This document shows positions 1 through 64,000 of a stretch of 64,000 bases of DNA, piece by piece (the stretch's first letter is position 1; every line of letters starts with the position of its first letter). The translations under genes and the position numbers were made by a program. This DNA comes from Burkholderia ubonensis subsp. mesacidophila (GTDB lineage: Bacteria > Pseudomonadota > Gammaproteobacteria > Burkholderiales > Burkholderiaceae), in the NCBI RefSeq assembly GCF_002097715.1, contig NZ_CP020738.1, positions 1,116,001 to 1,180,000 on the forward strand, read 5' to 3'. The notes beneath the pieces are model-generated. The model did no database searches. It saw only the letters and a list, made by a program, of their open reading frames with translations, and was not told the DNA's origin.

Positions 1-30
1 GGCGATCGGCTCGCGCCCCGGCGAATGCAT
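1..30 (-). CDS. possible 5' end of a truncated minus-strand gene
   Basis: On the minus strand an ATG at 30 opens a frame without a stop to the window edge and begins MHSPGREPIA. It lies 35 bases downstream of the stop codon of the CitE-like gene and in the same orientation, so it could be the next gene of an operon. No clear Shine-Dalgarno sequence precedes it and only ten codons are visible, so no product can be named. Confidence 0.25.
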   Translation of the reverse strand, partial: MHSPGREPIA

Positions 31-64
31 GAAATCCGTGTGTCAGCCGGCCGGCGGCGCGTGC

Positions 65-1072
65 TCATCGCGCGTCTCCCGCGGCGGCCGGGCCGAACAG
101 CGGCGCCGCCCCGGCAGGCACCGGCTGGCCGGTCGCCTGCGCGCGGCGCAGCACCGACCAGTAATAGCGGTAGCTCGCGCGGTCGTGCAGCGTGTCGCCG
201 TGTCGTGTCGGACCCCAGTCGGCGGCTTGCGCGACCAGCAGGATTTCGGCGGCGAGCGCGACTTCGTCGGTGCGCGGTGCGAACGCGTCGACGATCGGCC
301 GGATCTGCGACGGGTGGATGCTCCACATCCGCGTGTGCGCGAACTCGTCGCGTGCGCGGCGTGCGTCGTTCGCGACGACGCCCATGTCGCGCACCTCGGT
401 CGTCACGTTGTGCGACGGCGTCTTGCCGTGCGCGTGGCAGGCCGCGGCGATCTCGAGCTTCGCGCGGCGCACGAGCGGATGCTCGAACTGGCCGGGCGAG
501 CGCATCGCGCTGTCGGGAATCGCGCCGTGATGCGCGGAGACGAAGTCCATCAGGCCGAAGCTCAGCGTGCCGACGAGCGGCAGCGCGGCGAGGGCGGCCG
601 CGTGCGCGAGCGCGCCGTGGGTCTCGACCAGCACGTCGACCGGAATCGGCCGCGCGATGCCGAGTTCGCGGCGCGTGCCTTCGATGAACGCGCACATCTC
701 GGCGGCGTCGGCGGCGTTCGCGATCTTCGGCAGCGTGATGTAGGCCGGCGCCTGCGTCGCGCGCAGGATGATGCGCACGTCGTCGCGCCAGTGGGGGTGG
801 GAGAAATCGTGGATCCGCGCGCCGACCCGCCCGAAGCGGTTGTCGGCGCTGCCGAGCAGGCCGGCGACGAGCTCCGCGTGCGCGGCTTCCTGGCCGACGG
901 CCGCGCCGTCCTCGCAGTCGAGCGTGATGTCGAACACGGGGCCCATCTCGGCCTGCAGCGCAAGCGACTTGCGCATCAGCTTCTCGCTGCCGGCGTAGTG
1001 ATCGCAGCATGGCAGGATCGCGGGCGGGGACGCACCGTCGTACAACACTTCTGCAGGCGTGAGCGCGGACAT
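65..1072 (-). CDS. HpcH/HpaI aldolase / citrate lyase beta-like (CoA ester lyase family)
   Basis: A 335-residue protein of the HpcH/HpaI aldolase / CitE superfamily, whose members cleave or hydrolyse CoA esters such as malyl-CoA, citramalyl-CoA or citryl-CoA with Mg2+. The acidic metal-binding motif TLDCEDGAA lies near residues 50-58, and SFGLMDF and SIHPSQI, typical of the TIM-barrel family, follow. There is no citrate lyase alpha or gamma gene nearby, so it is not part of a classical citrate lyase. It lies downstream of mdh on the same strand with a gap of about 190 bases. Its place beside the TCA genes suggests a link to C4/C5 acyl-CoA metabolism, but the substrate cannot be read from sequence. 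Confidence 0.85.
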   Translation of the reverse strand: MSALTPAEVLYDGASPPAILPCCDHYAGSEKLMRKSLALQAEMGPVFDITLDCEDGAAVGQEAAHAELVAGLLGSADNRFGRVGARIHDFSHPHWRDDVRIILRATQAPAYITLPKIANAADAAEMCAFIEGTRRELGIARPIPVDVLVETHGALAHAAALAALPLVGTLSFGLMDFVSAHHGAIPDSAMRSPGQFEHPLVRRAKLEIAAACHAHGKTPSHNVTTEVRDMGVVANDARRARDEFAHTRMWSIHPSQIRPIVDAFAPRTDEVALAAEILLVAQAADWGPTRHGDTLHDRASYRYYWSVLRRAQATGQPVPAGAAPLFGPAAAGDAR

Positions 1073-1259
1073 CTTTTCTACGTCCAGGAGGCGGACCAGC
1101 GTGGAAAAATCGGATGCGGGCGCGTTCTGGGCCGGCGCGGCGCGTAGCGCGCACCGGCGGCAAAACGCATCCGGATCGGATCGGGGGCGCAGCGGGCCGG
1201 CGGCATGCCGCCGGCCCGCGCCGCAGCCGAGCCCGCCCGCGGGCGGCTCGGCCGGCGCC

Positions 1260-2243
1260 TTACTTCAGCAGGTGGGCGACGCCGTCACGCTCTTCGAGCA
1301 GCTCGGCCAGCGTGCCGTCCATCTTCTCGCGCGAGAACGCATCGATTTCCAGGCCTTCGATGCGCTTGTACTCGCCGTTTTCGCACACGACCGGCACGCC
1401 GTAGATGATGTCTTCGGGGATGCCGTACGAGCCGTCCGACGGAATGCCCATCGTGACCCACTTGCCGTTCGTGCCGAGCACCCAGTCACGCACGTGGTCG
1501 ATCGCCGCGTTGGCCGCCGACGCCGCCGACGACAGGCCGCGCGCTTCGATGATCGCCGCGCCGCGCTTGCCGACGGTCGGGATGAACGTGTCGCGGTTCC
1601 AGACGTCGTCGTTGATCAGCTTCAGCAGCGATTCGCCTTCGGCGGTCGCGAAGCGGAAGTCCGGGTACATCGTCGGCGAGTGGTTGCCCCACACCGCGAG
1701 CTTCTCGATCGACGCGACCGGCTTGCCCGACTTGGCCGCGAGCTGCGACAGCGCGCGGTTGTGGTCGAGGCGCAGCATTGCCGTGAAGTTCTTCTTCGGC
1801 AGGTCCGGCGCCGACTTCATCGCGATGTACGCGTTCGTGTTGGCCGGGTTGCCGACGACCAGCACCTTCACGTCGCGGCTTGCGACTTCGTTCAGCGCAG
1901 CGCCCTGGACCGTGAAGATCTCGGCGTTCGCCGACAGCAGGTCCTTGCGCTCCATGCCCTTCGAGCGCGGACGGGCGCCGACCAGCAGTGCGACGTCGGC
2001 GTCCTTGAATGCGACTTTCGGGTCGTCCGTGATCACGACGCCCGCGAGCAGCGGGAACGCGCAATCGTCCAGTTCCATCACGACGCCTTTGACGGCGGCT
2101 TGGGCTTGCGGGAGGTCGAGCAGTTGCAGGATGACCGGCTGGTCCTTGCCGAGCAGGTCGCCGTTCGCGATACGGAACAGCAGCGAGTAAGCGATTTGAC
2201 CTGCGGCGCCGGTGACGGCAACGCGCTTTGCGGGCTTAGCCAT
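1260..2243 (-). CDS. mdh: malate dehydrogenase
   Basis: NAD-dependent malate dehydrogenase of 327 residues, interconverting malate and oxaloacetate in the TCA cycle. The N-terminal [10 protein letters not shown] is the dinucleotide-binding loop, [15 protein letters not shown] the substrate-closing arginine loop, and [11 protein letters not shown] carries the catalytic histidine. The frame is open further upstream, but the ATG at 2243 is chosen because the family starts at [10 protein letters not shown] and a CCTGGAG ribosome site sits about 7 bases before it. It is divergent from the gntR-sdh operon, so the shared gap at 2244-2532 probably holds control sites for both directions. This is the MDH form common in beta-proteobacteria. 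Confidence 0.97.
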
Positions 2244-2468
2244 TGAAAATCTCCAGGACGGGTGAAGCGTGGGACGCTCCGGAAAACGCCATTCTATGCG
2301 CGTTACGCGAAGCGTTGCTTTGAAGCAGGGCGGAGGACTCGCGGTTGCATGCGCGGTGGACCTGGAGACGGGCCGAGGCACGTGGCCGGGGACGCGCTTT
2401 GCCACCCGCGAACCCTTGCTCGCCCCGGAGTTTAGGAGCCGAAAGGCGCAAAGTCAAACGGTATCATA

Positions 2469-2484
2469 TGTCTTATATAAGACA
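2469..2484. promoter_or_regulatory. perfect palindromic operator, probably of the adjacent GntR regulator
   Basis: TGTCTTATATAAGACA is a perfect 16-base inverted repeat in the mdh / gntR gap, about 50 bases before the gntR start. It has the GT-N10-AC form with a central TATA that is typical of operators bound by HutC-type GntR proteins. That fits the UTRA-domain regulator encoded next door. It is a likely autoregulatory site and may also influence mdh. No second copy was found before sdhC. Confidence 0.6.
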
Positions 2485-2532
2485 GATGTTTTGCGGAATT
2501 TGAGTGGACGGAAAAGCGCGGTTTGTGATGAA

Positions 2533-3345
2533 ATGCGCGCCATGACATCGAACCAGGCGAACAACGCGAATCCGACCGGCGCAGGCGGCCCAGGGCAGCC
2601 GGGCGCGGGCGAGGTCGCGCCTTCGCCGTCGCCGACGTTCAGCCCTTTATACCAGCAGATCAAGGCATTGATCACGCAGAGTCTCGAGTCGGGCGAATGG
2701 AAGCCGGGCGAGATCATTCCGAGCGAAGTGGAGCTCGCCGGCCGCTACAAGGTCAGCCAGGGCACCGTGCGCAAGGCGATCGACGAGCTGGCTGCCGAAA
2801 ACCTCGTGGTTCGCCGGCAGGGCAAGGGTACGTTTGTTGCGACGCACAATGAAGATCGCGCGCAATTCCGGTTCCTGCGCCTTTTGGCCGACGACGGCGC
2901 GGAGCACCCGCACGTGAGCCGCCTGCTCGAGTGCCGGCGCACGCGAGCGCCGGCCGAGATCGCCCGCCAGCTCGACCTGAAGCCGGCCGATCCGGTGGTG
3001 CAGGTGCGCCGCCTGCTCGAGTTCGACAGCGAGACGACGGTGCTGGACGAGATCTGGCTGCCGGGCGCGATGTTCCGCGGTCTCACGTTCGAGCGGCTCA
3101 GCGAGTACAAGGGGCCGCTCTACGCGATGTTCGAGACGGAGTTCGGCACCCGCATGATCCGTGCGTCGGAGAAGATCCGCGCGGTGGCGGCGGAGCCGGC
3201 GGTGGCCGACCTGCTGCACGTGCCGCCCGGTTTCCCGTTGCTATCGGTCGAGCGCGTGTCCTATACATATGGTGACCGGCCGGTGGAAGTGCGACGCGGC
3301 TGGTATGTCACAACCGGGTATTACTATCAGAACGACTTGAGCTGA
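2533..3345 (+). CDS. GntR family transcriptional regulator, HutC/UTRA type
   Basis: About 270 residues. An N-terminal winged helix-turn-helix at roughly residues 36-105 includes FSPLYQQIKALI, IIPSEVELAGRYKVSQGTVRKAI and the wing RRQGKGTFV. A C-terminal UTRA effector-binding domain at about residues 115-260 ends in the family signature SYTYGDRPVEVRRGWYVTTGYYY. A proline-rich, low-complexity stretch of about 25 residues precedes the DNA-binding domain. Starts at 2533 and 2542 are both possible. It lies directly upstream of sdhCDAB and divergent from mdh, so a role in controlling TCA genes in response to a small acid is likely. The effector is unknown. Confidence 0.9.
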   Translation: MRAMTSNQANNANPTGAGGPGQPGAGEVAPSPSPTFSPLYQQIKALITQSLESGEWKPGEIIPSEVELAGRYKVSQGTVRKAIDELAAENLVVRRQGKGTFVATHNEDRAQFRFLRLLADDGAEHPHVSRLLECRRTRAPAEIARQLDLKPADPVVQVRRLLEFDSETTVLDEIWLPGAMFRGLTFERLSEYKGPLYAMFETEFGTRMIRASEKIRAVAAEPAVADLLHVPPGFPLLSVERVSYTYGDRPVEVRRGWYVTTGYYYQNDLS

Positions 3346-3523
3346 CGATGCGGGTATCGGCTCGTGTCCCGTGCATTCGCGCTCCCCACACTGTCCGCGA
3401 AGCACGTTTCGGGCCGCCTTTGTTCGCGTTTGCGTAACGCTTCTGAGCAGGTTTTCGCTGCAGCGCGATATGAAAAGGCGCTAAAATCGCGGATTAGTGT
3501 CACAACATAAGTAGGGGTCTAGC

Positions 3524-3940
3524 ATGACTGACGCAGTAAGAAAGCCGAGGCCGGAATACCGGAACATCGGATTCGGCGATATCACGATGAAATATCGCAT
3601 GCCGCTGGCGGCGATATTGTCGATCCTCCATCGAGTCAGCGGCGCGCTGCTGTTCCTGTTCCTGCCGTTCCTGCTGTTCCTCTTCGACCAGAGTCTCACC
3701 TCCGAGCTCAGCTTCGAAGTCTTCAAGGCCTTCCTCTCCAACATCGTCGTCAAGCTGATCGTCCTCGCGTTGTCCTGGGCGTTCTTCCACCATTTCTGCG
3801 CCGGCATTCGCCACCTGCTGATGGACGTCAATCACGACGCCGTCACGAAGGAAAGCGGCAAGCGGACGGCAGTCGTCGTCTTTGTCGTCTCGATCGCGCT
3901 GACGATCGCCATGGCCCTCAAACTGTTCGGAGCATTCTAA
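3524..3940 (+). CDS. sdhC: succinate dehydrogenase cytochrome b556 subunit
   Basis: Membrane anchor subunit C of complex II, 138 residues. Three hydrophobic segments lie at about 33-52, 66-90 and 112-135. The motif HRVSGALLF carries residues of the quinone site, and HHFCAGIRHLLMD carries the conserved haem-ligand histidine region. First gene of sdhCDABE; sdhD starts 4 bases after its stop. A weak -10-like TAAAAT occurs at about 3481-3486, but no convincing -35 was found. Confidence 0.96.
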   Translation: MTDAVRKPRPEYRNIGFGDITMKYRMPLAAILSILHRVSGALLFLFLPFLLFLFDQSLTSELSFEVFKAFLSNIVVKLIVLALSWAFFHHFCAGIRHLLMDVNHDAVTKESGKRTAVVVFVVSIALTIAMALKLFGAF

Positions 3941-3944
3941 GAAA

Positions 3945-4313
3945 ATGGCAGCCAACAACCGAATCGGCTCGAAGCGCCTCGTCGTCGGCGCGCACTACGG
4001 CCTGCGCGACTGGCTCGCGCAACGCGTCACGGCCACGATCATGGCCGTCTACACGGTCATCCTGCTGGTGCTGTTCTTCGGCGCGCACGATTTCTCGTAC
4101 GAAGGCTGGGCGTCGATCTTCTCCGCGCAATGGATGAAGCTCGCGACCTTCGTGACGCTGCTTTCCCTCTTCTACCACGCGTGGGTCGGCGTGCGCGACA
4201 TCTGGATGGACTACGTGAAGCCCGTCGGTGTGCGCCTGCTGCTGCAATCGCTGACCATCGTCTGGCTGCTCGCATGTGCGGGCTACGCCGCGCAGATTCT
4301 CTGGAGAGTGTAA
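3945..4313 (+). CDS. sdhD: succinate dehydrogenase hydrophobic membrane anchor subunit
   Basis: Subunit D of complex II, 122 residues, with three predicted membrane segments. HYGLRDWLAQRVTA near the N-terminus and FYHAWVGVRDIWMDYVKP are family signatures; the second holds the haem-binding histidine and the tyrosine/aspartate of the quinone pocket. It lies between sdhC (4-base gap) and sdhA (3-base gap), showing a tightly coupled operon. Confidence 0.95.
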   Translation: MAANNRIGSKRLVVGAHYGLRDWLAQRVTATIMAVYTVILLVLFFGAHDFSYEGWASIFSAQWMKLATFVTLLSLFYHAWVGVRDIWMDYVKPVGVRLLLQSLTIVWLLACAGYAAQILWRV

Positions 4314-4316
4314 AGA

Positions 4317-6092
4317 ATGGCTGCAATCAAAACTTCCCTCCCGCGTCGCAAGTTCGACGTGGTGATCGTCGGCGCGGGCGGCTCCGGCTTGCGTGCGGCG
4401 CTGCAACTGTCGCGCGCGGGCCTGTCGGTCTGCGTGCTGTCGAAGGTGTTCCCGACGCGTTCGCACACGGTCGCCGCACAGGGCGGGATCGGCGCATCGC
4501 TCGGCAACATGAGCGAAGACAACTGGCACTATCACTTCTACGACACGATCAAGGGCTCCGACTGGCTCGGCGACCAGGACGCGATCGAGTTCATGTGCCG
4601 TGAAGCGCCGAACGTCGTGTACGAACTCGAGCACTTCGGCATGCCGTTCGACCGCAACGCGGACGGCACGATCTACCAGCGCCCGTTCGGCGGCCACACC
4701 GCGAACTACGGCGAGAAGCCGGTCCAGCGCGCCTGCGCGGCCGCCGACCGTACCGGTCACGCGCTGCTGCACACGCTGTACCAGCAGAACGTCGCGGCGA
4801 AGACGCAGTTCTTCGTCGAATGGATGGCGCTCGACCTGATCCGCGACGCGGAAGGCGACGTGCTCGGCGTGACGGCCCTCGAAATGGAAACGGGCGACGT
4901 CTACATCCTCGAAGGCAAGACCACGCTGTTCGCGACGGGCGGCGCAGGCCGGATCTTCGCGGCGTCGACCAACGCGTTCATCAACACCGGCGACGGCCTC
5001 GGCATGGCGGCCCGCTCGGGCATCGCGCTGCAGGACATGGAGTTCTGGCAGTTCCACCCGACCGGCGTGGCCGGCGCGGGCGTGCTGATCACGGAAGGCG
5101 TGCGCGGCGAAGGCGGCATCCTGCGCAACGCGAACGGCGAGCGCTTCATGGAGCGCTATGCGCCGACGCTGAAGGACCTGGCGCCGCGCGACTTCGTGTC
5201 CCGCTCGATGGACCAGGAAATCAAGGAAGGCCGTGGCGTCGGTCCGAACAAGGACCACGTGCTGCTCGACCTGTCGCACATCGGCGCCGAGACGATCATG
5301 AAGCGTCTGCCGTCGATCCGCGAAATCGCGCTGAAGTTCGCGAACGTCGATGCGATCAAGGAACCGATTCCGGTCGTCCCGACGATCCACTACCAGATGG
5401 GCGGCATCCCGACCAACATCCACGGTCAGGTCGTCGGCACGTCGCGCGATCACAAGGAGCCGATCAACGGCTTCTACGCAGTGGGCGAATGCTCGTGCGT
5501 GTCCGTGCACGGCGCGAACCGCCTCGGCACGAACTCGCTGCTCGACCTCGTGGTGTTCGGCCGCGCGGCGGGCAACCACATCGTCGAGCATGTGAAGAAC
5601 CAGCGCGATCACAAGCCGCTGCCGGCCGATGCGGCCGACCGCGCGCTCGAGCGCCTGAACAAGCTCGAGAAGTCGTCGTCGGGCGAATACACGCAGGACG
5701 TGGCGAACGACATCCGTTCGACGATGCAGAAGCACGCAGGCGTGTTCCGCACGTCGGCGCTGCTGAAGGAAGGCGTCGAAGAGATGGCCGGCCTGAAGGA
5801 GCGGGTTGCCAACATCCACCTGAAGGACAAGTCGAAGGTGTTCAACACCGCGCGCGTCGAAGCGCTCGAGCTGGAGAACCTGATCGAGGTCGCACGCGCG
5901 ACGATGGTGTCGGCGGAAGCCCGCAAGGAAAGCCGCGGTGCGCACGCGCACAGCGACTACGAACACCGTGACGACGAGAACTGGCTGCGCCACACGCTGT
6001 GGTACAGCGAAGGCGATCGCCTCGACTACAAGCCGGTACAAATGAAGCCGCTGACGGTCGACTCCGTGCCGCCGAAGCCGCGCACGTTCTAA
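4317..6092 (+). CDS. sdhA: succinate dehydrogenase flavoprotein subunit
   Basis: Catalytic FAD subunit of complex II, 591 residues, oxidising succinate to fumarate on the cytoplasmic face of the inner membrane. VVIVGAGGSGLRAAL at about residues 15-29 is the FAD Rossmann loop. His50 in TRSHTVAAQGGIG is the expected covalent FAD attachment site. HGANRLGTNSLLDLVVFGRAAG is the family signature near the C-terminal part of the FAD domain. Full length for the family. Confidence 0.98.
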   Translation: MAAIKTSLPRRKFDVVIVGAGGSGLRAALQLSRAGLSVCVLSKVFPTRSHTVAAQGGIGASLGNMSEDNWHYHFYDTIKGSDWLGDQDAIEFMCREAPNVVYELEHFGMPFDRNADGTIYQRPFGGHTANYGEKPVQRACAAADRTGHALLHTLYQQNVAAKTQFFVEWMALDLIRDAEGDVLGVTALEMETGDVYILEGKTTLFATGGAGRIFAASTNAFINTGDGLGMAARSGIALQDMEFWQFHPTGVAGAGVLITEGVRGEGGILRNANGERFMERYAPTLKDLAPRDFVSRSMDQEIKEGRGVGPNKDHVLLDLSHIGAETIMKRLPSIREIALKFANVDAIKEPIPVVPTIHYQMGGIPTNIHGQVVGTSRDHKEPINGFYAVGECSCVSVHGANRLGTNSLLDLVVFGRAAGNHIVEHVKNQRDHKPLPADAADRALERLNKLEKSSSGEYTQDVANDIRSTMQKHAGVFRTSALLKEGVEEMAGLKERVANIHLKDKSKVFNTARVEALELENLIEVARATMVSAEARKESRGAHAHSDYEHRDDENWLRHTLWYSEGDRLDYKPVQMKPLTVDSVPPKPRTF

Positions 6093-6113
6093 GCCGAGTC
6101 TAAGGAATCTGAA

Positions 6114-6815
6114 ATGGCAAAACGCATTTTTGAAATCTACCGCTACGATCCGGACAAGGACGCAGCGCCGCGCATGCAGACGTACGAGCTGGATCTCCAG
6201 CACGAGCGCATGCTGCTGGACGCACTGGTCAAGCTGAAGGCCGTCGACGAGACGCTGTCGTTCCGCCGTTCGTGCCGCGAAGGCGTGTGCGGTTCGGACG
6301 CGATGAACATCAACGGCAAGAACGGCCTCGCGTGCCTGACGAACCTGAACGACCTGCCGCAGAAGATCGTGCTGCGCCCGCTGCCGGGCCTGCCCGTCGT
6401 GCGCGACCTGATCGTCGACATGACGCACTTCTTCAACCAGTACCACTCGATCAAGCCGTACCTGATCAACGACGCGCCGCCGCCCGAGAAGGAGCGCCTG
6501 CAGTCGCCGCAGGAACGTGACGAGCTCGACGGCGTGTACGAGTGCATTCTGTGCGCGAGCTGCTCGACGTCGTGCCCGAGCTTCTGGTGGAACCCGGACA
6601 AGTTCGTCGGCCCGGCCGGCCTGCTGCAGGCTTACCGCTTCATCGCGGACAGCCGCGACACGGCGACCGGCGAGCGTCTCGACAACCTTGAAGATCCGTA
6701 TCGTCTGTTCCGTTGCCATACGATCATGAACTGCGTCGACGTGTGCCCGAAGGGCCTCAATCCGACGAAGGCGATCGGCAAGATCAAGGAACTGATGGTC
6801 CGCCGTGCGGTTTGA
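6114..6815 (+). CDS. sdhB: succinate dehydrogenase iron-sulfur subunit
   Basis: Iron-sulfur subunit of complex II, 233 residues, carrying electrons from FAD to the quinone site. The N-terminal ferredoxin-like domain has [11 protein letters not shown] and a further Cys for the [2Fe-2S] cluster. The C-terminal domain has [16 protein letters not shown] and [17 protein letters not shown] for the [4Fe-4S] and [3Fe-4S] clusters. Its stop codon is separated by a single base from the preferred sdhE start. Confidence 0.98.
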
Positions 6816-6816
6816 G

Positions 6817-7089
6817 ATGAGCGACACCGCGCATCAAGCCGACCCGCACCGCCGCGCGCGCCTCCGCTGGCGCGCGCGGCGGGGTCTGCTGGAGAACGAT
6901 CTGATCTTCGATCGCTTCTTCAGCCGATACGAGCATGACCTCACCGATGCAGACGTAGGCGCGCTGACGCGCCTGCTCGATCTGAGCGACAACGACCTGA
7001 TGGACTTGCTCCTCGCGCGCAAGGAACCAGAAGGCGACCTTGACAGCCCGGAAGTACACCGGCTGTTGGAGATGCTGCGCAACGTCTAA
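6817..7089 (+). CDS. sdhE: FAD assembly factor SdhE
   Basis: Small protein of 90 residues of the SdhE/Sdh5 (DUF339/YgfY) family, which helps insert covalent FAD into SdhA. The signature RRGLLENDL contains the conserved RGxxE motif. The ATG at 6817 begins one base after the sdhB stop and is preferred. A GTG at 6805 in the same frame, overlapping sdhB, is the alternative. Position between sdhB and gltA fits its role in maturation of the upstream flavoprotein. Confidence 0.92.
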   Translation: MSDTAHQADPHRRARLRWRARRGLLENDLIFDRFFSRYEHDLTDADVGALTRLLDLSDNDLMDLLLARKEPEGDLDSPEVHRLLEMLRNV

Positions 7090-7143
7090 CCGCGTTGCGC
7101 CCGTTATCGAATCCCGTTTCTATATTTCGATTGAGGATGTGCC

Positions 7144-8445
7144 ATGACTCCGTCTGATGTAAAAGCCACGCTATCGTTCAGCGACAACTCGCCGAGCGTT
7201 GAACTGCCGATCTACAAGGGTACGATGGGCCCGGACGTGATCGACATCCGCAAGCTGTACGGCCAGACCGGCAAGTTCACGTACGACCCCGGCTTCATGT
7301 CGACGGCATCCTGCAATTCCGCGATCACGTATATCGACGGCGACAAGGGCGAGCTGCTGTATCGCGGCTATCCGATCGACAACCTCGCGCAGAACGCCGA
7401 CTTCCTCGAGACCTGCTACCTGCTGCTGAAGGGCGAACTGCCGAACGAAGCGCAGAAGAAGGAATTCGTCGCGACCGTCACGAAGCACACGATGGTCCAC
7501 GAGCAGATGCAGTTCTTCTTCCGCGGTTTCCGTCGCGACGCGCACCCGATGGCGATCCTGGTCGCCGCAGTCGGCGCGCTGTCGGCGTTCTACCACGACT
7601 CGCTCGACATCAACGACCCGCGTCACCGTGAAGTGTCGGCGATCCGCATGATCGCGAAGCTGCCGACACTCGTCGCGATGGCGTACAAGTACAGCATCGG
7701 CCAGCCGTTCGTGTATCCGCAGAACGATCTGTCGTACAGCGCGAACTTCATGCGCATGATGTTCGCGAACCCGTGCGAGGAATACCAGGTCAACGACGTG
7801 CTCGTCCGCGCGCTCGACCGCATCCTGATCCTGCACGCCGACCACGAGCAGAACGCGTCGACGTCGACGGTCCGTCTGGCCGGTTCGTCGGGCGCGAACC
7901 CGTTCGCGTGTATCGCGGCCGGTATCGCATGTCTGTGGGGCCCGGCGCACGGCGGTGCGAACGAAGCCGCGCTGAACATGCTCGAGCAGATCGGCTCGCC
8001 GGACAACATCCCCGAGTTCATCAAGCAGGTGAAGGACAAGAACTCGGGCGTGAAGCTGATGGGCTTCGGTCACCGCGTGTACAAGAACTACGATCCGCGC
8101 GCGAAGCTGATGCGCGAAACGTGCTACGAAGTGCTGAACGAGCTGGGCCTGCACGACGACCCGCTGTTCAAGCTCGCGATGCAGCTCGAGAAGATCGCGC
8201 TGGAAGACGAGTACTTCGTGTCGCGCAAGCTGTACCCGAACGTCGACTTTTACTCGGGCATCGTCCAGCGCGCGCTGGGCATCCCGACGTCGATGTTCAC
8301 GTGCATCTTCGCGATGGCGCGTACGATCGGCTGGATCGCGCAGTGGAACGAAATGATTGCGGATCCGGAGCAGAAGATCGGCCGTCCGCGTCAGCTGTTC
8401 ATCGGCGACACGCCGCGCGAAGCGAGCCCGATCAGCGCACGCTAA
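7144..8445 (+). CDS. gltA: citrate synthase
   Basis: Type II (hexameric, Gram-negative) citrate synthase, 433 residues, condensing acetyl-CoA and oxaloacetate. [14 protein letters not shown] and [17 protein letters not shown] carry the two active-site histidines, and NVDFYSG the catalytic aspartate. An N-terminal beta-rich segment (about residues 8-60) is typical of NADH-inhibited type II enzymes. It follows sdhE after 54 bases and is last in the operon, closing at a strong terminator. Confidence 0.98.
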
Positions 8446-8503
8446 GCCGTGTGCGGCGCGGATGGCCGGCAGGCCGTTCGCGTCGGGCGATCGCCATGCC
8501 AAG

Positions 8504-8535
8504 ACACCCCGGTGGGTTTGCCCGCCGGGGTGTTT
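8504..8535. terminator. bidirectional intrinsic terminator after gltA
   Basis: ACACCCCGGTGGG and CCCGCCGGGGTGT pair across a four-base loop and are followed by TTTT on the plus strand. The hairpin lies between the convergent gltA and araC-type genes; the latter's stop codon begins at 8538-8536, right beside it. It can serve both. Confidence 0.85.
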
Positions 8536-9507
8536 TCATTTGCGTGGCGTGGTTGCCGTCGTGGCCGCGCGCTCCAGCGACGGCGGGCGCGTGGCGAGAT
8601 CCGCAGGCGCGTCGTCCGCTGGCGGATGGCCGTGACGCAGGAAGAACTGCCGGTACGCGCCGGGCGTCATTCCGCGGGCGGCAAGGAACTGCCGGTTGAA
8701 GTTCGCGGCGTTCGGAATCCCGCAACGCGCGGCGACGGTCGCGATCGGCCAATCGGTGCCGACGAGGTGCCGGCATGCATGCGCGATCCGCAGGCGCTGC
8801 ACGTAGCGGCCGACGCTTTCGCCGAGATGCCGGACGAACAGCCGCTGCAGCGTGCGCTCGGACATGTGCGCGACGGCGGCGAGCGCGTCGACGCGCAGCG
8901 GCTCGTGGAAGCGCCGGTCGATCACGTCGAGCACGCGGTCGAGGCGTTCGGCTTCTGGCGCGTCGGAAGCGGGCATGCGTTCGTCGGGCCGGTCGTACGC
9001 GTGCGCGGTCGCGAGCGGTTCGCCGCCGGCTTCGGCCAGCTCGGAGAGCGTGTCGAGCGTCGCGGCGAGTCGTTCGCGCGGCGACGGATCGAGCAACCGA
9101 GGCAGCCGGGCCCGCATCGCGCGGGCCGCGTCGACGCCGAAGCGCAGGCCCGGCGCCGCGCGCCGCAGCAGCGATGGCAGCGGCGCGTATTCGGGGCAGC
9201 AATCGACGAGCCGCCGCACCCAGTCGCCGTCGAACCAGACCACCAGCGCGACCTGCGGCGCGTCCGGATCGATGCGCCCGTTCGACGACCACGTGTGCGG
9301 CAGGTTCGGCGGCACGAGCACGAGATCGTCGTCCGCATAGCTCGCGATGTGGTCGCCGATGAAGCGTTTGCCGCGGCTGTTGAGCGTCAGCGTCAGTTCG
9401 TACTCCGGATGGCGATGCCATTCGAACGGGATGCGCGCGAGCTTGCGGTGATAGACCCGGATCGAACAGCCGGGCGCGAACGTCACGTGCTCGTATTGCG
9501 GTTTCAT
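8536..9507 (-). CDS. AraC family transcriptional regulator
   Basis: A 323-residue regulator with an N-terminal cupin-type sensor domain (FEWHRHPEYELTLTL near residues 22-36) and two C-terminal helix-turn-helix motifs. The first includes FHEPLRVDALAAVAHMSERTLQRLFVRHLG, given here in part; the second contains WPIATVAARCGIPNAANFNRQF. The ATG at 9507 is chosen because CCCGGAGG lies six bases upstream. It is divergent from the VOC protein gene with a gap of 73 bases, so that gene may be its target. Confidence 0.9.
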   Translation of the reverse strand: MKPQYEHVTFAPGCSIRVYHRKLARIPFEWHRHPEYELTLTLNSRGKRFIGDHIASYADDDLVLVPPNLPHTWSSNGRIDPDAPQVALVVWFDGDWVRRLVDCCPEYAPLPSLLRRAAPGLRFGVDAARAMRARLPRLLDPSPRERLAATLDTLSELAEAGGEPLATAHAYDRPDERMPASDAPEAERLDRVLDVIDRRFHEPLRVDALAAVAHMSERTLQRLFVRHLGESVGRYVQRLRIAHACRHLVGTDWPIATVAARCGIPNAANFNRQFLAARGMTPGAYRQFFLRHGHPPADDAPADLATRPPSLERAATTATTPRK

Positions 9508-9580
9508 CGCAACCTCCGGGCGACGGCATGCGTCGCGCCGTGGCATGATCGTGCGGGATCGTCACGACGGAGCGAAGCCG

Positions 9581-9970
9581 ATGTTTTCACACGTTTGCGT
9601 GGGCGTCAGCGATTTGGCGCGCGCCTACGATTTCTATGCGCCGCTGTTCGACGCGCTCGGCTTGCGGCTGAAATTCCGCGAACCGGACGGCTGGAGCGGC
9701 TGGATGCCGGCCGACGCCGACCGTCCGCTGTTCTTCTTCGGCCGGCCCCTCGACGGTGGCCCGCCTGCGCCGGGCAACGGCCAGACGATCGCATTCGTCG
9801 CCGCCACGCGCGAGCTCGTCGATCGCTGTCACGCGCTTGCGCTGCAGCACGGCGGCGCCTGCGAAGGGTCGCCGGGCCTGCGCCCGCACTATCACCCCGA
9901 CTATTACGGCGCGTACTTCCGCGATCCCGACGGCAACAAGCTCTGCGTGGTCTGCCACCGGCCGGCGTGA
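9581..9970 (+). CDS. VOC (glyoxalase/bleomycin resistance/dioxygenase) family protein
   Basis: A single-domain vicinal-oxygen-chelate protein of 129 residues. HVCVGVSDLARAYDFY opens the first beta-alpha-beta unit with its metal-ligand histidine, and YYGAYFRDPDGNKLCVVCH is the C-terminal DPDGN signature. Such proteins act as dimers with a divalent metal; the substrate cannot be inferred. The start at 9581 matches the family N-terminus and follows CGGAGCG. It is transcribed away from an AraC regulator. Confidence 0.85.
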   Translation: MFSHVCVGVSDLARAYDFYAPLFDALGLRLKFREPDGWSGWMPADADRPLFFFGRPLDGGPPAPGNGQTIAFVAATRELVDRCHALALQHGGACEGSPGLRPHYHPDYYGAYFRDPDGNKLCVVCHRPA

Positions 9971-10077
9971 TGTCCGGTTGTCAGGATTGTATCGATAGTT
10001 GACCGGATCGCGGCAAGCGGCGGGATGGGGCGGCCCTAAGCTGGCGTCACATCCCGACCAGAAGAACGGAGACAACG

Positions 10078-11322
10078 ATGCCACTGACGATCGACGATCT
10101 GCCGGCCGCGATTCGCGCCGCGAAACTCACGCTGCGCGCGGATCTGCCCGGCCATGCAACCGCGTTTCGCGCACTGGAGGGCGACATCGCGCGGCAGGTC
10201 GATGCGATTCGCCGCGCGCACGCGCACGGCGACGACGTGATTCCGGTGCTGCCGTTCGCGCACATCGCGAACGGGAGGGTCGATCCGCACGCGATCGACG
10301 CGATCCGCGCGCGCGGCGCATGCGTGATCCGCGGCGTGTTCGACGCGCAGCAGGCACGCGACTGGAACGACGAGATCGGCGCCTATCTCGACGCGAATCG
10401 CCTGGCGGACCGGCTGCACGCGCGTGCCGAAGACCGCTACTTCGGCAACCTCGCGTCCGGCAAGCCGCAGATCTACGGCGTCTACTGGTCGAAACCGCAG
10501 GTGGCCGCGCGCCAGTCGCCGGCGCTCACGCAGGCGCGGGTGTTCCTGAACCGGCTGTGGCGTCATGCGGACGGCACACGCGCGCACGTCGATCCGGAGC
10601 AGGTGCCGGCCTATGCGGACCGGATTCGCCGCCGGCCGCCCGGCTCGACGTCGCTCGGGCTGTCGCCGCACGTCGACGGCGGTTCCGTCGAGCGCTGGCT
10701 CGGCGCGAACTTCCGGCAGGTCTACCGTCACGTGCTGGCCGGCAACTGGCGCGCGTACGACCCGTTCGATGCGGCGTTCCGCCCGGATGTCGAGGAGATT
10801 CCGTCGCCGGCCGTGTGCTCGATGTTCCGCACGTTCCAGGGCTGGACCGCGCTGACCCCGCAGGGGCCCGGCGACGGCACGCTGCAGCTCATTCCGGTCG
10901 CGAACGCGATGGCTTATGTCGTGCTGCGCGCGCTGCAGGACGACGTGGCCGATGACGACCTGTGCGGCGCGCGCCCCGGCCTCGCGCTCTCGATCCTGCC
11001 CGAATGGCACGCGCTGCTGCTCGACGCGCTGGTGCCGATTCCGCACATGGAGCCGGGCGATGCGGTGTTCTGGCATGGCGACGTCGTGCACGCGGTCGAG
11101 GATGCGCATCGCGGCAGCGGCGACAGCAACGTGATGTATATCGCCGCCGCGCCGGGATGCGCGAAGAACGACGCGTATCTGCGGCGGCAGTGGCCGGCGT
11201 TCCTGCGCGGCGAAAGCCCGCCGGATTTTCCGGCTGATCACTTCGAGGTCGGGTTCGACGGGCGCGGCGGGGAGGGGGATCTGACGCCGTTGGGCCGCCT
11301 GCAGATGGGGTTTGGCCGGTGA
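10078..11322 (+). CDS. DUF1479 family protein (YbiU-like, putative Fe(II)/2-oxoglutarate oxygenase fold)
   Basis: A 414-residue protein of the DUF1479 family, which is related to Fe(II)/2OG-dependent oxygenases. LSPHVDGG near residues 197-204 supplies an HxD pair and FWHGDVVHAVED a distal histidine, as in a two-His-one-carboxylate metal site. A GGAG ribosome site precedes the ATG by 7 bases. No partner gene adjoins it; the neighbours are a VOC protein and the convergent two-gene island. Reaction and substrate are unknown. Confidence 0.8.
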   Translation: MPLTIDDLPAAIRAAKLTLRADLPGHATAFRALEGDIARQVDAIRRAHAHGDDVIPVLPFAHIANGRVDPHAIDAIRARGACVIRGVFDAQQARDWNDEIGAYLDANRLADRLHARAEDRYFGNLASGKPQIYGVYWSKPQVAARQSPALTQARVFLNRLWRHADGTRAHVDPEQVPAYADRIRRRPPGSTSLGLSPHVDGGSVERWLGANFRQVYRHVLAGNWRAYDPFDAAFRPDVEEIPSPAVCSMFRTFQGWTALTPQGPGDGTLQLIPVANAMAYVVLRALQDDVADDDLCGARPGLALSILPEWHALLLDALVPIPHMEPGDAVFWHGDVVHAVEDAHRGSGDSNVMYIAAAPGCAKNDAYLRRQWPAFLRGESPPDFPADHFEVGFDGRGGEGDLTPLGRLQMGFGR

Positions 11323-11383
11323 GGCCCGGGCGACCGGCGGTGGGCGACGGCGGCCCCGACGCGTCGCGCCGGGGCCGAGGAAC

Positions 11384-12826
11384 TCAGTTCCTGTCGCAGA
11401 ACAACGGCAGCGGCAACTGGCTCAGCGTCGTTCTCGTGGCGAGCGCGGCATTCTTCAGCCCGAGCATCTGCTTGACGGCGGTCGTGTCCTGGTTGACGCC
11501 GTGCCGGACGGCGATCTGGTCGAAGTCGTACCGCGCCGTCTCGTTGCGATGCTCGATGTCGATCAGGTACTTTCCCCCCGAGCGCAACGCATGCTTCACC
11601 TCGTGTTCGAAATTGATCGAGAACCCCATGCATTCGTCGAATTCGTCTGAGCCGTTTCGCTGCGAACGGGAGATCAGGTAGACCAGGAAGCGATTCAGCA
11701 GGTAGGCCTTGGTGAAGTGGCTTTCCCGGCAATACAGGCTGACGCTGCCCGAACCCTTTCGCAAACCTCGCGCGACGGCGCGGCGCACCGCGTACTGTTT
11801 CGACAGCGCATCGGCCACGCGGAAGCAACGGCGATCCAGTTCGGCGAGATATTCGCCGCCGTGCGTCCAGGCCGCCATCATCCTGTTCTGGTGTTCGACC
11901 AGCATCAGATATTCATGCTGCGCCTCGAAGGCCGCATGAATGACCGGATCCGCATTGAGTTCGTCGATGAACTGGAGCGGATGATCGTAGCGCGTCAGCG
12001 CGCGCAGGAAATCCTGCAGCGCGCCATCGCCCGCCCCGAACACGCCTACGTCGTGATTGGCGGTTTTCGGCGCTCTGAACTCGTCATCCTTCCAGAACGG
12101 CAGGCCCTTCACGTTCTTGTTGAGCGCGGTCCGTTCGGTGCCCATGCCGGCCGCGAGGATCACGAAATCCGGGACGAAGTCCTTCACATGGCGCGTGGCC
12201 GTGCCGGGCCATTCGATGCCGTCCAGGTCCAGTGGAAGCGGGCTCCGGGTCGATACGAATTGCTTGACCCAGGTCCGGACGTGGGCGGGATCGACCTTCA
12301 TCAGGAACCGCGGCGGGCCGCCGCGCAACTCGGTCGCCCCGTTGCCGAGCCACCATTCGAGCCACCTCGTCAGCCGGTCGGCCAGGTCGCTGGATTTAAG
12401 CGGCTCGGCGCTTTCCCAGCCCATCATGCTCGCGAATGCTGCCCACGGAATCTCGTCGTGAGGCCAGTCCTTGGGCGGGAAATCCTGCGGGCGGCAGATG
12501 TTCGCGGGCCACTCGTACATGTACGGGCCGACGTAGCGATGCGACGTCTTGTGTTGCAGTTCGAACGGTCGCGAATTGGTGTCGATGCAGAGCGCCTCGA
12601 TGTCGGACCGCGATGCCTCGACCGCCGCGCATACGCCGGCGACGCCCGCGCCGATGATCAGGATCCGCTTGGGGGCGAGTTCGGATTGGTGCAGGTCGCG
12701 AATCAGCAGCTTCGCGCGCACGATCTGATCGCGAATGCTGACGTGGCCCAGGCCGGAAGACAGGTCGAACGTCCTGTACGCACACTTGAGCGACAGCATC
12801 GACAGCGAATTGATCACCTTGGTCAT
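11384..12826 (-). CDS. uncharacterised FAD/NAD(P)-binding oxidoreductase-like protein
   Basis: A 480-residue protein I do not recognise beyond its fold. After about 50 N-terminal residues, RILIIGAGVAGVCAAVEAS is a classical GxGxxG dinucleotide-binding loop. A second glycine-rich loop, VGVFGAGDGALQDFLRAL, and FVILAAGMGTER between them resemble the two-Rossmann layout of flavin-dependent disulfide reductases and monooxygenases. The segment SHRYVGPYMYEWP is aromatic-rich. There is no redox CxxxxC motif. The start codon overlaps the stop of the upstream small gene in ATGA, indicating translational coupling. GC content looks lower than in the flanks, so the pair may be acquired DNA. Confidence 0.7.
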   Translation of the reverse strand: MTKVINSLSMLSLKCAYRTFDLSSGLGHVSIRDQIVRAKLLIRDLHQSELAPKRILIIGAGVAGVCAAVEASRSDIEALCIDTNSRPFELQHKTSHRYVGPYMYEWPANICRPQDFPPKDWPHDEIPWAAFASMMGWESAEPLKSSDLADRLTRWLEWWLGNGATELRGGPPRFLMKVDPAHVRTWVKQFVSTRSPLPLDLDGIEWPGTATRHVKDFVPDFVILAAGMGTERTALNKNVKGLPFWKDDEFRAPKTANHDVGVFGAGDGALQDFLRALTRYDHPLQFIDELNADPVIHAAFEAQHEYLMLVEHQNRMMAAWTHGGEYLAELDRRCFRVADALSKQYAVRRAVARGLRKGSGSVSLYCRESHFTKAYLLNRFLVYLISRSQRNGSDEFDECMGFSINFEHEVKHALRSGGKYLIDIEHRNETARYDFDQIAVRHGVNQDTTAVKQMLGLKNAALATRTTLSQLPLPLFCDRN

Positions 12827-13266
12827 TCGAATCGCTCCAGTGCGTTGTCGAGCGCCTGATCGAAATCCTCGTCGGAATATGCGAACAGGATCGGATGCGC
12901 GAGCACTTGCCCCAGACCGCTGCCGCCGTCGTCGCCGTCGCCGTCGCCCGCGCCGGCGTCATTGCCGGGCGGCGGACGGTTGCCGTTCCCGCCGTCGATC
13001 CGCTCGTCGGGAATGGACGCGGCCAGTGCCAGCAGGCCGTTTTCCCCGCGCTCGACGACGATGCCGAGCCCCATCAGCTCGTCGAGGATCATGCGGGCAT
13101 GGCGCAGGCGCATTATTTGTGTGCGCACCGACGGCTCGTCACCGTCTCGCGATCGTGAGGGCAGGTTCGAGTAAGCAAGATGGACAAGCTCGTCGAACGG
13201 GATGCCGGCAGGCGTGCGATAGCGCAGCACGCGCAGCAAGCTGAGGGTCAGGTTGTCGGATGCCAC
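12823..13266 (-). CDS. uncharacterised small protein coupled to the oxidoreductase-like gene
   Basis: A 147-residue protein with a GTG start and no recognisable family. The N-terminal half (about residues 1-80) is helical in character and ends in MGLGIVVERGENGLLALAA, which reads like the wing of a winged-helix domain. Then comes a Gly/Asp/Asn-rich low-complexity linker at about residues 92-117. A C-terminal acidic tail, PILFAYSDEDFDQALDNALE, follows and could be an interaction motif. Its stop overlaps the start of the 480-residue gene by four bases. No function is proposed beyond a possible DNA-binding or partner role. Confidence 0.6.
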   Translation of the reverse strand: MASDNLTLSLLRVLRYRTPAGIPFDELVHLAYSNLPSRSRDGDEPSVRTQIMRLRHARMILDELMGLGIVVERGENGLLALAASIPDERIDGGNGNRPPPGNDAGAGDGDGDDGGSGLGQVLAHPILFAYSDEDFDQALDNALERFE

Positions 13267-13669
13267 TGGAGGTCTCTTTGTTCCGAAGCGCTACGGCGCG
13301 CGGTTGGTATGGTTTGAATCGTCCGGTGCAGCGATCGATATTCTGAAGACGAATGACATGCGCGGCAATTGGTATTCCGGGTGTTTCGCGTCGCGATTCA
13401 ACCGTTAAAACAATCGACGAAAAAGATCGAAATCCGGATCGGCAATCGGGCGAATCGGCGCGTGGTTGCATGCGGCGCCGGTCGCGATTCCGGGCGCGCG
13501 CAGCGTACCGCCGAATCGGCTGTGAGCCTGTATCAATTCGACGCAATCGGCTGTCCGCGCAGCGGAAATCGACGCAACCGGCCTATTTTGACTCCCGATA
13601 ATGATCCGGAACACAGGGCGGCAGCGCGGCGCTTCGCGCCGGCCGCGGCTCATGACCAAGGAGGAGTCG
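13267..13669. other. intergenic region between the two-gene island and the DDAH gene
   Basis: About 400 bases separating divergent genes, with patches richer in A and T than the surroundings (around 13340-13450 and 13560-13610). It should hold the promoters for both sides, but I could not pick a convincing -35/-10 pair. Short open frames here are arginine-rich and look spurious. The last part holds a strong ribosome site, AAGGAGGAG at 13658-13666, for the DDAH gene. Confidence 0.5.
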
Positions 13670-14428
13670 ATGCAGTTCACGCAAGCCATCGTTCGCCGCC
13701 CGGCCGCATCCTGCGCCGCCGGCCTCACGACCGCGCAGCTCGGCGCACCCGATTACGACAGGACGCTGACGCAGTTCCACGCGTACTGCGACACGCTGCG
13801 CAAGCTCGGCGTCGCGCTCGTCGAGCTGCCGCCGCTCGACGCGTTTCCCGATGCGCACTTCGTCGAAGATGTCGCCGTGGTCACGCCGGAATTCGCGGTT
13901 GTCACGCGTCCCGGTGCGCCCGCGCGGCGCGGCGAAATCGACCACATCGAAGCGCCGCTCGCCGCGCATCGCGACCTGCTGCCGATGCGCGACGGCCGTC
14001 TCGACGGCGGCGACGTGATGCTGGTCGGCAAGCGCTTCCATATCGGGCTGACGGGCCGTACCGACGCCGACGGCATCGCGGCATTCGCGTCGCTGGTCGC
14101 GCCGTATGGCTATACGGTCGTCGCGGTGCCGGTCGGCGAGGGGCTGCACTTGAAGTCGGCCGTCAACTGCGTCGGCGACGACACACTGCTCGTGAACGAG
14201 GCGCTGGCCGGGCATGCCGCGTTCGTGGGGTTCCGCAGGATCGTGGTCGCGCCGGCCGACGAGTACGCGGGCAACACGCTGCGCGTGAACGACGCGCTGA
14301 TCACGCCGGCCGGCTATCCGCGCGTGCATGCCAGCCTCGAACCGCTGGGCCTGCCGCTGCACGTGATCGACACGAGCGAGTTCCGCAAGATGGACGGCGG
14401 CCTGACCTGCCTGTCGCTGCGGTTCTGA
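13670..14428 (+). CDS. dimethylarginine dimethylaminohydrolase / amidinotransferase family
   Basis: A 252-residue guanidine-group hydrolase of the DDAH type, converting N-omega-methylated arginines to citrulline and methylamines. HFVEDVAVV and DGGDVM carry conserved acidic residues. His160 in LHLKSAVNCVG and Cys247 in LTCLSLRF are the expected catalytic pair. Length matches the Pseudomonas enzyme closely. The ATG at 13670 follows AAGGAGGAG by four bases and is preferred over upstream starts. An AsnC/Lrp regulator follows 99 bases downstream and may control it. Confidence 0.9.
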   Translation: MQFTQAIVRRPAASCAAGLTTAQLGAPDYDRTLTQFHAYCDTLRKLGVALVELPPLDAFPDAHFVEDVAVVTPEFAVVTRPGAPARRGEIDHIEAPLAAHRDLLPMRDGRLDGGDVMLVGKRFHIGLTGRTDADGIAAFASLVAPYGYTVVAVPVGEGLHLKSAVNCVGDDTLLVNEALAGHAAFVGFRRIVVAPADEYAGNTLRVNDALITPAGYPRVHASLEPLGLPLHVIDTSEFRKMDGGLTCLSLRF

Positions 14429-14527
14429 CCGGATGGCAGGCGGTCCGGTTCGGCCGGATAATGGGGCGCGCGTGCGAAGCCGGAGCGGCGGCGCGCGCCA
14501 GCCATCACCCGACCGGAGCGAACGCGG

Positions 14528-14992
14528 ATGCCCGACAAGAAGATGCAGCTCGACAAGATCGATCTCCGGATCCTCGACATCCTGCGCAATGACGGACGAA
14601 TCTCGTACCGGCAGCTGTCGGAGCGCGTGAACCTGACGCCGCGGCCATGCCAGGCTCGCGTGGAGCGGCTCGAGGCGCTGGGGATCATCGCGGGCTACCG
14701 CGCGGTGATCCACGCGCCGCGCGACAAGAAGTCGATCGTCGTGCTCGCGCAGATCGTGCTCGCCGATCACGGGCGCTCGCAGACGCCGTTCGAGGAGGAG
14801 ATGCGCACGAACCCGGCGGTGCTCGACTGCTGGCTCGTCAGCGGCACGTTCGATTTTCTCGTGCGGCTTGCTTGCGAGGATCTCGACGAGTATCGACGGA
14901 TCGCGAACGCATGGCTCGAGAGCAAGCGCTTCAGGATCGAGAAGATCGTCACGACGGCGGAGCTGCAGGTAATCAAGCGCAGCGGCGTGTAA
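14528..14992 (+). CDS. Lrp/AsnC family transcriptional regulator
   Basis: A 154-residue feast/famine regulator. LDKIDLRILDILRNDGRIS and the helix LTPRPCQARVERLE form the N-terminal helix-turn-helix; the C-terminal RAM-type effector domain spans about residues 70-150 (VLDCWLVSGTFDFLVRL). It follows the dimethylarginine hydrolase gene in the same direction, so an arginine-like amino acid as ligand is plausible but unproven. Confidence 0.92.
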   Translation: MPDKKMQLDKIDLRILDILRNDGRISYRQLSERVNLTPRPCQARVERLEALGIIAGYRAVIHAPRDKKSIVVLAQIVLADHGRSQTPFEEEMRTNPAVLDCWLVSGTFDFLVRLACEDLDEYRRIANAWLESKRFRIEKIVTTAELQVIKRSGV

Positions 14993-15105
14993 CGCCGAGG
15001 GGCGTGTCGCCGCGCACCGCTTCGAATCCGGATCCGCAAGCAGCCGACGCAAAAAGGCAGGCCAGTTAATTTGCATCCCGAATAAAAAAATCGGATCTTC
15101 CCAGG

Positions 15106-15333
15106 GTGAACGACATGGATGCATTGCAAGCGACAGAAGTGGCGGCCGCGCCGTCGACGATGACGCTGAAACGCCGCCTTTCCGCTGTTCGTCGCGATCT
15201 GGTGGGGCTATCGGCGATTCTGCAAGAGCCGGCTGGTGCGCTACGAGGGCATGGAGATCGGCCTGTGGCTGAACCGGTCCGTCGAAGCGGTCGACGCGGC
15301 GTCCGGTGCGCACGGGGTGAAGCGTTGACCTGA
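15106..15333 (+). pseudogene. frameshifted remnant of a small hypothetical gene
   Basis: A GTG/ATG-started frame (15106 or 15115) gives a plausible N-terminus for about 20 residues and then turns into an arginine-rich, non-protein-like tail. In the +1 frame, from about 15170 to the stop at 15326-15328, the sequence instead reads as a normal protein end with a hydrophobic segment FPLFVAIWWGYRRF and EGMEIGLWLNRSVE. The simplest reading is a one- or two-base indel near 15170-15185 that broke a gene of roughly 70 codons. Family unknown. Confidence 0.4.
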
Positions 15334-15366
15334 CGCAGGATGTCGGGTCGTCCCGACACCGCCGCG

Positions 15367-16281
15367 TCAGTGCGCTTTCTTCAGGTACGCCTTCATGAAA
15401 TCGACCCACGCGCGCACTTTCTGCGGCACGTGCCGCGTCGACACGTACAGCGCGTACACGCTTTGCTGCGGAAACCGGTAGCCCGGCAGCGCATCGACCA
15501 GCACGCCGCGCGCGAGATCGTCGCGCGCGAGCCATTCCGGCAGCAGCGCGACGCCGCTGCCTTGCCGGGCCAGCTCGCGCAGCACCGACGCGTTGTCCAC
15601 GACGAGCCGCGGCTTCGCGCTCGGCCGGAACACGTGCTCGCTGCCGTCGCGGCCCACGAGGGGCCACGCGGCGACACGCTCGAGCTGGCTGTGCCCGAGC
15701 TGGGGCAGGCGGGCGAGCGCATCGGGCGTATCGATGCGCGCCGCGCCGGCCGTCGCGAGCAGCGCGGGGGACGCGACCGGCCGGACGTCGTAGCTGCCGA
15801 GACACACGCCGCGATACGGCAGGTCCGCGAACTGCTCCGCGCGTCCGAGCCGGATCGCGACATCGAAGCGGTCGCGCACCAGATCGACCGGTGACGTATG
15901 CGTCTCGAGCCGCACCCGCAGCGCGGGATGCTGTTGCGTGAACGCGTGCAGCGCAGGCGCGACGACCATCGACGCATATTCGACCGTCGACGCCACCCGC
16001 AGGCTGCCGTGCATGCCGCCGTGCTCGCCGCGCGCGTCGTCGATCGCGCCTTCGGCTTCGTCGAGCACGCGCAGGCAGCGCGTGTAGAAGCGTTCGCCCG
16101 CGTCGGTCAGTTCGACCCGGCGGGTCGTGCGCGTGAGGAGCGTCACGCCCAGTTCGGCTTCGAGCTGCTTGATGTTGAAGCTGACGGCCGCGCGCGCCTG
16201 GTTCAGCGCGGCCGCGGCGGCCGTGAACGAGCCCGCTTCGACCACGGCGCGGAAGACGGCGAAGCGATCCAGGCTCACCAT
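15367..16281 (-). CDS. LysR family transcriptional regulator
   Basis: A 304-residue LTTR. The N-terminal helix-turn-helix includes FRAVVEAGSFTAAAAALNQ and SFNIKQLEAELGVTLLTRTTR, followed by a type 2 periplasmic-binding-like effector domain from about residue 90. It matches the subgroup whose effector domain ends with 'WVDFMKAYL'. The ATG at 16281 fits the family N-terminus. It is divergent from the MFS exporter gene with a gap of about 170 bases and is the likely regulator of it. Confidence 0.92.
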   Translation of the reverse strand: MVSLDRFAVFRAVVEAGSFTAAAAALNQARAAVSFNIKQLEAELGVTLLTRTTRRVELTDAGERFYTRCLRVLDEAEGAIDDARGEHGGMHGSLRVASTVEYASMVVAPALHAFTQQHPALRVRLETHTSPVDLVRDRFDVAIRLGRAEQFADLPYRGVCLGSYDVRPVASPALLATAGAARIDTPDALARLPQLGHSQLERVAAWPLVGRDGSEHVFRPSAKPRLVVDNASVLRELARQGSGVALLPEWLARDDLARGVLVDALPGYRFPQQSVYALYVSTRHVPQKVRAWVDFMKAYLKKAH

Positions 16282-16451
16282 GGTTGTGTCGATCTCCGTG
16301 CGAAATACGTTATCCGGATCGAAGGGTACCGGGAATGCGCGGTGGCGCGCGCGGATTGTCAAAATTTTTCGACCGGACCGTTCGCGTCGCCGGCCTTATC
16401 CGCGTGGCCTTCGGACCTTACACTGCGGCGTTTCGTTCGAGTTCCGCCGAC

Positions 16452-17837
16452 ATGTCCGACCGCTCCAGGATCGCCGCCGTCTATCTGCTCGGCTTTGCGA
16501 TCGATCTCGCCAACATGTTCATGCTCAACGCCGCGTATCCGGCGCTGCAGCGCGAACTGCGCGCGTCGGTTGCGCAGCTCGCCTGGGTCGGCAATGCGTA
16601 CGTGCTCGGCCTGACCGTCGTGATCCCGCTCGGCGCATGGCTCGCGCGCCGGTTCGGCGAACGGCGGGTGCTGTCGGCGTCGCTGCTGTTGTTCGGATGC
16701 GCGAGCCTCGGCGTCGCGCTGTCCGCGTCGATCGGCGCGCTGCTCGCGTGGCGCCTGGTCCAGGGGCTCGGCGGCGGGCTGCTGATTCCGGTCGGGCAGG
16801 CGATGGCGTATCGCGCGTACCCGCCGCACGCGCGCGCGCATCTGACGTCGGTCGTGATGATGGTCGCGCTGCTCGTGCCCGCGCTGTCGCCGGCGCTCGG
16901 CGGCATCGTCGTCGACCGGGTGTCGTGGCGGGCGATCTTCGCCGGCATGCTGCCGCTCGCCGCCGCGACCTGCGGCCTCGCGTTCGCGTGGCTGCCGCCC
17001 GACGGCGTGCGCGCGCGGCCCGAGCCGCTCGACTGGCCGGGCTTCGCCCTAAGCGCCGTGGCGCTCGTCGCGCTGCTGTTCGGCCTGACCTTCGCCGGCC
17101 AGCCCGGCGCGGGCCGGCTCGCGATGCCGACGCTCGCGGCCGCGCTCGCCGCCGGAATCGGCTACGTGATGCACGCGCGCCGTGCCGCCGCGCCGTTGCT
17201 CGATCTCGGCCTGCTTGCGCAGCCGCTGCTGCGCGTCGGCGTCGTCATCTATCTGTGCGTGCCGGGGGTATTCGCGGGCGTCAACCTCGTCGCCGCGCTG
17301 TATCTGCAAAACGGCCTCGGACTGAGCGCCACGCATGCGGGCGCGCTGATGGCGCCGTGGGCGATCGCGTCGTTCGCGGCCATCGCGACGACGCGCCGGG
17401 GCTTGCCGCGCTGGGGCGCGAAGCCGCTGTTCGTCGCCGGCATCGCGGTGGACTGCGCGGGCATCGTGCTGCTCGCGACGCCGCTTGCCGCGCTCGAAGC
17501 GGGGCGCGTGGCCGCGTTCGCCGCGATGGGGTTCGGCGCCAGCCTGTGCACGAGCACCGCGCAGAGCGCGGCGTTCGTCGACGTGCCGGCGGAGCGCATG
17601 GGCGACGCGAGCGCGCTATGGAACCTGAACCGGCAACTGAGCTTCTGTGTCGGCGTCGCGGTGCTCGGCAGCGCGTTCAACGGGCTGCTGTCGCTCGACG
17701 CGGGTGGCCCGGCGCTGCTGCCTTACCGGCAGAGCTTCGCGCTCGCGGCAGGGCTGACGTTGATCCCGCTATGGCTCGTCGCGCGGCTTGCAGCACGTCC
17801 CGCGACGGTCGCGCAACCGGTTTCCCAACGATCCTGA
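16452..17837 (+). CDS. MFS transporter, DHA2-type drug/metabolite exporter
   Basis: A 461-residue inner-membrane exporter with about 14 hydrophobic segments, the count expected for the DHA2 (EmrB/QacA-like) group. WVGNAYVLGLTVVIPLGAWLA holds the family's helix 2 region (quoted in full up to 20 residues), followed by the loop RRFGERRVL, and GRL-type loops are conserved. It is the first gene of a pair with the NTF2-like protein (gap 9 bases) and is divergent from a LysR regulator. Substrate unknown. Confidence 0.88.
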   Translation: MSDRSRIAAVYLLGFAIDLANMFMLNAAYPALQRELRASVAQLAWVGNAYVLGLTVVIPLGAWLARRFGERRVLSASLLLFGCASLGVALSASIGALLAWRLVQGLGGGLLIPVGQAMAYRAYPPHARAHLTSVVMMVALLVPALSPALGGIVVDRVSWRAIFAGMLPLAAATCGLAFAWLPPDGVRARPEPLDWPGFALSAVALVALLFGLTFAGQPGAGRLAMPTLAAALAAGIGYVMHARRAAAPLLDLGLLAQPLLRVGVVIYLCVPGVFAGVNLVAALYLQNGLGLSATHAGALMAPWAIASFAAIATTRRGLPRWGAKPLFVAGIAVDCAGIVLLATPLAALEAGRVAAFAAMGFGASLCTSTAQSAAFVDVPAERMGDASALWNLNRQLSFCVGVAVLGSAFNGLLSLDAGGPALLPYRQSFALAAGLTLIPLWLVARLAARPATVAQPVSQRS

Positions 17838-17846
17838 GGTCATGTC

Positions 17847-18245
17847 ATGAATCTGTCGAATCCCTTTTTCCAGGAAGTCGTCGACGCGCACGTCGACATC
17901 GAGTGCTGGCTGTCGGGCGATGCCGAACCGGGCAGGCTCCGGTCGCTGCTCGCCCGTTTCTCGCCGGCGTTTTCGATGGTTGCGCTGACGGGGACGCTGC
18001 TCGATCACGCGGGTGTCGAGGCGCTGTTCGCGCGGGGCCACGGCGCGCGTCCCGGCTTGCGGATCGAGATCGACGCGTTGACCGACATTCACACGTCGCG
18101 CGATTTCGCCGTGATCGGCTACCGCGAGACGCAGACGGACGGTGAGGGGCGGCGCACGGTCCGTCGTTCGACGGCCGTGTTCGGACGCGACGCGGGCGGG
18201 CGCATCGTGTGGCGGCATCTGCAGGAAACGCCGGTCGCGGGGTGA
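17847..18245 (+). CDS. NTF2-like / DUF4440-type protein
   Basis: A 132-residue protein with the layout of the SnoaL/NTF2-like cone fold: an N-terminal helix ([16 protein letters not shown]), a central segment with a helix, and a C-terminal run of strands ([25 protein letters not shown]). Such proteins are small-molecule binding or enzyme subunits. It follows the MFS gene by 9 bases and is probably co-transcribed with it; a terminator follows. Confidence 0.7.
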
Positions 18246-18275
18246 AGCGGACGCGAGCGGGCATCGACCGGTTGC

Positions 18276-18310
18276 GACGGCGCGAGCAGGCTTGCCGCGC
18301 CGTCTTTTTT
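18276..18310 (+). terminator. intrinsic terminator after the MFS / NTF2-like pair
   Basis: GACGGCGCG pairs perfectly with CGCGCCGTC across an 11-base loop and is followed directly by six T. It separates the MFS operon from the leu genes. Confidence 0.85.
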
Positions 18311-18352
18311 CGCGGGGCGCGCGGCCCGGCCGCGGGCAACGCGAACCGGGTA

Positions 18353-18448
18353 ATGCTGATACAGGTATTGCCACTACCAGCCAAGCTGCTGTTTTTATTG
18401 GGTTTTTTCTCATACGGTGTGCGCCGGAGCGCGATCTGCGTGGCATAA
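18353..18448 (+). CDS. possible leucine-rich leader peptide upstream of leuC
   Basis: A 31-codon frame (ATG 18353, TAA 18446-18448) ending 47 bases before leuC. It holds seven leucines, clustered in [12 protein letters not shown], and uses CTA, TTA and TTG codons, which are rare in this GC-rich genome. Leu-rich leaders of this kind act in ribosome-mediated attenuation of leucine operons. Against this, its ribosome site is weak and no hairpin with a T-run lies between it and leuC. A short hydrophobic membrane peptide is the alternative. Confidence 0.4.
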
Positions 18449-18495
18449 TCGACCGCATCCGCAAGGCTTGTAAGTCACAACGACCCCGCATACCC

Positions 18496-19905
18496 ATGGC
18501 ACAGACTCTCTACGACAAATTGTGGAATACCCACGTAGTCCACACCGAAGACGACGGCACGGCATTGCTCTACATCGACCGTCAGTTGCTGCATGAAGTC
18601 ACGAGCCCGCAGGCGTTCGAAGGGCTGAAGATCGCGCACCGCCCGGTGTGGCGCATCAGCGCGAACCTGGCCGTGTCGGATCACAACGTGCCGACGACGG
18701 ACCGCAGCCACGGCATCGCCGATCCGGTCTCGAAGCTGCAGGTCGACACGCTCGACGCGAACTGCGACGCGTTCGGCATCACGCAGTTCAAGATGAACGA
18801 CCTGCGCCAGGGCATCGTGCACATCATCGGCCCGGAGCAGGGCGCGACGCTGCCCGGCATGACGATCGTGTGCGGCGACTCGCACACGTCGACGCACGGC
18901 GCGTTCGGCGCGCTCGCGCACGGCATCGGCACGTCGGAAGTCGAGCACGTGCTCGCGACGCAGACGCTGTTGCAGAAGAAGAGCAAGAACATGCTGGTGA
19001 AGGTCGAGGGCTCGCTGCCGCGCGGCTGCACTGCGAAGGACATCGTGCTCGCGATCATCGGCAAGATCGGCACCGCGGGCGGCACCGGCTACGCGATCGA
19101 ATTCGGCGGCTCGACGATCCGCGCGCTGACGATGGAAGGCCGGATGACGGTCTGCAACATGGCGATCGAAGCGGGCGCGCGCGCCGGCATGGTCGCCGTC
19201 GACGCTACGACGATCGACTACCTGAAGGGCCGTCCGTTCGTGCCGACCGGCGCGGAATGGGACCAGGCCGTCGAGTACTGGCGCCAGTTCACGTCGGATG
19301 ACGGCGCGCAGTTCGACCGCGTCGTCGAGCTGAACGCGGCCGAGATCGTCCCGCAGGTCACGTGGGGCACGTCGCCGGAAATGGTCACGTCGATCGACAG
19401 CCGCGTGCCCGATCCGGAACGCGAGAAGGACCCGGTCAAGCGCGACGCGATGGAGCGCGCGCTGGCCTACATGGCGCTCGAGCCGAACACGCCGATCGAG
19501 GCGATCAAGGTCGACAAGATCTTCATCGGCTCGTGCACGAACGCGCGCATCGAGGACATCCGCGCGGCCGCATACGTCGTGAAGAAGCTCGGCCGCCGCG
19601 TCGCGCCGAACGTACGGCTCGCGATGGTCGTGCCGGGCTCGGGCCTCGTGAAGGCGCAGGCCGAGCACGAAGGGCTCGACAAGGTGTTCACGGACGCCGG
19701 CTTCGAATGGCGTGAGCCGGGCTGCTCGATGTGCCTCGCGATGAACGCCGACCGTCTCGAGCCGGGCGAGCGCTGCGCGTCGACGTCGAACCGCAACTTC
19801 GAAGGCCGGCAGGGCGCGGGCGGCCGCACGCACCTCGTCAGCCCCGCGATGGCGGCGGCGGCGGCGATCGAAGGCCACTTCGTCGACATTCGCAAGCTGG
19901 GGTAA
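18496..19905 (+). CDS. leuC: 3-isopropylmalate dehydratase large subunit
   Basis: Large subunit of isopropylmalate isomerase, 469 residues, aconitase superfamily, for leucine synthesis. [21 protein letters not shown] is the active-site region (shown in part by [14 protein letters not shown]). Cysteines in [11 protein letters not shown] and [10 protein letters not shown] ligate the [4Fe-4S] cluster. The ATG at 18496 is the family start; no purine-rich ribosome site is obvious before it. leuD starts 11 bases after its stop. Confidence 0.98.
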
Positions 19906-19916
19906 CGAGACGGATC

Positions 19917-20567
19917 ATGGAAAAATTCACTGTGCATACCGGCGTCGTGGCGCCGCTCGATCGCGAGAACGTCGACACGGACGCGATCATCCCGAAGCAG
20001 TTCCTGAAGTCGATCAAGCGCACCGGCTTCGGCCCGAACGCGTTCGACGAATGGCGTTACCTCGACCACGGCGAGCCGGGCCAGGACAACTCGAAGCGTC
20101 CGCTGAACCCGGACTTCGTGCTGAACCAGCCGCGTTACCAGGGCGCGTCGATCCTGCTCGCGCGCAAGAACTTCGGCTGCGGCAGCTCGCGCGAGCATGC
20201 GCCGTGGGCGCTGCAGCAGTACGGCTTCCGCGCGATCATCGCGCCGAGCTTCGCGGACATCTTCTACAACAACTGCTTCAAGAACGGCCTGCTGCCGATC
20301 GTGCTGACCGAGCAGCAGGTCGATCACCTGTTCAACGAAACGGTCGCGTTCAACGGCTACCAGCTGACGGTGGACCTCGACGCGCAGGTCGTGCGCGCGC
20401 CGGACGGCAGCGAATATGCATTCGACGTCGCCGCGTTCCGCAAGTACTGCCTGCTGAACGGTTTCGACGACATCGGCCTCACGCTGCGTCACGCGGACAA
20501 GATCCGCCAGTTCGAAGCCGAGCGGCTCGCGAAGCAGCCGTGGCTCAACAACAAGCTGGTCGGCTGA
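19917..20567 (+). CDS. leuD: 3-isopropylmalate dehydratase small subunit
   Basis: Small (swivel domain) subunit partner of LeuC, 216 residues. The family signature [15 protein letters not shown] and the N-terminal [15 protein letters not shown] loop are present. It begins with MEKFTVHTG just after leuC, in the same operon as leuB. In some Burkholderia a small entericidin-like lipoprotein gene lies between leuC and leuD; here the two are directly adjacent. Confidence 0.97.
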
Positions 20568-20641
20568 CGTCATCCTTCGGGCGGGCGCGCGCCGCGCGTG
20601 CGCCGCTCCGCATATACAACCTACCCAGTCAGGAATAACGC

Positions 20642-21715
20642 ATGAAGATTGCAGTGCTGCCCGGCGACGGCATCGGTCCGGAAATCGTCAAGGAAGCGGT
20701 GAAGGTGCTGAACGCACTCGGCGAGACGTTCGAGCTCGAGGAAGCGCCGGTCGGCGGCGCGGGCTACGAGGCGAGCGGCCATCCGCTGCCGGACGCGACG
20801 CTCAAGCTCGCGAAGGAAGCGGACGCGATCCTGTTCGGCGCGGTCGGCGACTGGAAGTACGACTCGCTCGAGCGCGCGCTGCGCCCCGAGCAGGCGATCC
20901 TCGGCCTGCGCAAGCATCTCGAGCTGTTCGCGAACTTCCGCCCGGCGATCTGCTATCCGCAGCTCGTCGATGCGTCGCCGCTCAAAGCCGAACTGGTCGC
21001 GGGCCTCGACATCCTGATCGTGCGCGAGCTGAACGGCGACATCTACTTCGGCCAGCCGCGCGGCGTGCGCGCTGCGCCCGACGGCCCGTTCGCCGGTGCG
21101 CGCGAGGGCTTCGACACGATGCGCTATTCGGAGCCGGAAGTGCGCCGCATCGCGCACGTCGCGTTCCAGGCTGCGCAGAAGCGCCAGAAGAAACTGACCT
21201 CGGTCGACAAGTCGAACGTGCTCGAAACGTCGCAGTTCTGGCGCGACATCATGATCGACGTGTCGAAGGAGTACGCGGACGTCGAACTGTCGCACATGTA
21301 CGTCGACAACGCGGCGATGCAGCTCGCGAAGGCGCCGAAGCAGTTCGACGTGGTCGTGACCGGCAACATGTTCGGCGACATCCTGTCCGACGAGGCGTCG
21401 ATGCTGACCGGCTCGATCGGCATGCTGCCGTCGGCGTCGCTCGACAAAAACAACAAGGGCCTGTACGAGCCGTCGCACGGCTCGGCGCCCGACATCGCGG
21501 GCAAGGGCATCGCGAACCCGCTCGCGACGATCCTGTCGGCCGCGATGCTGCTGCGCTACTCGCTGAACCGCGCGGAGCAGGCCGATCGCATCGAGCGCGC
21601 GGTGAAAAAGGTGCTCGAGCAGGGCTACCGCACCGGCGACATCGCGACGCCGGGCTGCCGGCCGGTCGGCACGGTTGCGATGGGCGACGCGGTGATCGCG
21701 GCGCTGCAGGACTGA
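20642..21715 (+). CDS. leuB: 3-isopropylmalate dehydrogenase
   Basis: NAD-dependent oxidative decarboxylase of 357 residues, third enzyme of the leucine branch. [11 protein letters not shown] opens the protein, and the signature [14 protein letters not shown] carries the metal-ligand aspartates. DKSNVLETS supplies the catalytic lysine region, and [15 protein letters not shown] the NAD-binding loop. It lies 74 bases after leuD in the same direction. Confidence 0.98.
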
Positions 21716-21725
21716 AGCAGGAAGC

Positions 21726-21758
21726 GCGAACGGGGCCGGATCGAACGGCCCCGTTCGC
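21726..21758 (+). terminator. 12-bp perfect hairpin after leuB
   Basis: GCGAACGGGGCC and GGCCCCGTTCGC pair completely around a nine-base loop, 10 bases after the leuB stop. No T-run follows, so it may be a transcript-stabilising or pausing hairpin rather than a full intrinsic terminator. Confidence 0.5.
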
Positions 21759-21806
21759 GCCCGATTGGCCGTTGTGCGGCCAGACAGGTTTGTGTAGACT
21801 CGTGCG

Positions 21807-21926
21807 ATGGCGCTGATTTCCCTGATCTCCCCGGTCCTGAAACCCCACGGCAACACTGCCCGTGCGGTTACGCGCGCCATCGTCATCACGAAAACCATCA
21901 CCACGAAAACGATCATTAAACGCTGA
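21807..21926 (+). CDS. Thr/Ile-rich putative attenuation leader peptide upstream of asd
   Basis: A 39-residue frame (ATG 21807, TGA 21924-21926) that ends 82 bases before asd. Its C-terminal part [15 protein letters not shown] has five Thr and five Ile in 15 residues, closely resembling the style of the enteric thr operon leader. Asd makes the common precursor of Lys, Met, Thr and Ile, so such a leader is in the right place to sense charged tRNA-Thr and tRNA-Ile. It is followed by a long hairpin at 21939-21984. The frame is too short for ordinary gene calling. I recognise no homologue by name. Confidence 0.65.
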
Positions 21927-21938
21927 TCGTCCGTCGTG

Positions 21939-21984
21939 CCCGCCTGTTTCCCCGCGCGGTCACGCCGGGGGCGGAAATGGCGGG
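21939..21984 (+). promoter_or_regulatory. leader hairpin between the Thr/Ile peptide and asd
   Basis: CCCGCC-TG-TTTCC-CCG pairs with CGG-GGGC-GGAAA-T-GGCGGG (21939-21954 with 21966-21984), giving a long GC-rich stem with small bulges. It begins 12 bases after the leader stop and ends 24 bases before the asd ATG. There is no T-run, so the switch may act through Rho, through pausing, or on translation rather than by a standard intrinsic terminator. Confidence 0.5.
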
Positions 21985-22008
21985 GAAGCTCCATTCAAAG
22001 GGTTAGTC

Positions 22009-23130
22009 ATGAACGTAGGTCTCGTAGGTTGGCGCGGCATGGTCGGCAGCGTCCTGATGCAGCGCATGCAGGAAGAGGGCGATTTCGACCTGATCGAACC
22101 GGTGTTTTTCAGCACCAGCAACTCGGGCGGCAAGGCGCCGTCGTTCGCGAAAAACGAGACTACGCTCAAAGACGCGACCAACGTCGACGAGCTGAAGAAG
22201 TGCGACGTCATCATCACGTGCCAGGGCGGCGACTACACGAACGACGTGTTCCCGAAGCTGCGCGCGGCCGGCTGGAACGGCTACTGGATCGACGCGGCGT
22301 CGTCGCTGCGGATGAAGGACGACGCGGTCATCGTCCTCGACCCGGTCAACCTCGACGTGATCAAGGACGCGCTCGTCAAGGGCACGAAGAACTTCATCGG
22401 CGGCAACTGCACGGTCAGCCTGATGCTGATGGCGCTCGGCGGCCTGTTCCGCGAGAACCTCGTCGACTGGATGACGGCGATGACCTACCAGGCCGCATCG
22501 GGCGCGGGCGCGCAGAACATGCGCGAGCTGCTGTCGCAGATGGGCGCGCTGAACGGCGCGGTGCAGGCACAACTCGCCGACCCGGCGTCGGCGATCCTCG
22601 ACATCGACCGCCGCGTGCTGGCTGCGATGAACAGCGACGCGATGCCGACGAGCCACTTCGGCGTGCCGCTCGCGGGCTCGCTGATTCCGTGGATCGACAA
22701 GGATCTCGGCAACGGGATGTCGAAGGAAGAGTGGAAGGGCGGCGCGGAAACCAACAAGATTCTCGGCAAGCCGGCGATGGGCGAGCCGGGCTCGATTCCG
22801 GTCGACGGTCTGTGCGTGCGGATCGGCGCGATGCGCTGCCACTCGCAGGCGCTGACGATCAAGCTGAACAAGGACGTGCCGCTCGACGAGATCAACGACA
22901 TCCTCGCGTCGGCGAACGACTGGGTGAAGGTCGTGCCGAACGAGCGCGACGCGTCGATGCGCGACCTGTCGCCGGCGAAGATCACGGGCACGCTGTCGGT
23001 GCCGGTCGGCCGCCTGCGCAAGCTCGCGATGGGCGGCGAATACCTGTCGGCGTTCACCGTCGGCGACCAGCTGCTGTGGGGCGCGGCCGAGCCGCTGCGC
23101 CGCATGCTGCGCATCCTGCTCGACAAGTAA
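22009..23130 (+). CDS. asd: aspartate-semialdehyde dehydrogenase
   Basis: NADP-dependent reductase of 373 residues that makes aspartate semialdehyde, the branch point to Lys/diaminopimelate, Thr, Met and Ile. [15 protein letters not shown] at the N-terminus binds NADP. Cys134 in [15 protein letters not shown] is the catalytic nucleophile, and MRCHSQALT carries the substrate histidine region. This is the Gram-negative type. The ATG at 22009 follows AAAGGG. Regulation by the leader at 21807-21984 is inferred. Confidence 0.98.
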
Positions 23131-23178
23131 GCCCGACAGGGGCATCCGGCCCGCGGGCCGGATGGTCCACGCAACAAA

Positions 23179-23227
23179 CGCGCCGCGCCGGCCGTGACGA
23201 TGTCTCGGTCCGGCGCGGCGCGTTTTT
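23179..23227. terminator. intrinsic terminator between asd and the flgE-like gene
   Basis: CGCGCCGCGCCGG pairs perfectly with CCGGCGCGGCGCG around an 18-base loop and is followed by TTTTT on the plus strand. It lies between convergent genes. A smaller hairpin, GCATCCGGCCC/GGGCCGGATGG, precedes it at about 23143-23165. Confidence 0.85.
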
Positions 23228-23237
23228 CATGTGCGCG

Positions 23238-24482
23238 TCAGCGCATGTTCAGCACCGCCTGGTCGACAGCCTGCTGCGTCTTGATCGTCTGCGCGTTCGC
23301 CTGGTAATTGCGCTGCGCGGTGATCAGGTTCACGAGCTGGACCGTCAGGTCGACGTTCGAGTTTTCCAGCGCGCTGCCCTGCAGCACGCCATGGTTCGTG
23401 CTGCCCGGCGCGGAGATCTGCGGCACGCCCGACGCGGAGGACTCCGCGTACTGGTTGCCGCCGAGGTTCACGAGGCCGTTCGGGTTGTTGAAGTTCGCGA
23501 GCGCGATCTGGCCGAGCACCGCGCTCTTGCCGTTCGAGTAGTTGCCGCTCAGCTTGCCGTCGGCGCCAATCGTGAAGGTCGTCAGCGTGCCGCTCGCGAA
23601 GCCGTCCTGCGCGAGGTTGGTCACGCCGTCCTTGCCGCCGTACTGGGTCGTGCCGGTCAGGTCGAGCGTCAGGTTCTGCGGCGTCGTGGAGCCGTCGCTG
23701 GTCGTGATCGAGAACGGGAACTTGCCGAGCGACGGGGTCCCCACGCCGCCCGGGGTGGTCGTGCTCAGGATCTGGCCCGTCGGGCTGAACGTCACCTTGC
23801 CGAGGTCGGTCGTCGGCTGGCCCTTCACGCCCGCGTACGCTTCCCACTGGCCGGCCGTCGCGCTCTTCACGAAATACATGTCGACCTGCTGCGCACCGCC
23901 GAGCGTGTCGTACACCTGGATCGACGTCGAGTAGTTGTACGTCGTGTCGTCCGTCGCGGAGAACGGTGTCTTGGCCGGCACCTTGTCCTGCGAGTTCAGG
24001 TTGAACTGGCCGGTGATCTTGGTCGTCACGGTCGGCGCGAGGTTGGTGGTCGGCGCCTGCATCGGCACGGTCGCCGCGGTGTTGATCACGCCGCCCGCGG
24101 TCGCGTTATAGCCCATCAGGTTGCGGCCGTGCGAGTCGACGATGAAGCCGTTCTTGTCGCGATGGAACGTGCCGTCGCGCGAATACGTGACCACGCCGTC
24201 GTTCGACATCTGGAAGAAGCCGTTGCCGTTGATCGCGACGTCGAGCGCGTTGCCGGTCGTATTGATCGTGCCCTGGCCGAACTGCTGGTCCACCGACGCG
24301 AGCCCCGAGCCGATGCCGATCTGGGTGTTGACCGACGTCGCGACCGAGTTCGCGTACATGTCGGAGAAGTGCGCGCGGCTTTGCTTGAAGCCGACCGTGT
24401 TCGCGTTCGCGATGTTGTTGCCGATCACGTCGAGATTGTTCGACGCCCCGGCCAACCCGCTTAAGCCCTGCTGATAGCCCAT
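23238..24482 (-). CDS. orphan flagellar hook protein FlgE-like
   Basis: A 414-residue protein of the flagellar hook/basal-body rod family. MGYQQGLSGLAGASNNLDVIGNN begins with the N-terminal rod motif (first 20 residues MGYQQGLSGLAGASNNLDVI), then NANTVGFKQ; NGNGFFQMS is the FlgE/F/G signature. The C-terminal coiled coil contains NVDLTVQLVNLITAQRNYQA. Length fits FlgE. No other flagellar gene lies in the window, so this is an isolated, possibly second hook gene. The ATG at 24482 matches the family start. An AT-rich region lies upstream. Confidence 0.9.
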   Translation of the reverse strand: MGYQQGLSGLAGASNNLDVIGNNIANANTVGFKQSRAHFSDMYANSVATSVNTQIGIGSGLASVDQQFGQGTINTTGNALDVAINGNGFFQMSNDGVVTYSRDGTFHRDKNGFIVDSHGRNLMGYNATAGGVINTAATVPMQAPTTNLAPTVTTKITGQFNLNSQDKVPAKTPFSATDDTTYNYSTSIQVYDTLGGAQQVDMYFVKSATAGQWEAYAGVKGQPTTDLGKVTFSPTGQILSTTTPGGVGTPSLGKFPFSITTSDGSTTPQNLTLDLTGTTQYGGKDGVTNLAQDGFASGTLTTFTIGADGKLSGNYSNGKSAVLGQIALANFNNPNGLVNLGGNQYAESSASGVPQISAPGSTNHGVLQGSALENSNVDLTVQLVNLITAQRNYQANAQTIKTQQAVDQAVLNMR

Positions 24483-24865
24483 GTTCGGTCCCCGTAACGA
24501 GCTGGTAAATGAATGCAGTCGTGCGACTGCGCGGTAAAACTCTCCCTGAAATCTCGTCGCGTCAGTCCGGCCGATCGCAATGGCCGAATTGCGCTGATTC
24601 TTATTTGAAGTTGATCGTAATGGCGATCGCTCTCGAATTTGTGCAAATTTGTGTAATGTGGCTGAATTGCAAACGAAAGGTAATTTTTTAGAGAATGGGG
24701 AGTCGCTCTGATGGGCTTGAAAGCCTTGCTGGTTGGTGGATTTGATCGGATGAATGGTCAATTCGTCGATTAGAGAGCGGAATTGCCTTCTTATCGATCG
24801 ATTGAAGTTGTTTTGAATGTGATTTGGGTGTGGCGGCGTAATTTATTTGAGTTTTTGGCCGTGAT

Positions 24866-25045
24866 TTGATTAACGGCAAGCGCGGCGAATTATTGAGAGC
24901 GGCGATGACGCTTTATTCTCGGGCTGCGGGTTTTTTGCTGGCGGCTTGGGGCGGCGCGTGCGATGCGGCGCCGGTCGGGCGCGAAATGCCCGGCGCAAAA
25001 ACGTGAAAGCCCCGAACCGCTTGCGCGGCCGGGGCTTTCTTGCAT
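24866..25045 (+). ncRNA. candidate small RNA (promoter-like element plus orphan terminator)
   Basis: TTGATT at 24866-24871 and AATTAT at 24888-24893, 16 bases apart, form a passable sigma-70 promoter. The transcript would start near 24900 and end at the hairpin 25005-25040. No gene lies upstream on this strand whose transcript that hairpin could end. The predicted RNA is about 140 nt. It matches no family I recognise; this is inference from signals only. Confidence 0.35.
25005..25040 (+). terminator. orphan intrinsic terminator in the flgE-fimV gap
   Basis: GAAAGCCCCG pairs with CGGGGCTTTC around a GC-rich loop that can itself pair (GC..GC), followed by TTCTT. With A-rich sequence before the stem it could act in both directions. 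Neither flanking gene ends here. Confidence 0.65.
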
Positions 25046-25376
25046 CGATTCCTTTGGCACGAGGAGAGGATGCGTCGCGAAGTATAAGCCGGTCGATTCG
25101 TTCCCGGTGGGAGATTGATGTAGGGAATTGTCGCAATCGATGAAGTTTTGTTTGCGAACCGTTTGGGCGCGGCGTCGTGGCGTTGAGGATGCCGTGGCGG
25201 AGCGGGCGATGGCTTCGCAGGCAGGCGGGGCGGCCTCGATTGCGCCGTTGGGCCGTGTCGGGCGACGTCTGAAACGCCGCGTGTGCGCGTGCCCGGCGTG
25301 GGGCAACCGGGGACGAATTCGGCCCGAATCCGGGCGCGTGAAGTAAACTACACGGTTACGACGCGCAGACCAGCGG

Positions 25377-25404
25377 AAAGCGTCGCGTTTTGCGCGGCGC
25401 TTTT
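25377..25404 (+). terminator. terminator-like hairpin before the fimV-like gene
   Basis: AAAGCGTCGCG pairs over 11 positions (one G-U) with CGCGGCGCTTT across a five-base loop and is followed by TTTGCATTT. It lies 78 bases before the fimV-like start, so it is either the end of a short transcript or an attenuator in the fimV leader. Confidence 0.5.
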
Positions 25405-25481
25405 GCATTTCTGCGGCGACTTTTTTTGACGCTTCCAAACGCGAATCCGAGCCGCGCGCCAGCGTGGCGATAGAGCCAACG

Positions 25482-27545
25482 ATGTCCCGAATTTCCTTGT
25501 TTCCGCGTCAGTCCCGTCTGTCGCGCGCCGTGTGCGGCGCGCTGGCAATCCTCGCGCTTGGCGCCGTCGCGCCGGCCTGGGCGGCCGGCGCCAGCGACGC
25601 CGCGGCGACCGCCGGCGGCGCTGCCGCGCCGCTCACGATCACGGTCCAGCCGGGCCAGTCCCTCAACGACATCGCGATTGCGGCCACGCAGTCGCACGAT
25701 CCCGGCGTGATCGCCCGAGCCGGGCGCGCGCTGTTCGACGCGAACCCGCAGGCGTTCATGAAGCGCGATCCGAGCCGCCTGAAGCTCGGCGCGACGCTGA
25801 CGGTGCCGGCGCTCGATGCGACGGGCGCGGCGCTCGCGTCCGGCGCGCCGGTGGCTTCGGGGGCGACGGCCGCGTCTGCCGGCGCGGCTTCCGCAACGCA
25901 TCCCGCATCGGCGTCGCATCCGGCGTCGGCGGCGCAGGGCGCGCCCGTGGCATCCGCCGCTCATCCGGCGCAGACTAGCGACGCGCATGCGGCGGCGGCA
26001 ATGGCAGGCGCATCCGCCGCCGTCGGCGCGTCCGCCGCGCACGGCGCATCCGGGCCTGGCGCCGAACCGGCGTCGCAGCAAGCCGGCGCGAGCGGGCCGC
26101 ACGTGTGGAGCGGCTCGATCCAGGCCGCGCCGTCGTCCGCCAGTGAAGCGGTTGCGCCGTCGGCGACGGGTGGTCCGGCGGCCGGCTCGCATGCCGCCAC
26201 GGGCGCGGCGCCGGCGGCGGCTGCGTCGCAGGCGCGTCCGTCCAGTCTGCAGCAGTTGCTCGCACTGAAGAATCGCGTGCTGATGGAACTGCAGAAGCAC
26301 GGGATCGGCAAGCCGGCCGCGACCGGCGCGGCGGCCGATGCAGGGCGTGCGCAGGCGCCGTCCGCGCCGCGTTCGGCCGCTGGCGACGCAGGCGCTTCCG
26401 CCGCTGCGCCGGGAGCCAGCGAGGCCGCGGCGACCGGCAGTGCAGCGAGCGCCGCGCAACCGCAGACGCCGCCGGTGCGTCCGGTCGCGCCGGCGGCGAC
26501 GACCGGTGCAGCCGGGCAGGTCGACTGGCGCCCGGTTTCCGCGGCCGGCGCGGCAGCGGCGCTGCTGGTGGCCGGTTTCATGTGGCGCAAGCGTCGCAAC
26601 GCGCGGCGCGACGCTGCCGAGGCGGCGTCCGGCGCCGAGCGCAGCGTTTCCGGCGACGCCGACGTGAAGCCGTCGGTCGTGGAGGAACTGCCGATCCAGC
26701 CCGAGACGCCGGTGTCGCGCGATGCGGCGGCCGACGTGCATCTGGCGGCCGCGACCGCCGCGGCGGTGGAGACGGTCGCGGCGCACGAAGCCCGCGACGC
26801 GCAGGTGGCGCCGCCGTCCGCCGAGCCTGTCCATGCCGATTCCACGCCGCACGCGCACGAGGCGGGCGAGGTGGCGGAAGCAGCGGACGCCGTCCACGAC
26901 GAGCAGCCGGCCGACACACTGGCCAATGCCCCGGTCGACCCGCCAGCCGACAAGCCGAGCGAAACACCGGCCGCCCCGGCCGCGGACGCGCAACAAGCGC
27001 TCATGCAGAACGCGATTACCGCGCTCGGCAGTCTCGATATGCCGTTGCCGCCGCGCGTGTCGGACGAAGTGCCGCTGCCGGAGTCCGAAGCGGCCCCGAC
27101 GGCTGGGCTTTTTGACGACGACAAGAGCGCAACTAACGGTCTGTCCGTCCCGCGTCCGCCAATCGGCGCGGTGGATCCGACCCCGGAACACCTTGCCGAG
27201 CAGGACGACGAGCCGGAATGGGATGGCGGCGCGACCCTGCACGGCCGTTCGGGCGCGACGTCCTCGGCCGCCGCGTTTGCGCCGCTCGGCGGCGCGCAGT
27301 TCGGCGCGCTGAAGCTCGATTTCGATCTCGACCTGCCGGCCGCGCCCGGCGCGGCGCTGCCGGCGCTCACGCCGGACGAGCTGGCGCGCATCGCGCGCAA
27401 CAAGTTCGAACTCGCCGGCGAGTACGTCGAGCTGGGCGATCTGGCCGGCGCGCGGACGCTGCTTCAGGAAGTGGTCGACGCGAACGACGCCGCGACGCGC
27501 GACGACGCGCGCGCGCTGCTGGCGAAACTGGCGGACGAGGCGTGA
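25482..27545 (+). CDS. fimV: FimV/HubP-like inner-membrane protein with LysM and TPR-type C-terminal domain
   Basis: A 687-residue polar-hub protein. An N-terminal signal segment (about residues 12-35) is followed by a LysM-like peptidoglycan-binding domain beginning [16 protein letters not shown] very long Ala/Pro-rich periplasmic linker comes next, then one membrane helix at about residues 351-367 ([16 protein letters not shown]). An acidic cytoplasmic stretch follows, and the conserved FimV C-terminal helix pair at about 610-687 contains [18 protein letters not shown]. FimV proteins organise type IV pili and cell poles. The stop overlaps the truA start (TGATG). The exact start (25464 or 25482) is uncertain. 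Confidence 0.88.
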
Positions 27546-28357
27546 TGCGGATCGCGCTGGGCATCCAATACGACGGCGCCGCGTTTTGCGGCTGGCAGTC
27601 GCAGCCGCACGGCAAGACCGTGCAGGACGTGCTCGAGCGCGCGCTGGCGGAATTCGCGCAGACGCCGCTGCATACGACGGTGGCGGGGCGGACCGACACC
27701 GGCGTGCACGGCCTCGGGCAGGTCGTGCATTTCGATACCGAACTGGACCGCGCCGACTTCTCGTGGGTCCGCGGCACCAACGCGTTCCTGCCGTCGACGG
27801 TCGCGGTGCAGTGGGCGAAGCCGATGCCGGATGCGTTCCACGCGCGCTTCTCGGCGTTCGAGCGCACCTACTACTACGCGCTGTACGTGCATCCGGTGCG
27901 CTCGCCGATGCTCGACGGGCGTACCGGCTGGATCCACACGCCGCTCGACGACGACGCGATGCGCGCGGCTGCGGCGCACCTGATCGGCGAGCACGACTTC
28001 TCGGCGTTCCGGTCGTCGGAATGCCAGTCGAAGACGCCGGTCAAACACCTGTACCAGATCGATATCCGGCGCGCCGGCCACTTCCTGCATTTCCGGTTCC
28101 GGGCCAACGCGTTCCTGCACCACATGGTGCGCAACCTGATGGGCTGCCTCGTCGCGGTCGGTCGCGGCCGCTATCCGGCCGAATGGATCGCGGACGTGCT
28201 GGCCGGGCGCGACCGCAATCGCGCGGCGCCCACATTCATGGCCGACGGGCTGTATCTCGCCCATGTCGGCTACCCGGCGGAATTCGCCGTCCCGTCCGCG
28301 CAGCTCGGCAGCGTGCCGTGGAGCGGCGTCTGGGCTGATCTGGATCCACAAACATGA
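27545..28357 (+). CDS. truA: tRNA pseudouridine(38-40) synthase
   Basis: TruA, 270 residues, converting uridines 38-40 of tRNA anticodon arms to pseudouridine. Asp51 in [13 protein letters not shown] is the catalytic residue. [16 protein letters not shown] is the C-terminal signature. The ATG overlaps the fimV stop by one base and its own stop overlaps trpF by four, giving a translationally coupled chain. Confidence 0.97.
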
Positions 28358-29037
28358 CGGACCACGCCTCTATCCCCCCCGCGCCGGCGCGCACGCGCAT
28401 CAAGTTGTGCGGCCTGTCGCGCCCCGACGACGTGCTGCACGCGGCGGCGCTCGGCGCCGACGCGATCGGCCTCGTGTTCTACCCGAAGAGCCCGCGCGCG
28501 GTGACGATCGCGCAGGCGGCGGAACTTGCGCGCCTCGCGCCGCCGTTCGTGTCGGTCGTCGGCCTGTTCGTGAACGCGAGCGCCGACGAGATCGAGGCGG
28601 TGGTCCGCGACGTGCCGCTGACGCTGCTGCAGTTCCACGGCGACGAAACGCCCGAGCAATGCGACGCGCTCGGCCGCGCGGCGCGGCTGCCGTGGCTGCG
28701 CGCGGTGCGCGTCGGCCCCTCGACGCAGTCGGCCGATTTGGTAGAATCGGCACTTCATTATTCGAAAGCGCGCGGCCTCCTGTTCGACACTCTCGTGCCG
28801 GACTACGGCGGCAGCGGCAAGGTCTTCGATTGGTCACTTATTCCCGCAGAGCTCGCGCGTCGGGCCGTTTTGAGTGGTGGCTTGAACGCGCAAAACGTCG
28901 GTGACGCGATCCGCCAGCTGCGTCCTTTCGCTGTCGATGTCTCGAGCGGCATCGAAGTGGAGGGCGCAAAGGGCGTGAAGGATCACGCCCGAATGGCGGC
29001 GTTCGTGCGCGCGGTGCGCGAAGCGGACGCCGGGTGA
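28354..29037 (+). CDS. trpF: phosphoribosylanthranilate isomerase
   Basis: TrpF, 227 residues, third step of tryptophan synthesis, a TIM barrel. [12 protein letters not shown] near the N-terminus carries the catalytic cysteine, and [18 protein letters not shown] the catalytic aspartate loop. [18 protein letters not shown] is the phosphate-binding end. The start lies inside the ATGA overlap with truA. Confidence 0.97.
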
Positions 29038-29100
29038 TGCATGCCGGTGTGGCGGCCCCCAGGAACAGGGGGCACGCACCGACCGATCGAGAGTGACACC

Positions 29101-30294
29101 ATGTACAACCTTCCTGATGATCGCGGCCACTTCGGCCCGTATGGCGGCGTGTTCGTCGCCGAGACGCTGATTCACGCGCTGGACGAACTGCGCGCGGCGT
29201 ACGAGAAATTCCAGAACGATCCCGATTTTGTCGCCGAATTCGAGCGCGAGCTGAAGCATTTCGTCGGCCGTCCGTCGCCGATCTACCACGCGCAGCGCTG
29301 GAGCGACACGCTCGGCGGCGCGCAGATCTACCTGAAGCGCGAAGACCTGAACCACACCGGCGCGCACAAGATCAACAACGTGATCGGCCAGGCGCTGCTC
29401 GCGAAGCGGATGGGCAAGAAGCGCGTGATCGCCGAGACGGGCGCCGGCCAGCACGGCGTCGCGACCGCGACGATCTGCGCGCGCTTCGGGATGGAGTGCG
29501 TCGTCTACATGGGCGCCGAGGACGTGCGCCGCCAGGCCGCGAACGTGTACCGGATGAAGCTGCTTGGAGCTACGGTCGTGCCGGTCGAATCGGGCTCGCG
29601 CACGCTGAAGGACGCGCTGAACGAAGCGATGCGCGACTGGGTCACGAACATCGAGAACACGTTCTACATCATCGGCACGGTCGCGGGCCCGCACCCGTAC
29701 CCGATGATGGTGCGCGACTTCCAGCGCGTGATCGGCGACGAGTGCAAGGTGCAGATGCCCGAGCTCGCCGGCCGGCAGCCGGACGCGGTGATCGCCTGCG
29801 TCGGCGGCGGCTCGAACGCGATGGGCATCTTCTATCCGTATATCGACGACACGTCGGTGCAGCTGATCGGCGTCGAGGCGGCGGGCGACGGGCTCGACAC
29901 GGGCCGTCACGCGGCGTCGCTGATCGCCGGCAGCCCGGGCGTGCTGCACGGCAACCGCACGTACCTGCTGCAGGACGACAACGGCCAGATCATCGAGACG
30001 CATTCGGTGTCGGCGGGCCTCGACTACCCGGGCGTCGGCCCCGAGCATGCCTGGCTGAAGGACAGCGGCCGCGCGCAGTACGTCGGCATCACCGACGAGG
30101 AAGCGCTGAAGGCGTTCCACGACTGCTGCCGGATCGAGGGGATCATCCCGGCGCTCGAATCGAGCCACGCGATCGCGTATGGCGTGAAGCTCGCGCCGAC
30201 GCTGCCGAAGGACAAGATCCTGCTCGTCAACCTGTCGGGCCGCGGCGACAAGGACATGCACACGGTCGCCGAGCGATCGGGCATTTCGCTCTGA
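29101..30294 (+). CDS. trpB: tryptophan synthase beta subunit
   Basis: TrpB, 397 residues, PLP enzyme joining indole and serine to tryptophan. Lys90 in [10 protein letters not shown] binds PLP, and [10 protein letters not shown] is the phosphate-binding loop. The frame is open from 29041, but [12 protein letters not shown] at 29101 is the family start. A small hairpin GCCCCC/GGGGGC lies in the gap after trpF at 29055-29073. trpA follows after one intervening methyltransferase gene. Confidence 0.98.
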
Positions 30295-30303
30295 CCCCGA
30301 CCG

Positions 30304-31155
30304 ATGCGTGACCTGATCGAAGAACCGGCGGGCGGCGCCGCGAGCGGAGCGGAGGCGGTGCAAGCCGTCGTCGCGACGCCGCGCGCGCTGCGCGCCGGCA
30401 TCGAATTGCACAACCGCGATTTCATGACCGAAGCCGCGCGCCTGCCGGACGCGTCGATCGACCTGATCGTCGCCGATCCGCCGTACGGGCTCGGCAAGGA
30501 TTACGGCAACGACTCGGACAAGCGTTCGGGCGACGACCACCTTGCGTGGACGCTTGCATGGCTGGAGCTGGCGATTCCGAAGCTCAAGCCGAGCGGGTCG
30601 ATGTACGTGTTCTGCACGTGGCAGTATGCGCCGGAGATCTTCAGCTTCCTGAAGACGAAGCTCACGATGATCAACGAGATCATCTGGGACCGGCGCGTGC
30701 CGAGCATGGGCGGCACGACGCGCCGCTTCACGTCGGTGCACGACAACATCGGCTTTTTCGCGGTGTCCAAGGCGTATTACTTCGATCTCGATCCGGTCCG
30801 CATCCCGTACGACGCCGACACGAAGAAGGCCCGCTCGCGCAAGCTGTTCGAAGGCAGCAAGTGGTTGGAGATGGGCTACAACCCGAAGGACGTCTGGTCG
30901 GTCTCGCGCCTGCACCGGCAGCACGCGGAGCGCGTCGATCATCCGACCCAGAAGCCGCTGGAAATCATCGAGCGGATGGTGCTCGCGAGCTGCCCGCCGG
31001 GCGGCCGCGTGCTCGACCCGTTCATGGGCAGCGGCACGACCGCGGTGGCCTGCGCGCGGCAGGGGCGCGACTTCGTCGGCTACGAGATCAACGAAAGTTA
31101 TTGCGCGATCGCGCACGAGCGCATTGCCGCGCTCGACGCGCAGGCGTGCGCGTAA
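30304..31155 (+). CDS. orphan DNA adenine methyltransferase (N6/N4, beta class)
   Basis: A 283-residue DNA methyltransferase of the N6_N4_Mtase family. VADPPYGL at about residues 57-64 is motif IV (DPPY, N6-adenine type), and VLDPFMGSGTTAVAC near 236-250 is motif I, so the order is that of the beta class. No endonuclease gene is near, so it is a solitary enzyme, set between trpB (9-base gap) and trpA. I recall that the orthologous orphan enzyme of B. cenocepacia (BCAM0992) modifies GTWWAC and affects gene expression; that was not checked here. It is probably a core regulatory methyltransferase. Confidence 0.92.
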   Translation: MRDLIEEPAGGAASGAEAVQAVVATPRALRAGIELHNRDFMTEAARLPDASIDLIVADPPYGLGKDYGNDSDKRSGDDHLAWTLAWLELAIPKLKPSGSMYVFCTWQYAPEIFSFLKTKLTMINEIIWDRRVPSMGGTTRRFTSVHDNIGFFAVSKAYYFDLDPVRIPYDADTKKARSRKLFEGSKWLEMGYNPKDVWSVSRLHRQHAERVDHPTQKPLEIIERMVLASCPPGGRVLDPFMGSGTTAVACARQGRDFVGYEINESYCAIAHERIAALDAQACA

Positions 31156-31195
31156 GTCGCGCCGCCGCTTCGCCGAACGCATACTTTGTATGGGA

Positions 31196-31225
31196 CCGGA
31201 GTAAGCGCTAAAGCGCTAACTCCGG
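31196..31225. repeat. near-perfect 14-bp inverted repeat before trpA
   Basis: CCGGAGTAAGCGCT and AGCGCTAACTCCGG form 14-base arms with one mismatch around AA, 20 bases before the trpA ATG and 40 bases after the methyltransferase stop. It could be an operator or an RNA hairpin; the absence of a T-run argues against a terminator. Confidence 0.6.
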
Positions 31226-31245
31226 ATCGACACAGGAAAATTGCC

Positions 31246-32061
31246 ATGTCCCGTATCCAGCAGACCTTCGCCGCACTCGCCGATCAAGGCCGCAAGGGCC
31301 TGATCCCGTTCATCACCGCGGGTGATCCGGACCCCGCGAAGACCGTCGATTTCATGCACGCGCTCGCCGAGGGCGGCGCGGACGTGATCGAGCTCGGCGT
31401 GCCGTTCTCGGACCCGATGGCCGACGGCCCCGTGATCCAGCGCTCGTCGGAACGCGCGCTCGAACGCGGCGTCACGTTGAAGAGCGTGCTCGCCGACGTG
31501 AAGCGCTTCCGCGAGACCAACCAGACAACCCCCGTCGTGCTGATGGGCTATGCGAACCCGATCGAGCGGATGGGCGTCGACGCGTTCGCCGAGCAAGCGC
31601 ATGCGGCTGGTGTCGACGGCGTGCTCGTCGTCGACTATCCGCCGGAAGAGGCGGGCGTGTTCGCGGAAAAAATGCGCGCCGCGCAGATCGATCCGATCTT
31701 CCTGCTCGCGCCGACGTCGACCGACGAGCGCATCGCGGATGTCGGCAAGATCGCGAGCGGCTACGTGTATTACGTGTCGCTCAAGGGGGTGACCGGCGCC
31801 GGAAATCTGGATGTTTCGAGCATTGCGGGTAAAATCCCGGCCATCAAGTCGCGTGTGCCGGTTCCGGTGGGCGTCGGCTTCGGCATCCGCGACGCTGAAA
31901 CGGCGCGCGCGGTGGCCGAAGTGTCGGACGCCGTCGTGATCGGCAGCCGTCTGGTGCAGCTCCTCGAGAGCGCCGCGCCGGAAGGCGCCGTCGCCGCGCT
32001 GAAGGCGTTCGTCGCCGAGATGCGCGCCGCGCTGGACGGCGCGGGCAAGACGGCCGCGTAA
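31246..32061 (+). CDS. trpA: tryptophan synthase alpha subunit
   Basis: TrpA, 271 residues, cleaving indole-3-glycerol phosphate to indole for TrpB. Glu49 and Asp60 in [16 protein letters not shown] are the catalytic residues. [14 protein letters not shown] is the phosphate-binding region. It is separated from trpB by the methyltransferase gene, unlike the directly adjacent trpBA of most bacteria. The start matches the family ([11 protein letters not shown]). Confidence 0.98.
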
Positions 32062-32137
32062 ATAGACAACCTAGCAACATAGGAAAGCGGGTCCGGGCGC
32101 ATGTCGCCCGGCCTGCCACGGAACAGGAAACCAAACG

Positions 32138-33010
<873 letters not shown>

Positions 33011-33111
33011 TCGGCGCCAGGGTTGTGAACCGCGCGCGTCGCCTGGCTCGATCGCCAGGCGGCGCGCTTCGTTTTTTTGCGTAGTGGCGGTACCGATTCA
33101 GATTTGATCCG

Positions 33112-34422
33112 ATGAGCACTTTTCCCACTCTCGACGCGTGGCTTTCGCATCTCGAACGCGCGCACCCGGTCGGCATCGACATGGGCCTCATCCGCATCGG
33201 CCAGGTCAAGGCGGCGCTCGGGCTCGAATTCGCGTGTCCGGTGATCACGGTCGGCGGCACCAACGGCAAGGGCTCGACCTGCGCGTTCCTCGAGACGATC
33301 CTCGTGCGCGCCGGCTACAAGGTCGGCTGCCACACGTCGCCGCACCTGCTCGCGTTCAACGAGCGGGCGAGGGTGAACGGCGAGACGGTCGGCGACGACG
33401 AACTGCTGCCGCACTTCGAGGCCGTCGAAGCCGCGCGCACGTCGCTGCCGGAGCCGGTGTCGCTCACGTATTTCGAATTCACGACCCTCGCGATCCTGCA
33501 CCTGTTCGCGTCGCGCGGGCTCGACGCGGTGATCCTCGAAGTCGGCCTCGGCGGCCGGCTCGACGCGGTCAACATCATCGATACCGACTGCGCGATCGTC
33601 ACCAGCATCGACATCGACCACACCGAATACCTCGGCGATACGCGCGAGCAGATCGCGTTCGAGAAGGCCGGGATCTTCCGGCCCGGCAAGCCGGCGATCT
33701 GCGGCGACCCGGCCGCGCCGCAGACCCTGATCGACCACGCGGAAGCGATCGGCGCGGACCTGTGGCTCGTCGGCCGCGATTTCCGCTGCGAGGCGCAGCC
33801 CGGCGCGGAACGCCAGCAGTGGAGCTACCTCGGCCGCGACAAGCGCTACCCGGCGCTTGCGTACCCGGCGCTGCGCGGCGCCAACCAGCTGATCAACGCG
33901 TCGGCGGCGCTCGCCGCGCTCGAATCGCTGCGCGCGGTGCTGCCGGTGTCCGCGCAGGACATCCGGCTCGGGCTCGCGAACGTCGAGCTGCCGGGCCGCT
34001 TCCAGGTGCTGCCGGGCAAGCCGGCGATCGTGCTCGACGTCGCGCACAATCCGCACGCGGCGGCCGTGCTCGCGCAGAATCTCGGCAACATGGGCTTCTT
34101 CCCGTACACGTACGCGGTGTTCGGCGCGATGCACGACAAGGACATCGACGGCGTGCTGCGGCACCTGAAGGGCGAGATCGACCACTGGTGCGTGACGGAC
34201 CTGCCGCTGCCGCGCGCGGCGAACGCCGGGCAGCTCGAAGCCGCATTGCGCCACGCGGGCGTCGAGGATGGCCCGGATTCGAGCGTCACGCGCTACACGT
34301 CGCCGGCCGATGCGTTTCGCGATGCACTAAAAAGAGCATCGGAGAATGATAGAATCGTGGTTTTCGGCAGTTTCCATACGGTAGCTGGCGTAATGGCCTA
34401 TCGTAAATCGCAGCAACACTGA
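33112..34422 (+). CDS. folC: bifunctional folylpolyglutamate synthase / dihydrofolate synthase
   Basis: FolC, 436 residues, adds glutamate to dihydropteroate and folates, ATP-dependent, Mur-ligase fold. VGGTNGKGSTCAFLE is the P-loop, HTSPHLLAFNERARV the folate-binding loop, and VLDVAHNPHAAA a C-terminal-domain signature. It follows accD after 101 bases. The last 100 bases are relatively AT-rich and may contain a promoter for dedD. Confidence 0.97.
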   Translation: MSTFPTLDAWLSHLERAHPVGIDMGLIRIGQVKAALGLEFACPVITVGGTNGKGSTCAFLETILVRAGYKVGCHTSPHLLAFNERARVNGETVGDDELLPHFEAVEAARTSLPEPVSLTYFEFTTLAILHLFASRGLDAVILEVGLGGRLDAVNIIDTDCAIVTSIDIDHTEYLGDTREQIAFEKAGIFRPGKPAICGDPAAPQTLIDHAEAIGADLWLVGRDFRCEAQPGAERQQWSYLGRDKRYPALAYPALRGANQLINASAALAALESLRAVLPVSAQDIRLGLANVELPGRFQVLPGKPAIVLDVAHNPHAAAVLAQNLGNMGFFPYTYAVFGAMHDKDIDGVLRHLKGEIDHWCVTDLPLPRAANAGQLEAALRHAGVEDGPDSSVTRYTSPADAFRDALKRASENDRIVVFGSFHTVAGVMAYRKSQQH

Positions 34423-34451
34423 CTGACGGGCAGTTTCGGACTCAGCCATTC

Positions 34452-35333
34452 ATGGGAATTTTCTCGTTCGGCAAGAAAGACGACGACGCGCCCACCCGGC
34501 GCGGCGGTCGTACCGGGACCTCCCGGAACGTGCGTAGCGAGCGCACTGAACGCACAGAACGCGTTGAGCGGCGCGCGCGCCGCACCGAGCGTCCGGAATC
34601 GGACGCACTGCTCCTCGATCCGACCCTTCCAGAAAAGCAACGTGCGCGCCGCCGCCTCGTCGGCGCGATCGCGCTCGTGGTGGCCGCCGTCATCGTGCTG
34701 CCGATGGTGCTCGATTCGCACCCGAAGCCGGTGACCGACGACATCGCGATCGACATTCCCAACCGCCCCGCGCACCATGCGGCCCCGTCGCGCGACGAGG
34801 ATGCATCCGACGTGCAGGCAGGCGTCGCGCACGACGAGCCGCCCGCGTCCGAGACGGCCGCCGCGGCCGCTATTGCCGCGCCGGCGCCCGCGGCGCCGAG
34901 CGTCGCCAAGGATGCCGCCAGGCCGGCGGCAAAACCCGACACCGCCACGACCGCAAGCGTCGCGCCGAAGCCCGCTCCGGCGCCGGCCGCGCCCGCTCAA
35001 TCGACCAAACCGGCAGCCAAGCCGGCAGCGCCGAAGCCCGCCCCCGCGGCCGTCGCGAACGCCGATGCCGCCAGCGCGGACGGCGGCGACGCGGCGACGC
35101 CGTCGTCGCCCGCCGGCGCGCGCTTCGCGGTGCAGCTCGGCGCGTTCAAGGACGACGCGACGGCCCGCTCGTGGGCGACCAAGTTGAAATCGGCGGGCGT
35201 GCCCGCATATGTCGAGCACCGCAAGCAGGCGGATGGCAGCACGGCTACACTGTTGCGTGCCGGCCCGTTCGCGGATCGTGCGGCGGCCTCCGCGGCGATC
35301 GCGAAGGTGCGCGAAGCCGGCTTGACCCAGTAA
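34452..35333 (+). CDS. SPOR domain protein (DedD-like cell division protein)
   Basis: A 293-residue membrane protein. A basic cytoplasmic N-terminus of about 70 residues is followed by one membrane helix at about 73-92 (LVGAIALVVAAVIVLPMV). A long Ala/Pro-rich periplasmic linker comes next, and then a C-terminal SPOR domain from about residue 220 (RFAVQLGAFKDDATARSWATKL in part; FAVQLGAFKDDATA). SPOR domains bind denuded peptidoglycan at the septum. The dedD-cvpA-purF order supports the DedD assignment. Confidence 0.88.
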   Translation: MGIFSFGKKDDDAPTRRGGRTGTSRNVRSERTERTERVERRARRTERPESDALLLDPTLPEKQRARRRLVGAIALVVAAVIVLPMVLDSHPKPVTDDIAIDIPNRPAHHAAPSRDEDASDVQAGVAHDEPPASETAAAAAIAAPAPAAPSVAKDAARPAAKPDTATTASVAPKPAPAPAAPAQSTKPAAKPAAPKPAPAAVANADAASADGGDAATPSSPAGARFAVQLGAFKDDATARSWATKLKSAGVPAYVEHRKQADGSTATLLRAGPFADRAAASAAIAKVREAGLTQ

Positions 35334-35339
35334 CGCGCG

Positions 35340-35834
35340 ATGCTGACGGCTTTCGACTACGCTGTATTGGCGGTGATCGCGTTATCGGCGCTGCGCGGTG
35401 CGTGGCGCGGCTTCGTGTCGGAGATTTTCGGGCTGATCGGCTGGATCGCGGCGATCGTGATCGCGAGCCGCTACGTCGGGCTCGTGGTGCCGTACATCCC
35501 GGCGACCTGGCCGGGCGGCGCGCTGACGCAGTGGGTGCTCGCGTTCGCGCTGCTCGTGATCGGCGTCGTGTTCGTCGCCGGCGTCGCGAACGCGCTGCTG
35601 TCGCGGATCGCGCAGGTGTCGGGCCTCGGCGGCGTCGACCGGTCGCTCGGCATGATGTTCGGGCTCGTGCGCGGCGGCGTGATGGTCGTGCTGCTGGTCG
35701 CCGCGGCCGGGCTGACCGAGTTGCCCAAACAGGAATTCTGGCGCAATGCGCTTTTGCGTCCGCTAGCCGAAGAGGGCGTGCACGAGCTGAAGTCGCTCCT
35801 GCCCGACGGCATGGCCCAGTACGTGCGCGTGTGA
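35340..35834 (+). CDS. cvpA: CvpA family membrane protein
   Basis: CvpA, 164 residues, four hydrophobic segments (about 4-25, 30-52, 62-85, 103-122). The N-terminal FDYAVLAVIALSALRGAWRG with its RG(A/x)xRG motif is typical. It lies 6 bases after the SPOR gene and 55 bases before purF, the usual arrangement. Its biochemical role is not settled. Confidence 0.92.
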   Translation: MLTAFDYAVLAVIALSALRGAWRGFVSEIFGLIGWIAAIVIASRYVGLVVPYIPATWPGGALTQWVLAFALLVIGVVFVAGVANALLSRIAQVSGLGGVDRSLGMMFGLVRGGVMVVLLVAAAGLTELPKQEFWRNALLRPLAEEGVHELKSLLPDGMAQYVRV

Positions 35835-35889
35835 TGACCGCGCGGCCGGGCAGGACGGAACCGTTTTTGTATTCTCAGAAGGACATGCC

Positions 35890-37425
35890 ATGTGCGGCAT
35901 CGTAGGCGTTATCTCCCAATCCCCGGTCAACCAGCTGATCTATGACAGCCTGCTGCTGCTGCAGCATCGCGGTCAGGACGCGGCGGGCATCGCGACGGCG
36001 GACGGCAGCAATTTCCACATGTACAAGGCGAACGGCATGGTGCGCGACGTGTTCCGCACGCGCAACATGCGCAGCCTGCCCGGCACGTACGGCATCGGTC
36101 AGGTCCGCTATCCGACCGCCGGTTCCGCGTCGAGCGAGGCGGAGGCGCAGCCGTTCTACGTGAACGCGCCGTTCGGGATCATCCTCGCGCACAACGGCAA
36201 CCTGACGAACTGGAAGCAACTCAAGGACGAGATGTTCCGGATCGACCGCCGGCACCTCAACACCAATTCCGACAGCGAAGTGCTGCTCAACGTGTTCGCG
36301 CACGAGCTGCAGCTGTCGACGACCGGCCTCGAGCTCGACCCGGCCTCGGTGTTCAAGGCGGTCTCGGGCGTCCATCGCCGCCTGGAGGGTTCGTACGCGA
36401 TCGTGTCGCTGATCGCCGGCTACGGCCTGCTCGCGTTCCGCGATCCGTTCGGCATCCGTCCGCTCTGCATAGGCAAGCTGGAAACCGAGCACGGCACCGA
36501 ATGGATGCTCGCGTCGGAATCGGTCGCGGTCGAAGGCATCGGCTTCGAATTCGTCCGCGACGTGCGGCCGGGCGAGGCGATCTTCATCGACCAGGCCGGC
36601 AACTTCCACAGCCAGCAGTGCGCGGACGCGCCGACGCTCAACCCGTGCATGTTCGAGTACGTGTATCTCGCGCGTCCGGATTCGTGCCTCGACGGCGTGC
36701 CGGTTTACAACGTGCGCCTGCGCATGGGCGACTATCTCGCCGAGAAGATCAAGCGCGAGCTGCCGAACGTGCCGATCGACGTCGTGATGCCGATTCCCGA
36801 TTCGTCGCGGCCGGCCGCGATGCAGGTCGCCGCGAAGCTCGGCGTCGAGTATCGCGAAGGCTTCTTCAAGAACCGCTATGTCGGCCGCACGTTCATCATG
36901 CCGGGCCAGGCGGTGCGCAAGAAGTCGGTGCGCCAGAAGCTCAACGCGATGAGCATCGAGTTCAAGGACAAGCACGTGCTGATCGTCGACGACTCGATCG
37001 TGCGCGGCACGACGTCGCACGAAATTGTGCAGATGGCGCGCGACGCGGGCGCGAAGTCGGTGATCTTCGCGTCGGCGGCGCCGCCCGTGAAGTTCCCGAA
37101 CGTCTACGGCATCGACATGCCGACGCGCGGCGAGCTCGTCGCGCACGGCCGCAGCGACGAGGAAGTCGCGAAGATCATCGGCGCCGACCACCTGATCTAC
37201 CAGGACGTCGACGACCTGCGCCGCGCGGTGCGCGACATCAACCCGAAGCTCGAGCGCTTCGAGGCGTCGTGCTTCGACGGCAACTACATCACCGGCAACG
37301 TGACGCCCGAGTATCTCGATTCGATCGAGCGCGCGCGTCTCGCGCCGGCGTCGCAGGCCGACCGCGACACGAGCGGCGACGGCGCCGTGCGCTCGCAGAT
37401 GAACCTGCAGCTGTCGGTCGAGTGA
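35890..37425 (+). CDS. purF: amidophosphoribosyltransferase
   Basis: PurF, 511 residues, first committed step of purine synthesis. Cys2 of MCGIVGVIS, exposed after Met removal, is the glutaminase nucleophile, so the start at 35890 is firm. HNGNLTNW belongs to the glutamine site, and VLIVDDSIVRGTTS at about 363-376 is the PRPP-binding loop. A ribosome site AGAAGGAC precedes it. Confidence 0.98.
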   Translation: MCGIVGVISQSPVNQLIYDSLLLLQHRGQDAAGIATADGSNFHMYKANGMVRDVFRTRNMRSLPGTYGIGQVRYPTAGSASSEAEAQPFYVNAPFGIILAHNGNLTNWKQLKDEMFRIDRRHLNTNSDSEVLLNVFAHELQLSTTGLELDPASVFKAVSGVHRRLEGSYAIVSLIAGYGLLAFRDPFGIRPLCIGKLETEHGTEWMLASESVAVEGIGFEFVRDVRPGEAIFIDQAGNFHSQQCADAPTLNPCMFEYVYLARPDSCLDGVPVYNVRLRMGDYLAEKIKRELPNVPIDVVMPIPDSSRPAAMQVAAKLGVEYREGFFKNRYVGRTFIMPGQAVRKKSVRQKLNAMSIEFKDKHVLIVDDSIVRGTTSHEIVQMARDAGAKSVIFASAAPPVKFPNVYGIDMPTRGELVAHGRSDEEVAKIIGADHLIYQDVDDLRRAVRDINPKLERFEASCFDGNYITGNVTPEYLDSIERARLAPASQADRDTSGDGAVRSQMNLQLSVE

Positions 37426-37465
37426 CGCCGACGCACGCCGTCGAACAGGCGTGATAGGATGTGGC

Positions 37466-37526
37466 CTTGCGTCGATTTGATTTCAGCTTGCGGACGCGGG
37501 GTTTCATCCCCAAACAGCTAAAGCGA
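37466..37526 (+). promoter_or_regulatory. SAM-II (SAM-alpha) riboswitch aptamer upstream of metZ
   Basis: The leader contains in order GCGTC (37469-37473), GATTTGA, CAGCTTGC, the closing arm GACGC (37493-37497), a small GGGG/CCCC hairpin, then AAACAGCTAAAGC (37512-37524). The P1 pairing, the GATTTGA and CTTGC elements, and the 3' GCTAAA segment that forms the pseudoknot match my knowledge of the SAM-II consensus. The extra hairpin in the third loop is unusual but tolerated in that class. It would shut off metZ when SAM is abundant. Confidence 0.78.
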
Positions 37527-37527
37527 A

Positions 37528-37606
37528 GGCCGGCGGCAGCCGGCCCGAGTCGACCGCTGTCGTACCGCACGAAGCCCGCTGATGCCGATGCATAGCGGGC
37601 TTTTTT
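37528..37606 (+). terminator. riboswitch expression platform: hairpin and intrinsic terminator before metZ
   Basis: GGCCGGC/GCCGGCC (37528-37545) follows the aptamer directly. Then AAGCCCGCT pairs with AGCGGGCTT (37572-37580 with 37594-37602), ending in a run of six T. The terminator sits between purF and metZ and 55 bases before the metZ start, as expected for transcriptional control by the aptamer. Confidence 0.8.
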
Positions 37607-37660
37607 GTTTGGTTTGGTCCGTGCGGCGCAGCACGGACATCGAAAACGGAAAAACGGAAC

Positions 37661-38851
37661 ATGGACGACTCCCTCAACTTCGACACGCTTGCCGTGCGCG
37701 CGGGCACGCTGCGCAGCGACTTCAACGAGCACTCGGAAGCGCTGTTCCTCACGTCGAGCTTCTGCTTCAAGAACGCGGCCGAGGCGGCCGAGCGCTTCGC
37801 GAATTCGGAAGACTATTTTACGTATTCGCGCTTCACCAATCCGACCGTGACGATGTTCCAGGATCGCCTCGCGGCGCTCGAGGGCGGCGAGGCGTGCATC
37901 GCGACCGCGTCGGGGATGGCTGCGATCATGTCGGTCGTGATGGCCGCGCTGCAGGCGGGCGACCACCTCGTCAGCTCGCGCAGCCTGTTCGGCTCGACGC
38001 TGGGCATGTTCTCGCAGATCTTCAGCAAGTTCGGCATCACGACGACCTTCGTCGATCCGACCGACCTGAACGCGTGGCAGGCAGCGATCCGTCCGGAAAC
38101 GAAAATGTTCTTCCTCGAGACGCCGTCGAACCCGCTGACCGAGCTCGCCGACATCGACGCGATCGGCAAGATCGCGAAGGCCGCGAATGCGCTGTTCGTC
38201 GTCGACAACTGTTTCTGCAGCCCGGTGCTGCAGCAGCCGCTGAAGCTCGGCGCGGACGTCGTGATGCACTCGGCGACGAAGTTCCTCGACGGCCAGGGCC
38301 GCGTGCTCGGCGGCGCGCTGGTCGGCTCGAAGGAGTTCATCATGGGCAAGGTGTTCCCGTTCGTGCGCAGCGCGGGGCCGACGCTGTCCGCGTTCAATGC
38401 GTGGGTGCTGCTGAAGGGGATGGAGACGCTGTCGCTGCGCGTCGAGCGGCAGTCGGCGAACGCGCTGGAGATCGCGCGCTGGCTCGATGCGCATCCGGCC
38501 GTCGCGCGCGTGTTCTATCCGGGGCTCGAATCGCATCCGCAGCACGCACTCGCAAAGCGCCAGCAGAAGGCGGGCGGCGCGATCGTGTCGTTCGAGCTCA
38601 AGGGCGACACGCCCGAGCAGCAGCGCGCGAACGCATGGCGCGTGATCGACGGCACGAAGCTGATCTCGATCACCGGCAACCTCGGCGACACGCGCACGAC
38701 GATCACCCATCCGGCGACTACCACGCACGCCCGCATCACGCCGGAAGCGCGTGCGGCGGCGGGGATCACCGAAGGGCTGATCCGCCTCGCGGTCGGTCTC
38801 GAAGACGCGACGGACTTGCGCAACGACCTCGCGCGCGGCCTCGAAGGCTGA
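37661..38851 (+). CDS. metZ: O-succinylhomoserine sulfhydrylase
   Basis: MetZ, 396 residues, PLP-dependent Cys/Met metabolism enzyme making homocysteine from O-succinylhomoserine and sulfide. Lys207 in MHSATKFLDGQGRVLGG binds PLP. YSRFTNPTVTMFQDRLAALE and DNCFCSPVLQQPLKLGAD are family signatures. Its place directly behind a SAM-II-like riboswitch and terminator indicates repression by S-adenosylmethionine. Confidence 0.96.
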   Translation: MDDSLNFDTLAVRAGTLRSDFNEHSEALFLTSSFCFKNAAEAAERFANSEDYFTYSRFTNPTVTMFQDRLAALEGGEACIATASGMAAIMSVVMAALQAGDHLVSSRSLFGSTLGMFSQIFSKFGITTTFVDPTDLNAWQAAIRPETKMFFLETPSNPLTELADIDAIGKIAKAANALFVVDNCFCSPVLQQPLKLGADVVMHSATKFLDGQGRVLGGALVGSKEFIMGKVFPFVRSAGPTLSAFNAWVLLKGMETLSLRVERQSANALEIARWLDAHPAVARVFYPGLESHPQHALAKRQQKAGGAIVSFELKGDTPEQQRANAWRVIDGTKLISITGNLGDTRTTITHPATTTHARITPEARAAAGITEGLIRLAVGLEDATDLRNDLARGLEG

Positions 38852-38861
38852 GCGGAGCGGG

Positions 38862-40854
<1,993 letters not shown>

Positions 40855-40876
40855 CTAGTCGAAACGATGGAGAAAA

Positions 40877-41977
40877 TCAGGCAGTGCTGCGCGCCGCCGC
40901 CGGCAATGCGCTGCGCGCAGGGCCGCGCGTCAGGCGCCGCTCGAAGCCGTACCAGCTCGCCGTTGCATACGCGAGCGTGATGGCGAGCGCGAGCACGGCG
41001 CTCAGGTAGCGGTTCAGGTGCAGCGGCCAGAGCGCGTACAGCACGCTCAGGTGGATCAGGTACACGGTGTAGCTGACGGTGCCCACGTAGACGAGCACGG
41101 GGTTCGTCAGCACGCGCTGCACGAGGCCGCGGCCGCGCAGCGCGATCACGACGATCGACGTGCACAGCAGCAGCGAGACGCTGTAGAGCGCCGCGTTCGA
41201 CAGCGGCGTGTTCGCTGCGCGAAAGCGCGGGAACGACAGGTGCAGCCAGCCGAGGATCGCGAGCGACACGAGCGCGCCGGCGATCGCGAGCGGATAGAAC
41301 GGCTCCAGCGCGCGCCGGTCGCGGCGCAGCACGATCGCGAGCAGCGCGCCCGCGGCGAGCAGGTCCATGCGGAACGGCGTCAGGTAGTAGATCGGCCAGA
41401 ACGAGTCGAACCACGGCGTCGCGATCGCGCGCAGCACGGGAGCCGCGACGATCAGCGCGGCCGCGATCCATAGCAGCGCGCGTTCCGAGCACCACAGCAC
41501 GACGAACGGCCAGAAGATGTAGAACTGCTCTTCGACCGCGAGCGACCACAGCACGTTGAGGCTGTCGTGGCCGATGCTGCCGAGCGACAGGCCGATGTTG
41601 GTCGAGAAGAACGCGAACCACGGCCAGTGGGGCAGCCAGCTCGCGCCGAACAGCAGCGTCGAGACGACCAGCAGCAGCACGTACGGCGGCAGGATGCGGC
41701 GCACGCGCCGCGCGTAGAAATGGCTGAAGTAGGACTGCCCGCGCGCCTTGCGCTCGAGCAGGATGCCGGTGATCAGCAGCCCGCTCAGCACGAAGAACAG
41801 GTCGACGCCCATCCACAGCGGCGCCTTCAGCGAATGCTGCAGGAACACCGCGCCCACGGCGATCGCGCGCAGCCCGTCGAGCTGGACGATGCGGCCGTGT
41901 TGCGGCACGGGCGTGTCGGCGGTGCGTGAAACCGTCATCGCGGCGCGCCGCGCATTCGATGCGTGAACGTCATTCAT
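40877..41977 (-). CDS. bceO: membrane acyltransferase (acyltransferase 3 / OafA family) of the cepacian cluster
   Basis: A 366-residue integral membrane protein with about ten hydrophobic segments and the acyltransferase-3 signatures: QLDGLRAIAVGAVFLQH, where the invariant His-type and Arg region lies, and LWMGVDLFFVLSGLLITGIL. NVLWSLAVEEQFYIFWP is a further conserved motif. Such enzymes acetylate or succinylate exopolysaccharide. It is first in the leftward group; bceN starts 31 bases after its stop. Confidence 0.88.
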   Translation of the reverse strand: MNDVHASNARRAAMTVSRTADTPVPQHGRIVQLDGLRAIAVGAVFLQHSLKAPLWMGVDLFFVLSGLLITGILLERKARGQSYFSHFYARRVRRILPPYVLLLVVSTLLFGASWLPHWPWFAFFSTNIGLSLGSIGHDSLNVLWSLAVEEQFYIFWPFVVLWCSERALLWIAAALIVAAPVLRAIATPWFDSFWPIYYLTPFRMDLLAAGALLAIVLRRDRRALEPFYPLAIAGALVSLAILGWLHLSFPRFRAANTPLSNAALYSVSLLLCTSIVVIALRGRGLVQRVLTNPVLVYVGTVSYTVYLIHLSVLYALWPLHLNRYLSAVLALAITLAYATASWYGFERRLTRGPARSALPAAARSTA

Positions 41978-42373
41978 GCGATTAAGTGATATATCGAATC
42001 GAAATTGATTCTAGGGAAAAGAAATCGGCAAAAAAACGCACGTCATCGGGTTGATGGAAATCATCCGATTTCCTTTCGTGCGCATTGCAAAAGAAAATTT
42101 TTCGGCCGAGATGCCCGGGCCGGGCGCTCCGGCGCGGCATTTTCTACAGCCTCACCACCGTCGGGCGGTCGTTCTTGCCGCCTCGGCGCGTGTTTCGGAA
42201 TGGGTTCCGGTTCGATATTTCACGCAGAAACATCCCCAAATATTTCCAAATTTCTTGTGATTATTTTTGCTTGTAACCTGCATCGCGACGTTTGAAACCC
42301 ATTTAGCGATACGGCATTCGCGCGGCCCGTGGCCGCCGCGCCGGATCGTTGAAGCAGCAAATGGAGAAGCGCT
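41978..42373. other. divergent AT-rich promoter region of cepacian cluster II
   Basis: About 400 bases between bceO (leftward) and bceP (rightward), with AT-rich blocks next to each gene (41975-42110 and 42200-42300) and a GC-rich middle. It should hold both promoters; TTGTGA near 42257 and ATTTTTG after it are suggestive, but no clear -35/-10 pair was found. Small frames here look spurious. Confidence 0.5.
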
Positions 42374-44590
42374 TTGCAACGTCTGATACTGGCCGCCATC
42401 GCGATGTGCGCGGCATGGCTGACTTGGGCCGCGCCGGCCGAAACGGTGCTGCCCGCGACGACGTCCTGGATCGGCAATACGTTCGGTTACGGCGACGGCT
42501 CCTGGACGCAGATCGACATTCGCGCGATCGCGGTGACGCCCGATGGCAAGGTGTATACGAATGCGCCGTGGGACGAGAGTGGCGCGGAAGCGAGCGTCTA
42601 CCAGGACGGCAAGATGCTCGGCTTCGCCGGCGGCACGCACGGCTGGGGCAACCTCGGCGGCAATGCGGTCGCGGTCAACAGCAAGTACGCGTATGTCGCG
42701 ATCGGCGTCGGCAACGAGCGCGGCCACCTCGTGTCGCCCGGCATCTGGCCGGAGAAGGGCAAGCAATGGTTCGGCATCTCGCGGCGCGCGATCGGCGACA
42801 TGAAGCAGCCGGCGCCGTTTCGCGCCGCGCCGCAAGTCGTGGCCGGCGGGCGCGCGGACGCCGGACGCGCGCGGATGGCGGCGAGCTTCATGATGCTCAA
42901 CGAGGTGCCGGCCAGCGCGAGATCGGACGTGGGCGAGCTGAAGGCGGAAGTCGGCGGCCTCGCGGCCGACGACAGGACGCTGTTCGCGACCAATCCGGCG
43001 CATGACGAAGTCGTCGTGTACGACGCCGAGACGATGCAGAAGAAGGGCGCGTGGAATGCGCACGAGCCGGGCCGGATCGCGCTCGCGGCCGACGGCACGG
43101 TGTGGCTGCTGACCGATACGCTGAACGGGCCCGCGCATCTCGTGCACATGCGCGCGGACGGCCGCAGGATCGACGATGCGCCGGCGCTGCCGGACAACAC
43201 CGACGCGGTCGACGTTGCAGTCGATGCGAAAGGCCGCGTGCTCGTCGCCGACAACGGCCCGCGCCAGCAGGTCCTGATCTTCGCGAAAGGCGACAACGGC
43301 TATGCGCCGTCGGGCACGCTCGGCGAGCGCGGCGGCATCTTCTCGGGCGCGGTGCCGGGCCGGCCGGGGCCGCAGCGCTTCAACGGGCTGACTGGCGTCG
43401 GCGTCGATCGCGCCGGCAACATCTACGTCGCGACCAACGGCATCGGGCCGCGCCACGACACGATCGGGGCGGGCCTCGGCGCGACGCTCGAGAGCTACGC
43501 GCCGGACGGCAAGCTGCGCTGGCAGGTGCAGGGCCTGCTGTTCGTCGACGGCGCATGGATGGACCCCGCGCGGCCGAACAGCGTGTACACGGGCAACAAG
43601 CGCTTCGAGCTCGACCTGTCGAAGCCGCCCGGCCAGGAGTGGAAGTACGCGGGCTTCCTGTCGAACCGCTTCAAGTATCCGGACGATCCGGTGTTCCACA
43701 CCGACCAGTGGCCGGGCACGCCGATGGCGCGTCGCGTCGACGGCCGCACGTTCCTGTACCTGACCGACATGTACGCGGATCACCTGAAAATCTACCGCTT
43801 CGATCCGAAGCGCGACGGCGAGGTCGCGATTCCGTCGGGCCTGATCGCGGGCCGCGCGCGGCCGGTCGACAAGGTGCCGAACAAGCCGCCGGGCGGCGAC
43901 TGGATGTGGCGCGACGCGAACGGCAACGGCCGCCTCGACGTCGACGAGTTCGACATCAACACGACGGGCAAGGCGAAGGCGGGCGGCTGGGGCTGGTGGG
44001 TCGACACGAAGGGCGACATCTGGCGCACGAGCGACGCGCGCGGGATCCACCGGTTCCGCTACGGCGGTGTCGACCGCGCCGGCAACCCGGTCTACTCGTA
44101 CGACAAGGTCACGACCTATCCGATGCCGCAGCCGTTCACGCAGCTGCGCCGCGCGATCTACGAGCCGCAGTCCGACACGCTGTACGTGACCGGCTACACG
44201 CCCGACGCGCCGCCGCAGCCCGGCATCAGCAAGGAAGTGGGCCGCGTTCTGATCCGCTTCGACAAGTGGTCGACCGGCTCCCCGGTCGCGCGCTACACGA
44301 TCGCGCTGCCGTGGCAGCCGGACGCGAAGCCGATCCTGACGCTGGCCAGCATCACGGTCGAGGGCCGCTACATCTTCGCGGTGGAGCCGGTCGGCAAGAT
44401 CCACGTGTACGACAAGGAATCCGGCAAGGAAATCGGCGTGATGAACCCGGGGCCGGAGGTCGGCCGGGCGTCCGGCTGGGTCGACGTGCCGTTCGGCATC
44501 AGCGCATCGAAGCGCGAGAGCGGCGAGTACCTCGTGTTCGTCGAGGAAGACGCGCGCGGCAAGGTGCTGATGTATCGCTGGAAACCGTGA
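42374..44590 (+). CDS. bceP: secreted beta-propeller-like protein of the cepacian cluster, function unknown
   Basis: A 738-residue protein with an N-terminal signal peptide (LILAAIAMCAAWLTWAAPAE, cleavage after about residue 20). Repeats of the type AVTPDGKVYTN, ALAADGTVWLLTD, AVDAKGRVLVADN and GVDRAGNIYVATN recur, as in NHL/SMP-30 beta-propellers. DANGNGRLDVDEFD at about residues 514-527 looks like a calcium-binding EF-hand loop. It stands in the cluster upstream of the flippase gene and is probably periplasmic. Whether it binds, modifies or exports polymer is unknown; the bceP name rests on order. Confidence 0.75.
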   Translation: MQRLILAAIAMCAAWLTWAAPAETVLPATTSWIGNTFGYGDGSWTQIDIRAIAVTPDGKVYTNAPWDESGAEASVYQDGKMLGFAGGTHGWGNLGGNAVAVNSKYAYVAIGVGNERGHLVSPGIWPEKGKQWFGISRRAIGDMKQPAPFRAAPQVVAGGRADAGRARMAASFMMLNEVPASARSDVGELKAEVGGLAADDRTLFATNPAHDEVVVYDAETMQKKGAWNAHEPGRIALAADGTVWLLTDTLNGPAHLVHMRADGRRIDDAPALPDNTDAVDVAVDAKGRVLVADNGPRQQVLIFAKGDNGYAPSGTLGERGGIFSGAVPGRPGPQRFNGLTGVGVDRAGNIYVATNGIGPRHDTIGAGLGATLESYAPDGKLRWQVQGLLFVDGAWMDPARPNSVYTGNKRFELDLSKPPGQEWKYAGFLSNRFKYPDDPVFHTDQWPGTPMARRVDGRTFLYLTDMYADHLKIYRFDPKRDGEVAIPSGLIAGRARPVDKVPNKPPGGDWMWRDANGNGRLDVDEFDINTTGKAKAGGWGWWVDTKGDIWRTSDARGIHRFRYGGVDRAGNPVYSYDKVTTYPMPQPFTQLRRAIYEPQSDTLYVTGYTPDAPPQPGISKEVGRVLIRFDKWSTGSPVARYTIALPWQPDAKPILTLASITVEGRYIFAVEPVGKIHVYDKESGKEIGVMNPGPEVGRASGWVDVPFGISASKRESGEYLVFVEEDARGKVLMYRWKP

Positions 44591-44616
44591 AGGGTGGCAC
44601 GCCACAAGGCACAAGC

Positions 44617-46083
44617 ATGGACAAAGGCATACTCAAGAACGTTTCGATCAATTTCATCGGGCTGATCCTGCCGACCTTCGTGTCGCTGGTGACGGTGCCC
44701 GCGTATATCCACGCGCTCGGGGTCGAGCGCTACGGCGTCGTCAGCCTCGTGTGGACGCTGATCGGCTATTTCGGGATCCTCGATCTCGGGATGAGCATGG
44801 CCGCGCAGAACCACATCTCGAAGGCGCTCGCGAGCGGCGACGACGCCGAAAGCGCGCGCGTGTTCTGGAGCGCGTTCTGGCTGAACCTCGGCACCGGCAT
44901 CGTGGGCGGGCTGCTGATCTACTCCGGCGCGTTCGTCTATACCGCGTATTTCACCAAGGTGTCGGCCGCGATGCAGCACGAGGTGTATCTCGCGCTGCCG
45001 TGGCTCGCGCTCGCGATTCCGCTCGCGAACGTGTCGTGGGTGTTCGCCGGCGCGATCAACGGCGCCGAGCGGTTCGGCGTGTTCAACACGAACCAGACGA
45101 TCGGCACGTTCCTGTTCCAACTGCTGCCGCTCGGCGCCGCGTGGTGGATCGCGCCGAACCTGCAGACGGTGCTCACCGCGGCGGTCGTGTCACGCCTGAT
45201 CGCGGCGGTGATGCTCGGCCACGCGAGCATCAAGGTGCTCGGCATCCGCCGCATCGATCCGCCGCAATGGGGCACCGCGAAGGGGCTGTTCAACTTCGGC
45301 GGCTGGATGCTGATCGCGAGCACGACCAGCATGATCGCCGACACGCTCGACCGCGTGATGCTCGGCGCGGGCATGGGCGCGAAGTTCGTCACCTATTACA
45401 CGGTGCCGCAGAACCTCGTTACGCGCCTGAACATGCTGCCGAACGCGCTCGTGCGCACGCTGTTCCCGCGCCTGTCGGCGGTCGGCCGCGACCACGCGGA
45501 TACGCTCGCGCGGCAGTCGCTCGAATTCCTGAACGGCGTGTTCACGCCGATCGCCATCGTCGCGATCTTTGCGCTCGGGCCATTCCTGGCGCTGTGGGTC
45601 GGCCCCGATCTCGCCGCGCACTCGGCGCCGGTCGGACGCGTGCTGGTGATCAGCGTGTGGCTCGTCGGGCAGGCGAGCGTGACGCGCATCCTGATCCAGT
45701 CGCAGGTCAACCCGTCCCGCGCGGCGTTCGCCGGGCTCGTCCAGATGCCGTTCTTCGTCGGCGGCCTGTGGCTCGGCATCCATCATTTCGGGCTGATCGG
45801 CGCGGCGGTCGTCGTCGCCGCGCGCGCACTCGTCGATTACGGCGTGCTGCTTTACCTGTCGGCGATCCGGATGCGCGCGATCGTGCTTGACATGGCCGCG
45901 CATCTCGCGTTCCTGCTTGCGAGCCTCTATCTCGCGCACGCGTGGCCGGGGCTCGTCGAATCGATCGTCATCTGCGCGGTCGTGCTGGTGCTGAACGTCG
46001 CGTGGTCGCTCACGATGACGCCGGGGCTGCGCACGCTGGCCCGCGGCCTGATCGTCCGTATCAATGCGAGGAAACCCATATGA
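44617..46083 (+). CDS. bceQ: Wzx-type repeat-unit flippase (polysaccharide translocase)
   Basis: A 488-residue membrane protein with 12-14 hydrophobic segments, of the oligosaccharide flippase family in the MOP superfamily. NFIGLILPTFVSLVTVPAYI and the conserved RYGVVSLVWTLIGYFGILDLG region (here shortened) at the N-terminus are typical. It would move the lipid-linked cepacian repeat across the inner membrane. The stop codon overlaps the bceR start in ATGA. Confidence 0.9.
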   Translation: MDKGILKNVSINFIGLILPTFVSLVTVPAYIHALGVERYGVVSLVWTLIGYFGILDLGMSMAAQNHISKALASGDDAESARVFWSAFWLNLGTGIVGGLLIYSGAFVYTAYFTKVSAAMQHEVYLALPWLALAIPLANVSWVFAGAINGAERFGVFNTNQTIGTFLFQLLPLGAAWWIAPNLQTVLTAAVVSRLIAAVMLGHASIKVLGIRRIDPPQWGTAKGLFNFGGWMLIASTTSMIADTLDRVMLGAGMGAKFVTYYTVPQNLVTRLNMLPNALVRTLFPRLSAVGRDHADTLARQSLEFLNGVFTPIAIVAIFALGPFLALWVGPDLAAHSAPVGRVLVISVWLVGQASVTRILIQSQVNPSRAAFAGLVQMPFFVGGLWLGIHHFGLIGAAVVVAARALVDYGVLLYLSAIRMRAIVLDMAAHLAFLLASLYLAHAWPGLVESIVICAVVLVLNVAWSLTMTPGLRTLARGLIVRINARKPI

Positions 46084-48533
46084 ATCGCGATCTGGCGGAA
46101 CACGCCATCCTGAACGCGGCTACGGCCGAAGCGTCGGTGACGGCCGACGCCGTCGCGCTGCGCCAGGCCGCGCCCCGCGAAGCCGCGCCCGCGCGCCATC
46201 CGGCCCGCCCGCTGCGCGTCGCGATCGTCCATGACTGGCTCGTCACCTACGCGGGCGCCGAACGCGTGCTCGAGCAGCTGATCGCGTGCTTTCCCGACGC
46301 GGACCTGTTCAGCCTCGTCGATTTTCTCGACGACCGCGCGTTCGTGCGCGGCAAGCCGGTCACGACGTCGTTCATCCAGAAGCTGCCGTTCGCGCGCACC
46401 AAGTACCGCAGCTACCTGCCGCTGATGCCGCTCGCGATCGAGCAGCTCGACGTGTCGGGCTACGACCTCGTGATCTCGAGCAGCCATGCGGTCGCGAAGG
46501 GCGTGCTGACCGGGCCCGACCAGGTGCATATCAGCTACGTGCATTCGCCGATCCGCTATGCGTGGGACCTGCAGCACCAGTACCTGGAGCAGTCGAACCT
46601 CACGCACGGACCGAAATCGCTGCTCGCGCGGATGATCCTGCATTACATCCGCAACTGGGACACGCGCACCGCGAATGCGGTCGACGGCTTCGTCGCCAAC
46701 TCCGCGTTCATCGCGCGGCGCATCCGGAAGGTCTACCAGCGCGACGCCGCGGTGATCTTCCCGCCGGTCGACGTCGACGCGTTCTCGCTGAACGCGGCCA
46801 AGGAGGATTTCTACCTGACCGCGTCGCGGATGGTGCCGTACAAGAAGATCGACCTGATCGTCGAGGCGTTCTCGAAGATGCCGGAGCGCAAGCTGGTCGT
46901 GATCGGCGACGGCCCGGAAATGCAGAAGGTCCGCGCGAAGGCGGGGCCGAACGTCGAGATCATGGGCTACCAGCCGTTCGCGGTGCTGCACGACCGGATG
47001 CGCCGCGCAAAGGCGTTCGTGTTCGCGGCCGAGGAGGATTTCGGCATCTCGGTGGTCGAGGCGCAGGCCTGCGGCACGCCCGTGATCGCGTACGGCAAGG
47101 GCGGCGCGCTCGAAACCGTGCTCGACCCGCAGTCGGGCGCGCGGCCGACCGGGCTGTTCTTCGACGAGCAGACCGCGCGCGCGATCGTGTCGGCCGTCGA
47201 CGATTTCGAACGCGCGCCGCAGCGCTTCACGCCGCAGGCGTGCCGCGCGAATGCGGAGCGGTTTTCCGCCGACACGTTCCGGCGGCGCTTTCTCGATTAC
47301 GTCGAGGCCGCGCTGCCCGGCGCGACCGCGTGGCAAGGCGCGGGCGCCGCGCCGCCGCCCGCCGCGCGCGGCCCGGCGACGCTCGTGCTCGACCAGAGCG
47401 GCGTGCTGGGCGGTGCCGAGCTGTCGCTGCTCGAGATCATGAAGCACATGCGCGCGAACGCCGACGTGCTGCTGTTCGCCGACGGGCCGTTTCGCGCGGC
47501 GCTCGACGAGATCGGTGCACGCGTCGACGTCGTCGAGCAGGGCGCGCTCGCGGGCGTGCGCAAGCAGGGCGGCGTGTCGGCCGGCGCGGTGACGCAGCTG
47601 CTGCGGCTCGTGCGCGACGTCGCGCGCCGTGCGCGCCGCGCCGAGGTGATCTACGCGAACACCCAGCGCGCGATGGTGGTCGCCGCGCTGGCCGGGCGGC
47701 TCGCGCGCAAGCCGGTGGTCTGGCACTTGCGCGACATCGTCAGCGACGATCATTTCGGCCGCAAGCAGCTGCTCGCGATCAAGGTTTGCGCGCGGCTCGG
47801 CGTGACGCGGGTGATCGCGAACTCCGACGCGTCCGCGCAGGCGTTCCGCGCGCTGACCGGCTTCACGCCGCAGCACGTCGACGTCGTGTTCAACGGCATC
47901 TCGGCCGAGCCGTTCGACGCGCTGGCCGGCGTCAGCCAGGCCGCGCTGCGTGTGCGCTTCGGGCTGCCCGAGCACGCGTGGCTGGTCGGCTCGTTCAGCC
48001 GGCTCGCGCGCTGGAAAGGCCAGCACCTGCTGCTGGAAGCCGCCGCCGGCCATCCGGACATGCACGTCGTGCTGGTCGGCGCGCCGCTGTTCGGCGAGGA
48101 CGACTATGCGGCGCAACTGCACGAAACCGTCGCGCGGCACGGGATGGACGACCGCGTGCATTTCCTCGGCTTCCAGCGCGACGTGGCCGCGTGCATGAAG
48201 GCGGTCGACGTCGTCGCGCACACGTCGATCACGCCCGAGCCGTTCGGGCGCGTGATCGTCGAAGGGATGCTTGCGAGGCGGCCGGTCGTCGCGGCGCGCG
48301 CGGGCGGCGTCGTCGAGATCATCGAGCACGACGACAACGGCCTGCTGTGCGAGCCGGGCGACGCGCATGCGCTGGGCGACGCGCTGGTCGCGCTGCAGTC
48401 GAATCGCGCGCTGCGCGAGCGCCTCGTCGCGAGCGGTTACGTGACGGCGCTGCGCCGCTTCGGCACGAAGACCTACGTGGAACGCGTCGAGAAGATCCTC
48501 GCGGATACCGCGCGGGCGGCGAAGCAGCGGTAG
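46080..48533 (+). CDS. bceR: two-domain glycosyltransferase of cepacian synthesis
   Basis: An 817-residue protein with two GT4-type glycosyltransferase units. The first (about residues 44-425) has VAIVHDWLVTYAGAERVLE and EDFGISVVEAQACGTPVIAY; the second (about 432-817) has LDQSGVLGGAELSLLEIM and EPFGRVIVEGMLARRPVVAA. Each carries the E-x7-E motif of retaining GT4 enzymes, so it may add two sugars in turn. The reading frame is complete, unlike in some strains in which I recall bce genes being disrupted. Start codon overlaps bceQ by four bases. Confidence 0.92.
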   Translation: MNRDLAEHAILNAATAEASVTADAVALRQAAPREAAPARHPARPLRVAIVHDWLVTYAGAERVLEQLIACFPDADLFSLVDFLDDRAFVRGKPVTTSFIQKLPFARTKYRSYLPLMPLAIEQLDVSGYDLVISSSHAVAKGVLTGPDQVHISYVHSPIRYAWDLQHQYLEQSNLTHGPKSLLARMILHYIRNWDTRTANAVDGFVANSAFIARRIRKVYQRDAAVIFPPVDVDAFSLNAAKEDFYLTASRMVPYKKIDLIVEAFSKMPERKLVVIGDGPEMQKVRAKAGPNVEIMGYQPFAVLHDRMRRAKAFVFAAEEDFGISVVEAQACGTPVIAYGKGGALETVLDPQSGARPTGLFFDEQTARAIVSAVDDFERAPQRFTPQACRANAERFSADTFRRRFLDYVEAALPGATAWQGAGAAPPPAARGPATLVLDQSGVLGGAELSLLEIMKHMRANADVLLFADGPFRAALDEIGARVDVVEQGALAGVRKQGGVSAGAVTQLLRLVRDVARRARRAEVIYANTQRAMVVAALAGRLARKPVVWHLRDIVSDDHFGRKQLLAIKVCARLGVTRVIANSDASAQAFRALTGFTPQHVDVVFNGISAEPFDALAGVSQAALRVRFGLPEHAWLVGSFSRLARWKGQHLLLEAAAGHPDMHVVLVGAPLFGEDDYAAQLHETVARHGMDDRVHFLGFQRDVAACMKAVDVVAHTSITPEPFGRVIVEGMLARRPVVAARAGGVVEIIEHDDNGLLCEPGDAHALGDALVALQSNRALRERLVASGYVTALRRFGTKTYVERVEKILADTARAAKQR

Positions 48534-48586
48534 CGCGTCGCCCGCGGGGGCCGACGTTCGGCCCCGGCATGCGGCAGGTTGAATCG

Positions 48587-48620
48587 GCCCCCGCGCGGCG
48601 ATGTGCTGCGCGGGGGCTTT
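48587..48620 (+). terminator. intrinsic terminator after bceR
   Basis: GCCCCCGCGC pairs perfectly with GCGCGGGGGC around GGCGATGTGCT, followed by TTTG. A near copy lies at 48704-48741. Confidence 0.75.
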
Positions 48621-48703
48621 GTTCGTGCGAGGGAAGCTGGCGGGTCGTGCTGAAGGCGGAGGGCGCCGCGGCGATTCGTTCCGGGCGCGACAGTCATCAA
48701 GCA

Positions 48704-48741
48704 AAAGCCCCCGCGCAGCGATGTGTCACGCGGGGGGCTTG
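48704..48741 (-). terminator. intrinsic terminator after bceS
   Basis: AAGCCCCCGCG pairs with CGCGGGGGGCTT around a loop containing GCGATGTG; on the minus strand it ends in CTTTTGC. It lies 25 bases past the bceS stop. Stem and loop closely resemble the hairpin at 48587-48620, so one may be a duplicate of the other. Confidence 0.7.
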
Positions 48742-48765
48742 CTGCCAGACCTGACGGTCAGGCGG

Positions 48766-49944
48766 TCAGACGGCCCGTTCGGGCGCCGGCGCGACGACCC
48801 GCGCGCCGCGCGACGGCTTGAGGCTTGCCGACCACATCATCGCGGGCCGTTCGAACAGCCGATAGAACAGGTAGGCGACCGGAATCGCGAGCGCCATGAA
48901 CGCGAACGACGGCCAGATCGACAGCTGCAGTTCGGAGCGATAGAGCACCGAGCCGACGCAGACGAACAGCGGCAGGTGGATCAGGTACAGCGAGTAGCTG
49001 AAGTCGCCGAACCAGCCGAGCACGGCGAGCGGCGGCGTCGTGCGCGGCGGACGGGCGAGCGCGCGGTACAGGAAGCACGCGAAGCCGGCCGCCCACAGCT
49101 GGAACGCGCCGTACTGGCCATAGTGGAACGCGGCGCAGCCGCCGGCGAGCAGCACGGCGGCCGCGGCGTACCACGCGCGCGACGGCGCGGCGGCGTTCGC
49201 CGTACGCGCCTGCTGTGCGCGCACGTCCGCGATCCACGCGCCGATCGTCCACGACAGCCAGTACGACGTGAAGAACTGCAGGTCGTGCCGTTCGAGCAGC
49301 CAGGCCGACGCGACGTTGACGAGCGCGATGCCGGCCACGACGGCCGGCATCCCGATGCGCCGCCGGATCGCGAACAGCAGCGGGTAGATCGCGTAGAACT
49401 GCACTTCGAGCGACAGCGTCCACAGTGCGCCGTTCGAGCCGTACGTATAGCCGGCGACGCCTTGCAGCGAGAACAGGTTCACGAGGAACGCGCTCAGGCC
49501 GACGTCGCGGATCTTGTGGCTGACGGGCGCGATCTGCAGGCTGATCGCGTCGAGCGCGAGCGTGAACAGCAGCGCGGCGAGCAGCACCGGATAGATGCGC
49601 GCGAAGCGGCGCGCCCAGAAATTCGGCGCGTTCAGCCGGTAGGCCGGATCGGCGGCGAGCTTGAGCGCCGCGTTGCGGTGGATGCAGTAGCCGCTGATCA
49701 CGAAGAAGATCGGCACGCCGGCCGAGCCCCACGCGAACGGAAACGTCAGGTAGCCGACGATCACGCTCGGGTCGAGCGTGTGGCCGTAAGCGCGATGGAA
49801 GCTTTGCATCCCGACCCAGACGACCTGCCGGCAGTGGAAATAGGCGACGAGCAGCGCCGCGAAGCCGCGCATCGCGTCGATCACGTGCTCCTTGTGATCG
49901 GCGGCGGGCGGCGCATTCAAAGTCGATCCGCTGAATGCTTGCAT
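48766..49944 (-). CDS. bceS: membrane acyltransferase (acyltransferase 3 family) of the cepacian cluster
   Basis: A 392-residue protein with about ten membrane segments and the signatures HVIDAMRGFAALLVAYFH, AGVPIFFVISGYCIH and ALWTLSLEVQFYAIYP of acyltransferase 3. It is a likely O-acetyltransferase for the polymer. The ATG at 49944 is chosen because AAGGAA lies about 10 bases before it; a longer version to 50013 is possible. Transcribed toward bceR, convergent with it. Confidence 0.86.
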   Translation of the reverse strand: MQAFSGSTLNAPPAADHKEHVIDAMRGFAALLVAYFHCRQVVWVGMQSFHRAYGHTLDPSVIVGYLTFPFAWGSAGVPIFFVISGYCIHRNAALKLAADPAYRLNAPNFWARRFARIYPVLLAALLFTLALDAISLQIAPVSHKIRDVGLSAFLVNLFSLQGVAGYTYGSNGALWTLSLEVQFYAIYPLLFAIRRRIGMPAVVAGIALVNVASAWLLERHDLQFFTSYWLSWTIGAWIADVRAQQARTANAAAPSRAWYAAAAVLLAGGCAAFHYGQYGAFQLWAAGFACFLYRALARPPRTTPPLAVLGWFGDFSYSLYLIHLPLFVCVGSVLYRSELQLSIWPSFAFMALAIPVAYLFYRLFERPAMMWSASLKPSRGARVVAPAPERAV

Positions 49945-50160
49945 GCGATTCGGTTCCTTGCGACGGATGAAGGGGAAGTTTCGCACCATCGTAATCCGGA
50001 AGAATTCGCTCAATGAATAAAAAAATCTCGCCGTGGAATAATCGGATTCAGGATTGCGGTTTTATCGGGCGGCGATATCGGTTTCAGCGCACGGCCAATT
50101 ATTTGTCGATTTTTTTCTGATAGCTTGAAGCTCCAGTTGATAGACGCAAGGAGCGGCAAG

Positions 50161-50304
50161 ATGGACATGCATTGGATCGCGAGCGCGGCGGTATTGGTGG
50201 TCATGGCCGTAGTGTCGGCATACCGCGAAGCGCTGAAGAACGAGCCGATTCGACCGCGCTTCGAGTGGGGCGGCGCGCCCTATGTCGAGGAATTCGAATC
50301 GTAA
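50161..50304 (+). CDS. small membrane protein of 47 residues, unrecognised
   Basis: An ATG-started frame of 47 codons preceded by AAGGAG nine bases upstream. The product has one hydrophobic segment (IASAAVLVVMAVVSAY, about residues 6-21) and a polar, acidic C-terminal tail ending in YVEEFES. Codon use with GC-rich third positions and the strong ribosome site support a real gene. It sits between bceS (divergent) and bceT, 240 bases before the latter. No family recognised; a small regulator or membrane subunit of the cluster is possible. Confidence 0.6.
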   Translation: MDMHWIASAAVLVVMAVVSAYREALKNEPIRPRFEWGGAPYVEEFES

Positions 50305-50544
50305 AAATTTGTATCCGGAAAATCGGTAAATTGTCGTCGGTCGATGCAGCTCACCGGCAATATCGACCGGCTTGGCGACGATTATCCATTAATCGAACCG
50401 GTAGCGCGATTAGGTGCCGCCGGTAATAGCGGCGGCGGGCCGGTTTCAATGTGCCATTGAATCGTGCCGCGCCATCCGGACATTCATTGTGCCGTGTCGC
50501 GAAACGATGCGAGGCGGCGCGCTCAACGCAATCAGGATGCAATC

Positions 50545-51432
50545 ATGTTGAAAGTTACCAAGGCCGTGTTCCCCGTTGCCGGTCTCGGCACACGGTTCCT
50601 GCCGGCGACCAAGGCGAGTCCGAAGGAGATGCTGCCCGTCGTCGACAAGCCGCTGATCCAGTATGCGGTCGAGGAAGCGATCAATGCCGGCATCACGGAA
50701 ATGATCTTCGTGACCGGCCGCAGCAAGCGCGCGATCGAGGATCACTTCGACAAGTCATACGAAATCGAGGCGGAGCTCGAGGCGCGCGGCAAGGAGAAGC
50801 TGCTCGAGCTGGTGCGCAGCATCAAGCCGAGCCACGTCGACTGCTTCTACGTGCGCCAGCCGGAAGCGCTCGGTCTCGGCCACGCGGTGCTGTGCGCGGA
50901 GAAGCTGGTGCATGGCGAGCCGTTCGCGGTGATCCTCGCCGACGACCTGCTGCACGGCGAGCAGCCGGTGCTCAAGCAGCTCGTCGACGTGTTCAACCAC
51001 TATCACAGCTCGGTGATCGGCGTCGAAACGATCGCGCGCGAGGACAGCCGCTCGTACGGCGTGATCGAGGGCCGTGAGTGGGAAGAGGACATCATCAAGC
51101 TGTCGGGCATCATCGAGAAGCCGTCGCCCGAGGATGCGCCGTCGAATCTCGGCGTGGTCGGCCGCTACGTGTTCATGCCGACGCTGTTCGATCACCTGCG
51201 CAAGATCAAGCCCGGTGCGGGCGGCGAGCTGCAGCTGACCGACGCGGTGCAGTCGCTGCTAGCGCACGAGCAGGTGCTCGCGTATCGCTACTACGGCACG
51301 CGTTTCGATTGCGGCAGCAAGATCGGCTACCTCAAGGCGACCGTCGAGCTGGCGCTCCAGCATCCGGAAGTGAGCCGCGAGTTCGAAGCGTACCTGCGGA
51401 CCTGTTTGCCTGCGCTGGCTGCCGTCGCTTAG
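50545..51432 (+). CDS. bceT: UTP-glucose-1-phosphate uridylyltransferase
   Basis: A 295-residue GalU-type nucleotidyltransferase making UDP-glucose, precursor of glucose, galactose and glucuronic acid units in cepacian. [21 protein letters not shown] is the nucleotide-binding loop (first 20 residues of it), KP(L/x) and ILADDLL hold the metal-binding aspartates, and [21 protein letters not shown] the sugar-phosphate site. The upstream frame is open to 50464, but [13 protein letters not shown] is the family start. It ends at a strong terminator. Confidence 0.95.
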
Positions 51433-51473
51433 CAGCCCTGCGCGTCAAGTTTCAGGTGGTGGTTGTTCCGTTG

Positions 51474-51506
51474 GCCCCGGTTCGCCTTGTGCGCCGGGGC
51501 GTTTTT
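51474..51506 (+). terminator. intrinsic terminator after bceT
   Basis: GCCCCGG pairs with CCGGGGC (51474-51480 with 51494-51500) and is followed by GTTTTT. It separates convergent bceT and the esterase-like gene. Confidence 0.8.
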
Positions 51507-51532
51507 CATGGGCGCGGGCCTGCTGCAATCCG

Positions 51533-52528
51533 CTAGCGGGCCGGCTTGAGCGTCTCGGTGACGAAGGTCGCGACGGCCTTTCTGGCGTCGGCGGCCGCCT
51601 TTTCGTCATAGCCGATGGTCGCGCCGCGCTCGACGCACGCGTCGGCATACGAGAACGGCTGCCGGGTGTCGGTATCGATCACCTGGCCGCGGTCGTTTTC
51701 CACGAGCCGGCAGTGGCGCAATGTCTGTGCTTTCGGCAAGGTCAGCGGCGGGTCGTACGCGCGCCCGTCGAATACGTGCCGGGCGCCGGGGTATTCGGTC
51801 AGGCGGACGTCGCGGCCCGCGGCCTTCAGCCGCTCGACATACGCGCGGCACGGCGCGATCGGCGTGTAGTCGTCGCCGGTGCCGGCGAACACGCGCACGG
51901 GCCGCGCGGCGATGTCGTCGTCGTCGCGATAGGCGACCGGGCAGCCGGGATAGAACGCGACGTACGCGGCGAAGCGGGCCGCGGATGCGGCGTGCATCCG
52001 CTGGAACCGCGTGAGGCAGGCATACAGCGTGCTGTGGCCGCCGCGGGAAAAACCCATCAGCATCACGCGCGCGGGATCGATTCTCGGATGTTTCGCGAGC
52101 ACCGCGAGCGCGCGGTACGCATCCTCGATCTGCACGAGCCGGCCGACCTGCGCCTGGTCGTCGTTCACGCTGACGAGGCCGCGGCTCGTGAAGCTGTCGA
52201 TCACGAAGGTGGCGACGCCCATCGCGAGAAGTTCGCGTTCCCAGTCGGTCACGTAGCTGCTGATCCCGCCGGAGCCGTGCAGCAGGATCACGAGCGGGAA
52301 GCGCTCGCTGCCGACGCGCGGCAGGCGCAGTTCGCCGGCGATCGTGACGGGCTTGCCGTCCTCGCGGCCCGCGAGAAACGCGTCGTCGGTCATCGTCAGC
52401 GACTCGAACGGGATCACTTCCATCCGCGCCTGCGCCCGTCCGGCCGACGGCGCGAGCGCAAGCACGAGACCGAGCAATGCCGGCGCGACACGGCGGAAAC
52501 ACGCACAATGGCTTTCACGCGTAAGCAT
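51533..52528 (-). CDS. secreted dienelactone hydrolase-like alpha/beta hydrolase
   Basis: A 331-residue protein with a signal peptide (VAPALLGLVLALAPSAGRAQA, cleavage near residue 32). In the alpha/beta-hydrolase fold, ILLHGSGGISSY forms the oxyanion-hole loop and MGFSRGGHST the nucleophile elbow with the catalytic Ser. An Asp in FAGTGDDYTP and His in GARHVFDG complete the triad. The ATG at 52528 has AAGGAC upstream and precedes the signal peptide directly. It lies between bceT and bceU; an esterase acting on acylated polysaccharide is conceivable but unproven. Confidence 0.82.
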   Translation of the reverse strand: MLTRESHCACFRRVAPALLGLVLALAPSAGRAQARMEVIPFESLTMTDDAFLAGREDGKPVTIAGELRLPRVGSERFPLVILLHGSGGISSYVTDWERELLAMGVATFVIDSFTSRGLVSVNDDQAQVGRLVQIEDAYRALAVLAKHPRIDPARVMLMGFSRGGHSTLYACLTRFQRMHAASAARFAAYVAFYPGCPVAYRDDDDIAARPVRVFAGTGDDYTPIAPCRAYVERLKAAGRDVRLTEYPGARHVFDGRAYDPPLTLPKAQTLRHCRLVENDRGQVIDTDTRQPFSYADACVERGATIGYDEKAAADARKAVATFVTETLKPAR

Positions 52529-52609
52529 GGCGACGTCCTTGTTCACCGCGTATCGGCGACCGACCTGCTGCTGAAAGCGTAGTGCATCGCCGGCCCGTTG
52601 CAAGCCGGC

Positions 52610-53728
52610 TCAGCGCACGGACGTGCGTTGCGGCGCCGCGAAATGGCGCGTCAGCCGTTCGGCAATCGGCTTCTTGCGATCCAGCAGCCGTTTTTCGAGA
52701 TAGCGCCAGGAAAGATGCGCGAGCAGCATGGCGAGCCCGAATTGCAGCATCTGGGGCAGCACGTCCCGAGCGAACGGCGGCAACCGCGTGTACTGGTAGA
52801 GCGCTTGCGTCGCGCCGAAACGCCCGGGGATCAGGTTGTGAAACAGGTAGAAGCCGTAGCTGATCGTGCCGAGATAGACGAGCGGCGGCCATTCCAGCAG
52901 CGCGACGGCGGAATGTTCGGGCTCGCGGACGATCCACAGCAGCAGTGCGCCGAGCGACGCGGAGAGCCCGAAATCCGCGAGCCCCGCCGCGGCGCCCGGC
53001 AGCGCGACGCATGCGGGCAGCACGAGGAACGTCACGACGCCCGCCGCCGCGAGCCAGCCGGGCGGCGCGTAGCGCGCCACCGCGGGGCCGTGCTCGGCGA
53101 GCGCCATCGCGCCGATGCCGCCGAGCGCGATCAGCGCGAAATTCCACGGGGAAAACGCGTAGATCAGCACCGGCGACGCGTCGGCCAGATAGAGGCCGAG
53201 ATGCGCGGCCGCGCAGAGCGCGACCGCCGCGATGCCGAGCGCGATGTGCCGCGCCGCGCGCGTCGCGAGCAGCGCGAGCGGCGCGATCAGATAGAACTGC
53301 TGCTCGACGGCGAGGCTCCAGAAATGCGATGTAGTGCCGGGCCAGCCGTTCTTGACGACGCCGATCCACAGGTTCGACAGGAAGAGGGCGTGCCATGCGA
53401 GGCCGAGGTCGACGCCGCGCTGATAGAACAGCGCATGCGCGATCGCGAGCGACGCGAGCAGCAGGTAATACACGGGGAAGATTCGCAGCACGCGCTTGGC
53501 GAGGAACAGGCTGAGCGCATGGCGGCGCGACAACGTGCCGTGCTCGACCGCCTGTCGGCTGCGGTGCAGCTCGCCCACGATCAGGAAGCCGCTGATGAAG
53601 AAAAACGTCCACACGCCAAGCCTCCCCACGTCGATCGCGAGGACGTGGCCCTTGTGGGACAGGAAGACGAGGATGACCGCGATGGCTCGCAGGCCGTCGA
53701 GTCCCTTGACGTGTCTGACTTCGCGCAT
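52610..53728 (-). CDS. bceU: membrane acyltransferase (acyltransferase 3 family), end of the cepacian cluster
   Basis: A 372-residue protein with about ten membrane segments. HVKGLDGLRAIAVILVFLSH and LGVWTFFFISGFLIVGEL are the family signatures; HFWSLAVEQQFYLIAPLAL matches the third. The frame continues far upstream, but the ATG at 53728 follows AGGAC and fits the family. A third putative acetyltransferase of the cluster agrees with the high acyl content of cepacian. Confidence 0.86.
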   Translation of the reverse strand: MREVRHVKGLDGLRAIAVILVFLSHKGHVLAIDVGRLGVWTFFFISGFLIVGELHRSRQAVEHGTLSRRHALSLFLAKRVLRIFPVYYLLLASLAIAHALFYQRGVDLGLAWHALFLSNLWIGVVKNGWPGTTSHFWSLAVEQQFYLIAPLALLATRAARHIALGIAAVALCAAAHLGLYLADASPVLIYAFSPWNFALIALGGIGAMALAEHGPAVARYAPPGWLAAAGVVTFLVLPACVALPGAAAGLADFGLSASLGALLLWIVREPEHSAVALLEWPPLVYLGTISYGFYLFHNLIPGRFGATQALYQYTRLPPFARDVLPQMLQFGLAMLLAHLSWRYLEKRLLDRKKPIAERLTRHFAAPQRTSVR

Positions 53729-53986
53729 GAAGGTGTCCTGGCATTGGGCACGGCCACTATAGGCGCACAAATATCGAACGTAATTCACGTTTTGATGCAT
53801 ACGTACAGGCGTTTTCTTGCGTGCCGGGCAGTGTCGTAGTCTGCAGCACGCAACAAAACCTGCAGAAAACCCGCGGAAAACGCGCAAAAGTACTCCACGA
53901 AGCGTCGAGGCGCTTGTAGAATCCGGCGTTGAAGCGCGCACGTTGTGCGCTTCGTGTATCCAACGACCACACCTGGTAGGAGAAAC

Positions 53987-54430
53987 ATGGCGACTTCCGC
54001 AAAAAAGGTGGCCAAGAAGGCTGCCGCACCGGCCAAGAAAGTGGCTGCCAAAAAAGCTGCGCCCGCGAAGAAAGTAGTGGCCAAGAAGGCTGTCGCGAAG
54101 GCGCCCGCCGCTCCGACGCCGCTGAAGGACAAGTTCACGAAGGCATCGCTCGCAGTGCACATCGCTGAGCGCGCAGCTGTCGAAGTGAAGGCTGTCAAGG
54201 CAGTGCTGGCCGCACTCGAGAACGTCGTGCTGGGCTCGGTCCACAAGAAGGGCGCAGGCGAGTTCACGCTGCCGGGTCTGCTGAAGATCACGGCGCAAGC
54301 CGTGCCGGCGAAGAAGAAGCGCTTCGGCAAGGATCCGTTCACGGGCGAAGAGCGCTGGTTCCCGGCAAAGCCGGCCAGCGTGCGCGTGAAGGCACGTGCG
54401 CTGAAGAAGCTGAAGGACGCGGCTGCTTAA
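53987..54430 (+). CDS. HU-family DNA-binding protein with histone H1-like N-terminal tail
   Basis: A 147-residue nucleoid protein in two parts. The first about 45 residues are almost only Ala, Lys, Pro and Val, with repeated AKK/KKA units as in eukaryotic H1 and Bordetella BpH-type proteins. The rest (about 46-145) is an HU/IHF-like fold, with FTLPGLLKITAQAVPAKKKR replacing the DNA-binding arm of HU and FTGEERWFPAKPASVRVK following. TAGGAG precedes the ATG. It stands alone and ends at a terminator. Probably an abundant chromosome-structuring protein. Confidence 0.88.
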   Translation: MATSAKKVAKKAAAPAKKVAAKKAAPAKKVVAKKAVAKAPAAPTPLKDKFTKASLAVHIAERAAVEVKAVKAVLAALENVVLGSVHKKGAGEFTLPGLLKITAQAVPAKKKRFGKDPFTGEERWFPAKPASVRVKARALKKLKDAAA

Positions 54431-54482
54431 CTGCGGCGCAACGGTCGCCTGTTTCGTGCAGGTGGCCGTCGGGTGTCCCACG

Positions 54483-54516
54483 ATCCCTGTGTGCGAAAGC
54501 GCACGGGGATTTTTTA
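54483..54516 (+). terminator. intrinsic terminator after the HU-like gene
   Basis: ATCCCTGTGTG pairs with CGCACGGGGAT (two G-U pairs) across a CGAAAG-type loop and is followed by six T. Confidence 0.8.
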
Positions 54517-54660
54517 TTGCAGCGCGGAACGGGACGCGGTTGGACGATGGGGCGAAGCGCGGCACGCGCGATGCGTTGATGCGCGCGCGGCTATCGGGTG
54601 GGTCGGCCCGGCCTCGACTGCGCGCATGCAACGCCGTTGCGTTGCCGCTTCGCCATTCGA

Positions 54661-55209
54661 TCAACCGTCCTGCGGTTGATCGGGCGTTTCCAGGGTGAGT
54701 TGGTAGAACGCCGCATCCAGCCAACGGCCGAACTTGAAGCCGACCTGCGCGAGCGTGCCGGCATGCGTGAAGCCGAGCCGCGTGTGCAGGCGGATGCTGC
54801 CGGCGTTGCTCGCATCGATGCAGCCCACCAGGACATGGACCTGCGCGTCGCGCGCACGGCGGACCAGTTCGCGCAACAGGCGCTCGCCGAGCCCGCGGCC
54901 GCGCTGCTCATGATGCACGTACACGCTGTGTTCCACCGTGTACTTGTAGGCGGGGAATGCGCGGAACGTGCCCCAGCTCGCGAAGCCCAGCAAGCGGCCC
55001 GACGCATCGACCGCGCCGACCACCGGAAAGCCGCCTGCGCGCTTCGTCGCGAACCATGCCGCCATCGCCTGCGGGGGGCGCGGCGCGTAGTCGTACAGGG
55101 CCGTGGAATTGACGATGGCCTCGTTCAGGATCTCGAGGATGGCCGCCGCGTGCTCGGCCTCGCTGCAATCGACGAAGCGCACGTCGTCGTGGTGTTCGGA
55201 AGGGTTCAT
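54661..55209 (-). CDS. GNAT family N-acetyltransferase (phosphinothricin acetyltransferase-like)
   Basis: A 182-residue acetyltransferase. EILNEAIVNSTALYDYAPR near the N-terminus matches the Pat/YncA (MddA) subgroup, and HEQRGRGLGERLLRELVRR at about 99-117 is the acetyl-CoA-binding motif A. SIRLHTRLGFTHAGTLAQVGFKFGRW (shortened) is typical of that subgroup. Likely substrates are small amino compounds such as methionine sulfone-type molecules. It follows the XRE-cupin regulator gene in the same direction with a gap of 54 bases and is probably its target. Confidence 0.87.
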   Translation of the reverse strand: MNPSEHHDDVRFVDCSEAEHAAAILEILNEAIVNSTALYDYAPRPPQAMAAWFATKRAGGFPVVGAVDASGRLLGFASWGTFRAFPAYKYTVEHSVYVHHEQRGRGLGERLLRELVRRARDAQVHVLVGCIDASNAGSIRLHTRLGFTHAGTLAQVGFKFGRWLDAAFYQLTLETPDQPQDG

Positions 55210-55263
55210 TCAGGCTCCTGTTGGCTGGAGGAAGTGTTGCTCGAGCGGACGGGCGCGCGATCG

Positions 55264-55884
55264 TCAGGCGGCCGCGTGTCCTTCGCAAAGGACCACGACG
55301 TAGTGTGCGGGACGGGATGTCGGGTTGCTGAAGACCAGCGGCTGATCGAGCCGCATCGCCAGGCAGTCGCCTTCGCGAAGCGCGTGTACCTGATCGCCTA
55401 GCGTGACGTCGACGCGCCCGCGGATGACCCAGACCTGCTGATGCACGGCGCTCTCGCGTCCCCCCGCTTCGTACGCGACGCGCGCGCCGGCCGGGAAATT
55501 CACCTCGACGAGCTGGATCGGCGAAGGCCAGCCGGGCGGGGAGAGATTGCGCCGCACGTAGCCGGAGGCCGGGTCGCGCCACTGCGCCTGCTGCGCGCGG
55601 CGCGCGAGCGGCTGCGCGGGCGCGTCGTCGGGGTCGCCGTCGAACAGGCTGGCAAGCGAAACGCCGAGCCCGGCGGCGAGCTTGTCCAGTACGACCGCCG
55701 TCGGGCTGGCCGCGCCGCGCTCGATCAGCGAAATCATCGACCGGCTGACGCCGCTGCGGGCGGCCAGCGCATCGAGCGTGTGGCCGCGCGTCGCCCGCAA
55801 TGCGCGCACGCGGCGGGCGATGCGCTCGTTGACGTCGGTGTCGGTGTCAACGGTGTTGTCGGTGGGCACGGGGTGCTCCATCAT
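55264..55884 (-). CDS. XRE-cupin transcriptional regulator
   Basis: A 206-residue regulator. The N-terminal HTH_3 domain (about residues 19-75) contains HTLDALAARSGVSRSMISLIERG. The C-terminal cupin domain (about 110-200) contains HQQVWVIRGRVDVTLGDQVHALREGD (in part). Adjacent ATG codons at 55884 and 55881 are both possible starts after GGAG. It is the upstream partner of the GNAT gene, a common pairing in which the regulator controls the acetyltransferase. Confidence 0.88.
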   Translation of the reverse strand: MMEHPVPTDNTVDTDTDVNERIARRVRALRATRGHTLDALAARSGVSRSMISLIERGAASPTAVVLDKLAAGLGVSLASLFDGDPDDAPAQPLARRAQQAQWRDPASGYVRRNLSPPGWPSPIQLVEVNFPAGARVAYEAGGRESAVHQQVWVIRGRVDVTLGDQVHALREGDCLAMRLDQPLVFSNPTSRPAHYVVVLCEGHAAA

Positions 55885-55897
55885 AATGAATTTAAAC

Positions 55898-55911
55898 TCC
55901 AGTATAGTGGA
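55898..55911. promoter_or_regulatory. promoter / operator of the XRE-cupin and GNAT genes
   Basis: TCCAGTATAGTGGA is a near-palindrome (one mismatched pair) 14 bases before the regulator start. On the minus strand it contains TATACT, a good -10 hexamer, so a protein bound here would block transcription. Autoregulation is inferred. Confidence 0.45.
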
Positions 55912-56242
55912 ATATCGCGGCGACAAGAATCCCGACCGGGGCGAGACCGTACGCGTCGGCGCCAGAGCCGGCGCGTGGCCTTCGCGCGGTGGCGAGTCAT
56001 GTCGGCATGGCGCGTCGGTTCGCAGGCCGGCCTGGCGGCCGTGGTTCGATCAGAATGCGGTCGTTGCGGGGTGAGGGGCTGGACGACGCGCGTACGCCGT
56101 GCGCGGTAGCGGCATGACGCGCCGGTTGGCCGTCCGGCCTGCCGGTCGAGGTTGGGGCGGATTGCGCTCGGGCGCGAGGCCGCGAAATGCGAGGGTGCGT
56201 CGGGCGCGCTGCGACGGCACGCGGCGGGAAGCAGGCAAGAAA
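55912..56242. other. intergenic region between XRE-cupin regulator and porin gene
   Basis: About 330 bases without a supported gene. It holds two imperfect direct copies of a 45-base GC-rich segment (56004-56048 and 56111-56155, 36 of 45 positions identical). The open frames seen across it look like GC-driven noise. Confidence 0.45.
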
Positions 56243-56276
56243 AAAGCCAGTCATGGCCGAAACCGATGACTGGCTT
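56243..56276 (-). terminator. intrinsic terminator after the porin gene
   Basis: AAAGCCAGTCAT pairs perfectly with ATGACTGGCTTT around a 10-base loop. Read on the minus strand it ends in a run of T (the plus strand has AAAAA before the stem). It lies 52 bases past the porin stop. Confidence 0.85.
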
Positions 56277-56328
56277 TGCAGGCCGGCGGCACGGCGTCCG
56301 GAGACGCCGCGTGCCGGGAACGTTGTTT

Positions 56329-57507
56329 TTAGAACTTGTGGCGGATGCCCAGTGCGACCATTTCCTGCGAGCTCTTGCCGGCGAAGCCGTACGAGCCGAT
56401 CGACGCTTGCGCGTCTTGGGTCCCGTTGACGCCAGCGGCGAAGCGCTGCTTGCCGCTCGCGTGCTGGTACGCGCCGAGCAGGTAGAGATCCGTGCGCTTC
56501 GACAGCGAGTAGTCCGCGCCGAGCGAGACCTGGTGGTACTTCGCGTCCGTGTCGCCGCTCGCCTTCGTGTACGCGTAGCCGAGGCCCAGCAGCAGCGCCG
56601 GCGATGCCTGGTAGTTCACGAATGCGCGGCCGGTGTTGAACTTCTCTTGCGACGTGAACGACGACAGGGTGTCCGGCTTGTACTGCGCGAAGCTGTAGCC
56701 GAGGCCGAACGTCACCGGGCCGATACCGTACTGGCCTGCGACTTGCGCGATGTTGGCCGACCTCGCCGTTGCGTACATGCCGAGGATCGGGTTGTTCTCG
56801 ACGCCGATGCCGGTCGCCGTCGGGCTGTTCCAGCCGCCGGTGCCCTTCGCGGTGATCGTGCGATCGTTGCTGTTCTGCACGCGCAGGAAGCTCGCGGCGA
56901 TACCGAACGGGCCGTTGTTGTACGCAAGACCCGCGCTCCACGACTGGCCCGTGCCCGGCTGGCCCGCCAGGCCGCTCAGTGCGTACATGCCTTCGAACTG
57001 GAGGCCGGAGAAGACCGGCGACGTGTACTTGATCGCGTTGTTGACGCGGATGCTGTTGTCGTTGTTGTCGACGTCACCCGGCGTTGCGAAGAACGCGCCG
57101 TAGTAGTTGTCGGCCGTCACGGCCTGAACCAGGTCGACGCTCGGATCGTACTGGCGACCCAGCGTCAGCGTACCGTACTGGGCGTGTTCCAGACCGACGT
57201 AAGCCTGACGGCCGAACATGCGGCCACCCTGGTTGAGCGCGCCGGTGCCGACGTCAAAGCCGTTTTCCAACTGGAAGATCGTCTTCAGGCCGCCACCCAG
57301 GTCTTCGGAGCCCTTCAGGCCCCAGCGGCTGCCGGACAGGTTGCCCGACAGCATTTGCCACGAGTTGTTGGCCTGGCCGTTATTGCCGTGAACCCAAGCG
57401 ATCGACGTGTCGACGACGCCGTACAGCGTGACGCTCGATTGAGCTTGTGCGGCGCCGGCTGCACCCAGCAGAGCCAGCGAGAGGGTAGACAGAGCGAGTT
57501 TCTTCAT
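56329..57507 (-). CDS. outer-membrane porin (Gram-negative porin family, OmpC-like of Burkholderia)
   Basis: A 392-residue porin. A signal peptide with cleavage after AAGAAQAQ (about residue 22) leads into SSVTLYGVVDTSIAW, the usual first strand of beta-proteobacterial trimeric porins. LSGSRWGLKGSEDLGGGLKT and GRQAYVGLEHAQYGTLTLGR follow, and the protein ends in ...GIRHKF with the terminal Phe used by the BAM complex. GGAGAAA precedes the ATG. It is monocistronic, with its own terminator and a long AT-rich upstream region. Confidence 0.95.
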   Translation of the reverse strand: MKKLALSTLSLALLGAAGAAQAQSSVTLYGVVDTSIAWVHGNNGQANNSWQMLSGNLSGSRWGLKGSEDLGGGLKTIFQLENGFDVGTGALNQGGRMFGRQAYVGLEHAQYGTLTLGRQYDPSVDLVQAVTADNYYGAFFATPGDVDNNDNSIRVNNAIKYTSPVFSGLQFEGMYALSGLAGQPGTGQSWSAGLAYNNGPFGIAASFLRVQNSNDRTITAKGTGGWNSPTATGIGVENNPILGMYATARSANIAQVAGQYGIGPVTFGLGYSFAQYKPDTLSSFTSQEKFNTGRAFVNYQASPALLLGLGYAYTKASGDTDAKYHQVSLGADYSLSKRTDLYLLGAYQHASGKQRFAAGVNGTQDAQASIGSYGFAGKSSQEMVALGIRHKF

Positions 57508-57898
57508 CGTTGAGTTTCTCCACGCGAGGGATTCGTTATTTGTTGCGGATTGCAGAATAGCTCACTGCCACACACGCAAGAAAGCTCAAAAAATAAAGTG
57601 TCTCCAAAACATCACAGCGCGGAAAAACCCATATAGATCAAGGACATCGAAGACCATTCCTATTTTTGAAATAGTTGACATCTGCTGCAATGCGATTGTT
57701 GTGTGTTCCATCGTGGTGCATCGGAGATCGGCCGGTTCGGCGCAATGATGCGAGGAAAGTGGGGAAGGCAAACGTTTGCGGATGCGCTTGCGCGCCGCAT
57801 GGACACCGGCGAACCTGCAAGCGCGTGGACACGACTGCGTAACAGCCCGAAGAGACCTGGATGAGCGAGTTGTGCTATTTGCGCGGAATACGCCGGCA
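57508..57898. other. intergenic region upstream of the porin gene
   Basis: About 390 bases between porin and the YihY-type gene, both leftward. The first 170 bases are AT-rich and should contain the porin promoter. It also contains a CTATTT/AAATAG inverted repeat at about 57659-57673 and the LacI/PurR-like palindrome at 57768-57779. No protein-like frame was seen. Confidence 0.5.
57768..57779. promoter_or_regulatory. LacI/PurR-type operator-like palindrome
   Basis: GCAAACGTTTGC is a perfect 12-base palindrome identical to the core of the enterobacterial PurR box and of the general LacI-family operator form with a central CG. It lies about 260 bases upstream of the porin start. No LacI-family gene is in the window, so the regulator would be encoded elsewhere. 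Confidence 0.45.
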
Positions 57899-58813
57899 TC
57901 AACGCGGCCGGTCGGCCGGCGCCGCTTCGGCCCATGCGTTGGCCAGCCGCTCGCGCACTGCGCCGCGGGCCGCCGCGAATTCCGCGCCGAGCAGCAGCAC
58001 GGCGGCGGAGAAGTACAGCCACATCAGCAGCACCGCGAACGACCCGGCCGCGCCGAACGCGCTCGCGGTGCCGGCATGCGCGAGATACAGCGCGAACAGC
58101 TTCTTGCCGCCGGAGAAGAGGATCGCGGACACGGTGCCGCCGATCACGGCGTCGCGCCACGCGACGCGCGCGTCCGGCAGGAACTTCATCAGCGCGGCGA
58201 ACGCGCCCGCGAGGACCCCGATGCCGACGAAGAACTGCAGCAGGTTGGTGATCGCGATATAGGGCGAATCGCCCCACAGCCAGGTGCCGACGAACGTGAT
58301 CGCGGTGTCGAGCACGAGCGACACGATCAGCAGGAACGCGACGCCGAGCACGAGCCCGAACGAGATCAGCCGCACCCGCACGAGGCCGAGGACGCTCGAC
58401 CAGCGGCTCTCGGTCGCCGGCCAGATCACGCTCAGCGCGGCGCTGAGCGACGAGAACGTGGCCGACGCGCCGAGCGCCAGCGCGCCGAACGAGATCAGCG
58501 TCGCGAGACCGCCGCGCTCGCCGCTGCGGTGCGCGTTCTGGACGATGGTCTGCACGCTCGCCGCGGCATCGTCGCCGATCAACTGGTGCGCCTGCTCGAA
58601 CACCTGGCCGCGCGCGGCGTCGTCGCCGTAGAACCAGCCGGCCACCGCGATCACCATCACGAGCATCGGCGCGAGCGAGAACGCGGAGTAGAACGCGATG
58701 CTCGCGGCCATCGTCGTGCAGCGGTCGGACGAGAAGCGCCGGAAGGCGGCCAGTGCCCAGTTGGCCTGCCGTCTTGCCAGGCGTGTCGCATCAGCGGGAA
58801 TATGTGGTTTCAT
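57899..58813 (-). CDS. YihY/virulence factor BrkB family inner-membrane protein
   Basis: About 304 residues (320 if the start at 58861 is used) with six hydrophobic segments, of the YihY/BrkB family once misnamed ribonuclease BN. TMAASIAFYSAFSLAPMLVM is the N-terminal signature, and AFGAAGSFAVLLMWLYFSA the C-terminal one. Function is not known for the family with certainty; transport or membrane roles are proposed. Neither candidate start has a clear ribosome site. It is divergent from the formate dehydrogenase operon. Confidence 0.85.
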   Translation of the reverse strand: MKPHIPADATRLARRQANWALAAFRRFSSDRCTTMAASIAFYSAFSLAPMLVMVIAVAGWFYGDDAARGQVFEQAHQLIGDDAAASVQTIVQNAHRSGERGGLATLISFGALALGASATFSSLSAALSVIWPATESRWSSVLGLVRVRLISFGLVLGVAFLLIVSLVLDTAITFVGTWLWGDSPYIAITNLLQFFVGIGVLAGAFAALMKFLPDARVAWRDAVIGGTVSAILFSGGKKLFALYLAHAGTASAFGAAGSFAVLLMWLYFSAAVLLLGAEFAAARGAVRERLANAWAEAAPADRPR

Positions 58814-58922
58814 CGCGTATCGGGTCGTGACGCGGGAGGCCGGCGCCACGTAAAGATTCATTTGTGCACATCGGACAATTCAATATTGATACGAAGATTC
58901 GAACATAGTTGCGTGAACTGTC

Positions 58923-58928
58923 TATAAT
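58923..58928 (+). promoter_or_regulatory. -10 element of the formate dehydrogenase operon
   Basis: TATAAT, a perfect sigma-70 -10 hexamer, lies 36 bases before the fdoG start in an AT-rich stretch. The -35 region 17 bases upstream is poor, which suggests help from an activator. Confidence 0.5.
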
Positions 58929-58964
58929 TCCTTTCGATCCCCCCACAATAAAGCCGAGACCATC

Positions 58965-61900
58965 ATGCTACAAATGTCCCGGCGCCAGTTCCTGAAAGTG
59001 ACCGCCACGTCGCTCGCCGGATCGAGTCTTGCCCTCATGGGCTTCTCGCCGACCGAAGCGCTCGCGGAGGTCCGTCAGTACAAGCTGGCGCGAACCGTCG
59101 AAACGCGCAACACCTGTCCATACTGCTCTGTCGGCTGCGGCATCCTGATGTACAGCCTTGGCGACGGCGCGAAGAATGCGCAGTCCAGCATCATCCACAT
59201 CGAAGGCGATCCCGATCACCCGGTCAACCGCGGCACGCTGTGCCCGAAGGGCGCGAGCCTGATCGACTTCATCCACAGCCCGAGCCGCCTGATGCATCCG
59301 GAATACCGTGCGCCCGGCTCGGACAAGTGGGAGCGCATCTCGTGGAACGACGCGCTCGACCGGATCGCGAAGCTGATGAAGGCCGACCGCGACGCGAACT
59401 TCGTCGAGACGACGGAGGACGGCGCGAAGGTCAACCGCTGGCTCACGACCGGCATGCTGGCCGCGTCGGCGGGCAGCAACGAGGTCGGCTACCTGACGCA
59501 CAAGGTCATCCGCAGCACGGGGATGCTCGCGTTCGACAATCAGGCGCGTGTCTGACATGGCCCGACGGTGGCAGGTCTTGCCCCGACGTTTGGCCGTGGA
59601 GCGATGACGAACCATTGGGTCGACATCAAGAACGCGGACGTGATTCTGGTGATGGGCGGCAATGCAGCCGAGGCCCATCCGTGCGGATTCAAGTGGGTAA
59701 CGGAAGCGAAGGCGCACCGCAAGGCGCGTCTGATCGTCGTGGACCCGCGCTTTACGCGCACCGCCTCGGTGGCGGACTATTACGCGCCGATTCGCACCGG
59801 CACCGACATCGCCTTCCTGGGCGGCGTCATCAACTACCTGCTGACGAACGACAAGATCCAGCATGAGTACGTGAAGAACTACACGGACTTCTCGTTCATC
59901 GTGCGCGAGGATTTCACGTTCAACGACGGCATCTATTCCGGCTACGACGCGGAGAAGCACGCGTACCCGGACAAGTCGAGCTGGGACTACGAACGTGGCG
60001 ACGACGGCTTCGTGAAGGTCGACCCGACGCTGCAGCATCCACGCTGCGTCTACAACCTGCTGAAGCAGCACTACTCGCGCTATACGCCCGCGATGGTCGA
60101 GCAGGTGTGCGGCACGCCGAAGGACAAGTTCCTGAAGGTCTGCGAGATGCTCGCGACAACGGCCGTTCCAGGCCGCGCCGGCACGGTGCTGTACGCGCTC
60201 GGCTGGACGCACCACTCGATCGGCGCGCAAATCATCCGCACCGGCGCGATGGTGCAGCTGCTGCTCGGCAACATCGGCATCGCCGGCGGCGGGATGAACG
60301 CGCTGCGCGGCCACTCGAACATCCAGGGGCTGACCGACCTCGGGCTGATGTCGAACCTGCTGCCGGGCTACATGACGCTGCCGATGCAGTCCGAGCAGGA
60401 TTTCGACGGCTATATCAAGAAGCGCGTGCAGCTGCCGCTGCGGCCGAACCAGCTCAGCTACTGGAAGAACTACAAGGCCTTCCACGTCAGCTTCATGAAG
60501 TCGTGGTGGGGCGATGCGGCGACCGCCGAGAACAACTGGGGCTACGACTACCTGCCGAAGCTCGACAAGCAGTACGACCTGCTGCAGACGATCGAGCTGA
60601 TGAATGCCGGCAAGATCAACGGCTACATCTGCCAGGGCTTCAACCCGCTCGCGGCGGCGCCTTCGAAGGTGAAGACGGCCGCGGGGCTCGCGAAGCTGAA
60701 GTGGCTCGTGATCATGGATCCGCTCGCGACCGAGACGTCGGAGTTCTGGAAGAACCACGGCGACTACAACGACGTCGATTCGTCGAAGATCCAGACCGAG
60801 GTGTTCCGTTTGCCCACCACGTGCTTCGCGGAGGAAAACGGCTCGCTCGTGAGTTCGAGCCGCGTGCTGCAATGGCACTGGAAGGGCGCGGAGCCGCCGG
60901 GCGAGGCGCGCAGCGATCTCGAGATCATGTCGGGGCTGTTCCAGCGCATGCGCGATGCGTACAAGAAAGATGGCGGCAAGTTCCCCGACCCGATCGTGAA
61001 CCTGACCTGGCCGTACGCGAACCCGGAAAGCCCGACGCCCGAAGAGCTTGCGATGGAGTTCAACGGGCGTGCGCTCGCCGATCTGCCCGATCCGAAGGAT
61101 CCGGCCAAGACGCTCGTGAAGAAGGGCGAGCAGCTCGCCGCCTTCGCGCAGCTGAAGGACGACGGCACGACGGCGAGCGGCTGCTGGATCTTCTGCGGGT
61201 CGTGGACGCAGGCCGGCAACCAGATGGGACGGCGCGACAACTCGGATCCGACCGGCATCGGCCAGACGCTCGGCTGGGCGTGGGCGTGGCCCGCGAACCG
61301 GCGGATCCTGTACAACCGCGCGTCGTGCGACGTCAACGGCAAGCCGTTCGACCCGACCCGGAAACTGATCGGCTGGAACGGCAGCGCGTGGTCGGGCCCG
61401 GACATTCCCGACTATAAAGCCGACGAATCGCCCGAGGGCGGCATGGGCCCGTTCATCATGAACCCGGAAGGCGTCGCACGCTTCTTCGCGCGCGCCGGGA
61501 TGAACGAAGGTCCGTTCCCCGAGCACTACGAGCCGTTCGAGACGCCGCTCGCCGCGAACCCGTTCCATCCGAACAACCCGCAGGCGCTGAACAACCCGGC
61601 CGCCCGCGTGTTCCCGGATGACCGCGCGTCGTTCGGCAAGGTCGCGGAATTCCCGCACGTCGCGACGACCTATCGTCTGACGGAGCACTTCCACTACTGG
61701 ACCAAGCATGCGCGGCTGAACTCGATCATCCAGCCCGAGCAATTCGTCGAGATCGGCGAAGACCTCGCAAAGGAAGTCGGCGTCGTGCACGGCGATCGCG
61801 TGAGGGTGTCGTCCAAGCGCGGCCACATCGTCGCGGTCGCGCTCGTCACGAAGCGGATCAAGCCGCTGACGGTCGACGGCAAGAAGGTCCAGACGGTCGG

Positions 61901-62036
61901 CATCCCGTTGCACTGGGGCTTCAAGGGGTTGACGAAGCCCGGCTATCTCGCCAATACCCTGACTCCGTCCGTGGGTGACGGCAACTCGTACACACCGGAA
62001 TTCAAGTCGTTCCTGGTGAAGGTCGAAAAGGCGTAA
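58965..62036 (+). CDS. fdoG: selenocysteine-containing formate dehydrogenase alpha subunit (FDH-N/O type)
   Basis: One coding region of 1024 codons read through an in-frame TGA at 59553-59555, which encodes selenocysteine at residue 197 in [19 protein letters not shown]. coli FdnG/FdoG has the same context with Sec at 196. The N-terminus is a Tat signal ([15 protein letters not shown]), so the enzyme works in the periplasm. [14 protein letters not shown] supplies the [4Fe-4S] ligands, and [10 protein letters not shown] and later segments bind the molybdenum/tungsten bis-MGD cofactor. Both halves are in one frame and match the full-length family (about 1015 residues). It oxidises formate and passes electrons to the beta and gamma subunits. 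Confidence 0.95.
59553..59592 (+). promoter_or_regulatory. bacterial SECIS element with UGA selenocysteine codon
   Basis: The TGA is followed by a sequence able to fold as the SelB-binding hairpin: GGCA pairs with TGCC around AGGTCT-type loop bases (GGTCT) at about 59567-59580, with a second pairing CGACGG / CCCCGACG outside. The GGTCT apical loop with its bulge-type U is the feature of E. coli fdhF and fdnG SECIS elements. It requires selA, selB, selC and selD elsewhere in the genome. Confidence 0.85.
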
Positions 62037-62046
62037 GGGGAACGAG

Positions 62047-62961
62047 ATGGCATTGCAATCGCTGGATATCAAGCGCGTCTCGGCCACCACCACGCCGCCG
62101 CCCACGGCGCGCGAGCCGGTGACCGGGAGCGTCGCGAAACTGATCGACGTATCGAAGTGCATCGGCTGCAAGGCGTGCCAGACGGCCTGCATGGAGTGGA
62201 ACGACCTGCGCGACGAAGTCGGCACCAACGTCGGCGTGTACGACAACCCGGCCGACCTGTCGGAGCACTCGTGGACGGTGATGCGGTTCGCCGAATACGA
62301 GAACCCGGACGGCAACCTCGAATGGCTGATCCGCAAGGACGGCTGCATGCACTGCGAGGACCCGGGCTGCCTGAAGGCATGCCCGTCGCCGGGCGCGATC
62401 GTGCAGTACAACAACGGGATCGTCGATTTCCACGAGGAGAACTGCATCGGTTGCGGCTACTGCGTGACCGGCTGCCCGTTCAACGTCCCGCGGATCTCGA
62501 AGAAGGATCATCGCGCGTACAAGTGCACGCTCTGCTCCGACCGCGTCGCGGTCGGCCAGGAACCGGCCTGCGTGAAGACCTGCCCGACGGGCGCGATCGT
62601 GTTCGGCACCAAGGAGGACATGAAGCAGCACGCGGCCGAGCGGATCGAGGACCTGAAGGAGCGCGGCTTCGAGCATGCGGGGCTGTACGATCCGCAGGGC
62701 GTCGGCGGCACGCACGTGATGTACGTGCTGCACCACGCCGACAAGCCGTCGCTGTATCACGGCCTGCCGGACAACCCGTCGATCAGCCCGATGGTGAAAT
62801 TGTGGAAGGGCTTCGCGAAGCCGCTGGCGGTCGCGGGCATCGCGCTGACGGCGCTCGCGGGCTTCTTCCACTACATCCGGGTCGGCCCGAACGAGGTGAC
62901 CGACGAAGAGGAAACCGCCGCCCGCGACGAGGCGCGACGCATCAAGGAGGACGTGAAATGA
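62047..62961 (+). CDS. fdoH: formate dehydrogenase beta (iron-sulfur) subunit
   Basis: A 304-residue subunit with four ferredoxin-like cysteine clusters: [18 protein letters not shown] near 37-54, [34 protein letters not shown] and [21 protein letters not shown] (shown in part). They form a chain of four [4Fe-4S] clusters from alpha to the membrane haem. A single C-terminal membrane helix ([17 protein letters not shown], about 262-278) anchors it. Its stop overlaps the gamma start by four bases. Confidence 0.95.
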
Positions 62962-63584
62962 AGCATGACGACCCCAACCTGATCGTCCGCTACACGGCGA
63001 ACGAGCGGACGAACCACTGGATCACCGCGATCACGTTCGTGCTGCTCGCGCTGTCCGGGCTGGCGCTGTTCCATCCGTCGATGTTCTGGCTGACCGCGCT
63101 GTTCGGCGGCGGCCAGTGGACGCGGATCCTGCACCCGTTCGTCGGCCTCGTGATGTTCGTGTCGTTCGCGGTGATGGTGGTGCGCTACTGGCATCACAAC
63201 GTCCTCGACCGGGACGACGTGCAATGGCTGCGCCAGATCGACGACGTGCTCGCGAACCGCGAGGACAAGCTGCCGGAGATCGGCCGCTATAACGCCGGAC
63301 AGAAACTGCTATTCTTCACGTTGGTGGCGTGCCTGGCGCTGTTGCTGCTGTCCGGCATCGTCATCTGGCGGCGGTATTTCTCGTTCTACTTCCCGATCGG
63401 GGTGATCCGGCTCGCGGCAGTAGTCCATGCCGTCGCGGCGTTCGTGCTGATTGCCGGCATCGTCACGCATATCTATGCGGCGCTGTGGGTCAAGGGCTCG
63501 ATCCGGGCGATGGTGCGCGGCACGGTCACCCTCGGCTGGGCGCGCAAGCACCACCCGAAGTGGTTCCGTGAAAGCGTGAAGTAG
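62958..63584 (+). CDS. fdoI: formate dehydrogenase gamma (cytochrome b556) subunit
   Basis: A 208-residue inner-membrane subunit with four hydrophobic segments, passing electrons from the beta subunit to quinone. Histidines in [32 protein letters not shown] and [17 protein letters not shown] (in part) are the expected haem b ligands and quinone-site residues. The ATG at 62958 lies in the ATGA overlap with the beta gene. Confidence 0.94.
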
Positions 63585-63634
63585 CGCGCCGGGACGGGGT
63601 GGCGCGCCGCCCCGTCCGTCGTCGGAACCGCCCG

Positions 63635-63664
63635 AAGCGCCGATACGTCGGCGCTTGTTTTTTT
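63635..63664 (+). terminator. intrinsic terminator between fdoI and fdhE
   Basis: AAGCGCCGA pairs perfectly with TCGGCGCTT around a TACG tetraloop and is followed by G and seven T. It ends only 13 bases before the fdhE start, so it would reduce fdhE transcription from the operon promoter unless read-through occurs. Confidence 0.85.
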
Positions 63665-63677
63665 GGACAACACACTC

Positions 63678-64000
63678 GTGACACAACGCATTCTCGAACC
63701 GAATGAAATCTCGGCGCTCGATCATTCGGCGATCCCGCGCTTCCGCCTGCCGGAACGCGCAACGGTTTTCTCCGCGCGCGCCGCGCGCCTGCGCCAGCTC
63801 GCCGACCTGAACCCGATCAGCGGCTACCTGCGGCTGATGGCGGTGGTCGCCGACGCGCAGCACGCGGTGCTGCAGGACTTCGCCGTGCAGATGCCGTCGC
63901 AGGACGCGATCGCGCGCGCGCAGCAGCATTCGATGCCGCTCGCGCCGGCGCTCGGCGGCGAGCGCGATCCGCAATGGCGGGCCGTGCTGCATGAACTGCT
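63678..64000 (+). CDS. fdhE: formate dehydrogenase accessory protein FdhE (partial, 5' part)
   Basis: A GTG-started frame open to the window end, 107 codons visible, beginning VTQRILEPNEI. IPRFRLPERATVFSARAARLRQLA and NPISGYLRLMAVVADAQ (first in part) match the N-terminal region of FdhE, a rubredoxin-like protein needed for assembly of respiratory formate dehydrogenases. The zinc/iron cysteine motifs would lie beyond the window. A terminator hairpin stands directly before it. Confidence 0.85.
   Translation, partial: MTQRILEPNEISALDHSAIPRFRLPERATVFSARAARLRQLADLNPISGYLRLMAVVADAQHAVLQDFAVQMPSQDAIARAQQHSMPLAPALGGERDPQWRAVLHEL

Follow-up and report, generated by a model that had tools for sequence, protein, structure and literature searches.

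What is encoded in the gap between leuB and asd of Burkholderia ubonensis subsp. mesacidophila, and could it place asd under the control of amino acid supply? Throughout, the window is the whole stretch of 64,000 nucleotides that was analyzed (contig NZ_CP020738.1, positions 1,116,001 to 1,180,000), and positions are counted from its first letter. The first-pass annotation had described a 39-codon frame before asd with seven Thr and seven Ile codons, and a count in the window confirms this description: the frame runs from ATG to TGA at 21807–21926 and encodes 39 amino acids, seven of each kind. The frame and its neighbors are arranged as follows.

20642–21715: leuB, the upstream neighbor of the leader frame.
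21807–21926, + strand: leader ORF, 39 codons, probably leaderless; supported by the frame itself, by 13 length classes in frame and by selection on the last 12 codons.
21879–21923, + strand: putative control codons (Thr, Ile, Lys), the last 15 codons; supported by the Thr, Ile and Lys share and the top rank for Thr plus Ile.
21997–22002, + strand: AAAGGG, likely asd ribosome binding site, judged by its sequence.
22009–23130, + strand: asd (ATG at 22009), aspartate-semialdehyde dehydrogenase, the presumed regulated gene.

We take 22009–23130 to be asd from what is established about the family. Its enzyme supplies the precursor of Thr, Ile, Lys and Met, and the gene adjoins the leader both in the window and in relatives, so that the downstream gene is one that makes the amino acids presumed to be sensed. 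The composition of the frame sets it apart within the window: 422 ORFs, each measured from its first ATG, reach 20 codons or more, and of these it ranks first for Thr plus Ile in the last 15 codons, with 10 such codons against 6 in the runner-up. An overlapping His-rich frame (CAT CAC ...) has by eye no in-frame upstream start codon and was set aside.

Relatives were drawn from the best 80 of 593 loci encoding an Asd relative. Inspection by eye placed a homologous leader upstream of asd in 45 of the 80, belonging to Burkholderia, Paraburkholderia, Caballeronia, Trinickia, and Cupriavidus. Among the remainder, two have a diverged frame (L069, L073), one locus begins too late for a judgement (L042), and no leader was seen in 32, for example in Massilia, Limnobacter, Pandoraea, and locus L040. 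A strict filter by script, which required a promoter box, an ATG 6–9 nt behind it and a hairpin, was passed by 43 of the 45 leaders, with L036 and L038 failing, and by 29 of 30 loci of the genus (L081–L110, the window's own included; L092 fails). The combination of box, frame, and hairpin is thus present in 72 of 75 leaders.

The behavior of the frame in these relatives bears on whether it is coding. From the ATG to a conserved CGATC-type motif the distance is a multiple of three in 72/72 leaders despite taking 13 distinct values (with the length classes treated as independent, the chance of this would be (1/3)^12 = 2e-6); the middle of the leader is variable, the peptide ranges from 37 to 55 codons, and the frame is kept across all 13 classes. 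Comparison of 54 distinct 12-codon tails yielded 29 pairs of one-base neighbors, of which 18 differ synonymously, four by exchange within Thr/Ile/Lys, and seven otherwise, where 25.6% synonymous, 11.3% within Thr/Ile/Lys, 60.8% other, and 2.3% stops would be expected (the excess of synonymous changes has a p of about 5e-5, with the pairs related rather than independent). The pN/pS ratio did not discriminate, at 0.88 for the whole ORF and 0.51 for the last 15 codons versus 0.74 and 0.47 in shifted frames. Shifted frames of the 43 fetched leaders contain stops, at about 2% of codons, a second reason for setting aside the His-rich frame. A chance frame is ruled out by the Thr plus Ile rank, the preservation of frame over lengths, and the pattern of codon change.

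In the last 12 codons of the same 43 leaders, Thr accounts for 34%, Ile for 27% and Lys for 21%, together 82%, and the three residues swap for one another at the same positions. The leader is thus a short ORF, predicted to be translated, with clustered codons for the products of its pathway. The first-pass annotation had proposed that an alignment of relatives should reveal Thr and Ile codons kept amid variation elsewhere, and this pattern is seen in the five genera named above and in further genera of the family. Its choice of Thr and Ile as the amino acids probably sensed is supported by the conservation of their codons, and Lys joins the list, given its share. Codon choice was also recorded: AAA and ATT are far commoner in the 43 leaders (146 AAA to 29 AAG; 143 ATT to 177 ATC) than in leuB plus asd of the window (6 AAA to 35 AAG; 4 ATT to 35 ATC).

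On this comparative evidence, a peptide leader that senses Thr, Ile, and Lys is clearly the preferred reading, and on the sequence evidence it is quite probable that the leader is a ribosome-mediated attenuator of asd. Its layout runs from the control codons through a hairpin at the stop codon and a second, switchable hairpin to asd, with the following elements.

21902–21938, + strand: stop-codon hairpin, outer helix CACGA/TCGTG, inner helix ACGATCA/TGATCGT, stop codon at 21924–21926.
21930–21944, + strand: segment after the stop codon, a candidate switch strand able to pair with the loop of the hairpin, the 3′ arm, or asd codons about 9–15.
21939–21984, + strand: long hairpin of the first-pass annotation, one of two alternative folds.
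21947–21955, + strand: arm A, 5′ arm of the conserved stem, TTTCCCCGC.
21980–21988, + strand: arm A′, 3′ arm of the conserved stem, GCGGGGAAG.

The stop-codon hairpin is predicted at −12.8 kcal/mol (z −4.2, 0/200 shuffles as stable). Its inner helix is paired in 95–96% of cells in 32 relatives, with no two-sided change, and its outer helix varies by genus. The first-pass annotation had placed a long hairpin between the leader frame and asd, and had noted that it lacks a T-run and might not act by classical attenuation. Both observations hold: the hairpin is the minimum-energy fold of 21939–21988 (−30.3 kcal/mol, z −2.5, 2/200 shuffles as stable), and the caution was justified, as this is no textbook intrinsic terminator. 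Two hairpins flanking these genes were also recorded, a perfect 15-bp hairpin directly after leuB (21724–21760; −36.9 kcal/mol, z −6.7, no T-run) and one after asd (within 23170–23230) that, unlike the former, ends in a TTTTT run.

In the window, TTTCCCCGC and GCGGGGAAG form a stem, A:A′, which competes with the long hairpin and is nearly invariant in relatives. Across 130 loci, representing 68 distinct sequences with some genomes present more than once, arm A reads CTTCCCCGC in 55 distinct sequences and TTTCCCCGC in 13, and arm A′ reads GCGGGGAAG in 63, GCGGGGAAA in four, and AGGGGGAAG in one; as the search pattern fixed arm A save its first base, and GGGGAA of A′, this invariance is partly a product of selection by the search. 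The loops enclosed by A:A′ span 20–33 nt in the 130 loci. Pair counting found no two-sided change in A:A′, because the helix hardly varies. Of the two marks of an intrinsic terminator, a GC stem followed by a U-run, the stem is present and the U-run is absent: the number of T in the 8 nt behind the stem is 1–5, and it is 2 or 3 in 97/130 loci. Given the U-run-less precedents in Streptomyces lividans considered below, the missing U-run counts against the textbook form and not against an attenuator as such.

Upstream of the leader lies a further conserved element.

21789–21800, + strand: promoter-like box TTTGTGTAGACT, with a −10-like TAGACT at 21795–21800, its end 6 nt upstream of the leader ATG.

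The box takes the form TTTCGTGTATATT or TTCGTGTAGACT in the filtered leaders, and its spacing to the ATG is 6 nt in 59, 7 nt in one, 8 nt in nine, and 9 nt in three of the 72, counts that are conditioned by the 6–9 nt required in the filter. No conserved −35 element was seen by eye upstream of the leaders, and a strict sigma-70 scan found no site at the leader. The pattern of this box followed by an ATG was sought across the genome, and no second occurrence was returned. Transcription usually starts 6–8 nt downstream of a −10 element; with the box 6–9 nt before the ATG, the 5′ end of the mRNA would fall on the ATG or right beside it, and the position of the box makes the leader ORF probably leaderless. 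Leaderless genes are reported for Burkholderia cenocepacia in the text consulted of PMC4603805.

From these elements a mechanism can be proposed. RNA polymerase would initiate on the leader ATG or immediately beside it, and the peptide would be read from a leaderless 5′ end. Were charged Thr-, Ile-, or Lys-tRNA scarce, the ribosome would stall in the last ~12 codons and would cover the 5′ strand of the stop-codon hairpin. The segment behind the stop codon could then pair downstream, which would keep A and A′ apart and allow asd to be expressed. Were the amino acids plentiful, the ribosome would reach the stop codon, the segment would be hindered, A would pair with A′, and expression would fall. 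As output, either transcription could end early in spite of the missing U-run, perhaps with the help of Rho, or translation of asd could be blocked; we lean slightly toward early termination, on evidence that does not separate the two.

The strongest rival overlaps with this reading. It keeps the frame as sensor but assigns the output to asd translation or to Rho alone, the hairpin being no terminator, and we regard it as a real if not quite an even prospect. The lack of a U-run speaks for it. The Rho form agrees in addition with the base composition of the final 45 nt of the ORF, rich in C and poor in G (mean 13.9 C and 6.2 G in 130 loci), as Rho loading sites often are. In one translational form, the segment after the stop codon would pair with asd codons about 9–15 and enclose both A:A′ and the asd start. 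The region around 21930–21944 is complementary to that around 22027–22050, the asd codons for the GWRGMVG motif, most strongly in the Burkholderia group. There the mean pairing energy between the segment and the opening 48 nt of asd is −24.1 kcal/mol, stronger than with 96% of 160 other asd windows, and in Paraburkholderia the pairing is stronger than 92% of other asd windows. In Cupriavidus, however, 57% of other asd windows equal or exceed the pairing with the asd start, as do 16–24% in the remaining three groups. As a general mechanism this pairing was set aside, being strong in Burkholderia and Paraburkholderia but not general, and it is kept as a lead.

Coevolution, with genus labels assigned from sequence patterns, speaks against the translational form as well, with p 0.55 for the segment and the start of asd, where the signal is absent, and p 0.54 for the segment and the asd ribosome site, a negative result. 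Sequestration of this ribosome site by the segment was considered separately; it looked promising in some Paraburkholderia and, by eye, in Cupriavidus, but was rejected as a general mechanism on the cross-genus p of 0.54. The competitor helix between segment and loop, which can form in every lineage, gave a marginal result in the cross-genus test (p 0.08), and the strands of the stop-codon hairpin gave no signal (p 0.23).

Folding models, which contain competing helices in the leader RNA, speak somewhat more for a translational than for a transcriptional output. The modelled probability of A:A′ had no consistent shift as the ribosome was placed at different codons and depended mostly on the length of RNA supplied. 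With RNA ending 2 nt past the stem, it was 0.00–0.15 in the Burkholderia, Paraburkholderia, and Cupriavidus groups, 0.01–0.81 in a Ralstonia-like and 0.25–0.95 in a Mycetohabitans-like group, both of which are small and named by guess. In Caballeronia, RNA ending just past the stem gave 0.02–0.57, with 0.57 reached without a ribosome and less than 0.12 with the ribosome at codons −9 to stop. With 33 nt of asd included, the probability rose to 0.36–1.00 in all six groups, so that in most group models A:A′ is likely only when asd sequence is present. In the fold of locus L010, a helix of the segment with early asd codons encloses A:A′ and the asd start, which explains the high A:A′ probability with asd sequence in that locus. 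A stem that is low where a terminator should act and high with asd tilts the output somewhat toward translation, and these folds, together with the pairing of segment and asd start, led us to raise our estimate of this rival slightly.

The other rivals dispense with the sensing of supply by codons. Were the nascent peptide itself to arrest the ribosome on a small molecule, as TnaC does in response to tryptophan, codon content would be secondary; K37, T38, and I39 (first-row numbering) are indeed invariant in 15 aligned leaders, but sequence and length vary, and the interchange of Thr, Ile, and Lys is more in keeping with the sensing of supply than with a fixed arrest motif, which makes this reading improbable. 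A conserved small protein acting in trans, its place before asd incidental, would suit relatives that databases list as hypothetical proteins (the name given to most leader-like proteins among the 120 matches listed of 244), yet composition is kept rather than sequence and, in the loci read, the link to asd and the hairpins is constant, so we consider it more improbable still. Two such peptides from Burkholderia, P0098 and P0114 (41 and 39 aa), are named 3-isopropylmalate dehydrogenase, a name perhaps carried over from the neighboring leuB. A structured RNA, riboswitch or protein-binding leader, with the ORF incidental would account for the conserved sequence after the stop codon and the nearly invariant arms, but is the least credible of all given the frame kept over all lengths, the synonymous excess in the tails, and an Rfam search of the leader region that matched no family. 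Elsewhere in the window, Rfam matches were recorded to SECIS_3, a selenocysteine insertion element (59550–59608, + strand), and to Bp2_287, a Burkholderia sRNA (37433–37605, − strand).

The distribution of the putative attenuator was estimated with a covariance model, R1, of the last codons and hairpins, built from 32 sequences. R1 matches 191 of 299 family genomes, in 9 of 25 genera. Nearly all of these, the present genome included, hold one match, and four hold two (G033, G291, G570, and G695). Of 30 selected genomes, most of them known matches, 28 have a match at E up to 1. Three of these (G438, G443, and G444) have weak matches alone, with E from 0.004 to 0.28 and located away from asd. 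Twenty further asd loci were read; a leader was recognized in L178 and L183, both from genomes matched by R1, and none was seen in the other 18. L183 has an altered stem, and an exact motif search had overlooked it in L155 of the same genome. An order-wide pattern search gave 2/399, a figure to be set aside in favor of R1, as the first letter of the pattern excluded the Paraburkholderia and Cupriavidus forms. Diverged frames rich in Thr, Ile, and Lys lie, by eye, upstream of asd with other hairpins in Parvibium lacunae (L073) and an uncultured Burkholderiales member (L069), the latter with a T-rich tail after a short stem. The present genome also has a second asd-like gene (G000 contig C2:2817594–2818694, L199; 55% identity), and by eye no such leader lies in the 320 nt upstream of it.

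At asd, the routes to Lys, Met, Thr, Ile, and diaminopimelate, a cell-wall precursor, begin to diverge. If the attenuator is real, sensing three of the four amino acids there would be a compact means of summing demand, and the leader would represent peptide-leader control of the aspartate pathway in many genomes of a betaproteobacterial family, leaderless and without a classical terminator. Such a leader would offer a clear system for the study of how attenuation works without a U-run. Tentatively, and short of holding it probable, we propose that asd is governed throughout the family by a leaderless attenuator, which would integrate Thr, Ile, and Lys without an intrinsic terminator, its nearly invariant stem being read by Rho, by another factor, or by the asd start region.

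One of the closest known systems is the enteric thr leader: in thrL, Thr and Ile codons alternate along a short ORF, and hairpins follow. The asd leader resembles it (RF00506, Thr_leader) in placing an ORF of Thr and Ile codons before a gene of the aspartate family, with hairpins following, but differs in its target, asd rather than thrABC, in its added Lys codons, its length of 37–55 codons, its probably leaderless start, and its lack of a U-run. Identity with the Rfam family was considered and rejected. The best Thr_leader match in this genome scores 31.9 bits against a cut-off of 55 and lies on contig C1, the window being on C2, and the asd leader region has no match at E up to 5; the same search in 14 control genomes gave matches in 13, above the cut-off in one. 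Among the matches listed from open-licence PubMed Central, titles and abstract beginnings contain no description of this leader. The word asd is absent from the main text of PMC4603805 and PMC7563307, and the portions consulted of PMC2965389, PMC3766115, PMC7298713, PMC8079986, and PMC2864571 do not describe the leader.

Two candidate RNAs in the consulted part of PMC2864571 invite comparison. The asd RNA motif (RF01732) is likewise a conserved RNA named after asd, but it belongs to Lactobacillales, in another phylum, and has no match here. The Burkholderiales-1 motif, a candidate RNA of Burkholderiales, is given there in one table row that lists no Rfam entry, in text that does not place it in the genome, and it might be identical to the asd leader. 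Parallels in design are found elsewhere. According to the portions consulted of PMC7298713 and PMC8079986, the attenuator peptide trpL of Sinorhizobium meliloti and the leader peptides LeuL, TrpL, and ThrL of S. lividans are leaderless, with the ORF at the 5′ end of the transcript, as proposed for asd, and some of the S. lividans leaders lack a U-run terminator, as here. In the same portions, these leaders serve other amino acids and genes (ThrL of S. lividans precedes thrS) and encode peptides of 12–29 aa, compared with 37–55 here, and their starts come from RNA data, where that of the asd leader is placed by its promoter-like box.
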